DNA of 64,000 nt from Cupriavidus pauculus (GTDB taxonomy: Bacteria > Pseudomonadota > Gammaproteobacteria > Burkholderiales > Burkholderiaceae). The stretch lies in the NCBI RefSeq assembly GCF_003854935.1, contig NZ_CP033970.1:1674001-1738000 (forward strand), in the 5' to 3' direction. This document shows positions 1 to 64,000 of the stretch, piece after piece. The translations under genes were made by a program, and so were the position numbers. The notes beneath the pieces were generated by a model. The model searched no databases, was not told the origin of the DNA, and worked only from the letters and a program-made list of their open reading frames with translations. Each line of letters opens with the position of its first letter. Position 1 is the first letter of the stretch.

Positions 1-2
1 TG

Positions 3-866
3 GTCTTCACGCCGCTGATGGCCTGGATCGTCCATAGCTGGGGCTGGCACCACGTCTACCTGTGGATGGGCATCATGGGCATGCTGCTGGCGCTGGTCTG
101 GCTCAAGGTCATGCGCAGCCCGGCCACGCACCCCGGTGTGAACCAGGCCGAACTCGAGCACATCACGCAGGGCGGCGGCCTGATCCACATGGGCGAGGGC
201 GACGAGGCCAGCAAGGCCGGCAAGGCCGCCAACCCGGCCGGCTGGTTCTACGCGCGGCAGCTGCTGACCAACCGCATGCTGGCCGGCGTGTACCTGGGCC
301 AGTACTGCATCAACGTGCTGACGTACTTCTTCCTCACGTGGTTCCCGGTGTACCTGGTGCAGGCGCGCGGCATGTCGATCCTGAAGGCCGGCTTCGTGGC
401 GTCGCTGCCGGCCATCTGCGGGTTCCTGGGCGGCGTGCTGGGCGGCGTGATCTCGGACACGCTGCTGCGCCGCGGCCATTCGCTGACCGTGGCCCGCAAG
501 GTGCCGATCGTGGCCGGCATGCTGCTGTCGGTGTCGATGGTGGCCTGCAACTACGTGGACGCCGAGTGGCTGGTGGTCGGCATCATGGCGCTGGCGTTCT
601 TCGGCAAGGGCATCGGCGCGCTGGGCTGGGCCGTGGTGGCCGATACGGCGCCCAAGGAAGTGATCGGCCTGGCCGGCAGCATCTTCAACACCTTCGGCAA
701 CATCGCCGGCATCGTGACGCCGATCGTGATCGGCTATATCCTGAGCGCCACGGGCTCGTTCAACGGCGCGCTGGTCTTCGTGGGCATCAACGCCCTGGTT
801 ACCGTGCTGAGCTACCTGGTGATCGTCAAGGACATCCGGCGCGTCGAACTGAAGCACCCCCAATAA
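3..866 (+). CDS. MFS permease, probable galactarate/glucarate transporter (5' truncated)
   Basis: C-terminal part of a major facilitator superfamily permease. The reading frame is open to the window edge, so the start lies outside. About 287 residues remain, with several hydrophobic segments and a central loop rich in Gly, Ala and Lys, as in the anion:cation symporter family (GudP/GarP/ExuT type). It ends 14 bases before the galactarate dehydratase start, so the two genes are almost certainly co-transcribed. From this context the likely substrate is D-galactarate or D-glucarate, taken up across the inner membrane with protons. Substrate assignment is inference; membership of the family is seen in the sequence. 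Confidence 0.85.
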
Positions 867-880
867 AAGGAATCCCCATC

Positions 881-2470
881 ATGTCGGACCTGTCGGTACA
901 GAACGCCCAGGCCGCGGAGCAGCGTCCGCCGCTGTACATCCGCATCCATCCCAACGACAACGTCGCCATCGTGGCCAACGACGGCGGCCTGCCGGCCGGC
1001 ACCGTGTTCCCGTGCGGGCTGACGCTCGTGGAGCGCGTGCCGCAGGGCCACAAGGTGGCGCTGGTCGACCTGAAGAAGGGCGACGCGGTGACGCGCTACG
1101 ACGTGACCATCGGCTACGCGCTGCAGGACCTGCCGCGCGGCAGCTGGGTCAACGAGCGCACCATCGAGATGCCGGTGGCGCCCGGCCTGACCGACCTGCC
1201 GGTGGGCACCCGCCTGCCCGCGCCGCTGCCGCCGCTGGAGGGCTATACGTTCGAGGGCTTCCGCAATCCGGACGGCTCGGTGGGCACCCGCAACATCCTG
1301 GCGATCACGCAGACCGTGCAGTGCGTGGCCGGCGTGGTGGACCACGCGGTCCGGCGCATCAAGGCCGAACTGCTGCCGAAGTACCCGAACGTGGACGACG
1401 TGATCGGGCTGGAGCACACCTACGGCTGCGGCGTGGCCATCGACGCGCCCGATGCCGTGGTGCCGATCCGCACGCTGCGCAACATCGCGCTGAACCCGAA
1501 CTTCGGCGGCACCGCCATGATGGTGAGCCTGGGCTGCGAGAAGCTGCAGCCGGACCGCCTGATGCCGCCTGGCACGATCCCGATCCAGACCGGCGCCGGG
1601 GAGGTGCAGGTGGGCGTGGTCTGCCTGCAGGACGACAAGCACGTGGGCTTCGGGTCGATGATCGACTCGATCGTGGAGATGGCGATCCCGCACCTGGAGG
1701 CGCTGAACGCGCGCCAGCGCGAGACTGTGCCGGTGTCCGAGCTGGTCGTGGGCGTGCAGTGCGGCGGCAGCGATGCGTTCTCGGGCGTGACGGCCAACCC
1801 GGCCGTCGGCTTTGCCACCGACCTGCTGGTGCGCGCCGGCGCCACCGTGATGTTCTCCGAGGTGACCGAGGTGCGCGACGGCATCGACCAGTTGACCTCG
1901 CGCGCCGCCACCCCCGAGGTGGCCGAGGCGATGATCCGCGAGATGGACTGGTACGACCGCTACCTGGACCGCGGGCGCGTGGACCGCAGCGCCAACACCA
2001 CGCCGGGCAACAAGAAGGGCGGGCTGTCGAACATCGTCGAGAAGGCCATGGGCTCGATCGTCAAGTCGGGCAGCGCGCCGATCACGGGCGTGGTGTCGCC
2101 GGGCGAGCGCGTCAAGACCAAGGGCCTGATCTACGCCGCCACGCCGGCCAGCGACTTCATCTGTGGCACGCTGCAACTGGCCGCCGGCATGAACCTGCAC
2201 GTGTTCACCACGGGCCGCGGCACGCCGTACGGCCTGGCCGAGGTGCCTGTGATCAAGGTGGCCACCCGCAGCGACCTGGCCCGCCGCTGGCATGACCTGA
2301 TGGACGTCAACGCCGGCCGCATCGCCACCGGCGAGGCAACCATCGAGGACGTGGGCTGGGAGCTGTTCCGCCTGATGATCGACGTGGCCAGCGGCCGCAA
2401 GAAGACCTGGGCGGAACACCATGGCCTGCACAACTCGCTGGCCCTGTTCAACCCGGCGCCGGTGACCTGA
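881..2470 (+). CDS. garD: Galactarate dehydratase
   Basis: Converts D-galactarate to 5-keto-4-deoxy-D-glucarate, the first step of galactarate catabolism. The 529-residue product matches E. coli GarD nearly end to end. It has an N-terminal SAF-type domain ([11 protein letters not shown]) and a linker with [21 protein letters not shown]. The C-terminal UxaA/GarD catalytic domain carries [41 protein letters not shown] and [13 protein letters not shown]. The conserved Cys and His residues are those expected to bind the iron cofactor. The start follows the permease stop by 14 bases with an AAAGGA ribosome site. No aldolase (garL) or reductase (garR) gene follows, so later steps must be encoded elsewhere. 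Confidence 0.97.
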
Positions 2471-2545
2471 GGGGGCGGGAAAGAGGGCCGACAGCTGCAA
2501 ATTGCGGCCAGTCGGCAAGCAGACGCTCAACGCCCTCTCCCCCAA

Positions 2546-2571
2546 CCCCTCTCCCACAGGTGGGAGAGGGG
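2546..2571. repeat. GGGAGAGGGG palindromic element
   Basis: A perfect 11-bp inverted repeat (CCCCTCTCCCA / TGGGAGAGGGG) around a CAGG loop, preceded by a further CCCTCTCCCC run at 2533-2542. The motif resembles the dispersed GGGAGAGGG palindromes common in proteobacterial intergenic regions. There is no T-run after the stem, so a classical intrinsic terminator is unlikely, although the hairpin may protect the garD mRNA 3' end. Confidence 0.6.
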
Positions 2572-2595
2572 AGCATGATTCTTTGCATGCATCCC

Positions 2596-2964
2596 TTACT
2601 GCATGCATTTCTCCTGATACACCTTCTGCAGTTGCCGGCGCGTGCGGTCGCGTTCGACCGTGGAGATTTCCGTGCCCTGGCTGTTCTCGACCGGCGGGCC
2701 GCCGGACGGGCGGTAGCTGCGGCGCGGCGTTTCGCCGATCTGCAGGGCCAGCTGGTCGCACTGTTCCTCCAGCGTGCGCGGCTGGGCCGGCGTGGGCTGG
2801 AAGCGGATCGATCCCTGGCGCACGGCGTCGGAGATCGCATCGTTGATCGCGGCGTCGGCCGGCGATGGCTGGGGTGTCTGGGCGTGCCCGTGAAACAGCG
2901 GCGTGACGCCGGGCAGCAGTGCGGCAAGGATGGCAAGTTGGACGACGGGACGGCGCAGCAGCAT
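2596..2964 (-). CDS. Hypothetical secreted protein
   Basis: A 122-residue protein with an N-terminal signal peptide: positive MLLRR, then a hydrophobic VVQLAILAALLPGV core, with likely cleavage after GHA. The mature part is polar, with two cysteines (EEQCDQ and the C-terminal EKCMQ) that could form a disulphide in the periplasm. Its C-terminal half is highly charged and probably helical (STVERDRTRRQLQKVYQEKC). I recognise no named domain. The ATG at 2964 was chosen because the signal sequence begins there; further upstream the frame has no such character. It is transcribed alone toward garD. Confidence 0.6.
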   Translation of the reverse strand: MLLRRPVVQLAILAALLPGVTPLFHGHAQTPQPSPADAAINDAISDAVRQGSIRFQPTPAQPRTLEEQCDQLALQIGETPRRSYRPSGGPPVENSQGTEISTVERDRTRRQLQKVYQEKCMQ

Positions 2965-3084
2965 GGCTATCTCCAAAGCGTACCGGCATGCCCGGCGCGG
3001 CGCGTGGCGGCCGCTATCTCCGGCGGGCAAGTGAAGCGATGGTAGCCCCGGTACCGACGGGGCGTCCATCGCGGGCGTCGACGA

Positions 3085-3324
3085 TCAGGCCGGCGCGCGC
3101 AGCGCCAGGTTGAGCTGGTCGACCACCTCGGCCCAGTCGGCGTCCTCGATAAATTCGTCGCGCAGCAGCGCGGCCTGCGCCGGCGTCCAGAACGGCGCTT
3201 CCCACAGTTGCTTGTCCTGCGGCAGCGGGGAGTGCTTGGCGATGAACGCGCGGATGCTGGCCTCGTCGTTGGGCAGGCCAAGCTGGGCGAACAGGTCCGA
3301 GAACGGGTGGAATGGGGTGTCCAT
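3085..3324 (-). CDS. DUF2789 family protein
   Basis: A 79-residue protein that fits the DUF2789 family across its whole length: MDTPFHPFSDLFAQLGLP, then FIAKHSPLP, then FWTPAQAALLRDEFIEDADWAEVVDQLN. Members are small soluble proteins of about 75 residues found in many beta- and gammaproteobacteria, and their role is unknown. It has no signal peptide or membrane segment and is encoded on its own between a secreted hypothetical and a CHM isomerase gene, so context gives no functional clue. Confidence 0.85.
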   Translation of the reverse strand: MDTPFHPFSDLFAQLGLPNDEASIRAFIAKHSPLPQDKQLWEAPFWTPAQAALLRDEFIEDADWAEVVDQLNLALRAPA

Positions 3325-3410
3325 GGCGTGGGTCTTGTGGTTGTCGGGGGATGGGGCGGCGGGGCCCAGGCTTCCAGCTTAGGTCATCCGGCGCCCAGGG
3401 GCGGCCGATT

Positions 3411-3779
3411 TCAGCCGCCGACGATCTGCTTGGCGAACGTCGCGCGTTCCATCTCGACCACGTTGACCGTCACCTGCACGGTCTGGTCAGCCGCGCCGGG
3501 CCGCACCATTTCCGCAATCGCGCCCGCCACCAGTTCGCCTAGCTGCTTGCGCACGGCCGGGTCGCGGCCGTCCAGGATCTGCAGCGTGGCGTGCACGAAC
3601 GCGCGGTCGGCCTGCTCGGTGCCCTGGCGGAACGTGCCGAGCGTCACGCAGCGCGACTTGATGTCGGGCTCCTGGAACTGGCCGCTCGACAGCAGCGCCG
3701 CGTTGGCTTCGTCCAGCAGTTCTTCCTGCGAGCAGGTCAGGCGCGTGTTCTCGGTGATTTCGATGACGAGGTGGGGCAT
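3411..3779 (-). CDS. 5-carboxymethyl-2-hydroxymuconate Delta-isomerase family protein
   Basis: A 122-residue tautomerase-like enzyme of the CHMI family (HpcD/HpaF), which isomerises 5-carboxymethyl-2-hydroxymuconate in the homoprotocatechuate pathway. The start MPHLVIEITEN places proline right after the initiator Met; that Pro acts as the catalytic base in this superfamily. FVHATLQILDGRDPAVRKQL and VNVVEMERATFAK are family features. No other homoprotocatechuate genes lie nearby, so the real substrate may differ. Its start is 90 bp from the divergent mgtC-like gene. Confidence 0.85.
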   Translation of the reverse strand: MPHLVIEITENTRLTCSQEELLDEANAALLSSGQFQEPDIKSRCVTLGTFRQGTEQADRAFVHATLQILDGRDPAVRKQLGELVAGAIAEMVRPGAADQTVQVTVNVVEMERATFAKQIVGG

Positions 3780-3869
3780 GAAACGGCTTCCGGTGGAGAG
3801 CGGGGGGAACCCGAATCGTACGGCAATCCCGGCTGTCATGTCGACGTGAGTCGCGCTAAGCTTGCCGGC

Positions 3870-4409
3870 ATGGACCAATTCTCGCTGGAACTGTTCTGGC
3901 GCCTGCTGGGCGGGCTGGCCGCCGGCGCCATCATCGGACTCGACCGCAACCTGCATGGCAAGGCGGCCGGCATGCGCACGCTGGGGTTGGTGTCGCTGGG
4001 CGCGGCTGCGGCGGTGTGCGTGGTGACGCTGAACGGGCATCCGCCCGACGCCATGTCGCGCGTGCTGCAGGGGCTGCTGACCGGGGTGGGCTTCCTGGGG
4101 GTGGGGGTGATCGCCCGGCATGGCGTGCACGACCGTCCGCAAGGGCTGACCACGGCGGCCGGCATCTGGATGGCGGCCATCCTCGGGGCGGCAGCCGGCG
4201 CCGGCTACTACGCCATCGTGGTGATCTCGCTGGGGCTGGGCCTTGTGCTGCTGCGCCTGGGCGGCCATCTGGAAAACCGGCTCCACGCCCGCTTCGACGG
4301 CACGCTGAGCAAGCCGTTGCCGAAGGATCATGACGACGCGGCGCCCGGCCACAAGGAAAAGACCCGGCCTGACGACAAGGCCGGGGACCAGGACCCGCCG
4401 CAGCGCTGA
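3870..4409 (+). CDS. MgtC/SapB family membrane protein
   Basis: A 179-residue inner-membrane protein of the MgtC/SapB family. It shows the typical GGLAAGAIIGLDRNLHGK motif near the start (about residues 11-28), then AGMRTLGLVSLGAAA, a GVGFLGVGVI segment and TTAAGIWMAAILGAAAGAG: four or five membrane segments ending near residue 135. The hydrophilic tail (about 45 residues, rich in Asp and Lys) is predicted cytoplasmic and looks disordered. MgtC proteins are linked to magnesium limitation and F-ATPase control, but the short SapB-like forms have no settled role. Start chosen at the Met that opens the conserved domain. Confidence 0.85.
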   Translation: MDQFSLELFWRLLGGLAAGAIIGLDRNLHGKAAGMRTLGLVSLGAAAAVCVVTLNGHPPDAMSRVLQGLLTGVGFLGVGVIARHGVHDRPQGLTTAAGIWMAAILGAAAGAGYYAIVVISLGLGLVLLRLGGHLENRLHARFDGTLSKPLPKDHDDAAPGHKEKTRPDDKAGDQDPPQR

Positions 4410-4427
4410 AAGCGGCGGCCGACGCCG

Positions 4428-5285
4428 TCAGGCGCCGACGCCGAGCGCCGCCTCGATCCGGCGGATATGGTGCTGCAACTGCGGCCGCACCTTTTCCAGC
4501 AGATGGGCCGGCGGCACCAGCGCGTTGGGCCCGCTGCAACTGAGCGTCATCGGCGGCAGCGCCGAGCCGGGGCGGAACGCCAGCGCAATCGAGTTGATGT
4601 CCGGCAGCCATTCGCCGAACGACGTGGTGCAGCCCAGCCGGCGCTGTTCGTCGCGGCAGCTCGACAGGATGCCCTCGGCCTGCGCGGCGCTGAGCTTGTC
4701 GTCGGCGCGGAAGGCCGTCAGCGCCTGGCGCTGCTCGGCCGGCGGCAGCGCCAGCAGATAGGCGCGGCCGGCCGCCGTGGACAGGCCCGAGACCCGGCTG
4801 CCCACCGGCACGCGCAGCGTCAGGTAGCTTTCCGACTGGCAGTTCTCGTAGATCAGCATGCGGCCGCGGTCGCGCACGATCAGCGACGCCACGCCCTGCG
4901 ACAGCTCGGCCAGCTCCTGCATGAACGGCTTGGCCACGGCCAGCACGTCGGCGCCTTGCTGCCCGGCCGGCGCCAGCGCCAGCGCGGAACTGCCCAGCCG
5001 GTAGCGCACCGGATCGGTCAGCGCCTGCAGGTAGCCCAGCTCGGTCAGCGTGTGGGTCAGGCGGGAAATCGTCGACTTGGGCAGGCCGCAGCGCTGCGCC
5101 AGTTCGGCGTTGCCAAGCTCGGCGTCGAAGGCGCGGAAGCAGGCCAGCACGTCGAGCCCGCGCGCCAGCGCGGTGACGAAATGACGGTCTTCCTTGCGGT
5201 TGTCCTTGCGGACGGGCGGCGCGTCGGCGGCCGACGGGATATCCGCGTCGGTCGCGTCGGGGTGTTCGGTGAAGGTCGTTTCCAT
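4428..5285 (-). CDS. IclR family transcriptional regulator
   Basis: A 285-residue regulator. After a polar N-terminus comes the winged helix (ALARGLDVLACFRA, then NAELAQRCGLPKSTISRLTHTLTELGYL, about residues 40-95). The IclR effector domain follows (LAELSQGVASLIVRDRGRMLIYENCQS, RVSGLSTAAGRAYL, FGEWLPDINSIALAF). It lies 11 bp downstream of the acyl-CoA ligase gene on the same strand and is probably co-transcribed with it. A palindrome typical of IclR operators sits upstream of the ligase (7011-7025), so autoregulation and control of the ligase are likely. The ligand is unknown, perhaps an aromatic or aliphatic acid. Confidence 0.9.
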   Translation of the reverse strand: METTFTEHPDATDADIPSAADAPPVRKDNRKEDRHFVTALARGLDVLACFRAFDAELGNAELAQRCGLPKSTISRLTHTLTELGYLQALTDPVRYRLGSSALALAPAGQQGADVLAVAKPFMQELAELSQGVASLIVRDRGRMLIYENCQSESYLTLRVPVGSRVSGLSTAAGRAYLLALPPAEQRQALTAFRADDKLSAAQAEGILSSCRDEQRRLGCTTSFGEWLPDINSIALAFRPGSALPPMTLSCSGPNALVPPAHLLEKVRPQLQHHIRRIEAALGVGA

Positions 5286-5296
5286 GAGGCGGCTGC

Positions 5297-6874
5297 TCAA
5301 ACGTTGCCGGCGGCCAGCTGCTCGCGCAGCCGGGCCTTGAGAATCTTGCCCGACGGCGCGGCGGGCAACTGCGCCACCGTGCGGATTTCGGCCGGGATCT
5401 TGTAGGGCGACAGGCGCTCGCGCAGGAACGCGCGCAGCGCTGCCTCGTCCAGCGTCATGCCGCCGCGCACCTCCACGAAGGCGATGACTTCCTCGTTGCC
5501 TTCCACGGCGCGGCCCACCACGGCCGACTGCAGCACGGCCGGGAACGCATTGAGCGACTGCTCGACTTCCTCGGGATACACGTTGAAGCCCGAATGGATG
5601 ATGATTTCCTTCGAGCGGCCGACGATGGACACGGCGCCGTCGTCGTCGATGCGCGCAAGGTCGCCGGTGTGCAGCCAGCCATCGGCGTCGATGGTCTGCG
5701 CGGTCAGGTCCGGGCGCCTGTAGTAGCCCTTCATCACGTTCGGGCCGCGCACCAGCAGCTCGCCGCTGCCATCGGGCAGCGGATTGCCAAGCCGGATCTC
5801 GACGTCGGGCACGGCCAGCCCCACCGAGCAGTCGCTGCGCGGGCTTTCCACGCGGGTCTGGGACACGGTGGGCGACGTCTCGGTCATGCCGTAGCCGTTG
5901 TGTAGCACGATGCCGAACGCTTCCTCGAAGGCGGCCTTCAGCGACGCCGTCAGCGGCGCGCCGCCCGACTGCGCGATGCGCAGCGACGGCGTGCGCAGCG
6001 ACTGGCCGTTGGCGCGGCCCCATTCGATCACCTTGGCGTACATGGCCGGCACGCCGTGCAGCACGGTCAACTGGTCGTCGATCAGCGTGCGGACCAGCTT
6101 GTCCGGGCGGAAGCGCGGCTCATAGAACACCGTCGCGCCGTTGGAAACCGGCCCCACCAGCAGCACCGACAGCCCATAGACGTGCGAGATCGGCAGCACG
6201 CCGTAGACGCGGTCGCCCGGCTGCACGCGCGACTGCAGCCGGTTGGAATGGCCGATGAACATCAGGTTGGCGTGCGTCAGCATCACGGCCTTGGACGCGC
6301 CCGTGGTGCCGGTGGTGTAGATCATCGCCGCCACCTGCTGGCGCGGGTCCGCCTCGACCGGCTCCGGGGCCACGCTGTCATCGACGGCGCTGACCAGCAG
6401 CTTGCCGACGTGCGGCCACTCGGCCCACTGCGCGCCACGGGCCTCGCCGTGCTCGCGGGCCTCGGGGAAATCGTTGTCGAGGTAGAGCGTCACGCGGGCG
6501 CCGGCGTGCTCGACGATGTTGGCAATCTCGCGCGGCGACAGCCGCGCATTGACCGGCACCGACCACGCATCGATGGCGCTCAGCGCCAGCAGCACCACCG
6601 CGCAGCCGACGCTGTTCTCGGTCACCAGCACCACGCGGTCGCCGCCGCGCACGCCCAGATCGGCCAGCGTGCGGGCCGTGTCGCGCACGGCGGTGTCGAG
6701 TTCGGCGTAGTTGAGCGCGCGGTGGGCATCGCGGATGGCGATGCGGTCGGGCGTGGCAGCCACCCACGGCCCCATGGTCTGGTGCAGGCGGCTGAAGGCG
6801 GGCTGGAAAGACGGGCTGGAAGAAGCGGAAGCGGCGGTCCCGGGCTGGGCCGACGTCTGGCGGGTACTGCTCAT
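5297..6874 (-). CDS. Class I adenylate-forming acyl-CoA ligase
   Basis: A 525-residue acyl/aryl-CoA synthetase that activates a carboxylic acid through an acyl-AMP to the CoA thioester. Visible core motifs are the phosphate loop YTTGTTGASK (residues 186-195), the YGMTETSPTV adenine motif, TGDLARIDDDG, the hinge region GRSKEIIIHSGFNVYPEEVE and a C-terminal PSGKILK whose Lys510 fits the catalytic lysine. Cytosolic; the start follows a GGAGA site. The substrate cannot be read from the sequence; the IclR regulator immediately downstream suggests a catabolic aromatic or fatty acid. No acyl-CoA dehydrogenase, hydratase or thiolase is adjacent, which is unusual for a complete degradation operon. Confidence 0.92.
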   Translation of the reverse strand: MSSTRQTSAQPGTAASASSSPSFQPAFSRLHQTMGPWVAATPDRIAIRDAHRALNYAELDTAVRDTARTLADLGVRGGDRVVLVTENSVGCAVVLLALSAIDAWSVPVNARLSPREIANIVEHAGARVTLYLDNDFPEAREHGEARGAQWAEWPHVGKLLVSAVDDSVAPEPVEADPRQQVAAMIYTTGTTGASKAVMLTHANLMFIGHSNRLQSRVQPGDRVYGVLPISHVYGLSVLLVGPVSNGATVFYEPRFRPDKLVRTLIDDQLTVLHGVPAMYAKVIEWGRANGQSLRTPSLRIAQSGGAPLTASLKAAFEEAFGIVLHNGYGMTETSPTVSQTRVESPRSDCSVGLAVPDVEIRLGNPLPDGSGELLVRGPNVMKGYYRRPDLTAQTIDADGWLHTGDLARIDDDGAVSIVGRSKEIIIHSGFNVYPEEVEQSLNAFPAVLQSAVVGRAVEGNEEVIAFVEVRGGMTLDEAALRAFLRERLSPYKIPAEIRTVAQLPAAPSGKILKARLREQLAAGNV

Positions 6875-7010
6875 GTTGTCTCCGGGTCAGGCTGTCCGGC
6901 GTTGGGAGTCGCCGGTATTCGATGTGAGGCATCGTCCCATCGTTGCCGGAAATGTGTCAACCGCACGGCGGAATGAGGATTCTGCCCTGCGGAACTCTAT
7001 CCGATTCTCT

Positions 7011-7025
7011 GTGCGAATATCGCAC
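7011..7025. promoter_or_regulatory. Candidate IclR operator upstream of the ligase-iclR operon
   Basis: GTGCGAATATCGCAC is a perfect 6-3-6 palindrome 137 bp upstream of the ligase start. It closely resembles sites of IclR-family regulators such as PcaR (GTTCGATAATCGCAC type). The operon it faces encodes an IclR regulator. Confidence 0.6.
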
Positions 7026-7116
7026 GCCGACCTGGCTTGACTTGCTTCCCCGTCCCTCCGTTGTACCCACCGCGACACACCCTCGCCGGGTTGTACATCT
7101 TTGCAGACAATGCGGA

Positions 7117-7131
7117 TGAGAACGATTATCA
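7117..7131. promoter_or_regulatory. Fur box
   Basis: TGAGAACGATTATCA matches the 7-1-7 Fur consensus TGATAATnATTATCA at 12 of 14 defined positions. A -10-like GATTAT (7124-7129) lies inside it, with TTGCAG (7101-7106) 17 bp upstream. Fe-Fur would therefore cover the promoter of the DUF3649-PepSY-DUF3325 operon. The box overlaps possible in-frame starts at 7110, 7116 and 7131, which argues for a later start codon. Confidence 0.75.
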
Positions 7132-7166
7132 TGGCGATTGGATTTTTTTTGATGCCACACAAGAAC

Positions 7167-7466
7167 ATGAAGCAGGGCGTTTCGCTCGGATACCGCATGG
7201 CAATTGCCTCGCGCGCGATGGCCGCCATTCTGGGCGGCTACGCCGTGGCCGCGCTGGCGACGGGATGCTTGTCGCTGGTGCTGTCGCAGTGGGTTGGCAT
7301 GAGCCGGCCCGAGGCCGTGGTGACGTCGACGCTGCTGTCGTTCCTCTGGTTCGCGCTGGCCGTGGTCTGGGTGTTCGCGGCCGATTCCGCCTGGCGGGCG
7401 TGGATCGGGCTGATCGTGCCGGCCGCCGTGCTGGGGCTGGGCTGGCTTGCCCTGCGGGGGGCGTGA
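7167..7466 (+). CDS. DUF3649 family iron-uptake-associated membrane protein
   Basis: A roughly 99-residue inner-membrane protein of the DUF3649 family, seen with siderophore receptors and PepSY proteins. The N-terminus GYRMAIASRAMAAILGGYAVAALATG is characteristic. Three hydrophobic stretches follow (about 15-35, 46-68 and 74-97). Start chosen at MKQGVS because upstream starts overlap or abut the Fur box and lack a ribosome site; 7152 (MPHKN) is an alternative. Its stop overlaps the next start (ATGA). Expected to be iron-repressed through the Fur box. Molecular role unknown; it may help reduce or move iron after uptake. Confidence 0.75.
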   Translation: MKQGVSLGYRMAIASRAMAAILGGYAVAALATGCLSLVLSQWVGMSRPEAVVTSTLLSFLWFALAVVWVFAADSAWRAWIGLIVPAAVLGLGWLALRGA

Positions 7467-9148
7467 TGACTGAACTCAAGAAAGGGCAGGGGCTGCGCCA
7501 GTCGATGGCCTGGCTGCATACGTGGTCCGGCCTGGCGGTCTGCTGGGTGCTGTTCCTGGTCTTCGTGGGCGGCACCGCCAGCTACTACCGGGACGAGATT
7601 TCGGTCTGGATGAAGCCCGAACTGCACGGGCTGCTGGGACAGAAGGTATCGCCCGAGGACGCCGCCCAGCGCGCCTACGCCTACCTGCAGCGCGAGGCGC
7701 CCGATGCCGAGCGCTGGTTCATCTCGCTGCCGGACGAACGCAATCCGGCCATCTCGATGTTCTGGACGCGCAAGGCCACGCCGGCCGACGCCGGCAAGCC
7801 CGCGCGTGCCCGCCTGGAGATCCGCACGCTCGACGCCATGACCGGCGAGCCCGTGCCCGGCGCCCGCGACACGCGCGGCGGCGACTTCCTCTACCGCCTG
7901 CACTTCGACCTGCACTACATGCCCGCCATCTGGGCGCGCTGGATCATCGGCTTCTGCACGATGTTCATGCTCGTGGCCATCGTCAGCGGCGTGATCACGC
8001 ACCGGCGCATCTTTGCCGATTTCTTCACGTTCCGCGCGAAGAAGGGCCAGCGCTCCTGGCTGGACGCGCACAACGCCATGGCCGTGCTGGCGCTGCCGTT
8101 CCACCTGATGATCACGTACACGGGCCTGGTGACGCTGCTGTTCATGTACATGCCGTGGGGCATCCAGGCCGTCTACAACGGCAACGAGCAGGCGTTCAAC
8201 GCCGAGGTGGCGGCCCGCGCGCCGCGCATCAAGGGGTCGAAGGACGCCGCGCCGCTGGCACCGATCGCGCCGATGATCGTCCAGGCCACCGCGCAGTGGA
8301 ACGGCGCCGCGCCGCGCCGGATCGTCGTGGACGCGCCGAACAGGGCCAACGCCACGGTGTCGGTCACGCGCGAGGACGGCCGCAATATCCGCACGGTGGC
8401 GCCTTCCGTGGTGTTCGCCGGCGCCACCGGCGCGCTGCAGACCAAGCTCGGCGACGACATGGCGCCCGCCAGCAGCACCCGCTTCACGATGGTCGGCCTG
8501 CACGTGGCCCACTTCGCGCCCGGGCTGCTGCGCGCGCTGTTCTTTGCCTCCGGGCTGGCCGGCTGCCTGATGGTGGCCACGGGCGCGCTGCTGTGGGCGG
8601 TGAAGACGCGCCAGCACCATGCCAAGCGGATTGCCGCCACGGGCCGCACGCCGTTCGGCCTGCGGCTGGTGGAGGCGCTGAACCTTGGTGCGATCGCCGG
8701 GCTGCCGATCGCCATCGCCGTGTACTTCTGGGCCAACCGGCTGCTGCCGGTCGATCTGGCGCAACGTCAGGCCACGGAGATTCAGGCATTCTTCGCGGCC
8801 TGGGCATTGTCGGCATTGCTGGCGCAATGGCGCCCGACCCGCGCGATGTGGCGGGCGCAGCTTTGGGCCGGCGCGGCGCTGTTTGCCGGACTGCCGCTGC
8901 TCAACGCGCTGACCACGCCGACGCACCTGGGCGTGACGCTGTTCCACGGCCCTGCCGTGGTCGCCGGCTTCGACCTGACCGTGCTGGCGCTGGGCATCGG
9001 CCTGGGCGCGGCGGCCTGGATGCTTGGCAAGCGGGGCAAGGCGCCGCGCCGGCAGGCGGCCGAGGCATCGCCGGGCAAGGCCCACCACGTGGCCCATCAC
9101 GCGCCGCAGGCCGTGTCGCGCAATGTGTCCCACGAGGTGACGCAATGA
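7466..9148 (+). CDS. PepSY domain-containing membrane protein (iron-regulated)
   Basis: A 560-residue protein of the PepSY_TM family. The first membrane helix (WLHTWSGLAVCWVLFLVFVGGTASYYRDEI) is followed by a periplasmic PepSY region, a second helix near WARWIIGFCTMFMLVAIVSGVITHRRIFADFF, and FHLMITYTGLVTLLFMY. The C-terminal half holds several more helices. His residues flank the helices (LHTW, HFDLHY, HNAM, FHLM), as in proposed haem- or flavin-linked ferric-siderophore reductases such as FoxB/PiuB. It overlaps both neighbours by 4 bp, so translation is coupled. Likely function: periplasmic or inner-membrane release of iron from siderophores; this is inference from family and context. Confidence 0.85.
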   Translation: MTELKKGQGLRQSMAWLHTWSGLAVCWVLFLVFVGGTASYYRDEISVWMKPELHGLLGQKVSPEDAAQRAYAYLQREAPDAERWFISLPDERNPAISMFWTRKATPADAGKPARARLEIRTLDAMTGEPVPGARDTRGGDFLYRLHFDLHYMPAIWARWIIGFCTMFMLVAIVSGVITHRRIFADFFTFRAKKGQRSWLDAHNAMAVLALPFHLMITYTGLVTLLFMYMPWGIQAVYNGNEQAFNAEVAARAPRIKGSKDAAPLAPIAPMIVQATAQWNGAAPRRIVVDAPNRANATVSVTREDGRNIRTVAPSVVFAGATGALQTKLGDDMAPASSTRFTMVGLHVAHFAPGLLRALFFASGLAGCLMVATGALLWAVKTRQHHAKRIAATGRTPFGLRLVEALNLGAIAGLPIAIAVYFWANRLLPVDLAQRQATEIQAFFAAWALSALLAQWRPTRAMWRAQLWAGAALFAGLPLLNALTTPTHLGVTLFHGPAVVAGFDLTVLALGIGLGAAAWMLGKRGKAPRRQAAEASPGKAHHVAHHAPQAVSRNVSHEVTQ

Positions 9149-9528
9149 GCGACGGCGTGGCGCTGGTGTCGGTCTGGGCGGCCTGCGTCGCCGGCCTGGG
9201 CTTTGCGATTGGCGGCTTTACCTGGCTTGGGCAGGCGATGCACCGCCATCATGCCGACCTGTTCGGCCGGGGCAGCGTGCCCCCGCCCGCGCGCGTGCAA
9301 CGCCTGCGCTGGCAGGGCACGATCGCGCTGACGCTGGCGCTGGCCGCCTGCGTCGTGGCGGAAGGCTGGGCCTATGGCGTCGTCTACTGGGCCGGGCTGC
9401 TCACCGTCGGCGCATGGGCCGTGGTGGCGGCGTTCTCGTGGGCGCCGCTGGCCACGCCGCGCCTGGCCAAGGCTTCGGTGACGGTAGGCGCCGCCGCCGC
9501 ACTGCTTTCGCCCTGGCTCGCGCACTAG
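9145..9528 (+). CDS. DUF3325 family membrane protein
   Basis: A 127-residue, four-helix membrane protein. SVWAACVAGLGFAIGGFTWLGQAMHRHHADLFGRG at the start and WQGTIALTLALAACVVAEGW, GVVYWAGLLTVGAWAVVAAFSW and a final helix match DUF3325. These proteins are third members of PepSY operons linked to siderophore receptors. It starts inside the stop of the PepSY gene (ATGA overlap). No enzymatic motif is evident. Confidence 0.8.
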   Translation: MSDGVALVSVWAACVAGLGFAIGGFTWLGQAMHRHHADLFGRGSVPPPARVQRLRWQGTIALTLALAACVVAEGWAYGVVYWAGLLTVGAWAVVAAFSWAPLATPRLAKASVTVGAAAALLSPWLAH

Positions 9529-9655
9529 CCGGGCCGTCGGGCAACACGAGCATCGCCAGCAGAGCGATGCCGACATTCACGGACACGGGTCTTGCCTGTC
9601 CGCCGCGTTCGGGACGCGGTGCTGGGGAAATCGTTCTACTTTTGGGAGTGTCATC

Positions 9656-11848
9656 TTGTCTTTTGCCGTACCTCGCGCGCGCTCGCGCGCTGTCCGTTTC
9701 TCGCGTATTCCACTGCGTCACCTCGTTACGGCCCTGACTGCGGCCGGCGTGCTGCCGTCGCTGGCCATGGCCCAGGAGGCCGCGCCGGCATCGCCGCAGC
9801 AGACGCTGCCCACCGTGACGGTCAAGGCCGATGCCTCGGCCGACCAGTTGCCGGCCCCGTATGCCGGCGGCCAGGTGGCGCGTGGCGCCCGCGTGGGCGT
9901 GCTGGGCAACCAGGATTTCATGGACGTGCCGTTCAGCGTCACGTCGTACACGGCCGAGCAGATCCAGAATCAGCAGGCCCGCACGGTGGGCCAGGTGCTG
10001 GCCGACGATCCGGCCATCCGCGTCAGCTCCGGCTTTGGCAACTTTGCCGAGACGTTCGTGGTGCGCGGTTTCCAGCTTGCGTCCGATGACCTGAGCTACA
10101 ACGGCCTCTACGGCATCGCGCCGCGCCAGTTGTCGTCGACCGAGGGCCTGGAGCGCGTGGAAGTGTTCCGCGGCGCCAACGCGTTCCTGACCGGCGTGTC
10201 CGCCGCCGGGACCGCCGTGGGCGGCTCGATCAACCTGGTGCCCAAGTACGCCACGGCCGCGCCGATCACGCAGGGCACGCTCGACTACACCAGCGACGGC
10301 CAGGCCGGCGGCCACGTGGACGTGGGCCGCCGCTTCGGCAGCAAGAAGGAATTCGGCGTCCGCGTGAACGCGATGGCGCGCGGTGGCGACACGGCCATCG
10401 ACAACGAAAGCCGCCAGCAGCGCCTGTTCACGCTGGGCCTGGACTACCAGGGCGACGCCTTCCGCGTCAACGCCGACTTCGGCTACCAGAAGCAGCGCAT
10501 CTACCAGGGCCGCAGCACGGTGACGCTGACCGGCACGGCGCTGCCGCCGGTGCCGTCGGCCACCACCAACTTCGCGCAGCCGTGGACCAATTCGTCGCTG
10601 GAAGACATCTACGGGACGATCCGCGCCGAGTACGACATCACCAAGGACTGGACGGCCTACGCGGCGTTCGGCGGCCATCACACCGATGAATACGGCAGCT
10701 ACAGCGGCGCCAGCGTCGGCAACAACGGCGTGGGTAACGCCACGCGGCTGACGGTGCCGTTCCAGCAGGACACCTTCAGCGGTGAAGTGGGCGTGCGCGG
10801 CCGGTTCGTGACCGGCCCCGTCAACCACACGGTCAACGTAAGCTGGTCGGGCCTGGAGCAGAAGAAGGCCACGGCGTTCGAGTTCTCCGGCACCTTCCCC
10901 ACCAACCTGTACAACGCGCCCGTGGTGCCGTATCCGGCCGCGCCGGCCACGGGCAACATGGCCGATCCGTACGTCACGCAACGCGTGAACCTGAACGGCG
11001 TGTCGGTGGCCGATACGCTGGGCTTCCTGAACGACCGCGTGCTGCTGACGGCCGGCGTGCGCCAGCAGGTGATCAACGTGCGCGGCTATGCCACGGGTAC
11101 CGGCGCGCAAACGTCCACCTACAGCGACTCGGCCACGTCGCCGATGTTCGGCCTGGTGGTCAAGCCGCTGCAGAACCTGTCGGTGTACTACAACTACATC
11201 CAGGGGCTGGCGCAGGGGCCGACGGCCGGCAACACGGCCGTGAACCGCGGCGAGGTGTTCCCGCCGACCAAGACCAAGCAGCACGAGGCGGGCGTGAAGT
11301 ACGACGCCGGCTCGGTCGGCACGACGCTGGCGTTCTTCCAGATCGAGCAGCCCATTGGCACCACGCAGAGCAACAACGTGTTCGGCCTGCAGGAACTGCG
11401 TAACCGGGGCGTGGAACTGAGCGTGTTCGGCGAACCGGTGCGCGGCGTGCGCCTGCTGGGCGGCGTGTCGTACATCGACTCGCAGTACCAGGACACGGGC
11501 AACGCGGCCACCGAGGGCAAGAAGGGCGTGGGCGTGCCGAACTACACGCTGACGCTGAGCGGCGAGTACGACCTGCCGTTCCTGGCTGGCGCCACGGTGT
11601 CGGGCCGCTTCATCCAGACGGGCCGCCAGTACGCCAACCCGACCAACACCATTGCGCTGCCGTCGTGGAACCGCTTCGACCTGGGGGCACGCTACACGTT
11701 CAAGGCGTCGCAGATGCGCTACACGCTGCGCGCCGCCGTGGAGAACGTCGCCAACAAGGACTACTGGGCAACCGTGTCGACGTCGGCCAACACGCTGGCC
11801 ATCGGCAATCCGCGCACCTTCAAGGTGTCGATGACGGTCGACTACTGA
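9656..11848 (+). CDS. TonB-dependent siderophore receptor
   Basis: A 730-residue outer-membrane receptor. It has a signal peptide (ALTAAGVLPSLAMAQ), a TonB-box-like TLPTVTVKAD, and a plug domain with DVPFSVTSYTAEQIQNQQARTVGQVL, FVVRGF and LERVEVFRGANAFLTG. A beta-barrel follows, ending in NPRTFKVSMTVDY with an aromatic terminal residue. The start is a TTG preceded by GGGAG eight bases upstream; there is no competing ATG. It follows the Fur-box operon by 127 bp and probably shares its transcript or regulation. The substrate is probably a hydroxamate or catecholate ferric siderophore, but this cannot be resolved here. Its last 7 bp overlap the convergent araC-type gene. Confidence 0.93.
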   Translation: MSFAVPRARSRAVRFSRIPLRHLVTALTAAGVLPSLAMAQEAAPASPQQTLPTVTVKADASADQLPAPYAGGQVARGARVGVLGNQDFMDVPFSVTSYTAEQIQNQQARTVGQVLADDPAIRVSSGFGNFAETFVVRGFQLASDDLSYNGLYGIAPRQLSSTEGLERVEVFRGANAFLTGVSAAGTAVGGSINLVPKYATAAPITQGTLDYTSDGQAGGHVDVGRRFGSKKEFGVRVNAMARGGDTAIDNESRQQRLFTLGLDYQGDAFRVNADFGYQKQRIYQGRSTVTLTGTALPPVPSATTNFAQPWTNSSLEDIYGTIRAEYDITKDWTAYAAFGGHHTDEYGSYSGASVGNNGVGNATRLTVPFQQDTFSGEVGVRGRFVTGPVNHTVNVSWSGLEQKKATAFEFSGTFPTNLYNAPVVPYPAAPATGNMADPYVTQRVNLNGVSVADTLGFLNDRVLLTAGVRQQVINVRGYATGTGAQTSTYSDSATSPMFGLVVKPLQNLSVYYNYIQGLAQGPTAGNTAVNRGEVFPPTKTKQHEAGVKYDAGSVGTTLAFFQIEQPIGTTQSNNVFGLQELRNRGVELSVFGEPVRGVRLLGGVSYIDSQYQDTGNAATEGKKGVGVPNYTLTLSGEYDLPFLAGATVSGRFIQTGRQYANPTNTIALPSWNRFDLGARYTFKASQMRYTLRAAVENVANKDYWATVSTSANTLAIGNPRTFKVSMTVDY

Positions 11849-12735
11849 TCGTGCGCCGGCATCGCCAGGTGCCGCTGCTCCGCGCGCAGCCAGTCGCGCG
11901 GAGACTGGCCCACCCGGGCCAGGAACACACGTGACAGCGCCGACGGATTGGCATAGCCCAGTTCGTCGGCCAGCAGCTTGAGCGGCTTGCCGTCGCGCAG
12001 GCGCGTCTGCGCCAGGCTGATGCGCCAGTCGGTCAGGTAGTCCGCCGGCGGCTGCCCCACCACCTCGCGGAACGCCGACGCGAACGCGCTGCGCGACATG
12101 CCCGCGCAGGCCGCCAGCCTTTCCAGATTCCAGTTTTCACCCGGTGCCTCGTGCATGGCCACCAGCGCCCGCGCGAGCCGTGGGTCTGACAGCCCGGTGA
12201 TCAGCCCCGGCTGGACGCCGACGCGCGCGGGATTGTCGAGCATCCAGCGCAGCAACTGGATCACCACCACCTCGAACAGCCGGTCGGCCAGCAGCCGCTG
12301 GCCGCAGCGCACCTGCTCGGTCTCCGCGAACAGCAGCGACAGGGCCGGGGACAGCCCGGGCACCTCGGCCAAGGGCAGCACGATCAGCGGCGGCAGCGCC
12401 CGCGCCAGCGGATTACGCGCGCCGCCGGCGAACTCCAGCGTCGCGCACGAGAACTGCGAGCCTTCCTCGGGCGGGTTGTGGAACGTGTGGAGCGCCGGGC
12501 GTGGATACAGCAGCAGCGACGGCTCGCGGAGGTCCAGCCGGCGCGGCAGGCCCTTGGCGTGATGGGTCACGCTCATCTCGCCTTCGCGCATGACGTGCAG
12601 GAAGCCGCGCTCGGGCTCGTGAAAGCGCGAGATGCCGCACAGCGGGCCGGTGTGGAACAGGTGGGCGTGGATGCGAAAGCGCTCAAGCAGCGCGGACAGG
12701 CGATCGATGCCGGACGGAACGGGGTGGCTGGACAC
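11842..12735 (-). CDS. AraC family regulator with cupin-like N-terminal domain
   Basis: A 297-residue regulator. The N-terminal AraC-binding/cupin_6-type region (FRIHAHLFHTGPLCGISRFHEPERGFLHVMREGEM) binds an unknown effector. The C-terminal double helix-turn-helix spans roughly residues 190-290 (NLERLAACAGMSRSAFASAFREVVGQPPADYLTDWRI and LADELGYANPSALSRVFLARVGQSPRDW). It is divergent from the AhpD-like gene at 12865. AraC proteins of this class often activate a neighbouring oxidoreductase or CMD gene, so that gene is the likely target. It overlaps the 3' end of the siderophore receptor, which may produce convergent transcription. Confidence 0.9.
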   Translation of the reverse strand: MSSHPVPSGIDRLSALLERFRIHAHLFHTGPLCGISRFHEPERGFLHVMREGEMSVTHHAKGLPRRLDLREPSLLLYPRPALHTFHNPPEEGSQFSCATLEFAGGARNPLARALPPLIVLPLAEVPGLSPALSLLFAETEQVRCGQRLLADRLFEVVVIQLLRWMLDNPARVGVQPGLITGLSDPRLARALVAMHEAPGENWNLERLAACAGMSRSAFASAFREVVGQPPADYLTDWRISLAQTRLRDGKPLKLLADELGYANPSALSRVFLARVGQSPRDWLRAEQRHLAMPAHDQ

Positions 12736-12738
12736 GGC

Positions 12739-12767
12739 TGGACGAATGGGTAGCTTTCGTGGACGAA
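12739..12767. promoter_or_regulatory. Direct repeats, candidate AraC-type operator
   Basis: TGGACGAA occurs at 12739-12746 and again at 12760-12767, a spacing of 21 bp or two helical turns. A shorter TGGAC lies 10 bp before the first copy. The array is directly upstream of the araC-type start, in the divergent region shared with the AhpD-like gene. Direct repeats on one helix face are the usual AraC-type arrangement. Confidence 0.4.
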
Positions 12768-12864
12768 CAGCATCCTATCGTATGTCGTCGGCATCCATAG
12801 TGGAACCCAGGGACGGCAACGTCCTGACTTGACCCAAACGAACCTACCGTACAGGAGATCCACC

Positions 12865-13410
12865 ATGACCGCACGTATCCCCGTGCCGGAGCCCGCGCAT
12901 GCTCCCGCTGCCAGCCAGCCCGCGCTCGACCAGATCCAGGCCGCCTTTGGCGGTGTGCCACAGATGTTCCGCGCCGTCTCGAATTCGCCGGCCGCGCTGC
13001 AGTCGATGTGGGGCGCGTTCGGCGCGCTGGGCGGTGGCGCCATCCCGGCTCGGCTGGGCGAGCAGATTGCCGTCGCCGTGGCCGACCGCAACCGTTGCGA
13101 ATACTGCCTGGCCGCGCACACCGCGCTGGGCCGCAAAGCTGGTGCGTCGGCTGCGGAAATGGCATCCGCACAAGCCGGCCAGTCCGACGATCCGAAAACC
13201 GCTGCGGCGCTGGCTTTCGCGCTGCAACTGGTGGAAGGCCGCGGCCAGGTATCCGATGCCGACGTGGCACGCCTGCGCGAAGTGGGTTTCAACGATGGCG
13301 AGATCGTGGAAATCCTGGCACACGTGGCGCTGAACCTGTTCACGAACTACGTGAACGTGGCATTCAACGTGCCGGTCGATTTCCCGGCCGTCAAGCTGAC
13401 CGCCCGCTGA
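12865..13410 (+). CDS. Carboxymuconolactone decarboxylase family (AhpD-like) protein
   Basis: A 181-residue alkylhydroperoxidase-like protein. The core motif NRCEYCLAAHTALGRKAG (about residues 75-92) has the CxxC and nearby His of AhpD-type peroxidase/disulphide reductases, rather than the residues of true carboxymuconolactone decarboxylases. NDGEIVEILAHVALNLFTNYVN is the usual C-terminal helix. AGGAG lies at optimal distance from the ATG. It probably reduces peroxides or another electrophile in the cytosol. It is divergent from an AraC regulator and followed by a strong terminator, so it is monocistronic. Confidence 0.9.
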   Translation: MTARIPVPEPAHAPAASQPALDQIQAAFGGVPQMFRAVSNSPAALQSMWGAFGALGGGAIPARLGEQIAVAVADRNRCEYCLAAHTALGRKAGASAAEMASAQAGQSDDPKTAAALAFALQLVEGRGQVSDADVARLREVGFNDGEIVEILAHVALNLFTNYVNVAFNVPVDFPAVKLTAR

Positions 13411-13430
13411 TTCGCCGCCTCGCCATGAGA

Positions 13431-13457
13431 AAGGCCGCCCACATGGGCGGCCTTTTT
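13431..13457 (+). terminator. Intrinsic terminator after the AhpD-like gene
   Basis: A perfect 10-bp stem AAGGCCGCCC / GGGCGGCCTT with an ACAT loop, followed by TTT. It starts 20 bp after the stop codon. Confidence 0.9.
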
Positions 13458-13505
13458 GCATTGCATCATGCCGTGATGGGTACCCGGCGGCAGGCCGGGC
13501 GCCGG

Positions 13506-14156
13506 TCAGGCGTGGATGGCGGCGGGCGCGAACTGCTTGCCGGTCAGGCTGGCCACAGCCACCGCCATGGCCTGCTCGCGCGCCTCGGCGGCGGCGGGGG
13601 CGGGCATGAAGCGCTCCGGCTCGTCGCGGGCCAGCCGCTGCAGGTGGCGCAGCTTGGCCTTCAGGCCAGGCTCGACGCGCGAATCGGGCGTGATGGTGGA
13701 CGGGCAGGCCACGCCCAGGATATCGAGCGCCTTGCGGAAGTTGTCAACGGTCAGGCCCTCGGCCGGATCCACCTGCACCAGGCGCGCGCGCTGGGCCGCG
13801 GTGAACGACGCGGCCGGCGCGGTGGAGATGATGACCCATGCGCCCGGCGCCGGATGCTGGCCAAACCAGGCGTCGATCTCGGCCGGATGACCCCCCTGCA
13901 CGGGCGGCGTCATGCCTTCCACCTGCAGGTCGAGCTGCTGGAAGATCGCGGCCGGCGTGCCACGGCGCCATGCGTCGGCAACCACCACGCGGGCGCCGGC
14001 AATGCCGAACAGGCGGCGCAGGAAGCCAAGGGCGATCGGATCGAAAAACCTGACGTCACGCAGGGTCCCCGTGTTTGGCGTACCACCCAGGCGGGCAGCG
14101 GAGCGGTCCGAATACAGGACGCCGGGTACGTCCAGCATGATGAGGCGTTCGGTCAT
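13506..14156 (-). CDS. HAD-like domain hypothetical protein
   Basis: A 216-residue cytosolic protein. The opening RLIMLDVPGVLYSDRSA resembles the first HAD motif (hhhDxDGVL), but the second Asp is replaced (DVPG), so phosphatase activity is doubtful. ALGFLRRLFGIAGARVVVADAWRRG resembles the segment before HAD motif II, and GAWVIISTAPAASF the region before motif III. The arrangement is like HAD domains of the Swiss-army-knife RNA repair type. Other C-terminal features are undistinguished. No operon partner; the start is preceded by a long intergenic region. Confidence 0.6.
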   Translation of the reverse strand: MTERLIMLDVPGVLYSDRSAARLGGTPNTGTLRDVRFFDPIALGFLRRLFGIAGARVVVADAWRRGTPAAIFQQLDLQVEGMTPPVQGGHPAEIDAWFGQHPAPGAWVIISTAPAASFTAAQRARLVQVDPAEGLTVDNFRKALDILGVACPSTITPDSRVEPGLKAKLRHLQRLARDEPERFMPAPAAAEAREQAMAVAVASLTGKQFAPAAIHA

Positions 14157-14469
14157 GATTTCTCGTGGTCAATCGGTGATGGGATGAACCAAGCGTATCC
14201 GTGTTTTGCGTGGGAAAGTCGACACAAAATGTGCGCAAGTGCAACAGTTGTGTAACTTTTACGCGGGACTCGTTAATGCCGGTTACCGCTTCGGTCCAAG
14301 TGTTTCTCGCGGACACATCTGCCGCGCCAGGCCTTGTTTTCCGGCCTGTCCCGCTGCGCGGATACCGCCGTAATGCAAGCCTCAACGGGTCGTCGGGGCG
14401 CCCGGTTGACAGGAAAATGAAAGGAAATGTTCGAGTGGGGCGGGGGCGTCCGGAATCGATCGTCGATGG
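14157..14469. other. Intergenic region
   Basis: A 313-bp stretch between two leftward genes. It is less GC-rich than its surroundings near 14200-14280 and probably carries the promoter of the HAD-like gene. I find no convincing reading frame, hairpin terminator or repeat in it. Confidence 0.5.
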
Positions 14470-14670
14470 CTAGCCCTTGCGCAGCAACCGCATTTCGAAA
14501 TGCTCGAATGCGTACTGGCAGGCGATGCCGCAGAACAGGTCGGCTTGGCCCACGGGCTGCTCGCAGGTGTGGCACGTGCCGCACGGCTTGAGCCGGGGCG
14601 CCCAGTCGCGGCCCGCGGCTTCGAAGTCCTCCTGGAACGACATGTCGTCCTGCACTGCCTTGCGTAGCAT
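14470..14670 (-). CDS. Small cysteine-rich (zinc-ribbon-like) protein
   Basis: A 66-residue protein with four to five cysteines in the pattern CGTCHTC ... FCGIAC, consistent with one zinc site: two CxxC-type pairs about 12 residues apart. The C-terminal YAFEHFEMRLLRKG is probably helical. Start chosen at MLRKAVQDD because GGAG lies upstream at good distance. No signal peptide; probably cytosolic. Function unknown; proteins of this size and pattern often regulate or adapt other proteins. Confidence 0.6.
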   Translation of the reverse strand: MLRKAVQDDMSFQEDFEAAGRDWAPRLKPCGTCHTCEQPVGQADLFCGIACQYAFEHFEMRLLRKG

Positions 14671-14844
14671 GCGTTTCTCCGCTTTCCGTCCGCCGGGGCG
14701 CTCCCATCCGACACCGGCCGCCACCCTGGGCATGACCTGCCATGCTAGCGGGGCGCGGCCGGGCGGCGAATCGGATCTGCCTTAATTACGGCGGCAATCG
14801 ACGAAAGCTGAAGTTTTGCGGCGGTGCGGCAACGGCGCGGCGTG

Positions 14845-16449
14845 TCAGAACTGGAAGCGGGCGACGTCCGATTCCAGCGCGGCCGCCTGGTGATCGAGCC
14901 GCGCGGCCTGCGTGCTGACCTCGTCGACCAGCGTGGCGTTGTCGGCGCTGGTCTGTTCCAGCCGTGCCAGCGCGTCGCCAACGGTGCGGATGCCGCTGGC
15001 CTGCTCGTCGGCCAGCATGCGCAGTTCGGCCGCGAGGGTGTGGCTGTGGTTGACGGCCGCGTCGATGCCGGACATCGCCGCTTCCACCCGGCCGCTCAGG
15101 TCCGCGCCGCGCGCGATCTCGTTGGCGGCGTCGCCGATGATGCCGCCGATCTCGCGCGCGGCCGTGGCGCTGCGCTGCGCGAGTGCACGCACTTCCTGCG
15201 CCACCACCGCAAAGCCCCGGCCGGCCTCGCCGGCGCGCGCGGCTTCCACGGCGGCGTTGAGCGCGAGGATATTGGTCTGGAACGCGATGCTCTCGATGAC
15301 CGAGACGATCTCGGAAATATTGCGCGACTGGGCGTGGACGTTGGCCATCGCGCCGCTCATGTCGCGCACGGCGGCCATGCCGGCGCCGGTGGCTTCGCGC
15401 GCGCGGCTGGCCATGTCGCTCGATTCCTGCGCCTGCGCGTGAGCCTGCTGCACCAGCGTCGTCAGCCGCGTGACGTTGGCCGCGGCCTCGGCCAGTGCGG
15501 TGGCCTGCAGGCCGGTGCGCGTGGCCAAAGCCTGGTTGCCCTGGGCGATGCCGTCGCTGGCGCCGGTAATCTCGTGCGCGCAATGCTGGATGCGCGCGAG
15601 CACGCCGGCCAACTGGTCGCGCATGCCGGACAGGTTGAACAGCAGGCTGCTGTCGTCTCGGTCGCGCAGGGCGATGTGGGCCGTCAGGTCGCCGCTGGCG
15701 ATGCGCGTGGCCAGCGTGGCGGCATCGCGCGGCTCGCCGCCGAGTTCGCGCGTCAGGCTGCGCGCGGCCACCCACGCCAGCAGCGCGGCGGCGGCCAGGC
15801 TGGCGGCCAGCAGGCCGATCATCACGGTCTGCGCGGTGACTTGCGCCGAGGCCACGCCGGCCACGGTGTCGGCCGCCTGCTGGGCCATCGACATCCGCAC
15901 GGTTTCAACCCGCGCGCCCAGCTTCTGCAACTGTTCGCCCAGGAAATGGCCGTCGATGGACACCGCCGCGTCGAACTGCAACGGGTCTAGCGGCTGCTTG
16001 CGGATCAGATCGACATAGTTGCCGACCAGTTCGGCGGCGGCCTTGCGTTCGGCCAGCAGCGCGCGGGCCTGGGCCGGGGCGGCCTGCCGGACGCCGTCCA
16101 CCGCCGCGTCCAGATGGCGCGATGCCTCGGTGATGTCGTGGACCGCGGCGTCGCGCTCGGCGGAACTGGTGGCCAGCGTCAGCGCCAGTTGCGCGCGGCC
16201 CAGCATCGCCAGCGAAGCCTGCGCGCGCTCGGCGGCGATGGCGCCGCGCATGTCGCGCTGGTAGAGCGTATCGGTATCGCGTTTGAGATCGATCAGGTTG
16301 ACGATGCCGGTGAGCCCGACCATCGCGCCAAACGCATAGATGAGGACAAATGCCGCGGAAAGACGCACGACCAGCGGCAGCGCCGCCAGGCCCTGCCAGA
16401 CAGATTGGCCGCGCCGGCCCGGCAATGCCAGCTTGATGGCTTGCAACAC
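14845..16449 (-). CDS. Methyl-accepting chemotaxis protein
   Basis: A 534-residue chemoreceptor. TM1 is [27 protein letters not shown], followed by a mostly helical periplasmic domain of the four-helix-bundle type with the early YQRDM segment. TM2 is [20 protein letters not shown], followed by HAMP ([25 protein letters not shown]) and the signalling hairpin [43 protein letters not shown]. It ends in ARFQF and lacks the C-terminal CheR/CheB pentapeptide tether. The start is GTG: AAGGAG lies seven bases before it, while the upstream in-frame ATG (16485) has none. The ligand is unknown. Confidence 0.93.
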
Positions 16450-16462
16450 AACAGAACTCCTT

Positions 16463-16477
16463 CGGAGCAGCGCTCCG
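16463..16477 (-). promoter_or_regulatory. Hairpin abutting the chemoreceptor ribosome site
   Basis: CGGAGC-AGC-GCTCCG forms a 6-bp stem immediately next to the AAGGAG ribosome site (16457-16462 on the minus strand) of the chemoreceptor gene. It could tune translation. Confidence 0.35.
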
Positions 16478-16757
16478 CCATGCATGACCCTGGCAACCGC
16501 CACAGCGGGCTTTTTGGCGAAACGGCCATGAGGGGAGGCTGGCCACGCCCGTCTTGCTGCGGTGCGGCGTGATGCTCGGTGAACAATGTGACAACGGCGT
16601 GACAGTCGGCATGTGGCGGGCTTGTCATACGGGCGACACAATTCTGTCCTGCAATGGCGCGCGCTTCCTCTGTGCCTGAATTGCAAAGTCGTGCTCAAGC
16701 GTGCTTGGGGTCGGCCGTTAACAAGCAGGTGGCCTGCCATCCGTCCGAGTTCGTTTC
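16478..16757. other. Divergent intergenic region, chemoreceptor / EAL-GGDEF protein
   Basis: This region must hold both divergent promoters. I find no convincing sigma-28 promoter for the chemoreceptor (only a poor GCCGACTG-type match) and no clear repeats. Confidence 0.4.
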
Positions 16758-18590
16758 ATGTTGCCCGTTGCCTCCGATTCGGCCGCGGCCCGAGAGGCCG
16801 TGAGACCGCCACCGCTGCACGCGGTGTTCCAGCCCATCGTGACGCTGGCCACTGGCGACATCCTGGGCTACGAGGCGCTGATCCGCGGCCCGGCCGGGTC
16901 GATGCACGCATCGCCGGACGCGCTGTTCCGGCTGGCGCAGGACACCGGCACCACGGTGGCCCTGGAGATGTCGGCCGCGCGCACCGCGCTGGCGTCGTGG
17001 GCGGCGCTGGACCTGCCCGGCAAGCTGTTCCTGAACTTCAGTCCGCTGACGCTGCGCCATCTGCTGGACCGGCGCGGCAGCGCCATGGCGTCGTTGCTGG
17101 GACTGGACGGCGGGCAGGGCGCCCGCACGCGCATCGCCCCTTCGCGCGTGGTGATCGAGGTGACCGAACAGACCGCCGTGGGCGACGCCCGCAGCTTTGC
17201 CGCCGTGATGGCGGTGCTGACCGACCTGGGCGTGCCTTACGCGCTGGACGACTTTGGCACCGGCCATGCCAACCTGGACCGGCTGGCCGAACTGGCGCCG
17301 CAGTACATCAAGATCGACAAATCGCTGGTGCGTGGCATTCATGCCAGTTCGCGCCGGCTGGAGGTATTGCGCGCGATCCTGGGTACGATGCACGCGCTGG
17401 GCGGCCGGGTGATTGCGGAAGGCATCGAGACGGCCGAGGAACTGGCGCTGGTGCGCGACCTGGGCGTGGCGGCGGGGCAGGGCTACTTCCTGGGCCGGCC
17501 CGCCGCGCTGCCGCCCACCGAGATTGCGGCGGAGGTGCGCACGGTGCTGGCATCACGCCAGATCGCCGTGTTTCCGCAGATGCTGCGCACGGGGTGGTCG
17601 GGCATCACGGCGGGGCAGTTGCTGCGGCCGGTGCCGGCGGTGAGCGCGGAGACGTCGAACAACGACGTGCTGGCGCGCTTCCACGCGCATGGTGACTTGC
17701 ATGCGATGGCCGTGCTTGACGAGCACCAGCGGCCCATCGGGCTGATCAATCGTCAGACGCTGCTCGATCGTTACGCGACGCCGTTCCACCGGGAGCTGTA
17801 CGGCCGCAAGGCGTGCATCGCGCTGGCCAACTTGGAGCCGGTCTGCTTCGACCGGCGCGCGACGCTGGAGGAGATGGCCGACCACGTGGCCGGCGAGCCG
17901 TCGCGCGCGCTGGCCGACGGCTTTGTGATTACCGACGAGGGCCGCTACGTGGGGCTGGGCACGGGCGCTGACCTGCTGCGCGCCATCACCGATGTCCGCA
18001 TGGAGGCGGCACGCTATGCGAATCCGCTGACATTCCTGCCCGGCAACATCCTGCTGAACCAGCATATCGACCGCCTGATCGAGGCCCGCAGCCCCTTTCA
18101 CGCCTGCTACGCCGACCTGAACCACTTCAAGCCGTTCAACGACCACTACGGCTACTGGAAGGGCGACGAGCTGCTCAAGGGCGCCGCCGCGATCCTGGCG
18201 CAGGCGTGCGACCCGGCGCGCGACTTCCTGGGCCACATCGGCGGCGACGATTTCCTGGTGCTGTTCCAGGGCGACGACTGGGAGGCCCGCATCCGCGGGG
18301 CGATGGCGAGTTTCGATGATGCCGCGCTGTCGATGTACGCGCCGGCGGACCGCGTGGCGGGCGGCATCCATGGCGAGGACCGGCACGGGCGGCCGATGTT
18401 CTACCCGTTCGTGACGATGGCGGTGGGCGCGGTGCGCGTGGGGGCCGAGGCAATGGCCACGTGGCGGCTGGGCAGCCAGCACGTGGGCGCGGCGGCCGCC
18501 GTGGCCAAGCGGCAGGCGAAGGGGGCGCCGGAAGGCGTGGCGGGTATCGACATCGCCGACCTCGCCGCGCGTGGCGAGCTGGAGAACTAG
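16758..18590 (+). CDS. EAL-CBS-GGDEF cyclic-di-GMP signalling protein
   Basis: A 610-residue cytosolic protein with no membrane helix. The EAL phosphodiesterase domain (about 20-260) has Y-E39-A-L, NFSPLTLRH, VIEVTEQ, DDFGTG (D164-D165), IKIDKSL, AEGIET and GQGYFLGRP, so the metal ligands for c-di-GMP hydrolysis look present. A CBS pair (about 270-420) follows. The C-terminal GGDEF domain carries ADLNHFKPFNDHYGYWKGDELL but has GGDDF at 495-499 instead of GGDEF/GGEEF. The likely outcome is a phosphodiesterase whose CBS and GGD[D]F parts are regulatory, though weak cyclase activity cannot be ruled out. Divergent from a chemoreceptor and convergent with an atypical response regulator. Confidence 0.9.
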   Translation: MLPVASDSAAAREAVRPPPLHAVFQPIVTLATGDILGYEALIRGPAGSMHASPDALFRLAQDTGTTVALEMSAARTALASWAALDLPGKLFLNFSPLTLRHLLDRRGSAMASLLGLDGGQGARTRIAPSRVVIEVTEQTAVGDARSFAAVMAVLTDLGVPYALDDFGTGHANLDRLAELAPQYIKIDKSLVRGIHASSRRLEVLRAILGTMHALGGRVIAEGIETAEELALVRDLGVAAGQGYFLGRPAALPPTEIAAEVRTVLASRQIAVFPQMLRTGWSGITAGQLLRPVPAVSAETSNNDVLARFHAHGDLHAMAVLDEHQRPIGLINRQTLLDRYATPFHRELYGRKACIALANLEPVCFDRRATLEEMADHVAGEPSRALADGFVITDEGRYVGLGTGADLLRAITDVRMEAARYANPLTFLPGNILLNQHIDRLIEARSPFHACYADLNHFKPFNDHYGYWKGDELLKGAAAILAQACDPARDFLGHIGGDDFLVLFQGDDWEARIRGAMASFDDAALSMYAPADRVAGGIHGEDRHGRPMFYPFVTMAVGAVRVGAEAMATWRLGSQHVGAAAAVAKRQAKGAPEGVAGIDIADLAARGELEN

Positions 18591-18597
18591 CGCCGGC

Positions 18598-19368
18598 CTA
18601 GCGGTTGGCCAGCGCTTCCAGGCCCAGCCGTGGCGCGCGATGGGCGGTCAGCTCGGCCCGTGCGGCGCTGTCCAGCACGTCGAGCCGGTAGCCCTGCGCG
18701 TAGACCACCGTGACCGTCACGCCGTTCTCCGCGCAGAGATCGAGCGTCCGGCGCATGCGCGACACCAGCCCGGCCAGCGCGCGCGACGAAGGCGGCAGTG
18801 AGTGGCCCCAGATCGTGTTCTCGATGCGCTGCGTCGCCAGGATGCGGCCCGCGTTCGCAAACATCAGCATCGCCAGGTCGAATTCCTTCGGCGTCATCGG
18901 AATGCGCTGGCCGTGCAGCGTGGCGTAGCGGCCGGGGTTGTTCAGTTCGTAGGGGCCGGCGCGCAGGGGGATATGGATGCTCAGGCGGGTGCCGGACATG
19001 CGGCGGCGCAGGGCCGCGATGCGGGCCAGCAGCACGCGGGCGTTGAGCGGGCGGACGATGTAGTCGTCGGCGCCGGCGTCCAGCGCTTCGACCATGTCGT
19101 CGTCATCGTTCTCGCTGGAGATCATGACGATCGGCACGTCGCGGTTGCGCACGGCGCGGACGGCGCGGATGACGTCAATGGCGGAGATATCGGGAAGGTC
19201 GCGGTCGATGAGCAACATGTCGAAGTTGTCGTGGCCCAGACCGTGGATCAGGTCTCTACCTGCCTGGAAGGCGCTGCACTGGAAGCCCGCGATGGACAGC
19301 AGTTCCTGCATGGGATAGAGCGGCGAGTTGCGGCTGGCGAGCAGCGCGATATTGGATTGGGGGTTCAT
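18598..19368 (-). CDS. OmpR-type DNA-binding regulator with degenerate receiver
   Basis: A 256-residue protein. The receiver domain (about 5-120) keeps the phosphoacceptor position (LLIDRDLPD, D55). It lacks the N-terminal acidic pair (NIALLASRN where DD is expected), and the invariant Lys is Arg (DDYIVRPL, R106). Such receivers usually work without classical phosphorylation. The C-terminal winged helix is of PhoB/OmpR type (MTPKEFDLAMLMFANAGRILATQRIENTIWG and RALAGLVSRMRRTLDL, ending YAQGYRL). No histidine kinase is adjacent. It is convergent with the c-di-GMP protein gene, only 7 bp away. Confidence 0.88.
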   Translation of the reverse strand: MNPQSNIALLASRNSPLYPMQELLSIAGFQCSAFQAGRDLIHGLGHDNFDMLLIDRDLPDISAIDVIRAVRAVRNRDVPIVMISSENDDDDMVEALDAGADDYIVRPLNARVLLARIAALRRRMSGTRLSIHIPLRAGPYELNNPGRYATLHGQRIPMTPKEFDLAMLMFANAGRILATQRIENTIWGHSLPPSSRALAGLVSRMRRTLDLCAENGVTVTVVYAQGYRLDVLDSAARAELTAHRAPRLGLEALANR

Positions 19369-19705
19369 ACGACACTATCGAACTTGCAAAATGCATTGAA
19401 TGGAACAAACACGATGCAGCGTATCGACGGGGCATGGGCGCAACAATCGGTGTTTCTTTAAAAGGACCGACCGGCGACGACGGGGTGGCGCCGGGCTGGC
19501 GCTGGGGACAAGCCCGATCGTTATCCACAGATTTTGTGGATAACCGGGGCGGCGGGTGGCGCGGCGCGGCGGTGGGCCGCCACCGCATCGGCGTGATCAA
19601 AAATTGGGCAGCGCGCGGCCGGCGACGGGCGGGGTGCAAATGGCGCGACGCGCTATGCCAGAATACGGCTCATCGTGTCCAGGACAGTCCACGGTATACG
19701 TGCCT
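19369..19705. other. Intergenic region upstream of cardiolipin synthase
   Basis: A 337-bp region that contains the inverted DnaA-box pair, two A/T-rich patches (near 19453 and 19599) and presumably the promoters of the response-regulator and cls genes. I see no credible gene in it. Confidence 0.5.
19521..19543. promoter_or_regulatory. Inverted pair of consensus DnaA boxes
   Basis: TTATCCACA at 19521-19529 and its exact reverse complement TGTGGATAA at 19535-19543, separated by GATTT. Both match the strongest (R1-type) DnaA box TTATNCACA without mismatch; including flanking G/C the arms are 10 bp. The site lies 163 bp upstream of the cardiolipin synthase start. It could bind DnaA as a transcription regulator or act as a titration/reactivation site. 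It also forms a hairpin, but there is no T-run after it. Confidence 0.75.
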
Positions 19706-21139
19706 ATGTTCAGTCCCAGCGTGATTGCCGCCGTCATCCTCGCGTTCCACATTGTCGGGATCGTTGCCGCGCTGCATGCCGTCATGACCGTGCGCACGGC
19801 GCCCGGCGCCATCGCGTGGGCGGGGTCGCTGGTGATGATGCCGTACCTCGCGATCATCCCGTACCTGATCTTCGGCCGCAGCCGCTTTGCCGGCTACGTC
19901 AACGCGCGCCGCTTCAACAACGACCGCCTGCGCGAGATTCGCCACGGCATGACCCACCAGGAGCGCGAGGCGCTGGCCGCCAACGTCGTGCCGGTGCCGC
20001 AGCAGGCGTGCCTGCGGGCGCTGCCCAGCCTGACCGGCATGCCGTGCCTGACGAACAACGACGTGCGGCTGCTGGTGAATGGCGACGCCACGTTCGCGGC
20101 GATCTTCGACGCCATCGACGCCGCCACCGAACAGGTGCTGGTGCAGTTCTTCATCGTCCATGACGACGATCTGGGCCGCGCGCTGCAGCAACGCCTCTGC
20201 GACAAGGCGCGGGCCGGCGTCAGGGTCTATTTCCTCTACGACAGCATCGGCTGCCACGCGCTGGGGCGCGGCTATATGCGGACGCTGCAGCAGGCCGGCG
20301 TGCAGGCCCGGCCGTTCTCCACCCATCCCGGCTTTGTCAATCGCTTCCAGCTCAACTTTCGCAACCACCGCAAGCTGGTGATCGTGGATGGCGCGCGGGC
20401 GTTCGTCGGCGGGCACAACGTCGGCAACGAGTACCTGGGCAAGCGCCCGCCGCTGGCGCCGTGGCGCGACACCCATGTCGACATCCGCGGCGCGGCGGTG
20501 CTGGACCTGCAGATGGCGTTTGCCGAGGACTGGTATTGGGCCGCCCGCGAGGTGCCTTACCTGATGACGCCGCCGCCGCGGCGCGTGGGCGACATGATCT
20601 GCCAGGTCGTGCCGTCGGGGCCCGCCGACGCTCAGGAAACCTGCTCGCTGTTCTTCGTCGAGGCCATCCAGGCGGCCACGCGCCGGCTGTGGATGACATC
20701 GCCATACTTCGTGCCGGACGAGGCCGTGTTCGCGATGCTGCGGCTGGCGGTGCTGCGCGGCGTGGACGTCCGCATCCTGATCCCGTCGCGGCCCGACCAC
20801 CTGGTGGTGTACGGCGCGTCGACGATCTATGCCTATCAGGCGGTGCGCGCGGGCGTGAAGATCTATCGCTACCAGCCGGGGTTCCTGCACCAGAAGGTCG
20901 TCCTGATCGACGACGAGGCGGCCGCGGTGGGCACCGCCAATCTCGACAACCGGTCGTTCCGCCTGAACTTCGAGCTGATGGTGATGACCGCCCACCCGGC
21001 CTTTGCTGCCGACGTGGCGCGCATGCTCGAAGCCGATTTCGCCCAGGCCCGCCAGATCGACTCGCGCGATTTCCTGGGCTCGCCGGCCATCCTGCGCGTG
21101 GCGATGCACGTCGCCAAGCTATTCGCGCCCATCCTGTAG
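19706..21139 (+). CDS. cls: Cardiolipin synthase
   Basis: A 477-residue phospholipase D-superfamily enzyme that joins two phosphatidylglycerols to cardiolipin at the inner membrane. It has two N-terminal helices (VIAAVILAFHIVGIVAALHAV and IAWAGSLVMMPYLAIIPYLIFG) typical of ClsA. Two HKD motifs are present: NHRKLVIVD (H221-K223-D228, with GGHN following) and LHQKVVLIDD (H395-K397-D402, with GTANLDNRSF). The length is close to ClsA (about 480). Start taken at MFSPSV because the membrane segment begins there; a GTG two codons upstream is an alternative. Preceded by a DnaA-box pair. Confidence 0.93.
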   Translation: MFSPSVIAAVILAFHIVGIVAALHAVMTVRTAPGAIAWAGSLVMMPYLAIIPYLIFGRSRFAGYVNARRFNNDRLREIRHGMTHQEREALAANVVPVPQQACLRALPSLTGMPCLTNNDVRLLVNGDATFAAIFDAIDAATEQVLVQFFIVHDDDLGRALQQRLCDKARAGVRVYFLYDSIGCHALGRGYMRTLQQAGVQARPFSTHPGFVNRFQLNFRNHRKLVIVDGARAFVGGHNVGNEYLGKRPPLAPWRDTHVDIRGAAVLDLQMAFAEDWYWAAREVPYLMTPPPRRVGDMICQVVPSGPADAQETCSLFFVEAIQAATRRLWMTSPYFVPDEAVFAMLRLAVLRGVDVRILIPSRPDHLVVYGASTIYAYQAVRAGVKIYRYQPGFLHQKVVLIDDEAAAVGTANLDNRSFRLNFELMVMTAHPAFAADVARMLEADFAQARQIDSRDFLGSPAILRVAMHVAKLFAPIL

Positions 21140-21209
21140 ATGTGGCGTTTTCGCCATTCAAACGCGCCCTGTGTGCCGTATCGACGACTGGCAGTCGTTG
21201 TGTACACTG

Positions 21210-21227
21210 TCTACTATTCACAGTAGA
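21210..21227. promoter_or_regulatory. Inverted repeat, candidate TetR operator
   Basis: TCTACT-N6-AGTAGA, 30 bp upstream of the tetR-type start, with a -10-like TACTAT inside the left half. Placement suggests autorepression. Confidence 0.45.
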
Positions 21228-21257
21228 TGCGTGGACAACGTCCACATGGGAGCTGAC

Positions 21258-21905
21258 ATGACCCGAACTGCCGCCGCAACGCCTCCCACCCGCACCACAT
21301 ACCGCCACGGCGACCTGCGCCGCGCACTGCTCGAAGCCGGCATCGACCTGGCCCGCGAAGGCGGCCCCGACGCCATCGTGCTACGCGAAGCCACCCGCCG
21401 CGCCGGGGTGGTCCCCAACGCTGCCTACCGACACTTCGCCAGCCGCCAGGACTTGCTGCAGGCCGTCCGCGCATCGGCGCTCTCCAGCCTCGCCATGGCC
21501 ATGGAATCCGAAATGGCCGCCATCCCACCCGACGCAACCCCACCCGACCGCGCCCGCGCCAGCCTGCGCGCAGTGGGCATCGGCTACCTGCAGTTCGCGC
21601 TGGCGGAAACCGGACTTTTCCGCACGGCATTCTCGGTACCGGACGACGTGGAAGGCGACGCCGACCCGGCCAAGGCCGGCAACAGCGGGATGAACCCCTT
21701 CGAACTGCTCGGGGCGGCTTTGGACAGATGGGTCGACGCGGGCCTGCTATCGGCGGAACGGCGGCCCGGAGCGGAGTACGTGGCGTGGTCGGCGGTGCAC
21801 GGGCTCGCGGTGCTGCTGATCGACGGGCCGCTGCGAAGCCGGGCGAAGGAACAGGCGGGGGTGATTGGGGAGCGGCTGCTGGCGATGGTGGAGAGGGGGT
21901 TGTAG
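21258..21905 (+). CDS. TetR/AcrR family regulator
   Basis: A 215-residue repressor. The N-terminal helix-turn-helix is YRHGDLRRALLEAGIDLAREGG, then VLREATRRAGVVPNAAYRHFASRQDLLQAV (about residues 14-65). The C-terminal part resembles the WHG-type TetR effector domain (YLQFALAETGLFRTAFS, AEYVAWSAVHGLAVLLIDGPL). Start chosen at the ATG with GGGAG five bases upstream; an in-frame ATG 12 bases earlier is possible. No obvious divergent target; the TCTACT inverted repeat suggests autoregulation. The ligand is unknown. Confidence 0.9.
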   Translation: MTRTAAATPPTRTTYRHGDLRRALLEAGIDLAREGGPDAIVLREATRRAGVVPNAAYRHFASRQDLLQAVRASALSSLAMAMESEMAAIPPDATPPDRARASLRAVGIGYLQFALAETGLFRTAFSVPDDVEGDADPAKAGNSGMNPFELLGAALDRWVDAGLLSAERRPGAEYVAWSAVHGLAVLLIDGPLRSRAKEQAGVIGERLLAMVERGL

Positions 21906-21954
21906 GGGAAGCCGTCGACGACAACTCGCGCCGCGCCATTCACAACCCCCAAAC

Positions 21955-21985
21955 AAAAAAACGCCAGCCTCCCGGCCGGCGTTTT
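21955..21985 (-). terminator. Bidirectional terminator between tetR-type gene and aceA
   Basis: Stem ACGCCAGCC / GGCCGGCGT (one mismatch) with a TCCC loop, flanked by an A-run on the left and TTTT on the right. Read leftwards it ends in a seven-base U-run, so it is strongest for aceA; it may also stop the rightward TetR transcript. Confidence 0.8.
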
Positions 21986-22005
21986 CCCAAACCCCAACAC
22001 CCCAA

Positions 22006-23586
22006 TCAGAACTGATTCATCGTGTTGTCCTTGCCTGCGGCCTTCAGTGCAGCTTCGCCGCTGAAGTATTCCTTGTGGTCGTCGCCGATGTCCGAGCCGG
22101 ACATGTTCTGGTGCTTGACGCAGGCGATGCCCTGGCGGATTTCCTTGCGCTGCACGCCTGCCACGTAGCCCAGCATGCCCTGGTCGCCGAAGTATTCCTT
22201 GGCCAGGTTGTCGGTGGACAGTGCGGCGGTGTGGTACGTCGGCAGCGTGATCAGGTGGTGGAAGATGCCGGCTTCGCGCGAGGCGTCGGCCTGGAAGGTG
22301 CGGATCTTCTCGTCGGCCAGCTTGGCCAGTTCGGAATCGTCGTACTCCACGCTCATCAGTTGGCCGCGTTCGTACATCGACACGTCCTTGCCGGCTTCCT
22401 TCATGGCGTCGTACGCCTGCTGGCGGAAGTTCAGCGTCCAGTTGAACGACGGGCTGTTGTTGTACACCAGCTTGGCGTTCGGGATGGTCTTGCGGATCTC
22501 GCTGACCATGCCGTTGATCTGGGCGATGTGCGGCTTTTCGGTTTCGATCCACAGCAGGTCGGCACCGTTCTGCAGCGCGGTGATGCAGTCCAGCACGCAG
22601 CGGGCTTCGCCGGTGCCGGCGCGGAACTGGAACAGGTTGCTCGGCAGGCGCTTCGGTCGCAGCAGCTTGCCGTCGCGCTTGATGATCACGTCACCGTTGC
22701 CCAGCTGGTCGGCCGACAGTTCCTCGCAGTCCAGGAACGAGTTGTACTGGTCGCCCAGGTCGCCCGGCGTGCGGGTCACGGCGATCTGCTTGGTCAGGCC
22801 GGCGCCCAGCGAGTCGGTGCGGGCCACGATGATGCCGTCGTCCACGCCCAATTCCAGGAAGGCGTAACGGATGGCGCGGATCTTGGCCAGGAAGTCCTCA
22901 TGCGGCACGGTGACCTTGCCGTCCTGGTGGCCGCACTGCTTTTCGTCGGACACCTGGTTCTCGATCTGGATGCAGCAGGCACCGGCTTCGATGAACTGCT
23001 TGGCCAGCAGGTACGTGGCTTCGGCATTGCCGAAACCGGCGTCGATGTCGGCGATGATGGGCACCACGTGCGTCACGTGGTTGTCGATCTTTTCCTGGAT
23101 GGCGGCCTTGGCCGGGCCCTGGGCGGCGTCCAGTTCGCGGAACAGGCCACCCAGTTCACGGGCGTCGGCCTGGCGCAGGAACGTGTACAGCTCGCGGATC
23201 AGCGCGCTGACCGACGTCTTCTCGTGCATCGACTGGTCGGGCAGGGGGCCGAACTCCGAGCGCAGCGCGGCGACCATCCAGCCGGACAGGTACAGGTAGC
23301 GGCGTTCGGTGCTCTTGAAGTGCTTCTTGATGGAGATCATCTTCTGCTGGCCGATAAAGCCATGCCAGCAGCCCAGCGACTGGGTGTACTTCGACGGGTC
23401 CGCGTCGTACGCAGCCATGTCGGCACGCATGATCTTGGCGGTGTACTTGGCGATGTCCAGGCCCGTCTTGAACTTGTTCTGGGCCCGCATGCGCGCGGCG
23501 TACTCGGGATTGATCGCATTCCAGGCGCTGCCGTTGGTCTCTTTCAGCGCGGCGATTGCCTGGATGTCGTCTTGATACTGGGCCAT
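22006..23586 (-). CDS. aceA: Isocitrate lyase
   Basis: A 526-residue enzyme that splits isocitrate to glyoxylate and succinate in the glyoxylate shunt, needed for growth on acetate and fatty acids. The catalytic loop reads EKQCGH (Cys218), a common variant of KKCGH. Other signatures are ADIDAGFGNAEATYLLAKQFIEAGACCIQIENQ, ARTDSLGAG and VYNNSPSFNW. The length of about 525 residues places it in the longer ICL group found in Burkholderiales and Pseudomonas rather than the 434-residue E. coli form. Malate synthase is not adjacent. The upstream region carries a palindrome and long direct repeats that may bind a regulator. Confidence 0.97.
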   Translation of the reverse strand: MAQYQDDIQAIAALKETNGSAWNAINPEYAARMRAQNKFKTGLDIAKYTAKIMRADMAAYDADPSKYTQSLGCWHGFIGQQKMISIKKHFKSTERRYLYLSGWMVAALRSEFGPLPDQSMHEKTSVSALIRELYTFLRQADARELGGLFRELDAAQGPAKAAIQEKIDNHVTHVVPIIADIDAGFGNAEATYLLAKQFIEAGACCIQIENQVSDEKQCGHQDGKVTVPHEDFLAKIRAIRYAFLELGVDDGIIVARTDSLGAGLTKQIAVTRTPGDLGDQYNSFLDCEELSADQLGNGDVIIKRDGKLLRPKRLPSNLFQFRAGTGEARCVLDCITALQNGADLLWIETEKPHIAQINGMVSEIRKTIPNAKLVYNNSPSFNWTLNFRQQAYDAMKEAGKDVSMYERGQLMSVEYDDSELAKLADEKIRTFQADASREAGIFHHLITLPTYHTAALSTDNLAKEYFGDQGMLGYVAGVQRKEIRQGIACVKHQNMSGSDIGDDHKEYFSGEAALKAAGKDNTMNQF

Positions 23587-23701
23587 GGGGAAGTCCTAAT
23601 AAGAGTTGACGCGTTGGTAGAAGGATTCGGTGCCGCCACCGGCTGTATCAGCCAGCAGCATGGGAACAAGTGTATGGCCGAATCCCGCATTGCAACGTAA
23701 C

Positions 23702-23713
23702 TCTTATATAAGA
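23702..23713. promoter_or_regulatory. TCTTATATAAGA palindrome in the aceA promoter region
   Basis: A perfect 12-bp palindrome 116 bp upstream of aceA. It overlaps the first of two tandem ATAAGAC copies (23710-23723). Likely promoter or operator element for aceA, possibly of a GntR-type regulator. Confidence 0.5.
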
Positions 23714-23759
23714 CATAAGACTTTGTTTGTCGTTATGAATCAATGAAATAGCGGCGATA

Positions 23760-23847
23760 TTTTGCAATGTGGAAGGCGTTTTCTCAGAACGAAACCGCCG
23801 GATGGGCGCCAGACCCAGTCAGATTTCGCAATGTGAAAGGTGCTTTC
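23760..23847. repeat. Two 24-bp imperfect direct repeats upstream of aceA
   Basis: Copies at 23760-23783 and 23824-23847 agree at 20 of 24 positions. Both contain GCAATGTG followed by AAGG and a TTTC end. Start-to-start distance is 64 bp (about six turns). The pair looks like two binding sites for one regulator of aceA or the neighbouring LysR gene. Confidence 0.55.
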
Positions 23848-23913
23848 AGGTGCTGAGTGGCGGGGGGCAACGCCCGGCCCGGAAGCGCCGCTGCAGATAG
23901 CAGCCGCCAACAG

Positions 23914-24783
23914 CTACGCCGCCAGCCGCAGCGTGCGGGTCAGCAGGTCCTGCAGTTCGTCCACCGCCTTTGCACCGCGCGATTCGCGGCTGCGATAGAC
24001 GGCCACTTCCATCGGTTCCAGCGGCCCCAGGCCCTGCTCGCTGCCCAGGATGCGCAGGTGCGGGGGCGCGCTGCATTGGGTCAGGGCGGCCACGGCCAGG
24101 CCGCTCTCGATGGCGGCGATCTGCCCGGCCAGGCTGGAGCTGTGATAGACGACCTTGTAGCGCCGCCCCTGTTGCGCCAGCGAGTGGATGGCCACGCGCC
24201 GCGCCAGGCTGGCGTCCTCGTAGACGGCGATAGGCAGCGGGTCGCGCCGCCACGTTTCGAACTCGGGCGATCCCACCCAGACCCTCGGCTCATGGAACAG
24301 CAGCGTGCCGCGCCGCGCGTGGTCGCGCGAGACCAGCGCAAGGTCCAGGTCGCCGCTGGCCACGCGGGGAATCAGCGACGTCGACTGCTCGCAGATCAGT
24401 TCGATTTCCACGCCGCTGTGGCGCGGGGCGAATCGCTTCAGCACCGGCGTCAGGTATTTCTGGGCGTAGTCGTCCGGCACACCCAGCCGCACGCGGCCAG
24501 TCAGTTCGTCGCCAGTCAGCGCGCCCTGCGCCTCGGCGTGCAGGTCCAGGATGCGCCGCGCGTAGCCCAGCAGCGTCTGGCCCTCGGGCGTCAGGCTCAG
24601 CTTGCGGGCGCTGCGTTCCAGCAGCCGCTGGCCAAGGGCGTCTTCCAGCTTCTTGATCTGCATGCTGACGGCCGACTGCGAGCGATGGATCTCGCCCGCG
24701 GCGCTGGCCAGCGACCCAGCGTCGACCACGGCGACAAAGCACTTGAGCCAGTCCATCTGCAGATCGCGGGGTGTCGTCGTCAT
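23914..24783 (-). CDS. LysR family regulator
   Basis: A 289-residue LTTR. N-terminal helix-turn-helix: MDWLKCFVAVVDAGSLASAAGEIHRSQSAVSMQIKKLEDALGQRLLER, then LTPEGQTLLGYARRIL. The substrate-binding domain starts near GRVRLGVPDDYAQKYLTPVLKRFA, a signature close to regulators of amino-acid or sugar exporters. Divergent from an EamA exporter gene with a clean LysR box between them, so it probably controls that exporter in response to its substrate. Confidence 0.9.
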   Translation of the reverse strand: MTTTPRDLQMDWLKCFVAVVDAGSLASAAGEIHRSQSAVSMQIKKLEDALGQRLLERSARKLSLTPEGQTLLGYARRILDLHAEAQGALTGDELTGRVRLGVPDDYAQKYLTPVLKRFAPRHSGVEIELICEQSTSLIPRVASGDLDLALVSRDHARRGTLLFHEPRVWVGSPEFETWRRDPLPIAVYEDASLARRVAIHSLAQQGRRYKVVYHSSSLAGQIAAIESGLAVAALTQCSAPPHLRILGSEQGLGPLEPMEVAVYRSRESRGAKAVDELQDLLTRTLRLAA

Positions 24784-24790
24784 CGTGATA

Positions 24791-24805
24791 TTTCGATTAT
24801 CGAAA
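24791..24805. promoter_or_regulatory. LysR box between LTTR gene and EamA gene
   Basis: TTTCGATTATCGAAA, a perfect 6-3-6 palindrome containing the T-N11-A LysR motif. It lies 7 bp from the LTTR start and 58 bp from the exporter start. Confidence 0.75.
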
Positions 24806-24863
24806 CCATGTCTCGCGGATTATGCGCTTTTCACGATCGATGCGGGGCGCCAGACTGGTCGCC

Positions 24864-25796
24864 ATGAAATCAGATCCGATACCGCATGGCGCCACGACCG
24901 GCGCGCTCCGCACGCTATGTACGGGACTTGGCGATGGCGCCTGGCCATTCCTGCTTGGCAACGTGCTGCTGGGCACCATCGGCATCTTCGTGAGCCAGGC
25001 CCACGCGCCGCCGCTCACGGCTGCGTGGTCGCGCTGCGCCTTCGGGTGGCTGGGCCTGACCGTCTGGCTGCTGTGGCGACGAAGGCTGCGCGACGTCCGG
25101 CTCACGCGCGCCCATGCCGCCTGGGTGCTGACGGCCGCCTCGCTGATGGTGGCCAGCTGGGTGCTGTTTTTCGATGCCATCGGCCGCACGTCGGCGGGCA
25201 TGGCCGTCGTGCTGTTCCACGTCCAGCCGCTGTTCGTGCTGGTGCTGGGCGGCCTGTGGCTCGGCGAGCCGGTCGGCAAGGCCCGTCTGGCGTTCGTGAT
25301 GGTTGCGATGGCCGGGCTTGTGCTGGCCACCGGCCTGCTGGAGCCGGTCTTCCAGCCCGGCACGGGCCGGGCGCCAGACGCGGCCTACTGGATCGGCGTG
25401 GCCGCGTGCCTGCTGGGCGCGCTCTGCACGGCCGGCGCCACGCTGATCGCGCGGCGGCTCGGCAACCTGCGCGCCGGCGTGCTGGCATGGTGGCAATGCG
25501 CCATCGGCAGCGTCGTCCTGCTGGCGTGGCCGATCCACCACGGCTGGCCGGCGCCGGGCTGGCCATGGGCGTGGCTTGCCGGCATCGGCATCGTGCACAC
25601 GGCCCTGGCCTATACGCTGATCTACGCGGGCATGGCGAAGCTGCGCACCACCCGCATCGCCGTGTTCCAGTTCGTCTATCCCGCCACGGCGGTGCTGATG
25701 GACTGGCTGGTACTCGGCCACCGCCAGAGCGCGTGGCAGATCGCCGGCATCGGCGTGATGGCAGCGGCCATCCTGATGGCGGAACGCCAACGCTGA
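24864..25796 (+). CDS. EamA/DMT family transporter
   Basis: A 310-residue inner-membrane transporter of the drug/metabolite transporter superfamily, with ten hydrophobic segments in two EamA repeats. Repeat 1 has FLLGNVLLGTIGIFVSQAH and AGMAVVLFHVQPLFVLVLGGLWLGEPVG. Repeat 2 has TALAYTLIYAGMAKLRTTRIAVFQFVYPATAVLMDWLVLGH. Probably exports an amino acid or metabolite under the divergent LysR regulator. The start is uncertain: ATG at 24864 is used, and 24822 is in frame upstream. Confidence 0.88.
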   Translation: MKSDPIPHGATTGALRTLCTGLGDGAWPFLLGNVLLGTIGIFVSQAHAPPLTAAWSRCAFGWLGLTVWLLWRRRLRDVRLTRAHAAWVLTAASLMVASWVLFFDAIGRTSAGMAVVLFHVQPLFVLVLGGLWLGEPVGKARLAFVMVAMAGLVLATGLLEPVFQPGTGRAPDAAYWIGVAACLLGALCTAGATLIARRLGNLRAGVLAWWQCAIGSVVLLAWPIHHGWPAPGWPWAWLAGIGIVHTALAYTLIYAGMAKLRTTRIAVFQFVYPATAVLMDWLVLGHRQSAWQIAGIGVMAAAILMAERQR

Positions 25797-25861
25797 CCGG
25801 GCGCTGCAGAGCCCGCGTCCGGCCGCCACGGTGCGCGTGGCGGCCGGGGCAGCGCTGCGGA

Positions 25862-27997
25862 TCAGGCGCGCCGCGCCGTGAGCCACTTGTCCGCGGCCAG
25901 CGGCTCGGTGCAGATCCGCACCTCGCCAATCTGGCCGAGGAAGCCGTTCGACGGCACGTTGGCGTAGACGCCGCCGCCCACGAAGAAGCGGCTGGCGGCG
26001 CCCACGGTGGCGATGCCGCGCGTATTCGACGCGTTGCGCAGCACCGGGGCCCCTTCCACGTACATCACCGTCTCGTTGTTGGCCGGCGTGTTGACCACGG
26101 CCACGTGTACCCATTTCTCGGCGATGATCTCGCCCGACCAGTTGGCGGCCGGGTTCTTGGTGCCGGCCGTGCTGGGCGTGACTTCCCACTGCACCTCGCG
26201 CAGGCTGGAAATGGCGAAGATCAGCGGGCTTTCGTCGGCGTCGCCGCTGCCAAAGCCCGTCACGGCGCCGCGCCGGCCTTCGCGCTCCATGATGTTCATC
26301 CAGGCGTTGTTGCCGGCTGTCCACGACGCGGGCACCTTGATGAACGCCTCGACGGTGTAGCCGTTGTCGAACGTCATCGCGTTGAGCGCCGCCGTGGTGT
26401 CCGTGGCAAAGAAGCTCATGCGCGTGGGGCTGTTCACCGAGTTGGCGAACTTCACGCTGCCCGGCGCGGCCGACAGGAAGTGGTGGTCGTTCGACCACGT
26501 CACGTCGCCCAGCTGGGCGGCGCCGCCATCGGCCAGTGCCGCGCGGCTCAGCGGGTTGGCGCCGGTCATGTCGTTGATGACCTGGCCCACCGGCACCGCC
26601 GCGCCGTTTGCGCCGCCAAAGAAGCGCCAGTGCGCCACGGTGGAGGCCACCAGCGGATAGTCGTTGGTATCGGCGGCGGCCTTCTTGTCAGCCACCGACG
26701 GCTCGGTGTAGTTGGCCAGGATGGCGGCCTTGGCGCGGTCGTTGATCGGGTCGTTGCCAGCCGCCGGGATGGCGAAGTCCGGGTTGAAGCGCGCAAAGCG
26801 CTTGCGGAAGTCGAAGTCGATCTCGAACTGCTGGTTCTTGTCGGTCAGCACGGCCACGTCGAATTCGTTCAGCGTCTCGGTGGGCTTCTGCGGCACCCAC
26901 GGCGAGAACGAGATGACCTTGATCTTGTTGTGCGTGAGGTCGAATTCGTACAGCCGCATCAGGCCGTTGCCGCCCATGTACGCCATCTGGTAATCCACCA
27001 CCATTTCCTCGACCGGGTTGCCGAAGTCGTTGGTCTTGGTCAGGTGCGCGGCGCCATGGTAGTGGCCGTTCAGCGTCATGAAGATCTGGTCGTTGTCCTT
27101 GATCAGCTTGTCCCAGAGCATCAGGCCGTACGGCACCTCCAGCGGGCTTACGCCGTCCGGGCCGATGTTCAGCAGCTGGTGGGTCGACAGGATGACCGGC
27201 ACCTTCGGGTAGCGCTTCAGCACGTTGCGCGCCCAGGTGATGGCCGCGTCCGACGCGCGCCACGACATCGACAGCACCATGAAGCGGTTGCCGTCGACTT
27301 CGAAGAAGTGGTACTCGTGGAAGCCCGACGGGTCGCGCCCGCCAAACGTGGCCTGGCGTTGCGCCCGCGTGGTCGGGAAGTTCTTGAGGTAGGGCTCGTT
27401 GGCCAGGTTGCGCTGCGCGTCGGTGTTCGACGCCTGGCTGCCCGCGTTGACGTAGTCCACGTCGGAGATCACGTCATGGTTGCCGGCCAGGATCGAATAC
27501 GGTGCGCGGGCGGCCTCCATCACCTCCATTGCCTCGCTGGCAATCTGCCATTGGAGCGGCTTGGCCTGCTGGTCCACCACGTCGCCCAGGTGGATCGTGA
27601 ACGGAATGCGCAGGCTGGCGGCGTTTTCCGTGATCCACTTGGTCTGCGCCATGAACGGCGTGGAGCCGTACTTGCGCTGGAACTGCAGGTTTTCGTCCGT
27701 GGTCGCGTAGCGCGAGTAGAACTGCGTGTCCGGCAGCACGGCCAGCGCGAAGCTCGATACCTTGGCCGACGGCGTCGTGCCGGTGCCCGGCGTGGTGCCC
27801 GTGCCCGTGCCGGGGCTGGTGGCCGGCGGCGTGCCGGGCGCGGCATCGTCGCCGCCGCCGCAGGCGGCCAGCAGCGCGGAGGCACCCAGCGACATCCCCA
27901 GCCCGGCTCTCAGCAGCAGGCGGCGCTGACGGTCTGGAATGCCCTCCAGGCTGGCGGTATCGATGGCGGATGGCTTGCCCGGCGTTTTGTCTTGCAT
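25862..27997 (-). CDS. Tat-type lipoprotein metallophosphoesterase with LamG domain
   Basis: A 711-residue exported protein. N-terminus: twin-arginine-like RQRRLLLRAGLG, a hydrophobic core and lipobox LLAAC, then a Gly/Thr/Pro linker. The calcineurin-like phosphoesterase domain (about 80-350) shows the metal ligands LPDTQFYS, LGDVVD, GNHD, STHQL and GHYHG. The C-terminal LamG/concanavalin-like domain (about 500-705) has GYTVEAFIKVPASW, WVHVAVVNT and FLGQIGEVRI. It probably hydrolyses phosphoesters in the periplasm or on the outer face, with the LamG domain binding carbohydrate or another polymer. The start at 27997 has AGGGAAG upstream. Downstream gene is convergent. Confidence 0.88.
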   Translation of the reverse strand: MQDKTPGKPSAIDTASLEGIPDRQRRLLLRAGLGMSLGASALLAACGGGDDAAPGTPPATSPGTGTGTTPGTGTTPSAKVSSFALAVLPDTQFYSRYATTDENLQFQRKYGSTPFMAQTKWITENAASLRIPFTIHLGDVVDQQAKPLQWQIASEAMEVMEAARAPYSILAGNHDVISDVDYVNAGSQASNTDAQRNLANEPYLKNFPTTRAQRQATFGGRDPSGFHEYHFFEVDGNRFMVLSMSWRASDAAITWARNVLKRYPKVPVILSTHQLLNIGPDGVSPLEVPYGLMLWDKLIKDNDQIFMTLNGHYHGAAHLTKTNDFGNPVEEMVVDYQMAYMGGNGLMRLYEFDLTHNKIKVISFSPWVPQKPTETLNEFDVAVLTDKNQQFEIDFDFRKRFARFNPDFAIPAAGNDPINDRAKAAILANYTEPSVADKKAAADTNDYPLVASTVAHWRFFGGANGAAVPVGQVINDMTGANPLSRAALADGGAAQLGDVTWSNDHHFLSAAPGSVKFANSVNSPTRMSFFATDTTAALNAMTFDNGYTVEAFIKVPASWTAGNNAWMNIMEREGRRGAVTGFGSGDADESPLIFAISSLREVQWEVTPSTAGTKNPAANWSGEIIAEKWVHVAVVNTPANNETVMYVEGAPVLRNASNTRGIATVGAASRFFVGGGVYANVPSNGFLGQIGEVRICTEPLAADKWLTARRA

Positions 27998-28094
27998 GTC
28001 GACTTCCCTGTTGACCCACGAAAAGCCGGTGATTCTGGCCAGCGTCCGTGACAGGGTGTTGATCGAAATGTGACGACTCGGTGGCGCTCGGGCG

Positions 28095-28541
28095 CTACGA
28101 CACCTTGCGCACCTCGGTATCGGCCGGACGCAGCGTGGCGCCGTCCTTGCCATGCGGCTGCATCGGCGGCACCGGCTTGCCGGTGCGTTTGTCGATCAGC
28201 ACCGAATGCGGTTCGCCGGGCGCAAACCGCTGGCGCTCGCCCCACTGGCGCAGCGCCACCACCACCGGAAAGAGCTGCGCGCCGGCCGTCGTCAGCACGT
28301 ATTCCTGGTAGGCCGACCCATCGGACGCCGCCTGGGTGTCGAGGATGCCGGCTTCGACCAGCTTGTGCAGGCGGCCAGCCAGGATATTGCGCGCCACGCC
28401 CAGGCTGCGTTGCAGGTCGCCAAAGCGGTGGATGCCGTCGAACAGGTCGCGGACGATCAGCAGCGTCCAGCGCTCGCCAATGACGTCGAGCGTCCGCGCC
28501 ACGGGGCAGGGCTGGTACGGCGGGGCAGGGGTCTTGGGCAT
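28095..28541 (-). CDS. HxlR family regulator
   Basis: A 148-residue winged-helix regulator. CPVARTLDVIGERWTLLIVRDLFDGIHRFGDLQRSLGVARNILAGRLHKLVEAGIL is a classic HxlR domain, with the conserved Cys near residue 12. HxlR proteins respond to electrophiles or redox stress. It is divergent from an MFS exporter, with a long inverted repeat in the gap, suggesting that it controls the exporter. Confidence 0.92.
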   Translation of the reverse strand: MPKTPAPPYQPCPVARTLDVIGERWTLLIVRDLFDGIHRFGDLQRSLGVARNILAGRLHKLVEAGILDTQAASDGSAYQEYVLTTAGAQLFPVVVALRQWGERQRFAPGEPHSVLIDKRTGKPVPPMQPHGKDGATLRPADTEVRKVS

Positions 28542-28568
28542 GCGCGGGTGCGATGGTGGATTGAGGTG

Positions 28569-28620
28569 GTTGCATTTTAAAACCAGATGGCCTAGCATTC
28601 AACCGGTTTCGATTTGCAAC
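28569..28620. promoter_or_regulatory. Long inverted repeat between HxlR gene and MFS gene
   Basis: Arms at 28569-28584 (GTTGCATTTTAAAACC) and 28605-28620 (GGTTTCGATTTGCAAC) are complementary at 12 of 16 positions, with a 20-bp spacer. The arrangement suits binding of HxlR dimers and sits over both divergent promoters. Confidence 0.6.
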
Positions 28621-28630
28621 TACTTTGCCG

Positions 28631-29851
28631 ATGCCTAGCCCGTCGAATCCGGCCGCCATGCCGCGCGCCCTCGTCCTGCTGTTCGCCATCGCCAGCGGTG
28701 CCAGCGTGGCCAATGTCTACTACGCCCAGCCGCTGCTGGACGTGCTGGCGCGCGAATTCCACGTGCCCGGCGCGGCCGTGGGCGGCGTGGTCACGGCCAC
28801 GCAGCTCGGCAGCGCGCTGGCGCTGGTGTGCCTGGTGCCGCTGGGCGACCGGGTCGACCGCCGGCGCCTGATGACGTGGCAGCTCGCCGCGCTGGTCGTG
28901 GCGCTGCTGGCGGTGGCCGCCGCGCCGGGCGTGCCGTGGCTGCTGGCCGGGATGGTGGCCGTGGGCCTGCTCGGCACGGCGATGACGCAGGGCCTGATCG
29001 CCTATGCCGCCAGCGCCGCGTCGCCGCAGCAGCGTGGCCGTGTGGTGGGCGCCGCGCAGAGCGGGGTGTTCGTGGGATTGCTGCTCGCGCGGGTCTTTGC
29101 CGGCATGGTCGGCGACATCGGCGGATGGCGGGCGGTCTATCTGGCGTCGGCCGTGGCCATGGCGGGCATTGCGCTGGCGCTGCGCCGCCGCCTGCCAGCC
29201 ACGGCCGCAGCGGCACCGGCGGTGGGGTACGGACAACTGGTCGGCTCGCTGCTGACGCTGCTGCGCCGCGATCGGACGCTGCAGGTGCGGGGCGTGCTGG
29301 GGATGCTGATGTTTGCCGCGTTCAACATCTTCTGGAGCGCGCTGGTGCTGCCGCTGAGCGCGCCGCCGTTCTCGTTCTCGCATACCGCGATTGGCGCGTT
29401 CGGCCTTGTCGGCGCGGTGGGCGCGCTGGCCGGTGCGCGCGCCGGGCGCTGGGCCGACGCCGGCCACGCGCAGCGCACCACGGCGGGTGCCTTGCTGCTG
29501 ATGATGGCGGCATGGTGGCCGCTCTCCAGGCTCGACGGCGTCCACGGGCTCGCGCTGCTGATCGTCGGCATCGTGCTGCTCGACCTGGGCGGGCAGGCGC
29601 TGCACGTGACCAACCAGAGCCTGATCCTGCGCACCCGGCCTGACGCGCACAGCCGGATGATCAGCCTCTACATGCTGTTCTACGCGGCGGGCAGCGGCCT
29701 TGGCGCCATCGTCACCACGGCCACTTACGCCCGCGCGGGCTGGCAGGGGGTCTGCATGATCGGGTTTGCGGTGTGCCTGGCGGCGCTGGCATTCTGGGCC
29801 GCCACGCGGCGGAGCGGAACGGCCGAGACAGAGGTGGCCAGCGTCGCGTAG
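28631..29851 (+). CDS. MFS transporter (drug-efflux type)
   Basis: A 406-residue, twelve-helix major facilitator. [20 protein letters not shown] near the start and the cytoplasmic-loop motif [10 protein letters not shown] (a variant of the MFS A motif) place it among YnfM/YgaY-like efflux permeases. [32 protein letters not shown] resembles the antiporter motif C region. It is divergent from an HxlR regulator, which probably induces it by some toxic small molecule. Confidence 0.9.
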
Positions 29852-30232
29852 CGGCTGCGTTATTGCAGCCTATCGTCCGCCGATGCCGTCCCTGCACTGT
29901 TCGCAGGTCCCGGCCGACGGCAGCCAGTTGAGCTGTGCCAGCCGCAGCCGGGTGGCAAGGTTCGATGTCCGCAGTGCCTGCGTGGCGTGGGCCAGGGCCT
30001 GGGTGCTGGCGATCAGGGCCGAGATGCTGGCCGCGGCGCGGTCCAGGTGGCCGGGCGGGGCGGATGGCGGAGCGTGGCGGGGCGTGGTCGGATTCAACGG
30101 GGCGTAGGCGGTGGATAGGGAACAGCCTCAAGGCTACGAGCCGCATCGCGGCCCACGCATCCGCGCCCGTCCGAACTCCTTGTCGTCCATCAGGTGAACC
30201 CCGGTGTCGGTCGATTGCCGACGCCGCGCGCG
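29852..30232. other. Intergenic region after MFS gene
   Basis: A 381-bp gap between convergent genes. It contains one open frame on the minus strand (29870-30097, 75 residues, TTG start) with no recognisable motif except CEQC near the end; I judge it too weak to call. No terminator hairpin of normal strength is seen. Confidence 0.4.
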
Positions 30233-31207
30233 CTACAGCCCCTGGATGCCGCGCTTGCGGATGAACTCGCCCCAGACCTTCGACTCGCTCATCGCGCGCT
30301 GCCGGATCGCATCGGCGCTGCCCACCACCGGGAACAGGTACAGCGACGCCAGCCTGGCCTTGATCTGCGGGTCGGCCAGCGCGGTCTGCACGGCCGTGTT
30401 CAGGCGGGCCACGATCTTCGGGTCCAGGCCGGCCGGGCCCACCAGCGCGTACCAGCTAGGCATCACTGGCACGTCCACGCCCGCTTCCTTCAGCGTCGGC
30501 ACGTTCGGCAGTTCCTTCACGCGCTGCGCGCCGACGATGGCCACCGGCACCACCGTGCCACCCGTGACCTGCGGCAGCGCGGCGCCCAGCACGCTCACCA
30601 TGGTATCCACTTCGCCGGCCACCACGCCGGTCAGCGCCGGCCCCGAGCCCTTGTAGGCCACGTGCGTCATCTTGGCGCCGAGCTTGTCGGCCACGACTTC
30701 CATGGCGAGGTGGGTGGAATTGCCCACGCCCGCGCTGCTGAACGTCAGGCCGCCCGGCTTGTTCTTCGCCTTGTCGATGAACGACTGCACCGACGTGATG
30801 CCGCTGGCCTTGCTGGCGACGATCACGAACGGCGTGTCCACCACCGGCGCGATGAACGTGTAGTCCTTCTGCGGGTTGTACGGCAGCGACGCATACAGGT
30901 GCGGGTTGAAGCTGATCTGCGACACGCCCGTCAGCAGCACCGTGTAGCCGTCCGGCGCGGCCTTGGCCACCGTGCTCATCGCCACGATGCCGTTCGCGCC
31001 GGGGCGGTTGTCCACGACGATGGACTGTCCCAGCTCCTGCGCCAACCGGTCGCTCAGCAGCCGCGCCACCACGTCGCCGCCCGATCCGGCCGACTGCGGC
31101 ACGATCAGCCGCACCGGCCGGTTCGGATACGCATCCTGGGCCTGTGCGGCACCCAGGCACAGCATGGTCGAGGCAAGGCACGCGGAAGCCATCAAACGTC
31201 GGTACAT
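30233..31207 (-). CDS. Bug family tripartite tricarboxylate transporter substrate-binding protein
   Basis: A 324-residue periplasmic binding protein of the Bug/TctC family. Signal peptide MASACLASTMLCLGAAQAQ; ligand-loop motifs YPNRPVRLIVPQSAGSGGDVVARLLSDRL, VDNRPGANG and APDGYTVLL are typical, as is the later VPTLKEAGVD. Such proteins bind small carboxylates. No membrane components (TctA/TctB) are adjacent. Divergent from a CocE-type hydrolase gene; both probably answer to the LysR regulator at 33480 through ATAG-N7-CTAT boxes. The start has GGAGAG upstream. Confidence 0.92.
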   Translation of the reverse strand: MYRRLMASACLASTMLCLGAAQAQDAYPNRPVRLIVPQSAGSGGDVVARLLSDRLAQELGQSIVVDNRPGANGIVAMSTVAKAAPDGYTVLLTGVSQISFNPHLYASLPYNPQKDYTFIAPVVDTPFVIVASKASGITSVQSFIDKAKNKPGGLTFSSAGVGNSTHLAMEVVADKLGAKMTHVAYKGSGPALTGVVAGEVDTMVSVLGAALPQVTGGTVVPVAIVGAQRVKELPNVPTLKEAGVDVPVMPSWYALVGPAGLDPKIVARLNTAVQTALADPQIKARLASLYLFPVVGSADAIRQRAMSESKVWGEFIRKRGIQGL

Positions 31208-31304
31208 CAATACTCTCCAATCGAATCGAAGCCAGTCACGAAATTTTCATGACGATGGTAGGGACCTGCGCCATCGGCGGCCAATACGGATTGTCGATGC
31301 CAAC

Positions 31305-31319
31305 ATAGGCCGGGGCTAT
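31305..31319. promoter_or_regulatory. LysR box 1 (ATAG-N7-CTAT)
   Basis: ATAG-GCCGGGG-CTAT, extended to CATAG/CTATG, about 98 bp upstream of the Bug gene start. This is the consensus form of an LTTR box. Confidence 0.7.
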
Positions 31320-31461
31320 GCCCGGGGCAAACCCTGACCGCCATGCCTCGCCCTGGCGCGCGGCTGCACTATTGCGGCGCAGCATGACGCGCGCCGCGCA
31401 CCGGCCCTGTGCCTGCCCGCCGCGAAAGCCGGCCCGTAGCGCGGCCCCAGCGCCATCGGCC

Positions 31462-31476
31462 ATAGGGCGGGGCTAT
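31462..31476. promoter_or_regulatory. LysR box 2 (ATAG-N7-CTAT)
   Basis: ATAG-GGCGGGG-CTAT, extended to CATAG/CTATG, about 87 bp upstream of the CocE-type gene. Differs from box 1 by one base in the spacer. Confidence 0.7.
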
Positions 31477-31562
31477 GGCGGGATCGGAATTTCGTCTTTC
31501 CGGAAGGCCCGGGCGGCTCCGTACCATGGCGGCGTTACCCGATCCCCACCGCTCAAGCTCCC

Positions 31563-33407
31563 ATGTCCGACATCGACACCCGTGGCAATGCCTGGCTGAC
31601 CCCGCCGTCCGCCTACCTGGCCAGCCGCCCCTCCGCGTTCTCTGTGCCGGCCCGTCCGGCGTCGTGCTACCTGCCGATGCGCGATGGCTGCCGGCTTGCC
31701 GCCGACGTGTACCTGCCGCAGCCGCTGCCGGGCACGCAGGCGCCCGATGCGTTCCCGACGGTCGTGATCTTCACGCCGTACTACCGGCGCTTCCGGCTGT
31801 CGCACCCGGGCGCGGAGCCCAGCCCCAACGGCGCCAAGTATCGCGACGCCTTCGTGCCCAAGGGCTACGCCGTGGTCGTGGTGGACGTGCGCGGCACCGG
31901 CGCCAGCTTCGGCACGCGCGACGCGCTGCGGTCGCCCACGGAGCGCGACGACTACTACGAAGTGGCCGAATGGATCGCCAGCCAGCCGTGGTCGAACGGC
32001 CGCATCGGCTCCACCGGCATCTCCTATCTCGGCGCGGCCGCGTGCTTCCTGGCCAGTACCGGCCATCCGGCCGTCAAGGCCATCGCGCCGCTATTCTCGG
32101 TGTCCGACATCTACAGCGAGCAGCTTTACCCGGGCGGCATGCTGTCCAAGGTGTGGGTGCAAGCGTATGACGAGTTGATGCTTGCGCTGGACCAGGACCG
32201 CCGCGACCTCGTGGCCGGCTTCCCGTACTTCAATGACCCGAGCTTCGCCGGCCCCGAGCGGACCGACGAGGACGCCGACGGCACGCTGGTGGCCGCCGCC
32301 GTCGCCGAGCACCGCAACAACTTCACGCTGGCCGACCTGGCCCCCGAGTTCGCCTATCGCGATGGCGCAGCGTTCCACGATCCCGCGCTCGATTCCGGCA
32401 GTTGCAGCCCGTACCGCTACCTCGACGGCATCGCGCCCGACGTGGCGGTCTATTCGATCTCGGGCTGGTACGACGGCGGCGGCTACGCCAACGGCGCCAT
32501 CACGCGCTTCCTGTCACTGCCGTCGCACGACAGCCGCCTGCTGCTGGGGCCCTGGGACCACGGCGCCCGCACGAACGTCTCGCCGTGGCGCGACAGCGCG
32601 GCGTCGGGCTTTCCGCTGCTGGGCGAGGTGTTGCGCTTCTTCGATCACCACCTGCTGGGCCTGCCCACGGGCCTGGAGCGCGAGGCGCGCGTGCATTACC
32701 ACAGCATCCACGACAACCAGTGGCAGCCGGCCGACACGTGGCCGCCGGCTCCGGCCGCCACGCGGCTGCACCTGGCCGATGGCGGCGCGCTGACCGGGAC
32801 GCCGCCGGCCGTGTCCGCCACGGTGTCCACCCAGGTCAGCTTCGACTGGACCACCGGCCGCCAGACGCGCTACGAGCGCCTGGGCGCGGCCAATATCGAG
32901 GACTACTACGCGGACTGGGGCCGGCATGAGGCGGCGCTGCCGCATTTCGACACGGCGCCGCTGGCGGCCCCGCTGTCGCTCGCGGGGCACGTGGTGGCCC
33001 ACCTGCAGGTGGCGTCGTCGCAGCCGGACGCGGCCGTGTTCGTCTACCTGTCCGAGGTGGAGGCCGACGGCACGGTGCGCTACATCACCGAAGGCATGCT
33101 GCGCGCGTCGCATAGCAAGACCGAGCCGTGCCCGCCCGCGTATCGCACGACGTGGCCCTACCGCGCGCATCGCCGTGCTGATGCCGAGCGGCTGACGCCG
33201 GGCGTGCCCGTCGCGCTCGATTTCGCGCTGCTGCCCGTGGCGTGGACGCTGGCGGCAGGCAGCCGGTTGCGCGTGTCGATTGCCGGCGCCGACCGGGGCC
33301 ACTTTCCGCAGGTGCCCCATGGCCGTCCGCCGGTGCTGACGCTGGCGCTGGGCCCTGACGGCTGCCATCTCGACGTGCCCGTGGCCGCGCCGGCAAGCGG
33401 GCGCTGA
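31563..33407 (+). CDS. CocE/NonD family hydrolase
   Basis: A 614-residue alpha/beta hydrolase of the X-Pro dipeptidyl-peptidase (S15)/cocaine esterase family. The active-site nucleophile is in GSTGISYLG, the Asp is probably in SGWYDGGGYANG and the His in GPWDHGART. A C-terminal jelly-roll domain (about 390-600: APLSLAGHVVAHLQVASSQPDAAVFVYLSEV) is present as in CocE and glutaryl acylases. No signal peptide, so cytosolic. It hydrolyses an ester or amide; the neighbouring Bug protein suggests that a carboxylate-bearing compound is imported, then cleaved. Confidence 0.9.
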   Translation: MSDIDTRGNAWLTPPSAYLASRPSAFSVPARPASCYLPMRDGCRLAADVYLPQPLPGTQAPDAFPTVVIFTPYYRRFRLSHPGAEPSPNGAKYRDAFVPKGYAVVVVDVRGTGASFGTRDALRSPTERDDYYEVAEWIASQPWSNGRIGSTGISYLGAAACFLASTGHPAVKAIAPLFSVSDIYSEQLYPGGMLSKVWVQAYDELMLALDQDRRDLVAGFPYFNDPSFAGPERTDEDADGTLVAAAVAEHRNNFTLADLAPEFAYRDGAAFHDPALDSGSCSPYRYLDGIAPDVAVYSISGWYDGGGYANGAITRFLSLPSHDSRLLLGPWDHGARTNVSPWRDSAASGFPLLGEVLRFFDHHLLGLPTGLEREARVHYHSIHDNQWQPADTWPPAPAATRLHLADGGALTGTPPAVSATVSTQVSFDWTTGRQTRYERLGAANIEDYYADWGRHEAALPHFDTAPLAAPLSLAGHVVAHLQVASSQPDAAVFVYLSEVEADGTVRYITEGMLRASHSKTEPCPPAYRTTWPYRAHRRADAERLTPGVPVALDFALLPVAWTLAAGSRLRVSIAGADRGHFPQVPHGRPPVLTLALGPDGCHLDVPVAAPASGR

Positions 33408-33479
33408 CGGCGGGGCCGATGCCCGCCCGGCACGTGAAGTGCTAGAGTGGGCTTCCGCCCCCCAAGTATTCCCGTCGTC

Positions 33480-34442
33480 ATGGATTTCCGGCAGCTTCGC
33501 TACTTCGCGCGCATCGTCGAGCTCGAAAGCATCACCGCCGCGGCCGATGCGCTGCACATCGCCCAGCCGTCGCTGAGCCAGCACGTGGTCAACCTCGAAG
33601 CCGAACTGGGCGCCAAGCTGCTGGTGCGCGGGCCGTTCGGCGCGCGGCCCACCGAGACGGGCCAGATCCTGTACCGCCACGCCAAGATGGTGCTGCGCCA
33701 GATGGAAGAGGCGCACGCGGCGGTGCGCCATGGCCGCGACGTGCCGTCGGGCCACGTGCGCGTGGGCCTGCCCACCAGTACGTCGCGCGTGCTGGCCGTG
33801 CCGCTGCTGCAGTTCGTCACGCGCAACGTGCCGGACGTGACGGTCGAGATCGTCGAAGGCAGCAGCGCCGACCTGGCCGAGCTGGTCACCACGCAGAAGC
33901 TCGACCTGTGCATCGCCATGGACGCGCAGCAGCGCCCGAACATGCACCTCGTGCCGCTGCTGGACGAGGATCTGATGGCCGTGGGCCCGGCCAGCGCCCA
34001 GCGCGACACGCCGCTGACGCTGGCCGAGATGGCCACGCTGCCGCTGCTGCTGCCGAGCTTTCCGAATTCGGTACGTGTGCTGACGGACCGCGCGTTCGTC
34101 GCCGCCGGGCTGGAACTGAAGCTCGTGGCGGAGACCAGCGCCGTGTCGGTGCTGCTGTCGGCGGTCAGCGCCGGTATGGGCTGGACCATCCTGCCGTGGA
34201 GCGCGCTGGCCACCGAGCCGCCGGGCGCGTTCGCGTGCGTGCCGATCTCCGATTCGTCGCTGGTGCGGCGCGTGTTCCTGTGCGTGGCGGGCGCCGCGCG
34301 GCTGAGCCTGGCGTGCAAGACCGTCGAGGATGCCTTGCTGCGGCTGATCGTCGACGCCATCGCCTCGCAGGCGTGGCAGGGCGTTACGCCGCTGGGCAGC
34401 CTGGCCAGCGCGCGCCGCGACGCGGACGGGCAGGGCGGCTGA
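33480..34442 (+). CDS. LysR family regulator
   Basis: A 320-residue LTTR. Helix-turn-helix MDFRQLRYFARIVELESITAAADALHIAQPSLSQHVVNLEAELGAKLLVR, then the substrate-binding domain GHVRVGLPTSTSRVLAVPLLQFVT. This is close to the Nac/CbnR-like group that responds to aromatic or organic acids. It follows the hydrolase gene by 72 bp on the same strand and is the best candidate to bind the two ATAG-N7-CTAT boxes. Start chosen at MDFRQL, where the conserved domain begins. Confidence 0.9.
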   Translation: MDFRQLRYFARIVELESITAAADALHIAQPSLSQHVVNLEAELGAKLLVRGPFGARPTETGQILYRHAKMVLRQMEEAHAAVRHGRDVPSGHVRVGLPTSTSRVLAVPLLQFVTRNVPDVTVEIVEGSSADLAELVTTQKLDLCIAMDAQQRPNMHLVPLLDEDLMAVGPASAQRDTPLTLAEMATLPLLLPSFPNSVRVLTDRAFVAAGLELKLVAETSAVSVLLSAVSAGMGWTILPWSALATEPPGAFACVPISDSSLVRRVFLCVAGAARLSLACKTVEDALLRLIVDAIASQAWQGVTPLGSLASARRDADGQGG

Positions 34443-34454
34443 CGCCTGCCGCGC

Positions 34455-35945
34455 TCACGGCGCCGGCGCCTCGTCCGCCAGCTTCCGGGCCAGCGCCAGC
34501 GCGGCCTCGATTTCAGCTTCGACATTGGCGCGCGCGCTGGGGCCATCTACCCGCAGCGCGTACGACGGATGCCACGTCGCCACGATCCACGTATCGCCCT
34601 GCCGCAGCGGTGCCGCCATCGCGTGGCGCAGGCGGATCTTCTCGCGCACCACGGCGCCCAGCGCGGTCGCGCCCAGCGTGACGATCACCTTCGGCCGCAC
34701 CCGTTCGCGCTCCTGGTCCAGCCAGTGCGCGCAGGCATCGACTTCGAGCTGCCCCGGCGTCTTGTGCATGCGCCGCTTGCCGCGCGCGAACCACTTGAAG
34801 TGCTTGACCGCGTTGGTCAGGTAGACGCTGTCGCGCCGCACGTCGGCGCGCCGCAGCGCCTCGTCCAGCACGTGTCCGGCCGGGCCGACGAATGGCTCGC
34901 CCGACAGGTCCTCCTGATCGCCGGGCTGCTCGCCGACGACCATGATGCGCGCCGTGTCCGGCCCTCGCCCGGGCACGGCCTGCGTGGCGTGGCGCCACAG
35001 GTCGCAGTTGCGGCACTGGTCCAGCGATGTCGGCGCGGCGCGCACGGGCTGGGCCTGCTCGGCGTCCACCGCCACGCGCTTGCCCCGCATGCCGCCGATG
35101 TTCGCCGCCTGGCCGACGCGCCGGGCGCCGTTGCGGGCGTCGGCGATCATGCCCGGAATCAGCGCCGCCTCGGGCAGCCCCTTCCAGAATCGCACCGGCA
35201 TGTGCTGGTGCAGCGCCGCTTCGTTGAGCCGCGCCGGGTTGAAGATGTTCCTGTAGTAGGCCATCCAGAGCGGCTCGATCTGGTCCGCGCCGGCGCGGAA
35301 AGCCGCCGGGTCCGCCGGCGCGGCCGCGTAGCGGATGGCCCGGCCGTCCCAGGTGGCGGCGCCGTCCGGCGTGCCGATCCACCACGTGGCACCGCCCATG
35401 CGCCGGGCAAAGTGCTCGGCCGCGTAGGGCAGCACGTCGTGGTCGGGCTCGTACCAGGCCAGGTACTGCGGCAGGTCGTCACCGGTGCCGACGGTCATGT
35501 CGGGGCGGCGCTCCTGAAAACGCACGTAGGCGATCATGTCGTGCTGCGCGCGCCGCACGGCCTTGGCCATCGCGTAGAGCCGCGCGCCGTCCTCGTCGGC
35601 TGCCGACGCTACCGAGCGGTCGCCTTGCGCCCAGCGCCACAGCACGCGGTACAGAAAGGCCCAGCGCTGCGGCGAGCGGTGCGCGGCGGCGTCGCGCAGC
35701 AGGTCGGCCAATGCTTTCGAAATCCGCAGGGTGGGGGTGCTGGCGCCGGCGTCGACAGTAGACGACGCCGGCGCCGCATCCATCGTCAGCGACAACTGGC
35801 CGGCCTCGCCAGCAGCGGTCTCGCCGCCGCCTTCCCACACCACCGCCTCTGGCGGCCAGCCCTGCGCCAGCGCATGCAGCGCCTGCTTGCGCCAGCCGGC
35901 GTAGCCGCCTTCGACGACGAGCACGGGCGCCACGCCGTTGTTCAT
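34455..35945 (-). CDS. udgX: UdgX-type uracil-DNA glycosylase fused to a DUF4130 domain
   Basis: A 496-residue fusion. The N-terminal half (about 1-290) belongs to the DUF4130/TIGR03915 'DNA metabolism' group. The C-terminal half is a family-4-like uracil-DNA glycosylase of UdgX type. It has GEQPGDQEDLSGEPFVGPAG (338-357), NAVKHFKW, the KRRMH loop (390-394) and HPSYALR (H459). In UdgX the His of the KRRIH loop forms a covalent bond with the abasic site after uracil removal; here Ile is Met but His394 is kept. CRNCDLW suggests Fe-S cysteines. It overlaps the upstream radical-SAM gene by 4 bp, so translation is coupled, and it lies under a LexA box. Confidence 0.93.
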   Translation of the reverse strand: MNNGVAPVLVVEGGYAGWRKQALHALAQGWPPEAVVWEGGGETAAGEAGQLSLTMDAAPASSTVDAGASTPTLRISKALADLLRDAAAHRSPQRWAFLYRVLWRWAQGDRSVASAADEDGARLYAMAKAVRRAQHDMIAYVRFQERRPDMTVGTGDDLPQYLAWYEPDHDVLPYAAEHFARRMGGATWWIGTPDGAATWDGRAIRYAAAPADPAAFRAGADQIEPLWMAYYRNIFNPARLNEAALHQHMPVRFWKGLPEAALIPGMIADARNGARRVGQAANIGGMRGKRVAVDAEQAQPVRAAPTSLDQCRNCDLWRHATQAVPGRGPDTARIMVVGEQPGDQEDLSGEPFVGPAGHVLDEALRRADVRRDSVYLTNAVKHFKWFARGKRRMHKTPGQLEVDACAHWLDQERERVRPKVIVTLGATALGAVVREKIRLRHAMAAPLRQGDTWIVATWHPSYALRVDGPSARANVEAEIEAALALARKLADEAPAP

Positions 35946-37156
35946 AGCAGCGCCAGTTGCTGGGGCGCGGGTGCCAGCGCGCGGCGCAACTGGTCGGAAG
36001 TCGGCTCGGCCAGCGCCGGCTTGTAGTCCTGCGTGACGACAAACGCCTTGACGGTATCCATCGCGCAGCGCAGCCGGATCAGGTCCTGGTAGCGGATGGC
36101 CCGCGTGCGGCGCAGCTCGGCCAGCCGCTTGGCGTTGCGCATGCCGATGCCGGGCACGCGCGCGATCAGCCGCTGCGGCGCGCGGTTCAGGTCTACCGGG
36201 AACGCCTCGCGATGCGCCAGCGCCCAGGCCAGCTTGGGGTCGATGTCGAGCGGCAGCGCGCCGTCGGCCTGGAACAGCTCATCGGCGCGAAAGCCGTAGC
36301 CGCGCAGCAGGAAGTCGGCCTGGTACAGCCGGTGCTCGCGCAGCAGCGGCGGCGCCTGCGACGGCAGCGCGGACGGGCTGTCGGGGATCGGGCTGAACGC
36401 CGAGTAGTAGACGCGCTTGAGCTTGTACGCGCCGTACAGCGTCTGCGCGGTCTGCAGGATCGTGCGGTCGTCGGCCTCGTCGGCGCCGACGATCATCTGC
36501 GTGCTCTGGCCAGCCGGCGCGCGGGCCGCCGGTGGCCGCTTCTCGGTCTCCGCTTCCTCCTGGGCCAGCCGGATCGATCCCATCGCGCGCTTGATCGTGT
36601 GGACGTTCTTTTCCGGCGCCAGCCGTTGCAGGCCGCCGTCGGTGGGCAGTTCGATATTGACGCTCAGGCGGTCGGCGTACTGGCCGGCCTCGCGGATCAG
36701 GCGCGGATCGGCGTCGGGAATCGTCTTCAGGTGGATGTAGCCGCGGAACTGGTGCTCCTCGCGCAGCGCGCGGGCCACGGCCACGAGTTGTTCCATCGTG
36801 TAGTCGGCGCTGCGGATGATGCCCGAGCTCAGGAACAGCCCGTCGATGTAGTTGCGGCGGTAGAACTCCAGCGTCAGGTTGACGACTTCGGCCGGCACGA
36901 AGCGTGCGCGCGGCACGTTGCTGGAGCGCCGGTTGACGCAATACTGGCAGTCGTACTGGCAGAAATTGGTCAGCAGGATTTTTAGCAGAGACACGCAGCG
37001 GCCGTCCGGCGTGAAGCTGTGGCAGATGCCGGCGCCCGTGGTGGCGCCCAGCCCGGCCCGGCCTTGCGAGTCGCGCCGGGGCGCGCCGCTGCCGGCGCAC
37101 GATGCGTCGTATTTCGCCGCATCGGCCAGGATTTCGAGTTTCTTGAGCAGTTCCAT
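35942..37156 (-). CDS. Radical SAM protein, putative DNA modification/repair (TIGR03916)
   Basis: A 404-residue radical SAM enzyme. Cluster motif C66-x3-C70-x2-C73 (NFCQYDCQYC) binds the 4Fe-4S cluster. LFLSSGII, YIHLKTIPDAD, LSVNIELPTD and FSPIPDSP are features of the TIGR03916 family, which is regularly paired with UdgX and DUF4130 proteins. The C-terminal helix-hairpin-helix region (LIARVPGIGMRNAKRLAELRR, about 340-360) suggests DNA binding. First gene of the operon. Start chosen at MELLKKLEIL, immediately downstream of the LexA box. The reaction is unknown. Confidence 0.92.
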   Translation of the reverse strand: MELLKKLEILADAAKYDASCAGSGAPRRDSQGRAGLGATTGAGICHSFTPDGRCVSLLKILLTNFCQYDCQYCVNRRSSNVPRARFVPAEVVNLTLEFYRRNYIDGLFLSSGIIRSADYTMEQLVAVARALREEHQFRGYIHLKTIPDADPRLIREAGQYADRLSVNIELPTDGGLQRLAPEKNVHTIKRAMGSIRLAQEEAETEKRPPAARAPAGQSTQMIVGADEADDRTILQTAQTLYGAYKLKRVYYSAFSPIPDSPSALPSQAPPLLREHRLYQADFLLRGYGFRADELFQADGALPLDIDPKLAWALAHREAFPVDLNRAPQRLIARVPGIGMRNAKRLAELRRTRAIRYQDLIRLRCAMDTVKAFVVTQDYKPALAEPTSDQLRRALAPAPQQLALL

Positions 37157-37163
37157 GACGCGA

Positions 37164-37183
37164 TACTGTATGGATGTACAGTA
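37164..37183. promoter_or_regulatory. LexA (SOS) box
   Basis: TACTGTATGGATGTACAGTA carries the full CTGT-N8-ACAG LexA core (37166-37181) and the flanking TA/TA of the E. coli consensus. The palindrome extends one base further on each side. It is only 7 bp upstream of the radical-SAM start, so LexA would cover the promoter or transcript start. Confidence 0.88.
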
Positions 37184-37347
37184 TTCTACGCGACCGCCGG
37201 AATTGCGCAATCTCGCATTTTCGTCAGCGACGAAAAAGGCAGCAGGCGTCGCGCGGCGGGTGATTCGTCAGGCGCGCAGCGCGTTTTGGGCGGTCTGGGC
37301 GTCACGTCGCAGCCGGTCGATATCGAGCCGACCACGGCCGCGCCGCG

Positions 37348-38235
37348 TCAGCCGGCCGCGCCTTCGTGTTCGAGCCACGTGCGGAACTGCGCCACGCGCG
37401 CGTCTTCTGCCTGCGCGTCCGGCACGTAGGTGCAGTAGGTGCGCGACGGCAGGCGGGGAGCGTCGAACGGCATGACCAGCCGGCCGGCAGCCAGGTCGTC
37501 GGCCACCAGCGCGGTGGGGCCGATGGCGATGCCGATGCCGTCGATGGCGGCCTGCAGCGTCAGGTAGAAGTGGTCGAAGGTCAGCGTGGCGGCCGGCGTC
37601 AGGCCCGACGCGCGGGCGCGGGCCAGCCAGTCGGGCCAGAGCCGTGGCAGGCTCGACGTATGCAGCAGCGTGTGGTGCCGCAGGTCGTCCGGTTCGCGCA
37701 GCGGCTGCCGGTCCAGCAGCGCCGGGCTGCATACGGGCAGCCGTTCCTCGGTCAGGAACGGGCGCATCGCAAAGCCGTAGAACGTGTCCGGCCCGCCCCG
37801 GATGATGATGTCGTGCGGCGCCTGCAGGCTGTCCAGCGGATCGTTGGACGTCTCCACGCTGACCTCCACGTCTGGATGCCCGGCACGAAAGCGGCCCAGC
37901 CGTGGCACCAGCCAGCGCAGCGTGAAGGTGGCCGGCGCATTGACCGACAACGTGCGGGACACGGGCCGTGGCACGCCATAGCGCGCCGTGGCCTGCGAAA
38001 GCTGCTGGAACAGCGGGCCGATGTCGTCCAGATAGACGCGGGCGGCCGGCGTCAATTGCACGCGCCGGTTGTGCCGCTCGAACAGCGGCGCGCCCAGCCA
38101 GTCCTCCAGCAGCCGCACGTGCTGGCTGATGGCGCCCGGCGTCACGTGCAGCGCGGCGGCGGCCTCTTTGAAACTGCCGAGCCGGCCGGCTGCCTCGAAA
38201 GCGCGCAGGGCATTGAGGGGCGGCAGCTTGTCCAT
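37348..38235 (-). CDS. LysR family regulator (GcvA-like)
   Basis: A 295-residue LTTR of the GcvA subgroup: PPLNALRAFEAAGRLGSFKEAAAALHVTPGAISQHVRLLEDWLGAPLFERHNRRVQLT, then a substrate-binding domain with NAPATFTLRWLVPRLGRFRAGHPDVEVSVETS. GcvA-like LTTRs often control a neighbouring enzyme or transporter; here the divergent EamA gene is the likely target. Confidence 0.9.
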   Translation of the reverse strand: MDKLPPLNALRAFEAAGRLGSFKEAAAALHVTPGAISQHVRLLEDWLGAPLFERHNRRVQLTPAARVYLDDIGPLFQQLSQATARYGVPRPVSRTLSVNAPATFTLRWLVPRLGRFRAGHPDVEVSVETSNDPLDSLQAPHDIIIRGGPDTFYGFAMRPFLTEERLPVCSPALLDRQPLREPDDLRHHTLLHTSSLPRLWPDWLARARASGLTPAATLTFDHFYLTLQAAIDGIGIAIGPTALVADDLAAGRLVMPFDAPRLPSRTYCTYVPDAQAEDARVAQFRTWLEHEGAAG

Positions 38236-38267
38236 TGGAGAGAGTTTTTCTGGGGCGAGCAGCCAAT

Positions 38268-38302
38268 TTATCTGGTTTGTCGCGCGGCTACAAGATAGAT
38301 AA
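38268..38302. promoter_or_regulatory. Inverted TTATCT/AGATAA pair, LysR / EamA gap
   Basis: TTATCT (38268-38273) and AGATAA (38297-38302) flank 23 bp in the 98-bp divergent region. Candidate LTTR site; weaker than the other LysR boxes here because the spacing is not the usual one. Confidence 0.3.
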
Positions 38303-38333
38303 CCTGCACGCTTCGTTGCCCCTGGGGATCCCC

Positions 38334-39176
38334 ATGCTGAGTCTGTCCGGCGGTGCCGTCCTGCTGGCCGCGGTGCTCCACGCGAGCTGGAACGCGATGC
38401 TGCACGGCAATCGCGACCGCTTCTGGTCCATGACGTGGATGAGCGTCGCGATGGCGGCCGTGGCCACGCCGGTGGTGCTGACGTCCCCGCTGCCGGACCC
38501 GGCCGCTTGGCCGTACATCGTCGCGTCCGGGCTCGTGCATATCGTCTACAACGTCAGCCTCGTGCGGTCCTACCGCCGCAGCGACCTGGCCGTGGCCTAT
38601 CCCGTCGCGCGCGGCTCGTCGCCGCTGCTGATCGCGCTGGGCGCGGCACTGTTCGCGCAGGAAGCGATCCGGCCCGTGCACGCGCTGGGCATCGTCATGA
38701 TCTCGGGCGGCATCATCGCGCTGGCGCTGCAGGGGCGCCGCGTGTCCGGCGCGGGCGTGTGGGCGGCGCTGGCCACGGGGGCCATCATCGCGCTCTATAC
38801 CGTGATCGACGGCATCGGCGTGCGGGTCTCCGGCGGGCAGGCTGCGAGCTACGCCGCGTGGATGTTCCTGTTCTACTGGCTGATGCCGGTACTGTTCGTC
38901 GCGGCGCGCGGCAGCGAGGCGTTCTGGGCGCCGATCCGCACGGCGCCGTGGTCGGCGGTGTCGTCGATGGGCGGCGGGCTGGTGTCGGTGGCCGCCTACG
39001 GCATCGTGATCTGGGCGTTGCAGGCCGGGGCGATGGGCATGGTGTCGGCGCTGCGCGAAACCAGCGTGGTCTTTGCGGTGCTGATCGGCCGGGTATGGCT
39101 GCGCGAGGCGGTCAGCCCCGCGCGCTGGGTGGCCTGCGTGGTGGTGGCGGCCGGGGCCGTCTGCCTGGGGCTGTGA
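38334..39176 (+). CDS. EamA/DMT family transporter
   Basis: A 280-residue membrane protein with about ten hydrophobic helices in two EamA repeats (GAVLLAAVLHASWNAMLHGNRDRF at the start; YRRSDLAVAYPVARGSSPLLIALGAALFAQE; ALRETSVVFAVLIGRVWLRE in repeat 2). The short N-terminal version resembles YddG/RhaT-like metabolite exporters. Divergent from a GcvA-like LTTR. Start taken at MLSLSGG, where the first helix begins. Confidence 0.87.
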   Translation: MLSLSGGAVLLAAVLHASWNAMLHGNRDRFWSMTWMSVAMAAVATPVVLTSPLPDPAAWPYIVASGLVHIVYNVSLVRSYRRSDLAVAYPVARGSSPLLIALGAALFAQEAIRPVHALGIVMISGGIIALALQGRRVSGAGVWAALATGAIIALYTVIDGIGVRVSGGQAASYAAWMFLFYWLMPVLFVAARGSEAFWAPIRTAPWSAVSSMGGGLVSVAAYGIVIWALQAGAMGMVSALRETSVVFAVLIGRVWLREAVSPARWVACVVVAAGAVCLGL

Positions 39177-39192
39177 GCCGGGTGCGGGCGCG

Positions 39193-40269
39193 TCACGGCG
39201 TGCCGGCGATGTCCCGGCCCATGCCGCGCGCAATGCGCCGCGCAATCCACGGCCCGCAGACGACCACCGAGAACAGCCGCAGCGTCTGCGTGGCGACGAC
39301 GAAGTTCATGTCGGCGTGCGTGCCCAGCGCGATGGCGACGATCGATTCGACGCCGCCGGGCGACGTAGCCAGGTAGGCGGTCAGGAAACTGACGTCGCCG
39401 GTGGCCGAGATCAGCCATGCGGCCGCGGCGCAGAGCGCCATCATCGCCACGATGGCGGCCAGCATGACCGGCAGCGATGCCACCAGGGGCCGCAGCAGGT
39501 CGCGCCGGAACTGCAGGCCGATGGTCCAGCCCAGCACCGCGAAGCAGCCGGCCAGCAGCGGGGCGGGCACCACCACCGGCACCGGCACGGCGGTCACCCA
39601 CGCGGCGCCGAGCGCCATCGGCACCAGAAAGGCGCCGGCCAGGATGCGAAAGCGCGTGCCGATCCAGCAGCCCAGCGCCGCGATGCCGAAGGCGGCCAGC
39701 GTGCCGATCTGCCAGGGCGTGCCGGCGAGCGGCGTGGCCGCTGTCAGCGCCGCCGGCGCCAGCGGCTGGGCATCGACGATGGCATGGGCCACCAGCGGCC
39801 CGGTGACCACCACCAGCACCACGCGCAGGTACTGCATCAGCGAGACCAGGATGCCGTCGCCGCCGTTGTCGGTGGCCAGCGCGCCCATGATCGACGCCGC
39901 GCCGGGCAGGCTGCCCCACGCGCCGGTCGTGCCGGGCAGCCGCGAATACCGCACCAGCAGCCAGCCGACCAGCGCGGCACTGCCGATAGTCAGCGCCACG
40001 CCCAGCACCACCAGTCCGTCGGATGCCGCTTCCAGCAGTTCGGAAAGATGCAGCGTGCTGGCGATGGCCGTGCCCGTCAGCGCCTGCGCCAGGGCGGTGA
40101 GCCGGGGCGCGATGCGCAGGCGGACGTCGAGGCAGCCGGCGGCCATGCCGCAGGCCATCGCCGCCACGAGCACGCTGGCCGCGGCGATCACCGGCTGCAG
40201 CAGCCAGCCCAGTCCCAGCGTACAGGCCAGGACGACGGGCCAGTGCAAGGCCCAGCGTTGGTTCGACAT
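39193..40269 (-). CDS. AbrB family transporter (putative ammonia monooxygenase family)
   Basis: A 358-residue integral membrane protein of the AbrB/DUF1120-like transporter family, annotated in databases as 'putative ammonia monooxygenase'; it lacks oxygenase residues. Two internally similar halves are seen: GSLPGAASIMGALATDNGGD..VSLMQYLRVVLVV in the first, and TSPGGVESIVAIALGTHADMNFVVATQTLRLFSVV in the second. About ten helices. Last gene of the oxidase-Bug operon on this strand; it may export or import an organic acid, but the substrate is unknown. Confidence 0.88.
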   Translation of the reverse strand: MSNQRWALHWPVVLACTLGLGWLLQPVIAAASVLVAAMACGMAAGCLDVRLRIAPRLTALAQALTGTAIASTLHLSELLEAASDGLVVLGVALTIGSAALVGWLLVRYSRLPGTTGAWGSLPGAASIMGALATDNGGDGILVSLMQYLRVVLVVVTGPLVAHAIVDAQPLAPAALTAATPLAGTPWQIGTLAAFGIAALGCWIGTRFRILAGAFLVPMALGAAWVTAVPVPVVVPAPLLAGCFAVLGWTIGLQFRRDLLRPLVASLPVMLAAIVAMMALCAAAAWLISATGDVSFLTAYLATSPGGVESIVAIALGTHADMNFVVATQTLRLFSVVVCGPWIARRIARGMGRDIAGTP

Positions 40270-40347
40270 CGCGTGCGGCGGGGGCGCCCGTGGAGGGAGA
40301 TCGACGAGGATCGGAGGCTGGATTCTATCCCGCCACCGGGCCGCCGC

Positions 40348-41313
40348 TCAGTCCAGCTTGATGCCGACGGCCTTGACGACCTTTTCCCACTTCTGGGTGT
40401 CGCGGTTCACCAGTTGCGTGAATTCCACCGGCCCCAGCGCGCTGGGCTCCATGCCCTGCTTGGCGATGGTGTCGCGGATGGCCGGCTGCGCCACGACGGC
40501 CGCAATCTCCTGCGCCAGGCGGTTCACGGTGGGCATCGGCGTGCCGCCGGTGGTGAACACGCCGTACCACGACACCACCTCGTAGCCGGGCACGCCCGAT
40601 TCGGCGATGGTCGGCACGTTCGGCATGGTCTCTACGCGCTTGCTGCCGGTCACGGCGATGATGCGCACCTTGCCGGTATCGGCGCCGGCCTTGGCCGACG
40701 GCAGGCTGGCGAACGTCATCTGCGCCTGGCCAGCCATCACGTCCTGCATGGCCGGGGCATCGCCGCGATACGGGATGTGCGTGATCGACACGCCCGCCAT
40801 GCTCTTGAACAGCTCGGCCGACAGGTGCGAGATCGTGCCGTTGCCGGGCGACGTGACGTTGAGCTTGCCGGGGTTGGCGCGGGCGTACGCCAGCAACTCC
40901 TGCACGGTCTTGACGGGCAGGTCGTTGTTGACGACCAGCGCATTGGCCGACCGGGCCACCAGCGACACGGGCTGCACGCCCTTGACCGGGTCGTACGGCA
41001 GCTTGCTGTAGATCGACGGCGCGATGGCCTGCCCGCCCACGGAGCCTAGCAGCAGCACCGAGCCGTCCGGCCGGGCGCGCGCCATCTCGGCCGTGGCCAG
41101 CGTGCTGCCGCCGCCGGGCTTGTTCTCCACGACGATCGTGGTCTTGGTGTTGATCTGGAACTGCGTGGACACCGTGCGCGCGATGACGTCGTTGCCGCCG
41201 CCCGGCGCAAAGCCGACGAGCATGCGGATGGGGCCGGGGGGCAGCTCCTGCGCCAGGCCGTGCGTAGCGGCCAGCGCAAGGGCGAGAGCGGGGACGATCT
41301 TGGTAAACGCCAT
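40348..41313 (-). CDS. Bug family substrate-binding protein
   Basis: A 321-residue periplasmic binding protein: signal peptide (ALALALAATHGLAQE), PIRMLVGFAPGGGNDVIARTVSTQF, VVENKPGGGSTLAT, RPDGSVLLL and VPTIAESGVPGYEVVSWYGVF, all Bug/TctC features. It follows the oxidase trio and precedes the AbrB gene, so its ligand may be the oxidase substrate or product. No TctA/TctB genes accompany it. Confidence 0.92.
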   Translation of the reverse strand: MAFTKIVPALALALAATHGLAQELPPGPIRMLVGFAPGGGNDVIARTVSTQFQINTKTTIVVENKPGGGSTLATAEMARARPDGSVLLLGSVGGQAIAPSIYSKLPYDPVKGVQPVSLVARSANALVVNNDLPVKTVQELLAYARANPGKLNVTSPGNGTISHLSAELFKSMAGVSITHIPYRGDAPAMQDVMAGQAQMTFASLPSAKAGADTGKVRIIAVTGSKRVETMPNVPTIAESGVPGYEVVSWYGVFTTGGTPMPTVNRLAQEIAAVVAQPAIRDTIAKQGMEPSALGPVEFTQLVNRDTQKWEKVVKAVGIKLD

Positions 41314-41424
41314 GTTGAGTCTCGTTGGAAGGTTGGGGTGGCTCTCAGGGTGCGCGTCGCTGTGCTGGTCTGGCTGGCGGGATCCGGCCTGCGCCGGTCC
41401 CGCTCGATAGGTATGGGTGCTGCG

Positions 41425-42897
41425 TTACTTCTTGAATCGCACCACGGCGTCCCGCGATGCCTGCGTCTGCGGCAGCGTGGCGATCTCGCCCAGCGTCACC
41501 GGCTTGGTCGGGAACCGCAGCCGGTAGTAGCCCACGTCACGCGGATGGCGCTGCTGCTCGTCGGCAATCAGCTCGGTCACGGTCAGCCCGCAGAAGCGGC
41601 CCTGGCACGGGCCCATGCCGCACCGCAGGAACGCCTTGAGCTGGTTCGGCCCCTGGCAGCCGATGCGCGCGGCGTGGCGCACCTGCTCGGCCGTGGCTTC
41701 CTCGCAGCGGCAGACGATGGTGTCGCCCACCGGGCGGCGAAACTGCGGCAGCGGGCGGTACAGCACCTCGAAGAATTCCCGGCCCCGCGTGGCGCGGGCC
41801 AGCGCGGCCTGATGCGGCGCGGCATTGGCGTCGCGCGCGGCGGTGCCGATGGCACCCAGCGCGGCGGCGGCGCCGAACGCGGCGATGCGTCCCCGGTGCT
41901 CGGCGGCCATGGCGCCCGCGATGCCGGCGCCGTCACCGGCGATGCTCACATGCGGCACCGACGTGGCGCCCCAGCCGTCCACCTGCGGCTCCCAGCAGTC
42001 CTGCCGGTCGTTCCAGACATGCTCGGCGCCAATGGCGCGCGACAGGTTCGTATTCGGCACCACGCCCTGGTGCAGCAGCACCTGGTCGACGGCCAGCGTG
42101 CGGCGCTGCCCGCCGGCTTCGTAGCGCAGTTCGGCCACCAGCCCGCTGTCGCCGGCCATGGCTTCCAGCGCGGTCACGTTGCTGACGACCGGCACGGCCT
42201 TGCGCACCGCGCGCAGCATCGTCAGGCCCTTGCGCAGGTACGGCGAGCGCAGGAAGCCCCAGGCGTGCGGCAGCGCACGGCGCCACTGGCCGTTGTCGGT
42301 CGTCTCCAGGATGGCCTCCAGCCGGACGCCGGCCTGCAGGTACTGGTACGCCAGCAGGTAGAGCAGCGGCCCGCCGCCGGCCAGCACGGTGCGCCCATCG
42401 GGCACCACGCCGGACGTCTTGAGCAGGATCTGCGCCGCGCCGGCCGTGATCACGCCGGGCAGCGTCCAGCCGGGGATCGGGAAGGGACGCTCCTGCGCGC
42501 CGGTGGCCAGGATGATGTGGCGGCAGTGCAGCAGCGCGGCCTGCGGGTCGTTGCCGGGCGCCGCCACGGAGTACGCGACCTCGAAGCCTGCCGCGGCGTC
42601 GTCCGGCTGCGGATCGCGGGCGTTGATCGACCAGACCGTGGCCGCGCCAATGTGCCGCGCGCCGCTGCGGGCGAACGGTTCCAGCAGGGCCTCGCCATGC
42701 CAGTAGTCCTTGCCCAGGATCGTGCGGTCCTGCACGGGCGTGCTGGTGATCGCGCGATAGATCTGGCCGCCCGGGGCTGGCTGTTCGTCGACCAGCACCG
42801 TGGACAGGCCCAGCGCCGCCGCCTGCGTGGCGGCCGCCAGCCCGGCCGGGCCGGCGCCCACCACCAGCACGTCGCAGTTGGTCACGTCGAGGCTCAT
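41425..42897 (-). CDS. FAD-dependent oxidoreductase with Bfd-type [2Fe-2S] C-terminus (opine/amine oxidase alpha-like subunit)
   Basis: A 490-residue flavoprotein. The N-terminal FAD dinucleotide-binding motif is DVLVVGAGPAGLAAATQAA, followed by VDEQPAPGGQIYR. The NAD(P)-like second Rossmann region includes GGGPLLYLLAYQYLQAG. The C-terminus has a Bfd/Fer2 cluster site: VCRCEEAT ... GCQGPNQLK ... CGMGPCQGRFC. This layout matches the large subunit of octopine/nopaline oxidase, HcnB and D-hydroxyproline dehydrogenase. It overlaps the [2Fe-2S] gene by 4 bp (ATGA). Substrate is likely an opine or D-amino acid; this is inference. Confidence 0.9.
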   Translation of the reverse strand: MSLDVTNCDVLVVGAGPAGLAAATQAAALGLSTVLVDEQPAPGGQIYRAITSTPVQDRTILGKDYWHGEALLEPFARSGARHIGAATVWSINARDPQPDDAAAGFEVAYSVAAPGNDPQAALLHCRHIILATGAQERPFPIPGWTLPGVITAGAAQILLKTSGVVPDGRTVLAGGGPLLYLLAYQYLQAGVRLEAILETTDNGQWRRALPHAWGFLRSPYLRKGLTMLRAVRKAVPVVSNVTALEAMAGDSGLVAELRYEAGGQRRTLAVDQVLLHQGVVPNTNLSRAIGAEHVWNDRQDCWEPQVDGWGATSVPHVSIAGDGAGIAGAMAAEHRGRIAAFGAAAALGAIGTAARDANAAPHQAALARATRGREFFEVLYRPLPQFRRPVGDTIVCRCEEATAEQVRHAARIGCQGPNQLKAFLRCGMGPCQGRFCGLTVTELIADEQQRHPRDVGYYRLRFPTKPVTLGEIATLPQTQASRDAVVRFKK

Positions 42898-43196
42898 GCC
42901 GCCACCTCGCGCGCGCCGATCTGGCGTTCCACGCGCATGCCGTCGCGCACGCGGGTCATGCATGCCTGCTGGTTCGGCCGGCCGTCGATGCGGACCAGGC
43001 AGTCGTAGCAGACGCCCATCATGCAATAGGGCCCGCGCGCGGCGCCCGACACGGCGGTGTCGCGGCACGCCAGCACGCCGGCCGCGAACAGGGCCGCCGC
43101 CACGCTGTCGCCCTCGCGGCAGGCCAGCGGCACGCCGTCCACGGTAAGCCGTACGGGGCGCCCGGCCGGTTCGGCGGCGTCAATGCGTCTGAACAT
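42894..43196 (-). CDS. Small (2Fe-2S)-binding subunit
   Basis: A 100-residue ferredoxin-like protein of the HcnA/OoxA type. Cysteines in LACRDTAVSGAARGPYCMMGVCYDC and QQAC form the [2Fe-2S] site. It overlaps both neighbours (17 bp with the DadA-like gene upstream, 4 bp with the large subunit downstream), so the trio is translationally coupled and likely assembles into one membrane-associated dehydrogenase. Confidence 0.92.
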   Translation of the reverse strand: MFRRIDAAEPAGRPVRLTVDGVPLACREGDSVAAALFAAGVLACRDTAVSGAARGPYCMMGVCYDCLVRIDGRPNQQACMTRVRDGMRVERQIGAREVAA

Positions 43197-44319
43197 GGAA
43201 TCTCCGGGTCGAGAAGGGGGCCAGGTCCGGCGACAGCGCGCCGGCGGCGATCATCGGGGCAAGGTGCAGCGCGTGCGTGGCGGCCAGCGTCACGCCGCTA
43301 TGGCAGGTGACGATGAACGCGCCGGGCTGGGTGGGCGACTGCTCGTAGACCGGAAAGCCGTCCTTGGCCCGCACGCGCAGGGCCGACCACGCGCGCACCG
43401 CGCGCACATCGCGCAGCGCGGGCAGCGTGCGCACGGCGCGGTCGGCCAGCGTCGCCAGCACCGGCAGCGTGGTGACCTGCTCGGCATAGCCCGCGTCTTC
43501 CTGAGAATCGCCAACCAGCCAGCTACCTTCGTCGTTCTGGCGCAGCGTGACCATCGGCGTGTCCAGCAGCCGGCGCGTGCGCTCCAGCACCAGGATCTGG
43601 CCGCGTTGCGGCGCCATGGGCAGGTCGATGCCGACCATGCGGCCCAGGTCGCCGTTGCGCAAGCCGCCGGCCAGCACGATCTTGCGCGCGCGGATGTCGC
43701 CCTGCGGCGTGGTCAGCGCAAATTCGCCGCCGGGCTGCCGCGCGATGGCCGTGACGCCGTGGTGCGGCAGGTATTCGACGCCGCTGGTGCTGAACGCGGT
43801 ATGGAACGCGCGCAGCAGCTTGAGCGGGTTGACGATGCCATCGTGCGGCGTCCAGATCGCGCCCGTCACGTCGGGCCCCAGCCCCGGCACCAGCGAGGCC
43901 GCCTGGTGGTGGTCCAGCAGCTTCCACTCGTACGGTTCCACGCCGGGCTGGGCCATCAGCGTCTGCACCCACGCCAGCCGCGCTTCCACTTCGTAGTCGC
44001 CCATCAGCGGGGTCAGGCCGCCTTTCTGTTCCAGCGCCACGTCGATGCCGGTTTCCTGCGCCAGCCGCGCGGCCAGGCGCGCCCACATGCGCGTGGAGTT
44101 CAGCGTCCAGCGGCTGTAGGTGCCCAGGCCGTAGCCCTTGCTCTGCAGCCAGACCAACCCAAAGTTGCCGCGCGATGCGCGCAGCGCGATGTCGCCTTCG
44201 TCCAGCACGGCGATGGTGCCGGCGTGGTCGCGCAGGCCGTAGGCCACGGCCGAGCCGACCAGGCCGCCGCCCACGACGGCCACGTCGAAGACCGGGAAAC
44301 GGGGGGAGGCGGCAGCCAT
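43180..44319 (-). CDS. DadA-like FAD-dependent oxidoreductase (oxidase beta-like subunit)
   Basis: A 379-residue flavoenzyme of the DAO/DadA family. FAD-binding motif FDVAVVGGGLVGSAVAYGLRDHAGT, then GNFGLVWLQSKG; the substrate end carries RVRAKDGFPVYEQSP and CHSGVTLAATHALHLAPMIAAG. It is the catalytic subunit of the putative heterotrimeric opine, D-amino-acid or D-hydroxyproline dehydrogenase. Start at MAAASPRFP, where the flavin domain starts; further N-terminal frame looks non-coding. First gene of the operon after the LysR gene. Confidence 0.9.
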   Translation of the reverse strand: MAAASPRFPVFDVAVVGGGLVGSAVAYGLRDHAGTIAVLDEGDIALRASRGNFGLVWLQSKGYGLGTYSRWTLNSTRMWARLAARLAQETGIDVALEQKGGLTPLMGDYEVEARLAWVQTLMAQPGVEPYEWKLLDHHQAASLVPGLGPDVTGAIWTPHDGIVNPLKLLRAFHTAFSTSGVEYLPHHGVTAIARQPGGEFALTTPQGDIRARKIVLAGGLRNGDLGRMVGIDLPMAPQRGQILVLERTRRLLDTPMVTLRQNDEGSWLVGDSQEDAGYAEQVTTLPVLATLADRAVRTLPALRDVRAVRAWSALRVRAKDGFPVYEQSPTQPGAFIVTCHSGVTLAATHALHLAPMIAAGALSPDLAPFSTRRFHVQTH

Positions 44320-44376
44320 CAGCGGCGCCTCCGGTGGGGATGTTGCGGGCCCTGGGCCCTGCTGGAATTCATGTCG

Positions 44377-44406
44377 TACTCGCAAGCGTGTCACTGCGAG
44401 CGAGTA
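44377..44406. promoter_or_regulatory. TACTCGC inverted repeat upstream of the oxidase operon
   Basis: TACTCGC (44377-44383) and GCGAGTA (44400-44406) with a 16-bp spacer, 58 bp upstream of the DadA-like start and just after the LysR gene stop. Candidate operator for the operon; the LysR at 44444 is the natural regulator. Confidence 0.5.
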
Positions 44407-44443
44407 TGCGCACGCGGGTGGCCCCCGCGCAAATACGAGTCTG

Positions 44444-45367
44444 TCAGGCGTCCATACCAAAACCTGATAGCTCGGCCGGCAGCGATGCCGTTTCGGCCGC
44501 GATGCCCGCGATCATCTCCGCGATAAAGCGGTCCACCAGCACGTTGGCGGGCCGGTTGCGGGCCAGCAGCAGGTAGCTGACAAACGGAATGCGCGGCGCG
44601 AACGGGCGCACCACCACCTCGTTCAGGTGCAGCCGGGCCACCAGCGGATTGACGATGCCGACGCCGAGCCCCAGCCCCACCATCCGGCAGATCGTGGCGC
44701 CGTAGGGGGTCTCGAAGTGCAGCACGCGGCGGTCGTCGGCGGCAAAGGCGGCGTCCACGGCGGCGCGCAGGCCGTCGCCATGGCTCATCGAGATGAACGA
44801 TTCCCCGGCAAGGTCGGCCGGGGTAATCACGTCGTGGCTGGCCAGCCGGTGGCCGGGCGGCAGCACGCAGCAGCCGGACAGGTCTGCCACGGGCTGCGCG
44901 TCGGTGACGGCGGCCGGCGGCAGGTACGAGACGAGCCCGAGGTCGCAGTAGCGGCCGCCGACGCGGTCCGCCACCAGCTGGGTGCTGCCGGTTTCCATCG
45001 CCACGTGGACGTCGGGGTAGTCGGCATGAAAGCGCTGGAGCACCAGTGGCAGCACGGTCATGGCCAGCGACGGCACCGACGCGATGCGCAGCCGGCCCTT
45101 GCCGAACTGGCGGATGTCGCGCGCGGCGTCCTTGAGCGCGTCCAGCCCCACGAACGCGCGCTCCACCTCGCGCACGAAGGCCAGCCCTTCCTCGGTGGGC
45201 ACCAGCCGGCCGGCCGTGCGCGTGAACAGCGTGAGCCCCGTGCCGTATTCGAGCTGGGCGATCAGCCGGCTGACGTTCGGCTGCGACGTGTGCAATTCCG
45301 CCGCGGCGGCGGTCATCGATCCGGACCGCATGACGGCCTGGAATGCCTGGATTTCCTTGAATTTCAT
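44444..45367 (-). CDS. LysR family regulator
   Basis: A 307-residue LTTR: MKFKEIQAFQAVMRSGSMTAAAAELHTSQPNVSRLIAQLEYGTGLTLFTRTAGRLVPTEEG, then GRLRIASVPSLAMTVLPLVLQRFHADYPDVHVAME. This resembles the OccR/NocR-like or HdfR-like group that senses amino-acid derivatives. Located upstream and co-directional with the oxidase operon, the reverse of the more common divergent arrangement, and 124 bp from its first gene. Confidence 0.9.
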   Translation of the reverse strand: MKFKEIQAFQAVMRSGSMTAAAAELHTSQPNVSRLIAQLEYGTGLTLFTRTAGRLVPTEEGLAFVREVERAFVGLDALKDAARDIRQFGKGRLRIASVPSLAMTVLPLVLQRFHADYPDVHVAMETGSTQLVADRVGGRYCDLGLVSYLPPAAVTDAQPVADLSGCCVLPPGHRLASHDVITPADLAGESFISMSHGDGLRAAVDAAFAADDRRVLHFETPYGATICRMVGLGLGVGIVNPLVARLHLNEVVVRPFAPRIPFVSYLLLARNRPANVLVDRFIAEMIAGIAAETASLPAELSGFGMDA

Positions 45368-45456
45368 CGCGGGGGCTGGGGGGATGGGGCGCAGCCGCGA
45401 TGGTATACCAGATCCGTATGCGGGCGGCCTGCGTGAAGCCGGATCGGTATGGCGGC

Positions 45457-46134
45457 TCAGGACTTGCCGTCCGGGCAGGGCGCCAGCGATCCGCCCCAGA
45501 GAATCCGTTCCAGCGGCTGGCGCTGGCGCCAGCCTTCCTGCTCCAGCATTGGCGCGGCATAGAACGCCGGCACCGGGCCCAGGCACAGCAGCCCGAACGG
45601 CCGGGCGCCGGGCGGCAGGCCCAGCTCGCGCGCGAGCGCGTCGGGGTCGAACATCGAGACCCAGCCGAGGCCCAGGTTCTCGGCCCGCGCCGCGAGCCAC
45701 AGGTTCTGGACCGCGCAGGCGGCCGACGCCCAGGCCATCTCCACCGGCATGTTGCGGCGGCCGAAGACCGTGCCGTCGTCGGGCGCCAGGATCACGGCCA
45801 GCAGCTCGGCGGCCTCGCGGATGCCCTCGACCTTGAGCCGCAGGAATTCGTCGCCGCGCGGCCCCAGCGCCTGCGCCGTGGCCTGCCGCTCGGCTTCCAC
45901 CAGCGGGGCCAGCCGCGCGCGCCATGCCGGCGTGCTCAGGCGCATGAAGCGCCATGGCTGCATCAGGCCGACCGATGGCGCCTGGTTGGCTGCATCGAGC
46001 AGGCGCGCCAGCTGGTCGTCGGGCAGCAGCGGGCCGGGCGTGAAATGGCGGCAGTCGCGCCGCAGCGCCAGGATGCGGTACAGCGCCGCGCGTTCGGCGG
46101 CGTCAATGTGGGGATCGGCCGAAGGCTGTTCCAT
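45457..46134 (-). CDS. bluB: 5,6-dimethylbenzimidazole synthase
   Basis: A 225-residue nitroreductase-fold flavoenzyme that splits FMN to 5,6-dimethylbenzimidazole, the lower ligand of vitamin B12. RRDCRHFTPGPLLPDDQLARLLDAANQAPSVGLMQPWRFM is the BluB signature (FMN-binding loop), with EMAWASAACAVQNLWLAARAENLGLGWVSMFDP downstream. Length and N-terminal RILALRRD fit BluB. No other cobalamin gene lies in the window and no cobalamin riboswitch is evident upstream. Confidence 0.93.
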   Translation of the reverse strand: MEQPSADPHIDAAERAALYRILALRRDCRHFTPGPLLPDDQLARLLDAANQAPSVGLMQPWRFMRLSTPAWRARLAPLVEAERQATAQALGPRGDEFLRLKVEGIREAAELLAVILAPDDGTVFGRRNMPVEMAWASAACAVQNLWLAARAENLGLGWVSMFDPDALARELGLPPGARPFGLLCLGPVPAFYAAPMLEQEGWRQRQPLERILWGGSLAPCPDGKS

Positions 46135-46274
46135 GGAGTCTGCAAGTCGTCAAAACAAGCGGCGGGCAAGGGCCCGCCAGTGGCCGCGAGGGTACCGCAA
46201 ATGGCGCGGGCCCGCGCCGGCCGTTGTCTGCTGGAGTCGGAAGATTCTGATCCGCAGCGCTGACGGCCGGGACG

Positions 46275-46308
46275 AAAAAAATGCCACGCGGCGGGGATCC
46301 GCGTGGCA
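46275..46308 (-). terminator. Intrinsic terminator after the acyltransferase gene
   Basis: Perfect 10-bp stem TGCCACGCGG / CCGCGTGGCA with a seven-base loop; read leftwards it is followed by TTTTTTT. Confidence 0.85.
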
Positions 46309-46418
46309 CCGAAGATGAGCGCAGGGGAGGGTCAACCCTGGACTCCGTTGGGTCACCCGCATTGCACGGGCAAACCCAGTGTAGGGGAGACGATTCTCAT
46401 CGTGGAATCGGAAAAATC

Positions 46419-47408
46419 TTAAATTCGTTCGGAAGCGTCCGAGTCGACCAGCGCGGCCATCGCGCGATCCTTTTCTTCCCATTGCTGCGCCAGCCAATGG
46501 TGGAAATCCGCGCGGAAGACCGGATCGGCGCCGTAGTCGCCGCCGCAGAAGCTTTGCGGAATCGGAATCTGCCGAATCATGACGACGATGCGCCCGGCGC
46601 GGCCGCAGGCAAGGTCCCAGAAGCTCGGCACGCCGTCGGGGTACACGATCGTCGCGTCGATCATCGAGCGGAACTGATCGCCCATGGCGCTGAGCGTGGT
46701 AGCCAGCGCGCCGGCTCGTGGCTTCAGCAAATGGCGATACGGCGACGACTGCGCGATCCGCTTGGCCTCGGAAAACCGCGTGCCCTCGGCAAACACCATC
46801 ACGCTGGTCGGCACGAGCCGGAACTTCTGGCACGCGCGCCGGGCCGTTTCCTGGTCCTGGCGGCCCCGCTGCGGCTTGCGGCGCAGTTGCGCCTTGCTGT
46901 AGCGCTTCATGAACGGGAAATCGAGCGCCCACCACGCCAGGCCGATGAACGGCACGTACAGCAGCTGCTGCTTCAGGAAGAACTTCAGCAGCGGAATGCG
47001 CTTGTTCAGCGCGGCCTGCAGCACGAAGATGTCGACCCAGGTCTGGTGGTTGCAGTTGACCAGGTACCAGTCGTCGAGCCGCAGCCCGCTGTTGCCGTGA
47101 ATCGTCCAGATGCCCGGTTGCAGCCGGGCGATCCAGCGCGTATTGCACGAGATCCAGTAGGTGGCGATGCCGTTCAGCACCGGGTCCAGCCGCCGGCGCA
47201 CCGCGCGCGTCGGCACGGCCAGCTTGACCAGCGCCAGCAGGACGATCGGCACAAAGCAGAGCAGCGTATTGACCACCAGCAAGGTCACGCTGAACAGGCC
47301 GGTCAGCGCTGGCAGGCGGCGGGTGGGGTGGCGGGTCTGGCGGGGGAGGTCGGACGCGGACAGCGGCGCCAGGCTGGCGCGACGGGGGGTGGGGGGTGTC
47401 GATGGCAT
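46419..47408 (-). CDS. PlsC-type acyltransferase
   Basis: A 329-residue membrane acyltransferase of the YihG/1-acylglycerol-3-phosphate family. An N-terminal helix (ALTGLFSVTLLVVNTLLCFVPIVLLALVKL) is followed by the catalytic NHQTWVD (HX4D). Further on are FFLKQQLLYVPFIGLAWWALDFPFMKRY and FAEGTRFS (the EGTR block). It transfers fatty acyl groups to lysophosphatidate or a related lipid at the inner membrane. Start set at MPSTPP because it has the better context; ATG at 47435 is possible. Confidence 0.88.
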   Translation of the reverse strand: MPSTPPTPRRASLAPLSASDLPRQTRHPTRRLPALTGLFSVTLLVVNTLLCFVPIVLLALVKLAVPTRAVRRRLDPVLNGIATYWISCNTRWIARLQPGIWTIHGNSGLRLDDWYLVNCNHQTWVDIFVLQAALNKRIPLLKFFLKQQLLYVPFIGLAWWALDFPFMKRYSKAQLRRKPQRGRQDQETARRACQKFRLVPTSVMVFAEGTRFSEAKRIAQSSPYRHLLKPRAGALATTLSAMGDQFRSMIDATIVYPDGVPSFWDLACGRAGRIVVMIRQIPIPQSFCGGDYGADPVFRADFHHWLAQQWEEKDRAMAALVDSDASERI

Positions 47409-47531
47409 GCCCGCCAGTGTGCAAGAGCGGGTCATGCCATCATTTGTCCTCGATCAAATCGAGGTGGGCAATCTGGCGATTCGACGATCCGGGAGGCGGA
47501 TTGGCCGCGCGGGGGATGGCAGCGTGTGCCG

Positions 47532-48107
47532 TCAGGGCCGGGTTGCGTCGGCCGGCGCGCCGGCGTCCAGCAGCGCGGCGATTTCCGGGTCGCGCTGCCG
47601 GATATCCCACTCCCCGGCCGCCACCTTGGCAAACTGCTCGGTGCAAAGCTCGGCGATGACCTGCCGTTCGCCGTGTTCCAGCGCCACGCGCATCACGTCG
47701 AGCTGCTGGTTGGTGAAGCTGTCGATCAGCATCGCGTTCTGGGTCAGCAATTCCTGGCTGGCGCGGCGTTCTTCCTCGGTGCTGCCATGGGCGGCCGAGG
47801 CTTCCAGCCGCGCGCGGTACTGGCGCGACACGGCCATGTGAGCCGCGTTGCGGGCCTGCCAGCCGGCCCAGGCGGCTTCCACCGCCGCGCGGGTGCGCGG
47901 GGCGTGGCGGCTGCAATAGTCGGCCGTGTTGCGCAGCACGGCTTCGTCCAGATGCGGCACGAGCGCGGCCGCCGCTTCCAGTTCGCTGCGCGCGGCGGGC
48001 GGCGCGGGGGTGGCGGGCGCGGCGGGCTCCTCGTTGGAGCAGGCCGTGGCCGCAAGGATGGCCATGCCGGCGGCTACGGCCAGCGGCATGGTCTTGAAGC
48101 GGGACAT
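47532..48107 (-). CDS. Hypothetical lipoprotein
   Basis: A 191-residue lipoprotein: signal peptide MSRFKTMPLAVAAGMAILAATAC with lipobox ending at Cys23, then an Ala/Pro linker. The rest is helical, with one Cys pair (YCSRH and ELCTEQ) and no recognisable domain. Its start is in the divergent region with yddG, and both genes have the same 14-bp sequence upstream. Function unknown; probably periplasmic, membrane anchored. Confidence 0.8.
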   Translation of the reverse strand: MSRFKTMPLAVAAGMAILAATACSNEEPAAPATPAPPAARSELEAAAALVPHLDEAVLRNTADYCSRHAPRTRAAVEAAWAGWQARNAAHMAVSRQYRARLEASAAHGSTEEERRASQELLTQNAMLIDSFTNQQLDVMRVALEHGERQVIAELCTEQFAKVAAGEWDIRQRDPEIAALLDAGAPADATRP

Positions 48108-48135
48108 CCGGGGACACCTCCTGTCGATCGATGGT

Positions 48136-48186
48136 CGGCATTTTACTTGTATCGACATGGCACCCGGCCAGCCAAGTAAAATGCCG
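48136..48186. promoter_or_regulatory. 14-bp perfect inverted repeat between lipoprotein gene and yddG
   Basis: CGGCATTTTACTTG (48136-48149) and CAAGTAAAATGCCG (48173-48186) with a 23-bp spacer. Both divergent genes therefore have the identical sequence CAAGTAAAATGCCG 28-32 bases before their start codons. It contains a -10-like TAAAAT. TCGACA (48152-48157) could be a -35 for yddG. Confidence 0.65.
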
Positions 48187-48218
48187 CTCCTTCCGCCCTC
48201 GTCAACGCTTTTTGTCCC

Positions 48219-49148
48219 ATGGCAGTCACTCCCGGTAGAACCCAGGCCACGCTGATCGGCCTTGTCGCGATCGTGCTCTGGAGCGCCATCGTCGGCCTGA
48301 TCCGCGGCGTCAGCCAGAGCTTTGGCGCCACGGGCGGCGCGGCGCTGATGTACACGGTTGCGTCGGTGCTGCTCTGGCTCACGGTGGGCCCGGCCCGCGT
48401 CCGCGCGCTGCCGCGCGCCTATCTGGTCTGGGGCAGCCTGCTGTTCGTGTCGTACGAGGTCTGCCTGTCGCTGTCGATCGGCTACGCCAACACCGCCCGG
48501 CAGGCCATCGAGGTCGGCATGGTCAACTATCTCTGGCCGAGCTTCACGATGCTGGCCGCGATCCTGTTCAACGGCCAGCGCGCCAACTGGCTGATCGTGC
48601 CCGGCTTTGCGGTGGCGCTGCTGGGCATCGCTTGGGTGCTGGGCGGCGACCAGGGGCTGGACCCGGCCGGCATGGCGGCCAATATCCGCGACAATCCGCT
48701 CAGCTACGGCCTGTCGTTCTGCGGCGCCATGATCTGGGCCGGCTACTGCACGGTGACGGCCCGCATCGCCCAGGGCAAGAACGCCGTCACGCTGTTCTTC
48801 ATGCTGACCGCGCTGGTGCTGTGGGGCAAGTACCTGTTCACCGGCGGCGAGACCATGATGTTCAGCGCCTCCGGCTGCCTGTACCTGGCGCTGGCCGCCT
48901 GCGCCATGGGCTTTGGCTACGCCGCGTGGAACGTGGGCATCCTGCACGGCAACGTGACCGTGCTGGCAGGCGCGTCCTACTTCATCCCGGTGGTGTCGGC
49001 GGCGCTGGCCGCCACGCTGCTGCAGGCGCCGCTGTCGCTGGCGTTCTGGAAGGGCGCGGCAATGGTCTGCGCCGGATCCATCCTCTGCTGGTTCGCCACG
49101 CGCGCGGGCAGCGTCCGCAAGGCATCCACGGCCGATAGCGCGTCCTGA
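48219..49148 (+). CDS. yddG: Aromatic amino acid DMT exporter YddG-like
   Basis: A 309-residue, ten-helix drug/metabolite transporter that matches YddG: ATLIGLVAIVLWSAIVGLIRGVSQSFGATGGAALMYTVASVLLWL, then YEVCLSLSIGYANTARQAIEVGMVNYLWPSFTMLAAILFNGQ. In E. coli YddG exports Phe, Tyr, Trp and paraquat. Divergent from a lipoprotein gene with a shared inverted repeat. Followed by a porin gene on the same strand. Confidence 0.9.
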   Translation: MAVTPGRTQATLIGLVAIVLWSAIVGLIRGVSQSFGATGGAALMYTVASVLLWLTVGPARVRALPRAYLVWGSLLFVSYEVCLSLSIGYANTARQAIEVGMVNYLWPSFTMLAAILFNGQRANWLIVPGFAVALLGIAWVLGGDQGLDPAGMAANIRDNPLSYGLSFCGAMIWAGYCTVTARIAQGKNAVTLFFMLTALVLWGKYLFTGGETMMFSASGCLYLALAACAMGFGYAAWNVGILHGNVTVLAGASYFIPVVSAALAATLLQAPLSLAFWKGAAMVCAGSILCWFATRAGSVRKASTADSAS

Positions 49149-49382
49149 CCGCGCGGTATAACTTTGGCCTTCCTCTCAGGGATTTCCCGCAACGGGCTCC
49201 CCATGCATCACTACATGATGTAATGTCGCATCCCTGATACATCCGAACCGACGGCTGTAACGCATTGAAATATGCGATCGGCCGCCGCGCGGAACGGGGA
49301 CGTACACAGCGACAGCAGCATGCAGGCCCGGCACGGCCGGGCCGACGAGTGTGTTTTTTCAACGAGGGGAGACCCCAGAGTC

Positions 49383-50435
49383 ATGAAGAAGAGAGAGATG
49401 TGGATGGCGGCGGCCGTGAGCGGCCTGTTCGCCGGGGGAGCGTTTGCCCAGACTTCCGTCACGCTGTACGGCGTGGCCGACGTGGGCGTGGAATTTGTCA
49501 ACCATGCCGGCGCCGGTGACAACACCGCGGTGCGCATGCAGTCGGGCAACCTGTCGGGCTCGCGCTGGGGCCTGCGTGGCACCGAGAACCTGGGCGGCGG
49601 CCTGAGCGCCGTGTTCGCGCTGGAAAGCGGCTTCAACATCGACGACGGCCGCAGCGGCCAGGGCAACCGCCTGTTCGGCCGCCAGGCCTGGGTGGGCCTG
49701 AGCAGCACGTACGGCACGCTGTCGCTGGGCCGCCACAACACGCCGATGTATGACTTTGGCGTGCAGTACGACCCGATGGGCATCTCCACGCGCTACTCGA
49801 TCGGCGTGCAGGACCCGTCGTTCCAGTCGCGTGCCGACAACTCGGTCAAGTACGCCGGCAAGTTCGGCCCGATCGCGGCCAAGCTGATGTACAGCACGGG
49901 CTACGACGGCGCCGCCGGCGTCAACGGCGAAGTGCCGGGCAACTACAAGGTCGGCCGCGAATTCGGCGGCAGCCTGGCCTACGAGAGCGGCGCGCTGGCC
50001 GTGGCCGTGGTCTATGACGAGCTGCGCGGCAACACCGTGGCCACCGGCGACGACAAGACCCGCAAGGTGGCCGTGGCCGCCAACTACAAGATTGGCCCGG
50101 TCAAGCCGTACCTGGGCTACCGCTACGCGCGCTTCATGACGGCGCCCGCGTCGCAGACCGCCAACCTGTACTGGGCTGGCGCGCAGTGGGACATCACGCC
50201 GGCGTGGTCGCTGACCGGCGCGGCCTACTACCAGGACTTCCGCAACTCGGGCGCCGATCCGTGGCTGTTCGTCGTGTCGGCTGACTATGCGTTCTCGAAG
50301 CGCACCGACGCGTACCTGAACCTGGCCTACACGCGCAACAAGGACGGCTCGGATCTGGGCACGGGCGGCTTTGGCACCACGCTGCCGGGCAAGAACCAGA
50401 CCGGCGTGCTGGTGGGCGTGCGTCACAAGTTCTGA
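49383..50435 (+). CDS. Gram-negative porin (OmpC/Omp32-like)
   Basis: A 350-residue outer-membrane porin of the Burkholderiales type. Signal peptide MKKREMWMAAAVSGLFAGGAFA, then QTSVTLYGVADVGVEFVN, SRWGLRGTENLGGGLSAVFALESGFN, RQAWVGLSSTYGTLSLGRHNTPMYD (constriction-loop region) and a C-terminal strand ending in HKF, the aromatic residue needed for barrel assembly. It forms 16-stranded trimeric channels. A strong terminator follows. A TACATGATGTA palindrome lies upstream (49212-49222). Confidence 0.93.
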   Translation: MKKREMWMAAAVSGLFAGGAFAQTSVTLYGVADVGVEFVNHAGAGDNTAVRMQSGNLSGSRWGLRGTENLGGGLSAVFALESGFNIDDGRSGQGNRLFGRQAWVGLSSTYGTLSLGRHNTPMYDFGVQYDPMGISTRYSIGVQDPSFQSRADNSVKYAGKFGPIAAKLMYSTGYDGAAGVNGEVPGNYKVGREFGGSLAYESGALAVAVVYDELRGNTVATGDDKTRKVAVAANYKIGPVKPYLGYRYARFMTAPASQTANLYWAGAQWDITPAWSLTGAAYYQDFRNSGADPWLFVVSADYAFSKRTDAYLNLAYTRNKDGSDLGTGGFGTTLPGKNQTGVLVGVRHKF

Positions 50436-50458
50436 CGCCGCGCAGCGCCATGCGATGG

Positions 50459-50491
50459 AAAAGGGCACGTCCGCTGGATGTGCCCTTTTTT
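50459..50491 (+). terminator. Intrinsic terminator after porin gene
   Basis: Stem AAAAGGGCACGTCC / GGATGTGCCCTTTT (one G-T pair) with a short GCT loop and a T-run. Confidence 0.92.
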
Positions 50492-50658
50492 GTTGCCCGC
50501 AGGCGGGCCGCAGCGCACTTTTGCGCGTCCGGCGGGCAGCGAGTCAGCATCCTCCGACGCGCCGTGCCGGCCGGCGTCCGATGCAGCGGCAACGGCCGCG
50601 CGCCGCAGAATCGACGGGAATGTCGAGATTTCCGACGATCTGATCCCGGAGGTGGACC

Positions 50659-51222
50659 GTGAGAAAGTCAATGATGCCGCTGGCGGCAGCCGGCGTGGCC
50701 CTGGTGGGCGCCGCGTTCGCGGCCAAGGCGTACGGCAAGTTCTCGGGCGGCAAGCGCGGCAACGTGGCCGTGCCCGAACCGGCCAAGGCCGTGGACCTGG
50801 ACCGCTACCTGGGCCAATGGTACGAGTACGCCCGCTACGAGAACGGCTTCGAGCGTGGCTGCGAAGGCGTGACCGCCGAATACACGCTGCGCGACGACGG
50901 CCTGATCGGCGTGCGCAACACGTGCCATGAAGGCTGCGCCGGCGGCGAGGCGCGGGTCTCGGAAGGCCGCGCCCGCGTGGTGCCGGGCAGCGGCAACGCC
51001 AAGCTGGAAGTGTCGTTCTTCGGCCCGTTCTTCTTTGGCGACTACTGGGTGCTCGACCATTGCGACGACTACGCGTGGTCCATCGTCGGCGAGCCGTCCG
51101 GCCGCTTCCTGTGGATCCTCACGCGCGACGCCCGGCCGTCGCCGGAACTGGCCGACTTCCTGGTCAGGCGCGTGGCCGCGCTGGGCTACGACACGTCGCT
51201 GCTGCGGACCACCGAGCACTGA
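50659..51222 (+). CDS. blc: Lipocalin family protein (Blc-like)
   Basis: A 187-residue bacterial lipocalin. After a hydrophobic N-terminus (MMPLAAAGVALVGAAFAAKA) comes DLDRYLGQWYEYARYENGFERGCEGVTAEYTL, with the lipocalin GxW motif (GQWYE), and later FFGDYWVLDHCDDYAWSIVGEPSGRFLWILTR. Unlike E. coli Blc it has no lipobox cysteine, so it is probably a membrane-anchored or secreted form. It has GTG start with GGAGGT upstream. Role: carrying or repairing membrane lipids in the envelope. Confidence 0.88.
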   Translation: MRKSMMPLAAAGVALVGAAFAAKAYGKFSGGKRGNVAVPEPAKAVDLDRYLGQWYEYARYENGFERGCEGVTAEYTLRDDGLIGVRNTCHEGCAGGEARVSEGRARVVPGSGNAKLEVSFFGPFFFGDYWVLDHCDDYAWSIVGEPSGRFLWILTRDARPSPELADFLVRRVAALGYDTSLLRTTEH

Positions 51223-51249
51223 GCCGGGCACCGAGCGCGCGGCGCGGGC

Positions 51250-51918
51250 TCAACCGGCCTCGCGCTGCCATTTTTCGCGCCGCGCCAGCTCCCGCGCGCT
51301 GGGCGTGGCCTGGGCGAACGACCCGGCCGGCACGTCGCCGGCCGGCACGTAGGTGCTCATCACCACGCCCGAGCCGGACGTCCGCGATTCCACCAGCTTG
51401 AGCGCTCCGGGCCGGGTATCGGGCTCGAACAGCCGCTTGCCGTGGCCCAGCACCACCGGGAAGGTCCAGACGTTGTATTCGTCGACCAGGGACGCGGCGC
51501 GCAGCGTCTGGATCAGGTTGCCGCTGCCGATGACCTGCAGGTCCTTGCCCGCTTCGGCCTTCAGCGCGGCCACCGCGGCGGCCACGTCGCCCTGCAGCAG
51601 CGCCGCGTTGTCCCACTCCAGCGACGTCAGCGTGCGCGACGCCACGTGCTTGCGCGTGGCGTTGAAGGTGCTGGCGATGGGGTCGTCGGCCGGCTGGTAT
51701 GGCCAGTACGCGGCAAAAATCTCGTAGGTCCTGCGGCCCAGCAGCAGCTCACGGTCCTTGCCGTCCAGCCCCTTCATGTCCTGGCCCATGGTGTCGTCCC
51801 AGAACGGGAACGTCCAGCCGCCGAACGCAAAGCCGCCGGCGGGGTCTTCCTCGGGGCCGCCCGGCGCCTGCATGACGCCGTCGAGCGAGACGAAGGTGGA
51901 GACGATCAGTTTCCTCAT
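51250..51918 (-). CDS. Dihydrofolate reductase / RibD C-terminal family protein
   Basis: A 222-residue protein of the RibD_C/DHFR-like fold: MRKLIVSTFVSLDGVMQAPGGPEED, LLLGRRTYEIFAAYWP, LQGDVAAAVAALKAEAGKDLQVIGSGNLIQTL and VDEYNVWTFPVVLGHGKRLF. NADPH-dependent reductases of this group act on various substrates; this one has no known partner. Convergent with the lipocalin gene. It is about 30 residues longer at the C-terminus (MSTYVPAGDVPAG...) than most family members. Confidence 0.88.
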   Translation of the reverse strand: MRKLIVSTFVSLDGVMQAPGGPEEDPAGGFAFGGWTFPFWDDTMGQDMKGLDGKDRELLLGRRTYEIFAAYWPYQPADDPIASTFNATRKHVASRTLTSLEWDNAALLQGDVAAAVAALKAEAGKDLQVIGSGNLIQTLRAASLVDEYNVWTFPVVLGHGKRLFEPDTRPGALKLVESRTSGSGVVMSTYVPAGDVPAGSFAQATPSARELARREKWQREAG

Positions 51919-52009
51919 TGGTGGGCTCCCAGGGGCGGGGGCCGCCGCCGCATGCCGCGACCCCTGAGCCAAGGTAGGCGCCCGGGGCCTGCTGCGCAAG
52001 GCAAAACCG

Positions 52010-53371
52010 TCAGTCGAGCGCCCGGTTGCGCGATTCCACGTTGACCGACCCCACCGCCAGCGCCGCCGCGGCCAGCATGGCGGAAATCATCGCCAGCGCC
52101 AGCGTGAAGTGCGTGGCCATGACCGGGGCGATGATGGCCGGCGCGAACAGGCCGCCAAAGCGGGCCACGGCGCCGGCCGTGCCCATGCCGGTGGCGCGCA
52201 GGTTGGTCGGGTAGACCTCGGGCGTGAACGCGTACAACGCGCCCCAGGTGCCCAGCAGCGCAAAGCTCATCAGCAGCGTGGAGCCCACCACCACCGTGGT
52301 CGACGTCCCCAGGCTGTAGAGCATGCAGCCGGCCGCGCTGAGCAGCAGGAAGCCGATCAGCGTCGGCTTGCGGCCCCAGCGCTCCACGCCGTAGGCCGCC
52401 AGCGCATAGCCGGGTAGCTGCACCAGCGCCAGCACCACCAGGAACACCTGCCCGCGCATCCAGCCAAAGCCGGAACTGCTGAGCCGGATCGGCAGGTAGA
52501 CGAACACCGCGTAGTAGGCAATCGAGATCAGCAGCCAGGCCAGCACCAGCCCCACGGTGCGGCGGCGGAACGTGGCGCCGAACAGCATGAAGATCGACGC
52601 CCGCTCGGGGGTTTCGGACTGCAGCGGGGGAATGGACACCCGCCGGCCGTTGGTGGACGCCACGCGCTCCAGCACCTGCCGCGCCTGTTCCGACTTGCCG
52701 TTGCGGTTCAGGAACAGCGGCGACTCGGGCACGTACATGCGCGGGATCAGGCCAACCAGCGCCGGAATGCCGGTGACGAAGAAGATGATGCGCCAGGCGT
52801 CGTTGCCGTGGGCGCCGGCCGCCAGGGCCAGCATCGCCAGGCAGATGGTGCCCAGCGCCCAGAACGATTCCAGCAGCACCAGCCAGCGGCCGCGGCGGTC
52901 GCGTGGCAGGAATTCGGCCAGCATCGTGTAGTCCACGGGCAGCGTGCCGCCCACGCCGATGCCGGTCAGCAGCCGCAGCACCATCAGCCAGCCCAGGCTG
53001 GGCGCGAATGCCGAGGCCACGCCGCAGGCCGCGTCGATGATGACGGCCAGCATCAGCGCCGGGCGCCGGCCGATGCGGTCGGCAATGCGGCCGAAGCAGA
53101 AGGCGCCCATCAGCATGCCGACGAAGAACGCGGTGCCGGTCTGCAGCGCCTGCGGCACCGTGACGCCGAAGGTGGCGGCAATCGATGGCGCGCTGAAGCC
53201 GATGGACAGCACCTGCATCGCGTCGGCCATCCACACCAGCCCGAAAATCACGAACAGCCGGTACTGGAACTTGCCGACACCGGCGGTACGGATGGCATCT
53301 TCGAAACTCATCGGCGTGGACGACATGGCGGGGGGCGGTCCGTTCGGCGGGTTGGGGGCGGTCGCGCCCAT
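52010..53371 (-). CDS. MFS transporter (sugar/aromatic acid porter type)
   Basis: A major facilitator of about 440-450 residues with twelve helices. FQYRLFVIFGLVWMADAMQVLSIGFSAPSIAATFGV, GRIADRIGRRPALMLAVI (A motif), GVGGTLPVDYTMLAEFLPRDRRGRWLVLLESFWALG, and the E-rich C-terminal TPEVYPTNLRATGMG place it near AAHS and SV2/YgcS-like carriers for organic acids. Start uncertain: 53371 (used) or ATG at 53326. It lies directly downstream of the PhnD-like gene on the same strand (27-bp gap), so it may be the last gene of that operon. Confidence 0.88.
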   Translation of the reverse strand: MGATAPNPPNGPPPAMSSTPMSFEDAIRTAGVGKFQYRLFVIFGLVWMADAMQVLSIGFSAPSIAATFGVTVPQALQTGTAFFVGMLMGAFCFGRIADRIGRRPALMLAVIIDAACGVASAFAPSLGWLMVLRLLTGIGVGGTLPVDYTMLAEFLPRDRRGRWLVLLESFWALGTICLAMLALAAGAHGNDAWRIIFFVTGIPALVGLIPRMYVPESPLFLNRNGKSEQARQVLERVASTNGRRVSIPPLQSETPERASIFMLFGATFRRRTVGLVLAWLLISIAYYAVFVYLPIRLSSSGFGWMRGQVFLVVLALVQLPGYALAAYGVERWGRKPTLIGFLLLSAAGCMLYSLGTSTTVVVGSTLLMSFALLGTWGALYAFTPEVYPTNLRATGMGTAGAVARFGGLFAPAIIAPVMATHFTLALAMISAMLAAAALAVGSVNVESRNRALD

Positions 53372-53398
53372 TCTAACGTGGCGCGGGCCGCCGCAGGG

Positions 53399-54211
53399 TC
53401 AGGCCAGTTCGGGATAGCCGCCGTTGTTGCTGGCTGCCGCCACGGCCAGCGGCGCGTAGGCGGCGGGGTCGGGGCGCACAAAGCGCGCCACCAGCACGGC
53501 GTCGAGCAGCGGCGCATAGGCCGCGTCGGCGTGCAGGCCGCAGAGCCGGTCGATCAGCGTCGCGCGGGCGGCGTCGTCCAGCGTGGTGGACGCCACCAGC
53601 AGCGGATTGGGCGTCCACGGCGTGCAGGCGACGGTGTGCAGGCCGTCGAGCCGGTCGGGCGCGTGCCGGCGCAGCAGATCGAGGAAATAGCTGTCCAGCG
53701 CGGTGACGTCGATCTCGCCGTCGCGCAAGGCCGTCAGCGCCCGCATCGGCGTGTCGAGCGGGCCGACCGAGGCACGGAACAGCGGCGCGCCATGCGTCTG
53801 GGCGCTGGGCGCCAGCAGATGGCGCGCCGCGTGGTAGCCCGACTGCGAATGGCGCGCCATCCAGCCGATGCGGTGGCCGAACGTGTCGTCGATGCGCTGC
53901 CAGCCTGCATCCGCCCGCACCAGCAGTTCGCTGCGGTAGCGCGGCTGGCCGCCGTATGCGGCCGGCGATGGCACCGGCGCCACCAGCGGCACCACGGGCG
54001 CCACGCGTTGCGCGAAAGGCAGCCCGCACATGAAGCCGCACACGAGGTCCGGCCGCTGCCAGAGCTCGGGCAGCGGCGCGGGCCAGGCGTGCGGCACGAT
54101 CGCCACCGGCCAGGACAGGTCGGCAAACACCCGCGCAAACAGGGCCTGCCACGCCGCCGCGACGGCCGGCGTGGCGTTGTACATGCGGAACGACGCGATG
54201 CCGGCCGCCAT
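53399..54211 (-). CDS. PhnD-like periplasmic-binding-fold protein without signal peptide
   Basis: A 270-residue protein of the phosphate/phosphite/phosphonate binding protein (PhnD) fold: MAAGIASFRMYNATPAVAAAWQALFARVFADLSW, DLVCGFMCGLPFAQ, GHRIGWMARHSQSGYHAARHLL and LTALRDGEIDVTALDSYFLDLLRRH. The usual signal peptide is missing, so it is probably cytosolic unless its start is wrong. It abuts the ornithine cyclodeaminase gene (1-base gap). No PhnC/PhnE transport genes are present. Role unknown; may sense or carry a small ligand related to the cyclodeaminase substrate. Confidence 0.75.
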   Translation of the reverse strand: MAAGIASFRMYNATPAVAAAWQALFARVFADLSWPVAIVPHAWPAPLPELWQRPDLVCGFMCGLPFAQRVAPVVPLVAPVPSPAAYGGQPRYRSELLVRADAGWQRIDDTFGHRIGWMARHSQSGYHAARHLLAPSAQTHGAPLFRASVGPLDTPMRALTALRDGEIDVTALDSYFLDLLRRHAPDRLDGLHTVACTPWTPNPLLVASTTLDDAARATLIDRLCGLHADAAYAPLLDAVLVARFVRPDPAAYAPLAVAAASNNGGYPELA

Positions 54212-54212
54212 C

Positions 54213-55217
54213 TCAGGCAAAGCGCAGCGTCTGGCCCAGGCCCTTGGCGCGCGCCTTGGTCAGCATGGCGTGGCCCAGCGCGATGTCGGTGGTGGAAAGC
54301 CCGCGGTGCCAGAACAGGATCGTCTCGTCGTCGCGCTCGCGCCCCGGCTTCAGCCCGGCCACGATCTGGCCCAGCTCGGCGTGCAGGTTTTCCTCGTTCA
54401 GCCGGCCGCTGTCCACGTGCTGGCGCAGCGCGCCGAACGGCAGGCCCTTGCGGCACTGGCCCCAGTCGTCCACCACCATCTTGCTCATGATGTCGGTCAG
54501 CGACAGCTCCACGGCGCTCATCGTGCCGTACGGAATCACCAGCGCGCCGGGCTGGATCCACTCGGTCAGCAGCATCGGCTGCGGCTTGGGCAGCCGCGAC
54601 GCCTCCACCACGATATCGGCGCCGCGCACGCACGATTCCCAGTCCTCGGTCACCGTCACGGGCTTGCCGAGGTCGCGTGTCAGCCGCGCGGCAAACGCGT
54701 CGCGGCTCTCGGGCCGGCGGGAATGGACGCGGATCTCGTCGAAATCGAACAGCGAGTCGAGCAGCCGCACGTTCCAGTACGACGTGCCGCGCGCGCCGAT
54801 GTGCCCCAGCACCTTGCTGCCCCGGCGCGCCAGATGCCTGGCGCCCAGCGCGGTCACGGCGCCGGTGCGCATGTCGGTGATGGCCGTGGCGTCGATCACG
54901 GCCAGCGGCACGCCGTTGTCGGGGTCGAACAGGTTCAGCAGCGCCATCTCGGACGGCAGCCCGTGCCGGTAGTTGTCGACATAGTCGGACACCACCTTCA
55001 CCCCGGCCACGTGCAGCGGCTTGATAAAGCCGCGCAGCACGTTGAAGTGGCCCTTGTCCGACGATTCCGGCACCAGGTGCACGCGCGGCTCGATCACGGT
55101 CTCGCCGCGGCCCTGGGCGGCCAGTGCCGCTTCCACGGCGGCCAGGATCTCGGCGTCGGTCAGCGCCAGCTCGGCCACGTCGGGGCCGTTCAGGTAGGTC
55201 AGGTACAACGGGTTCAC
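54213..55217 (-). CDS. Ornithine cyclodeaminase/mu-crystallin family protein
   Basis: A 334-residue NAD-dependent enzyme of the OCD/mu-crystallin family. PLHVAGVKVVSDYVDNYRHGLPSEMALLNLFDPDNGVPLAVIDATAITDMRTGAVTALGARHLARRGSKVLGHIGARGTSYWNVRLL holds the substrate and dinucleotide-binding regions; the glycine-rich loop is GHIGARG, a variant of GAGxQA. VHSRRPES and GADIVVEASRLPKPQPML follow. Members are cyclodeaminases, ketimine reductases or opine-like/alanine dehydrogenases. GTG start with AAGGAG upstream; no nearer ATG. Middle gene of a Bug-OCD-PhnD operon. Confidence 0.9.
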   Translation of the reverse strand: MNPLYLTYLNGPDVAELALTDAEILAAVEAALAAQGRGETVIEPRVHLVPESSDKGHFNVLRGFIKPLHVAGVKVVSDYVDNYRHGLPSEMALLNLFDPDNGVPLAVIDATAITDMRTGAVTALGARHLARRGSKVLGHIGARGTSYWNVRLLDSLFDFDEIRVHSRRPESRDAFAARLTRDLGKPVTVTEDWESCVRGADIVVEASRLPKPQPMLLTEWIQPGALVIPYGTMSAVELSLTDIMSKMVVDDWGQCRKGLPFGALRQHVDSGRLNEENLHAELGQIVAGLKPGRERDDETILFWHRGLSTTDIALGHAMLTKARAKGLGQTLRFA

Positions 55218-55228
55218 GGGGCGTCTCC

Positions 55229-56239
55229 TTACTGCAGCGGGGGAATGTTGGCGCGATGCACGATCGCGCGCCATTTCGTGGTCTCGGTGGCGATGGTGTC
55301 GCCGAACGCCTGGCTGGTGTTGCCCACCGGCTCCAGGCCCAGGCCGTCTAGCTTCTGGCGCACGTCGGGGTCGCGCAGCACGGTGGCCACGTCGGCCTGC
55401 CACTTGCGTACCACGGCCTCCGGCGTGCCCTTGGGCGCCACCAGCCCGTACCACGACGTCACGTCGAAGCCCGGATAGCCCGATTCGGCGACGGTCGGCA
55501 CGTTGGGCAACTGCGGCAGCCGGCGCGGCCCGGCCACGGCCAGCGGCACCAGCTTGCCGGTGCGGATGTGCTGGAGCACGGTGGAGATGCCGCCGAACAT
55601 CATCTGCACCTGGCCGGCCAGCACGTCGTTGAGCGCCGGCGCCATGCCGTTGTACGGCACGTGCACGGTCTTGACGCCCGCTTCGAGGTTCAGCAGTTCG
55701 CCGGCCAGATGCGCGCCGCTGCCGTTGCCGGGCGAGGCAAAGTTCAGCTCGCCCGGGTGCGTGCGGGCGTAGGCCACGAGGTCCTTGAGCGAGCGCGCCG
55801 GCACCGACGGATTGACGACCAGCACGTTGGGCGAGGCCGCCAGCATCGTCACGGGTACGAAGTCGCGTGTCTCGAAGCTGAGCTTGCGGAACAGGATCGG
55901 GTTGACGGTCAGGTTGCCGGCCGGCGCCAGCCCCAGCGTATAGCCATCGGGCGCGGCGCGTGCCACGGCTTCCATGCCGATGTTGCCGGCCGCGCCGGGC
56001 TTGTTGTCGATCACCACGGGCTTGCCCCAGCGCTCCGACAGCTTCTGCCCGATCAGCCGCGGCAGCGCATCGGCCACGCCGCCGGCCGCGAACGGCACAA
56101 CCACGCGCACGGGGCGGGACGGATAGTCATCGGGCTGCGCCGACGCGGGACGCGGCAGCGCCGCGAGCACGGAGGCCACGGCCGGCACGGCCATCCACAG
56201 CCGCCATCCGATGGCCGGCCTTCTTACGCAACGGTTCAC
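55229..56239 (-). CDS. Bug family substrate-binding protein
   Basis: A 336-residue periplasmic binding protein. Signal peptide LWMAVPAVASVLAALPRPASAQ, then YPSRPVRVVVPFAAGGVADALPRLIGQKL, DNKPGAAGNIGMEAVARAAPDGYTLGLAPAG and VPTVAESGYPGFDVTSWYGLVAPKGTPE. GTG start with GGGAG upstream. It opens the operon with the OCD and PhnD-like genes and is divergent from a HutC-type GntR. Probably delivers an amino-acid-like or organic-acid substrate; the transporter membrane subunits are elsewhere. Confidence 0.92.
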   Translation of the reverse strand: MNRCVRRPAIGWRLWMAVPAVASVLAALPRPASAQPDDYPSRPVRVVVPFAAGGVADALPRLIGQKLSERWGKPVVIDNKPGAAGNIGMEAVARAAPDGYTLGLAPAGNLTVNPILFRKLSFETRDFVPVTMLAASPNVLVVNPSVPARSLKDLVAYARTHPGELNFASPGNGSGAHLAGELLNLEAGVKTVHVPYNGMAPALNDVLAGQVQMMFGGISTVLQHIRTGKLVPLAVAGPRRLPQLPNVPTVAESGYPGFDVTSWYGLVAPKGTPEAVVRKWQADVATVLRDPDVRQKLDGLGLEPVGNTSQAFGDTIATETTKWRAIVHRANIPPLQ

Positions 56240-56309
56240 GCAATTCTCCCCGTCATGGCACTTCGATCGTTGACCCGGCGACGCCGTGCGGCCCTTGTGC
56301 TGCCGGCCG

Positions 56310-56357
56310 ACTTGTATAGACTGATCTTACGGAAGCCGTCCGATACTGTATAGACAA
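56310..56357. promoter_or_regulatory. HutC-type operator half-sites (two TGTATAGAC copies)
   Basis: CTTGTATAGACT (56311-56322) and CTGTATAGACAA (56346-56357) share TGTATAGAC, 34 bp apart. Their outer halves would join into TTGTATAGACAA, close to known HutC-family sites (CTTGTATATACAAG). They lie 71-118 bp upstream of the Bug gene and in front of the divergent GntR gene. Confidence 0.65.
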
Positions 56358-56530
56358 CTTTTCGCATATCGGAAAGCGGATTTCTCATAAGATGCGGGGC
56401 GGCACGCGCGCGGTGCCGCGTGGCACTGGCGCTGTGCATGGCCATGCGTGGCACGCGGCGCTTTTCCCCGACATGGCCCACGCGCGGCCGCCTGATCCGA
56501 TCGTCCACCCACCCGCAGCCGGGAGCCTGC

Positions 56531-57271
56531 ATGCCGACACGCCCGACCGTCCGACCCAGCAACCCGCCCGCGCCGGCGTTCCAGCGCATCAAGGACTACG
56601 TGCAGGACCAGATTGCCGCCGGGGTCTGGCGCGAGGGCGACGCCATCCCGCCCGAGCTGCGGCTGGCCGAGACGTTCGCGGTGTCGCGCATGACCGTGAA
56701 CCGCGCGCTGAACGAACTGGAGGCCGAGCAGATCCTGGTGCGGCGCAAGGGCGCCGGCACGTTCGTGGCGCAGCAGCGCTACCAGGCCACCGTGGTGGAG
56801 ATCCGCTCGATTGCCGAGGAAATCCGCGCGCGCGGCCATCGGCACCGCAGCAGCCTGTACCGGCTGGAGCGGCAGCGCGCCACGCGGGCCCTGGCCGCGC
56901 AGTTCGGCGTGGCGGAGCGCAGCACGCTGTTCCATTCGGTCATCGTCCACTTCGAGAACGACGCGCCGATCCAGGTGGAAGACCGCTGGGTCAACCCGGC
57001 GCTGGCGCCGGACTACATGGAGGCCGACTTTGGCGCCATCACACCGAACGAGCACCTGATGCGCGTGGCGCCGCTGCAGCGGGCCGAGTACCAGATCGAG
57101 GCGCTGCTGCCCACGGCCGACGTGGCCGAGATGCTGGCCATCGCGCAGACGGAGCCGGCGCTGGTGCTGCGCCGGCGCACGTTCTCGCAGGGCGCGGTGG
57201 CGTCGGTGGTGGTGCTGTGGCACCCGGGCGGCCGCTACCGGTTTGGCGGCGCGCTGGGCCAGGCGCTGTAG
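56531..57271 (+). CDS. GntR family regulator, HutC type with UTRA domain
   Basis: A 246-residue repressor: winged helix AFQRIKDYVQDQIAAGVWREGDAIPPELRLAETFAVSRMTVNRALNELEAEQILVRRKGAGTFVA, then UTRA domain (about 90-240) with EIRSIAEEIRARGHRHRSSLYRL and SVIVHFENDAPIQVEDRWVNPALAPDYMEADF. Typical of HutC, whose ligand is urocanate; here the neighbours are an ornithine-cyclodeaminase-like enzyme and a Bug protein, not hut genes, so the effector may differ. GGGAG precedes the ATG chosen. Confidence 0.92.
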   Translation: MPTRPTVRPSNPPAPAFQRIKDYVQDQIAAGVWREGDAIPPELRLAETFAVSRMTVNRALNELEAEQILVRRKGAGTFVAQQRYQATVVEIRSIAEEIRARGHRHRSSLYRLERQRATRALAAQFGVAERSTLFHSVIVHFENDAPIQVEDRWVNPALAPDYMEADFGAITPNEHLMRVAPLQRAEYQIEALLPTADVAEMLAIAQTEPALVLRRRTFSQGAVASVVVLWHPGGRYRFGGALGQAL

Positions 57272-57383
57272 CAGGCGCCCCGGCGCCGGGCGAGCTTGTC
57301 TGCCTCTGAATAAGCAATAGAATCCAAAGGGACAGGACGCCGGGCAACGCAGGACGGCCAGACCTGCCCAAGTGGAGAAGGGA

Positions 57384-57893
57384 ATGGGTGCCAAACGCAA
57401 GACGCTGGCCGGAGCCCTGGCCGGGTTTGCCCTGATGCTGTCCGGCTGCGTGACCTATCCCGGCTACGACGCGGGCTACGCCAGCTATTACGGCAGCGGC
57501 TACACCGGCTATGCCAGCTACACCGGCACGGGATCGTCCTACACCACCTACACCGGTTATCCGGCCTACTACGGCGGGTATTACGGCGGCTACCCCTACG
57601 GCTATCCCTACAGCTACGGCGGCTGGCCGTATTCCACCAGCATCTGGCTAGGCTATGGCTGCTGCGGCTACCGGGGCTACTACGGCTATCGCGGGTACTA
57701 CGGCTATCGGGGCGGGTATTACGGCGGTTATCGCGGCGGCTATCGCGGCGGATACCACGGGGGATACCACGGCGGCTATCGCGGGGGGTACCACGGCGGC
57801 GGGGGCTACCGGGGTGGCGGCTATGGCGGCGGGGGATATGGCGGCGCCTACGGCGGACGTGGCGGCGGCAGGGGAGGCGGACGGGGCCGCTGA
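57384..57893 (+). CDS. Gly/Tyr-rich repetitive lipoprotein
   Basis: A 169-residue low-complexity protein. Lipoprotein signal MGAKRKTLAGALAGFALMLSGC with Cys22 as lipidation site. The rest is almost only Gly, Tyr, Ser, Arg and His. An early YxxY-rich segment (YASYYGSGYTGYASYTG) is followed by GGYYGG and GGYRGGYHGGYHGG repeats and a GGGRGGGRGR tail. It resembles silk-like or elastin-like surface proteins; Arg and His could bind metals or acidic polymers. Anchored to a membrane; function unknown. GAGAAGGGA precedes the ATG. Confidence 0.8.
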   Translation: MGAKRKTLAGALAGFALMLSGCVTYPGYDAGYASYYGSGYTGYASYTGTGSSYTTYTGYPAYYGGYYGGYPYGYPYSYGGWPYSTSIWLGYGCCGYRGYYGYRGYYGYRGGYYGGYRGGYRGGYHGGYHGGYRGGYHGGGGYRGGGYGGGGYGGAYGGRGGGRGGGRGR

Positions 57894-57910
57894 GCGCGGC
57901 CCTGGGTGGC

Positions 57911-58336
57911 TTACGGTAGCTGGCGGAGCTGGCCGATGACGGACATCAGCCGGCCGTGCGCCACGGTGACCGACGCCTCGTCTTGCAGCGCTTCCTGGTA
58001 GCGCTTGCGGAACAGTTCGTCGCCCTGCTCGCTGAACAGCTTCTGCGTGGCGCCGGCCACGGCGCGGCAGGTTTCGTCGTGATGCTCGTCGCCGTCCAGT
58101 TCCTCGTCGATCTCGATGATCAGGCGCGACAGCGGATCGAGCCAGCGGAAGAACGATTCCTCGGTCACCAGCTGCACAAACTGTCCGGCGGGAATCGGGC
58201 CATGCAGTCTCTCGTACTGGCCCCGGTCGTAGCCGATGACCTCCTTGTGGACCTGGAGCAATGCCGCCCGCAGGGCACGCAGCCCCGAGCGGCGGGTTTC
58301 CTGGGTAGCAAGGAACTGTTCGCTGGGCATGCCCAT
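57911..58336 (-). CDS. Hypothetical cytosolic protein
   Basis: A 141-residue, mostly helical protein, rich in Glu and Gln (LRALRAALLQVHKEVIGYDRGQYERLHGPIPAGQFVQLVTEESFFRWLDPLSRLIIEIDEELDGDEHHDETCRAVAGATQKLF). No signal or membrane segment and no recognised domain name on sight; the layout with YxxxHGPIP and FxWLxPLSxLIxxID suggests a conserved beta-proteobacterial family. Convergent with the Gly/Tyr-rich lipoprotein gene. Start uncertain within three Met/Val codons. Confidence 0.7.
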   Translation of the reverse strand: MGMPSEQFLATQETRRSGLRALRAALLQVHKEVIGYDRGQYERLHGPIPAGQFVQLVTEESFFRWLDPLSRLIIEIDEELDGDEHHDETCRAVAGATQKLFSEQGDELFRKRYQEALQDEASVTVAHGRLMSVIGQLRQLP

Positions 58337-58600
58337 CTCCACTTTTCCTGTTCATGGGCAGGCCGTATCGACTCGACCTTCGGCGGCATCCTCCCGGGGC
58401 CACCCTTCGCCTGCCCGTTGTTATCGGCAGCACACGTCCACGCTCGTTACCATGCACGCTGCGCAAGTCAGTATAGGCAGCGCCATGTCCCCAATCTAGC
58501 GCGGGGGCCTAGCGAAATACCCGTATTGCGGCCATGCGGCAAGGCAGGCAGGCCATGCGCCGGGCCGCCGTGCAGGCCCGCCTATATTGCGATGCAGCGG

Positions 58601-59368
58601 CTAGCGCGACGTGAGCCGCATGCGCGCCAGCAGCGGCAGATGGTCAGACGCCAGGCGCGACAGCGCCGTGCGATGGCTGGTCACCGCCACCAGGTGCGCG
58701 CGTGGCGAAGTCCAGATGCGGTCGAGCGCCAGGAACGGCATGCGCGACGGAAACGTCGACACGTGCGGCGTGCGCTCGAAGTAAGCATGGAGCCAGCGCA
58801 GCGGGCGCCCCCACAGGAACCACTCGTTCACGTCGCCCAGCAGGATGGTGGGCTGCTCGGGCGCCTCGGCCAGTGCGGTCAGCAGCCGCTTGACCTGCCA
58901 GCGGCGCTCGCCGGGCCGCAGCCCCAGGTGCGTGGCGATCACGCGCAGCGCGAACGTGCCGGACTCGATGGCATTGCATTCAAGCTGGGCGTCGATGGCG
59001 CCGCGCGGCTCGCAGCCCCTGACGCTGAGGTCGATGTGCCGCACGGCCAGCGGCCGGTAGCGCGTCAGCAGCGCGTTGCCGTAGTCGCCGTCGTCGCGCA
59101 CCAGCGTGGGCCCCGGTATGGCGTGCAGCCCCGTGTGCTGGGACAGGAAGCGCAGCATGTCGAAGCCGGTGCCGCGCGTTTCCACCTCCTGCAGCGCGAT
59201 CAGGTCGGCGCGCAGTTCGTGCAGCACCTCGCAGATGCGCTTGGGCACGAAGTGGCCGTCGGTGCCGACGCCCCCGTGGATGTTGTAGCTCGCCACGGCG
59301 ATCTCCGCGTGGAGCGCGCCGTGCGGCGTGGCGTGATGGGTCATGGGCCGGGTATCCGGTGCGTTCAT
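58601..59368 (-). CDS. Endonuclease/exonuclease/phosphatase family protein
   Basis: A 255-residue EEP-superfamily enzyme, metal-dependent. Motifs: VASYNIHGGVGTDG (Asn for metal), LIALQEVETRG (Glu), RVIATHLGLRPGERRWQ, ILLGDVNEW (Asp-x-Asn) and SDHLPLLARM (Asp-His). No signal peptide. It overlaps the upstream PLD gene by 4 bp, and the EEP/PLD pairing is common in proteobacteria. Substrate could be a phospholipid head group, DNA or nucleotide. Confidence 0.9.
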   Translation of the reverse strand: MNAPDTRPMTHHATPHGALHAEIAVASYNIHGGVGTDGHFVPKRICEVLHELRADLIALQEVETRGTGFDMLRFLSQHTGLHAIPGPTLVRDDGDYGNALLTRYRPLAVRHIDLSVRGCEPRGAIDAQLECNAIESGTFALRVIATHLGLRPGERRWQVKRLLTALAEAPEQPTILLGDVNEWFLWGRPLRWLHAYFERTPHVSTFPSRMPFLALDRIWTSPRAHLVAVTSHRTALSRLASDHLPLLARMRLTSR

Positions 59369-61575
59369 CGCGCCCCCTGGCCAGACGGCGGCGGGCAGCA
59401 CCGCGCCGCGCCCGCGCCACTGCGCAGGGCCGCCTCCGACGCCTGCGCGCGCCGCTGGCGCCGGCGCCGCAGCACCCACCACAGGCCAAGCGGAATCAGC
59501 AGCACCACGCCCAGCCATGCAAAGCTGGCCGCGCCGGGATCGCGCGCGACGGCGGCAATGCGGTCCACCAGCGACGCCGACACGATGATGCCCGGCGACA
59601 TGCCGATGGCCGTGCCCAGCAGGCAATCCCGCAGCCGGATGCGCGACGCCCCCACCACGAGGTTGACCAGCGTGAACGGCGCCACCGGCACCAGCCGCAG
59701 CACCACCATCGCCAGCAGCCCGTGCTTGCCCACCTGCTGCGTCAGCCGGTTCAGCCGCCGGCCGCCAAACCGCTGCACGGCGTTGCGGCCGATCACGCGG
59801 CCCACGGTATAGGTGGCGGCCGTGCTCAGCACCGTGCCGCCCAGCGCGATGGCCGCGCCATAGAGCGGGCCGAACACCACCAGCGTGACCACGATCAGCA
59901 CGGTCACCGGGAACAGCGCCAGCCCGCCGGCCACGAACGCGCCCAGCATCGCCAGCGGGGCAAACGGCTGGTCATCGAGCTGCTGGACGGTGGCCAGCAA
60001 CTGGCGAAAATCGGTCCATTCGCGCAGCGGCGTGTAGCGCCACGCGAACACCACGCCGGCAACGAACAGCACCAGCGCCAGCAGCATGACCACGCGGTTG
60101 GCCACGCGCGGCCGGCCTTCCTGGCCGACGAACTCGGACACGATCTCGTCCGGGTCGATCGGCTCCATCGGGTCCAGCAGCCCCGCATCGGGCAGGGCGG
60201 CGTCGATGTTCTCGGGCACGGTCGGCACGAACGGCTGCAGCGTGCGCCCCTCGGGCCGGTACAGCGCCGCCAGCGCGGTGTTCAGCCGGCCGTGGGTGTC
60301 CAGCGCCTGCGCCAGCGCCTCGGGCGTCACGGCCAGGTGCTCGCACAGCAGGCGGTCGCGCATGGCGCGGATGCCGGCCGCGATGCGGGCGTCGCCGTTG
60401 GACTCGATGACGAGGTTGCACTCGGTATCGAGCCCGAACGAGCGGTTGCTGAGGTTGGCGGAGCCGATGGTCAGCAGGCGGTCGTCCACCACCATGACCT
60501 TGGCGTGCACGTTGACGCAGGCATCGCCCAGGTCCGGCACGTGCGGGCAATAGAGCTGGAAGCGGCCGTCCGGGTCCGCCTCGCGCAGGCCGCGATAGAG
60601 CCGCGCGCGCAGCACGCCCATGCTCGCTTCTTCCAGCCAGCCGCTCTCGGTTCGGCGCGATACCAGCGCGATGTCGGGCCCGTCGGGCTCGCGCAGCCTT
60701 GCCTCGAAGGCGTCGGCGATCAGCCCCGAGCTGAAGTACTGGTTTTCGAGATAGACGCTGTCGCGCGCCGCGGCGATGGCGTCGGTGTGCAGCGCGCGGA
60801 TCTCGCTGACGGCGGGCGAATCGGGCCGTTCGGGATAGGTGCGGCTGATGCCCACGCGCACGTCGGTGATGTCGGGCACGACCTGCCCGGGCCACGGATC
60901 GGTGCCCACGGGGGCATCCGGCGCCGGCACGCGGGGGCGGCGCCCGGTGGCGCGCAGCCAGCGTTCCGCGGCCATGTCGCCCAGCGCCCGCGCGGCCGGG
61001 CCATCGACCACGCACTGCACGTCATGGAATGGCGGGTAGGGCTTGCCGTCGGGGTCCACGCGGCGCGGGTCGTCGGGCAGGTGATGGTGGGTGTCCCAGC
61101 GGCGGATGGTCAGGTCGAGGCCGCCCACGAACGCCACGCGATGGTCGATCACGACGACCTTCTGGTGGTGCGAGGCGCCCGACGGGTGGTTGCCGTCCAG
61201 GCAGAAAGACAGGCGGCGGTGCGTCTGCCAGTGCTCCTTGGCCGACGGCAGGAATTCGCGCTCCAGCGCGAAGACCATCGCGTAGTCCCAGCTCAGCACA
61301 TAGATGCGCAGCCCGCGCCGGCGCCGGCACAGCGCGTTCAGGAAATCGCGCAGCTCGGCGGGCAGGCCGTCGGTGGGGGCGTCGGGCAGCAGCCGCATGC
61401 GGCTGTCGATGTCCCATCCGAGGATGAACACGCTGTGCTCGGCGCGCGTCAGGGCCTCGCGCAGCGCGGGGAAGTAGGCGTCGGCGTCCACCAGCATCGC
61501 AAAGCGCGCGCTGGGCTCCACGCGCCAGCAATTGTGGCCCGGGCGCAGCAGGGATTCTGGGGCATCGTTTCTCAT
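59365..61575 (-). CDS. Phospholipase D / VTT (DedA-like) fusion protein
   Basis: A 736-residue protein. The N-terminal two-thirds is a PLD-superfamily domain with two HKD motifs (HHQKVVVIDHRVAFVGG and HAKVMVVDDRLLTIGSANLSNRSF). A C-terminal VTT/SNARE-associated (DedA-like) membrane domain spans about 510-700 (FAPLAMLGAFVAGGLALFPVTVLIVVTLVVFGPLYGAAIALGGTVLSTAATYTVGRVIGRN and VLRLVPVAPFTLVNLVVGASRIRLRDCLLGTAIGMSPG). Probably acts on phospholipids at the membrane, perhaps as a cardiolipin-synthase-like or lipid-scrambling protein. ATG chosen at MRNDAPES; translation coupled to the EEP gene. Confidence 0.92.
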   Translation of the reverse strand: MRNDAPESLLRPGHNCWRVEPSARFAMLVDADAYFPALREALTRAEHSVFILGWDIDSRMRLLPDAPTDGLPAELRDFLNALCRRRRGLRIYVLSWDYAMVFALEREFLPSAKEHWQTHRRLSFCLDGNHPSGASHHQKVVVIDHRVAFVGGLDLTIRRWDTHHHLPDDPRRVDPDGKPYPPFHDVQCVVDGPAARALGDMAAERWLRATGRRPRVPAPDAPVGTDPWPGQVVPDITDVRVGISRTYPERPDSPAVSEIRALHTDAIAAARDSVYLENQYFSSGLIADAFEARLREPDGPDIALVSRRTESGWLEEASMGVLRARLYRGLREADPDGRFQLYCPHVPDLGDACVNVHAKVMVVDDRLLTIGSANLSNRSFGLDTECNLVIESNGDARIAAGIRAMRDRLLCEHLAVTPEALAQALDTHGRLNTALAALYRPEGRTLQPFVPTVPENIDAALPDAGLLDPMEPIDPDEIVSEFVGQEGRPRVANRVVMLLALVLFVAGVVFAWRYTPLREWTDFRQLLATVQQLDDQPFAPLAMLGAFVAGGLALFPVTVLIVVTLVVFGPLYGAAIALGGTVLSTAATYTVGRVIGRNAVQRFGGRRLNRLTQQVGKHGLLAMVVLRLVPVAPFTLVNLVVGASRIRLRDCLLGTAIGMSPGIIVSASLVDRIAAVARDPGAASFAWLGVVLLIPLGLWWVLRRRRQRRAQASEAALRSGAGAARCCPPPSGQGAR

Positions 61576-61683
61576 GGCGAACGGTAGCCCGCGCAAGTTT
61601 CGTACCGGTCGGGCGGCCGCATGGCGCCGTGGGGTGGCGCGCGCCGGTCGTGTGCGGCTTACTTGCCTTTGTAAAAACTGCAG

Positions 61684-62463
61684 TCAGGCAGCGGAGGGCA
61701 GGGCGGCGCTGCGCCACGCGGCCGGTGGCATGCCGAAGCGGCGCGCGAATGCGCGCGTGAAGGTGGTCTGGTCGGGATAGCCGACGCCGGCCGCGATGTC
61801 GGCCAGCGGCATCGTGCCGGCCATCAGCCATTGCACGGCCTGGTCCAGCCGCAGCCGTGTCTGGTAGCCGTGCGGCGTGTCGCCAAAGGCTTCGCAGAAC
61901 AGCGTGTGGAAGCGGCGCGGACCCCAGCCGATGCGCGCGGCCAGCGCGTCGACGCGCAGCGGCGTGGCCAGGTGGGCGCGCAGGTAGTGGTCCACGGCGG
62001 CCACCGGAAAGCGCGCGGCGGCATCGGCCTGCCGGTCATCGAGACCGAGCATCCGCGTCAGCCCGCCGGCCAGCGCGGCGGCGCGCTGCCACGCGTGCTG
62101 GGCGGCCATGCCGCTGCCAGCGGGCGCCGCCGCCAGCCGGCGCACTTGCGCGGCAAAGCTGGCATCCATCGAGAACATGCGCGGCCGGGCCATCAGACGG
62201 GCTGGCAGGGCCACCGAACTGGACGGGAAATCGGCCACGAGCTGGAGGTTGTCGGGCAGGCCGCTGCACAGGTGGTGATGCCCGGCGGGAATCACGAGGC
62301 CCTGGGTGCGGTCGACGCGGTACGCATGGCCGTCGATTTCCAGTTCGGTCTCGCCATCGACGCCGAACAGGAGTTGGTGATAGTCGTGGGCATGGCCGAA
62401 TGGCCGCCGCTGGTAGCGGCGCGGCTCGACCAGCGGAGACGCATGCTCAACGAGCTTCGGCAT
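61684..62463 (-). CDS. AraC family regulator
   Basis: A 259-residue regulator with an N-terminal cupin domain (FGHAHDYHQLLFGVDGETELEIDGHAYRVDRTQGLVIPAGHHHLCSGL) and a C-terminal AraC domain (VDALAARIGWGPRRFHTLFCEAFGDTPHGYQTRLRLDQAVQWL, then IAAGVGYPDQTTFTRAFARRFGMPPAAWR). Overlaps the upstream DMT gene by 17 bp, so it is the second gene of a two-gene operon and probably regulates the exporter. Confidence 0.9.
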   Translation of the reverse strand: MPKLVEHASPLVEPRRYQRRPFGHAHDYHQLLFGVDGETELEIDGHAYRVDRTQGLVIPAGHHHLCSGLPDNLQLVADFPSSSVALPARLMARPRMFSMDASFAAQVRRLAAAPAGSGMAAQHAWQRAAALAGGLTRMLGLDDRQADAAARFPVAAVDHYLRAHLATPLRVDALAARIGWGPRRFHTLFCEAFGDTPHGYQTRLRLDQAVQWLMAGTMPLADIAAGVGYPDQTTFTRAFARRFGMPPAAWRSAALPSAA

Positions 62464-63355
62464 GGCGCTGCCTCCCCTGTGTCTGGCACAGCCAGACCCC
62501 GACCCCGGCGACGGCCATGCCGCACCACTGCAGCGGCCCCAGCCGGTCGCCGAACAGCAGCGCCGCCTGCACGGCCGCCAGCGGCGGCGCCAGGAACATC
62601 AGCGCGGCGGCGTTGGCCGCCTGTCCGCGCCGTACCAGGCCCAGCAGCAGCCACGTGCCCAGCCCGGACAGCACCACGGCCGCCCAGAGCAGCGCGGCCC
62701 ACAGCGTGGGGCCGGACATCCAGCGCAGGCCGCCGATGCCGCCGGACGCGGCCACCACGACGGCGGCCACCAGCAGCGCCCCGGCGTTCTGCCAGGCCGA
62801 GCTGGCGCGGATATCCGCGCGGGCAATCGAGGTTTTCTGGAGCAGCGTTCCCATCGTGATCGAAATGATCGCCAGCACGCCCACCAGCACGATCCACGGC
62901 GAGACGGCGTGCGGCGCACCGGCCTGCATCGCGGGCAAGACTACCAGACCCACGCCCAGCGCGCCCAGCGCCAGCCCGAGCCAGGTGCGCGACGTCGGCT
63001 GCTCCTTGAGCAGCGGTATCGCAAGCAGCGCGGTCAGCAGCGGCTGCAGCGCGCCCAGCAGCGCCATGATCGACGGCGACAGGCCGTGCGCCACGGCGCC
63101 ATAGCCGGCGCACAGGTAGATGCCCTGCATCAGCGCGCCGGCCAGCAGATGGCGCGGCACCTGCGCCAGCGGCGGCCACGCGGCACGGCCGGCCGCCGCC
63201 ACCGCCGCGAACATCAGCGTCGCCAGCGCAAAGCGGGCCAGCAGGAACAGGCTGGTATCGGCCACCGGCACCACGGCCTTGCCGACGATGAAGCCGGTGG
63301 ACCAGATCAGGACGAAGGCCATGGCGGGCAGCCAGGCGGGCAGGGGGCGCGGCAT
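62447..63355 (-). CDS. EamA/DMT family transporter
   Basis: A 302-residue inner-membrane transporter with ten hydrophobic helices: AFVLIWSTGFIVGKAVVPVADTSLFLLARFALATLMFAAV, YLCAGYGAVAHGLSPSIMALLGALQPLLTALLAIPLLKEQPT, then a second EamA repeat with ALLWAAVVLSGLGTWLLLGLVRRGQAANAAALMFLAPPLAAVQAALLFGD. Typical RhtA/YdcZ-like exporter. Its stop overlaps the araC-type gene start by 17 bp. Confidence 0.88.
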   Translation of the reverse strand: MPRPLPAWLPAMAFVLIWSTGFIVGKAVVPVADTSLFLLARFALATLMFAAVAAAGRAAWPPLAQVPRHLLAGALMQGIYLCAGYGAVAHGLSPSIMALLGALQPLLTALLAIPLLKEQPTSRTWLGLALGALGVGLVVLPAMQAGAPHAVSPWIVLVGVLAIISITMGTLLQKTSIARADIRASSAWQNAGALLVAAVVVAASGGIGGLRWMSGPTLWAALLWAAVVLSGLGTWLLLGLVRRGQAANAAALMFLAPPLAAVQAALLFGDRLGPLQWCGMAVAGVGVWLCQTQGRQRHAEAR

Positions 63356-63477
63356 GGTGGGGTGGGGGCGGTTGGCGAAAAGCGGACGGCAGGGGTGGAA
63401 TCTGCCGCGCAGCCTATCGCAACGCGGGCGGCGTGTCTTGGCAAATCCTGCAGCCGGTGCCTGCCATCGGCACAGCC

Positions 63478-64000
63478 TCAGGCCGCCGCCTTGACCTGGG
63501 TGCGCAGGTAGTCCACCACCCGCGCCACGCGCGGCGGCAGCGACCACTCGGAGCGGTGGATCAGCCACAGCTTGTCGATCACGGGCGCCTGGCAGTCCAG
63601 CACGCGGATGCGGTCCGGCTGCACAAACGCCTCGCGTGCGTAGCGCGGGATCACGGTAAAGCCAAAGCCGCGCGCCACCGGTTCCAGCATCAGGCTGACC
63701 TGGTTGCTGAAGCCCCGGCACGGCAGCGTATGGACGCCCGGATTGCCGGGGTAATGCCGGCTCAGCAGCCGGTTGGCCATGGTCTTGCCGTCGGGATGGT
63801 CGACGAAACCGATGCGCTGCAGATCCTCCCAGCCGTCAACCTGTTCGCTGGCCGGGTAGACCAGCTCCAGCGGCTCCTCGCTGAACGGGCTTGCCGCCAG
63901 ACGCGGCTCGTCGGGCTTCAGCGATACCAGCCCGACGTCGAAGCGGTTCTGCAGCACGCCTTCCAGCACCTCGGCATCGGGCGCGAAGCGGTGCCGGATG
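63478..64000 (-). CDS. LysR family regulator, C-terminal part (truncated at window edge)
   Basis: At least 173 residues of a LysR substrate-binding domain: VLEGVLQNRFDVGLVSLKPDEPRLAASPFSEEPLELVYPASEQ, then GKTMANRLLSRHYPGNPGVHTLPCRGFSNQVSLMLEPVARGFGFTVIPRYAREAFV. The frame is open to the window end; the N-terminal DNA-binding domain lies outside. The nearby DMT exporter or a gene beyond the window is its likely target. Confidence 0.85.
   Translation of the reverse strand, partial: IRHRFAPDAEVLEGVLQNRFDVGLVSLKPDEPRLAASPFSEEPLELVYPASEQVDGWEDLQRIGFVDHPDGKTMANRLLSRHYPGNPGVHTLPCRGFSNQVSLMLEPVARGFGFTVIPRYAREAFVQPDRIRVLDCQAPVIDKLWLIHRSEWSLPPRVARVVDYLRTQVKAAA

Follow-up and report, generated by a model that had tools for sequence, protein, structure and literature searches.

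Predicted LexA control of a radical-SAM and DUF4130-UdgX operon in Cupriavidus and its relatives

Introduction

According to PMC8565304, earlier reports placed a UDG-based repair system under SOS control in Verrucomicrobia and Alphaproteobacteria; PMC8565304 itself extends this to Bacteroidetes, where COG1573 and COG4277 form a two-gene operon with LexA-type motifs. In betaproteobacteria, LexA control has been predicted for splB and two hypothetical genes (PMC3323433); sections 7 and 8 of that survey make no mention of a radical-SAM/UdgX operon. A radical-SAM gene is listed among the targets in a study of LexA in Streptomyces (PMC9380542), and the consulted parts of PMC1839093 and PMC9578287 contain nothing on a radical-SAM/UdgX operon. 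The domain DUF4130 has been linked with radical-SAM proteins and UDGs (PMC3765255). Because genome technologies employ UdgX as a tool (PMC10359453), its natural setting is worth knowing; the words SOS and operon are absent from the main text of that paper and of PMC10776899. Our literature search returned no paper joining UdgX, SOS and LexA, and none naming TIGR03916.

Here, we analyze a 64,000-nucleotide stretch (the window) of the genome of a soil-dwelling Cupriavidus, in which a radical-SAM gene and a DUF4130-UdgX fusion gene follow a LexA-type box, and compare it with carriers of the same genes in the Burkholderiaceae and across the phylum.

Results and Discussion

Two overlapping genes for a radical-SAM protein and a DUF4130-UdgX fusion

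A preliminary description of this DNA recognized two coupled genes, a TIGR03916-type radical-SAM gene followed by a DUF4130-UdgX fusion, and both the profile scores and a 4-bp overlap between the two reading frames confirm that arrangement. The extent it proposed, 35942..37183, holds for the box and the first gene; the second gene reaches beyond its lower end, to 34455. The coding features are as follows.

34455..35945, minus strand: DUF4130-UdgX fusion gene, 496 aa, second gene of the operon, from profile matches
34494..35162, minus strand: TIGR03914/UdgX domain, residues 262-484 of the fusion (237 bits, cut-off 189.95)
34761..34778, minus strand: R-loop of UdgX, KRRMHK; its H394 is the presumed cross-linking histidine, a role assigned from its similarity to H109 of M. 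smegmatis (PMC10359453)
34920..34934, minus strand: UdgX motif A, GEQPG, from residue 338 (residue check)
35166..35918, minus strand: TIGR03915/DUF4130 domain, residues 10-260 of the fusion (182.6 bits, cut-off 112.25)
35942..37156, minus strand: TIGR03916 (rSAM_link_UDG) radical-SAM gene, 404 aa (540.3 bits, cut-off 343.5)
36107..36199, minus strand: helix-hairpin-helix region, residues 320-350 of the radical-SAM protein (Pfam HHH_3, 20 bits, under the cut-off of 27)
36938..36961, minus strand: CX3CX2C radical-SAM cluster motif, C66, C70 and C73 (residue check and alignment)

The CX3CX2C motif and a radical-SAM barrel place the first protein in the radical-SAM superfamily. Three further cysteines (C20, C45 and C54) are also invariant among 38 aligned sequences, as are R333, P335, G336 and G338 in the helix-hairpin-helix region. 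The closest named relative of the radical-SAM protein is from Cupriavidus agavae (96%), in a search that may omit the window's own genome. Neither the TIGR03916 nor the DUF4130 profile gave a sequence match to any solved structure, and spore photoproduct lyase (SplB) was absent among the 50 fold matches listed for the radical-SAM protein, a list that does not exclude it. To our knowledge, no enzyme activity has been assigned to TIGR03916 or DUF4130. The presence of UdgX, likewise claimed earlier, is borne out by the residues published as its signature, namely GEQPG and a histidine in the R-loop (PMC10359453). H394 is the presumed cross-linking residue, and covalent capture of an abasic site is predicted.

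A LexA-type box at a probable promoter

Upstream of the radical-SAM gene lies the 20-mer TACTGTATGGATGTACAGTA, with CTGT-N8-ACAG intact and TA on either flank; the position first given for it, 37164-37183, proved exact. Its distance of 7 bp from the first start codon was also correct (the gene is on the minus strand, with the A of ATG at 37156). The box agrees at 17/20 bases with what we take to be the E. coli LexA consensus. Two putative promoter elements accompany it.

37164..37183, no strand assigned: LexA (SOS) box TACTGTATGGATGTACAGTA, near-palindromic, from pattern match and family conservation
37183..37188, minus strand: probable -10 element TAGAAT, found by eye, sharing one base with the box
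37205..37210, minus strand: possible -35 element TTGCGC, weak, found by eye only, 16 bp from the -10 element

The sequence TAnAAT occurs at the exact -10 place in 15 of the 37 family loci that carry the box, and a TTGC hexamer similar to the -35 element is present in some (uncounted) aligned relatives. Scanning for the sigma-70 consensus gave no promoter at the threshold used, the -35 candidate falling below it. With TAnAAT at 15/37 loci and this result of the scan, we regard the promoter at the box as only probable.

Chance matches in upstream regions were estimated from first-order Markov shuffles, and reversed patterns served as a control. The bare 16-mer CTGT-N8-ACAG occurs once in the window, against 0.58 expected, and 36 times in the 6.18-Mb genome, against 30 matches for the reversed control; because of that small difference the count was rejected as evidence, and the bare 16-mer alone is weak evidence, not clearly above chance. 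The extended form TACTGT-N8-ACAGTA has 10 matches in the same genome and none for the reversed control, which is more than chance and constitutes strong evidence.

All 35 other bare-pattern sites of the genome were collected; flanking reading frames were viewed at 19 loci and 20 proteins were scanned. Boxes of the same class stand upstream of lexA (two boxes, its reading frame 25 bp away), recA (reading frame 144 bp away, with a response-regulator gene on the opposite side), dinB, imuA and uvrA, and also upstream of genes for a UvrD/PcrA-like helicase, a Rad3/DinG-type helicase and a PA0069-type radical-SAM protein. Some boxes stand at genes that have no evident repair role, such as the gene for a LysR-type regulator with two boxes, one further box has an endonuclease/exonuclease/phosphatase gene on its other side, and at others (e.g., L010, L016, L017, L022) the flanking frames viewed held no nameable neighbor gene. 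An operator at the probable promoter, the same class of box at lexA and recA, and its retention in relatives together mark the operon as a candidate member of a LexA/SOS regulon of the beta/gammaproteobacterial type.

Conservation of the operator in the family and across the phylum

Searching 201 genomes of the Burkholderiaceae yielded 38 with a TIGR03916 match, 37 of them above the cut-off; in the remaining genome (G180) the gene is split and scores below it. Operators were sought from -200 to +12 relative to the radical-SAM start. Absence from close relatives had been named at the outset as something that would speak against LexA control, and CTGT-N8-ACAG was found in 37/38 family loci, the window included. 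The gap from the 16-mer to the radical-SAM start is 9-17 bp in all 37. The sole locus lacking the box (G168) has a broken radical-SAM gene, in several pieces; the split gene of G180 still has its box. Conservation across the family loci settles that the box is real and beyond chance.

The phylum sample comprised 398 genomes, of which 84 carry TIGR03916 above the cut-off, 30 in the window's class and 54 outside it. Among these carriers, CTGT-N8-ACAG was found in 20/30 within the class and 0/54 outside, and GTTC-N7-GTTC/GAAC-N7-GAAC, which we take to be the alphaproteobacterial LexA motif, in 54/54 outside and 0/30 within, with no crossover. The shuffle chance per region is 0.0019 for CTGT-N8-ACAG and 0.0055 for the GTTC-N7-GTTC type, and the reversed patterns of the two motifs match 1 and 2 of 198 real upstream regions. 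An exact box of either kind is absent in 10/84 carriers. Five of these (L136, L149-L152) have a one-mismatch CTGT-N8-ACAG within -60..0, against a background of 1/54 outside the class; three (L109, L110, L114) resemble a named Stenotrophomonas locus (L185) and have a different palindrome; and no clear operator was found upstream of the other two (L073 and L104).

Eighty named loci, which overlap the family and phylum sets (e.g., L153 = L070, L154 = L064 and L176 = L129, the same genomes), gave 16 with CTGT-N8-ACAG, 50 with the GTTC-N7-GTTC type, mostly from alphaproteobacterial genera or groups, and 14 with neither exactly. Six of the 14 have a one-mismatch CTGT-N8-ACAG within -60..0 (L163, L165, L168, L170, L171, L178); the others are three Xanthomonadaceae, two Verrucomicrobiaceae and three further loci (L164, L186, L188). 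The verrucomicrobial LexA motif is TGTTC-N4-GAACA, and the two verrucomicrobial loci match it with one mismatch (L232) and with two mismatches at best (L225).

Another palindrome in the Xanthomonadaceae

Six xanthomonad loci (L109, L110, L114, Stenotrophomonas L185, Xanthomonas dyei L174 and Pseudoxanthomonas L210) share the palindrome TCTCA-N5-TGAGA, whose position relative to the homology-defined start is exactly -38 in every case. None of the LexA motifs tried was present upstream of these genes, and neither was the site of the second lexA gene. Against the known forms of the xanthomonad LexA motif, the best matches at the six loci had 4/12 mismatches to TTAGTA-N4-TACTAA, 10/19 to the lexA site and 2/8 to TTAG-N11-CTAA. 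The lexA gene itself carries TTAGTAGTAATACTACTAA in the Xanthomonadaceae.

The longer form GTCTCA-N5-TGAGAC occurs in 26/40 Xanthomonadaceae genomes, and its reversed control has no match in all 40. From 46 listed sites, 26 were fetched, one per genome: nine lie at a helicase gene, five at the radical-SAM gene and 12 at no identified gene. The helicase, represented by a partial reading frame, scores best with TIGR03817, below the cut-off. In two Stenotrophomonas-like genomes (L233, L240), such a site stands 23 bp before a reading frame matching UvrA. These observations suggest that in this family the operon and repair genes share a different regulator. Alternatively, the palindrome could be an RNA hairpin. 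No literature on a LexA-independent xanthomonad operator at uvrA was found among titles or abstract openings.

DUF4130 is the constant partner of the radical-SAM gene

The three profiles were counted in the same 398 genomes, each at its own cut-off, with Caulobacter vibrioides, which matches all three, as a control. TIGR03916 was present in 84 genomes, TIGR03915 in 87 and TIGR03914 in 78. DUF4130 accompanies the radical-SAM gene in 84/84 carriers and occurs without it in three genomes. UdgX is present in 63/84 TIGR03916 carriers vs 15/314 non-carriers, so DUF4130, and not UdgX, is the fixed partner of the radical-SAM gene, which corrects the earlier reading, and UdgX looks like an optional accessory of the operon. 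Among the 21 carriers without UdgX above the family cut-off, 14 have an exact LexA-type box and five more a one-mismatch box; in G577, which belongs to the 21, a UDG-like domain that scores under the UdgX cut-off is fused behind DUF4130. Named Pseudomonas loci follow suit, with DUF4130 and no UdgX match in the downstream 2.5 kb at 10/11; at the eleventh, the sequence ends 146 bp past the gene.

Carriage by phages was considered and set aside. The gene occurs on two contigs labeled "Acinetobacter phage," one of which also has glyS, glyQ and aidB and for that reason looks bacterial; both were judged from this one contig. Eight other matches in the phage collection are unannotated.

Proposed mechanism and alternatives

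With the box conserved in the family and the operon layout, family assignments, conserved motif residues and co-occurrence as described, we infer that LexA binds the box, that damage induces the operon and what the proteins do, the repression step being read from sequence. The two genes very probably form a LexA-repressed, DNA-damage-inducible operon, and the original claim of LexA/SOS control is strongly supported at the level of sequence. LexA bound at 37164-37183 would cover the stretch from the probable -10 element to the start codon and block transcription, and RecA-driven cleavage of LexA after damage would free the promoter. The radical-SAM protein, with its putative C-terminal helix-hairpin-helix, and its constant partner DUF4130 may then act on damaged DNA, with the fused UdgX as an accessory that would covalently cap uracil or abasic sites arising during the response. 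We put the chances of this division of roles, a radical-SAM/DUF4130 core with a UdgX accessory, at about even.

Two other accounts of the box can be weighed against control by LexA. That it is a functionless chance match in a GC-rich genome could be argued from the bare 16-mer, expected about 0.6 times in such a window and hardly commoner in the genome than its reversed control (36 vs 30). Conservation, the reciprocal test across the phylum and the extended-box control (10 vs 0) speak so strongly against this that we give it practically no weight. The box might instead be real and serve another palindrome-binding repressor that uses a similar site, for which the different palindrome of the xanthomonad operon offers a parallel; we consider this quite improbable, as the same class of box precedes lexA, recA and further SOS genes of this genome, and the motif becomes the presumed alphaproteobacterial LexA motif in 54/54 outside-class loci.

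If LexA control is accepted, the operon might still exist to serve UdgX. The preliminary description had the radical-SAM protein prepare or finish the lesion, and on that account the radical-SAM protein and DUF4130 would prepare uracil-DNA or resolve UdgX-DNA cross-links afterwards. The fusion of UdgX to DUF4130 here fits such a role, as does the association of UdgX with TIGR03916 in the phylum sample. We nevertheless consider it unlikely, and as a core role it is unsupported: 21/84 radical-SAM carriers do without UdgX above the cut-off and all have DUF4130, 15/78 UdgX carriers have no radical-SAM gene above the cut-off, and 19 of the 21 UdgX-less carriers retain an exact or one-mismatch box. 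Secondary loss of UdgX in some lineages would weaken this argument.

Returning to the radical-SAM/DUF4130 core, we speculate that the conserved unit is an obligate radical-SAM/DUF4130 repair enzyme, with the extra conserved cysteines C20, C45 and C54, which most of the examined Pseudomonadota carriers have placed under damage control through an operator that varies by lineage, UdgX being an optional extra; as a DNA-binding partner, DUF4130 may represent a degenerate form of the DHH type (RecJ/Cdc45-like). This fuller proposal is tentative, and we rate it somewhat short of an even chance. We know of no biochemical characterization of such a radical-SAM/DUF4130 DNA-repair machine. The present results assign an uncharacterized radical-SAM family to the predicted Burkholderiaceae SOS response and show that the link to damage goes with the pair of radical-SAM protein and DUF4130, not with UdgX, which offers an experimental handle on the function of these proteins.

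Comparison with known systems

COG4277 is presumably the TIGR03916 family. On that assumption, the operon resembles the reported COG1573-COG4277 pair in combining a UDG-superfamily gene and a COG4277 gene under LexA control, which is a prediction in the present case (PMC8565304). It differs from that operon in belonging to a betaproteobacterium, in its CTGT-N8-ACAG box and in its gene order, with the radical-SAM gene first and the DUF4130-UdgX fusion second. It is also like splB, a radical-SAM repair gene with predicted LexA control in Burkholderiaceae, in a survey that includes Cupriavidus and Ralstonia; unlike the gene studied here, splB is named there as a spore photoproduct lyase homologue (PMC3323433). 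The boxed PA0069-type radical-SAM gene of this genome (L003) is perhaps the counterpart of that splB. The UdgX domain shares with M. smegmatis UdgX the GEQPG motif and an R-loop with a cross-linking histidine (PMC10359453, PMC10776899), and unlike it is fused behind DUF4130 in an SOS-type operon. The account linking DUF4130 with radical-SAM proteins and UDGs gives, in the part that concerns DUF4130, no survey of partner constancy of the kind counted here (PMC3765255). As this type of operon has already been reported under SOS control in Verrucomicrobia, Alphaproteobacteria and Bacteroidetes (PMC8565304), such control is not new and the finding is mostly expected. What is new is the near-constant box in Burkholderiaceae carriers, together with DUF4130, and not UdgX, as the fixed partner of the radical-SAM gene.

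Upstream sites of the operon in other lineages

In Xanthomonadaceae, none of the LexA box types tried was found upstream of the copies of the operon at six loci (L109, L110, L114, L174, L185 and L210), and all six carry the palindrome TCTCA-N5-TGAGA at -38. A pattern scan for GTCTCA-N5-TGAGAC was positive in 26 of 40 Xanthomonadaceae genomes, with none recovered by the reversed control, and such sites also accompany uvrA and a helicase gene in this family. The observation is drawn from these six operon loci together with L233 and L240 (Stenotrophomonas-like loci with the site before a UvrA-matching frame), L244 and L254-L279. The palindrome could possibly mark a repair regulon that is not controlled by LexA; an alternative possibility is that TCTCA-N5-TGAGA forms an RNA hairpin.

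Among Pseudomonas-like loci (L149-L152, L163 and others), a single base is changed in the second half of the box, for example CTGT-N8-CCAG. The changed box lies ~31 bp upstream of the start codon and is common to several of these loci; it may be a LexA site that has been weakened or re-tuned.

LexA-type boxes elsewhere in the Cupriavidus genome

A second radical-SAM gene of the same genome (L003:333-1472), belonging to the PA0069 family, has its own LexA box. Strong LexA-type boxes also occur at L010, L016, L017 and L022, where no adjoining gene could be named. The 16-mer CTGTATGCGAAAACAG is present in four copies (L007, L009, L021 and L025) with identical 4-base flanks, and these are probably part of a repeated element rather than LexA sites.

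The radical-SAM gene and its product

The radical-SAM gene of the operon was found in 158 plasmid records, some of them chromosome-sized (plasmid collection search, E up to 1e-50), most commonly from Phaeobacter (58), Paracoccus (15), Azospirillum (11) and Leisingera (10); 7 of the 158 are predicted to be conjugative. On contig CAKLQH020000003.1 (L288), labelled as an Acinetobacter phage, it is followed by a gene of 798 bp whose annotation is that of a probable DNA metabolism protein. Because glyS, glyQ and aidB lie nearby, this contig looks like mislabelled bacterial DNA. In the radical-SAM protein of the window (35942-37156, reverse strand), C20, C45 and C54 lie outside the CX3CX2C motif and are invariant in an alignment (n = 38), and may possibly form a second metal site.
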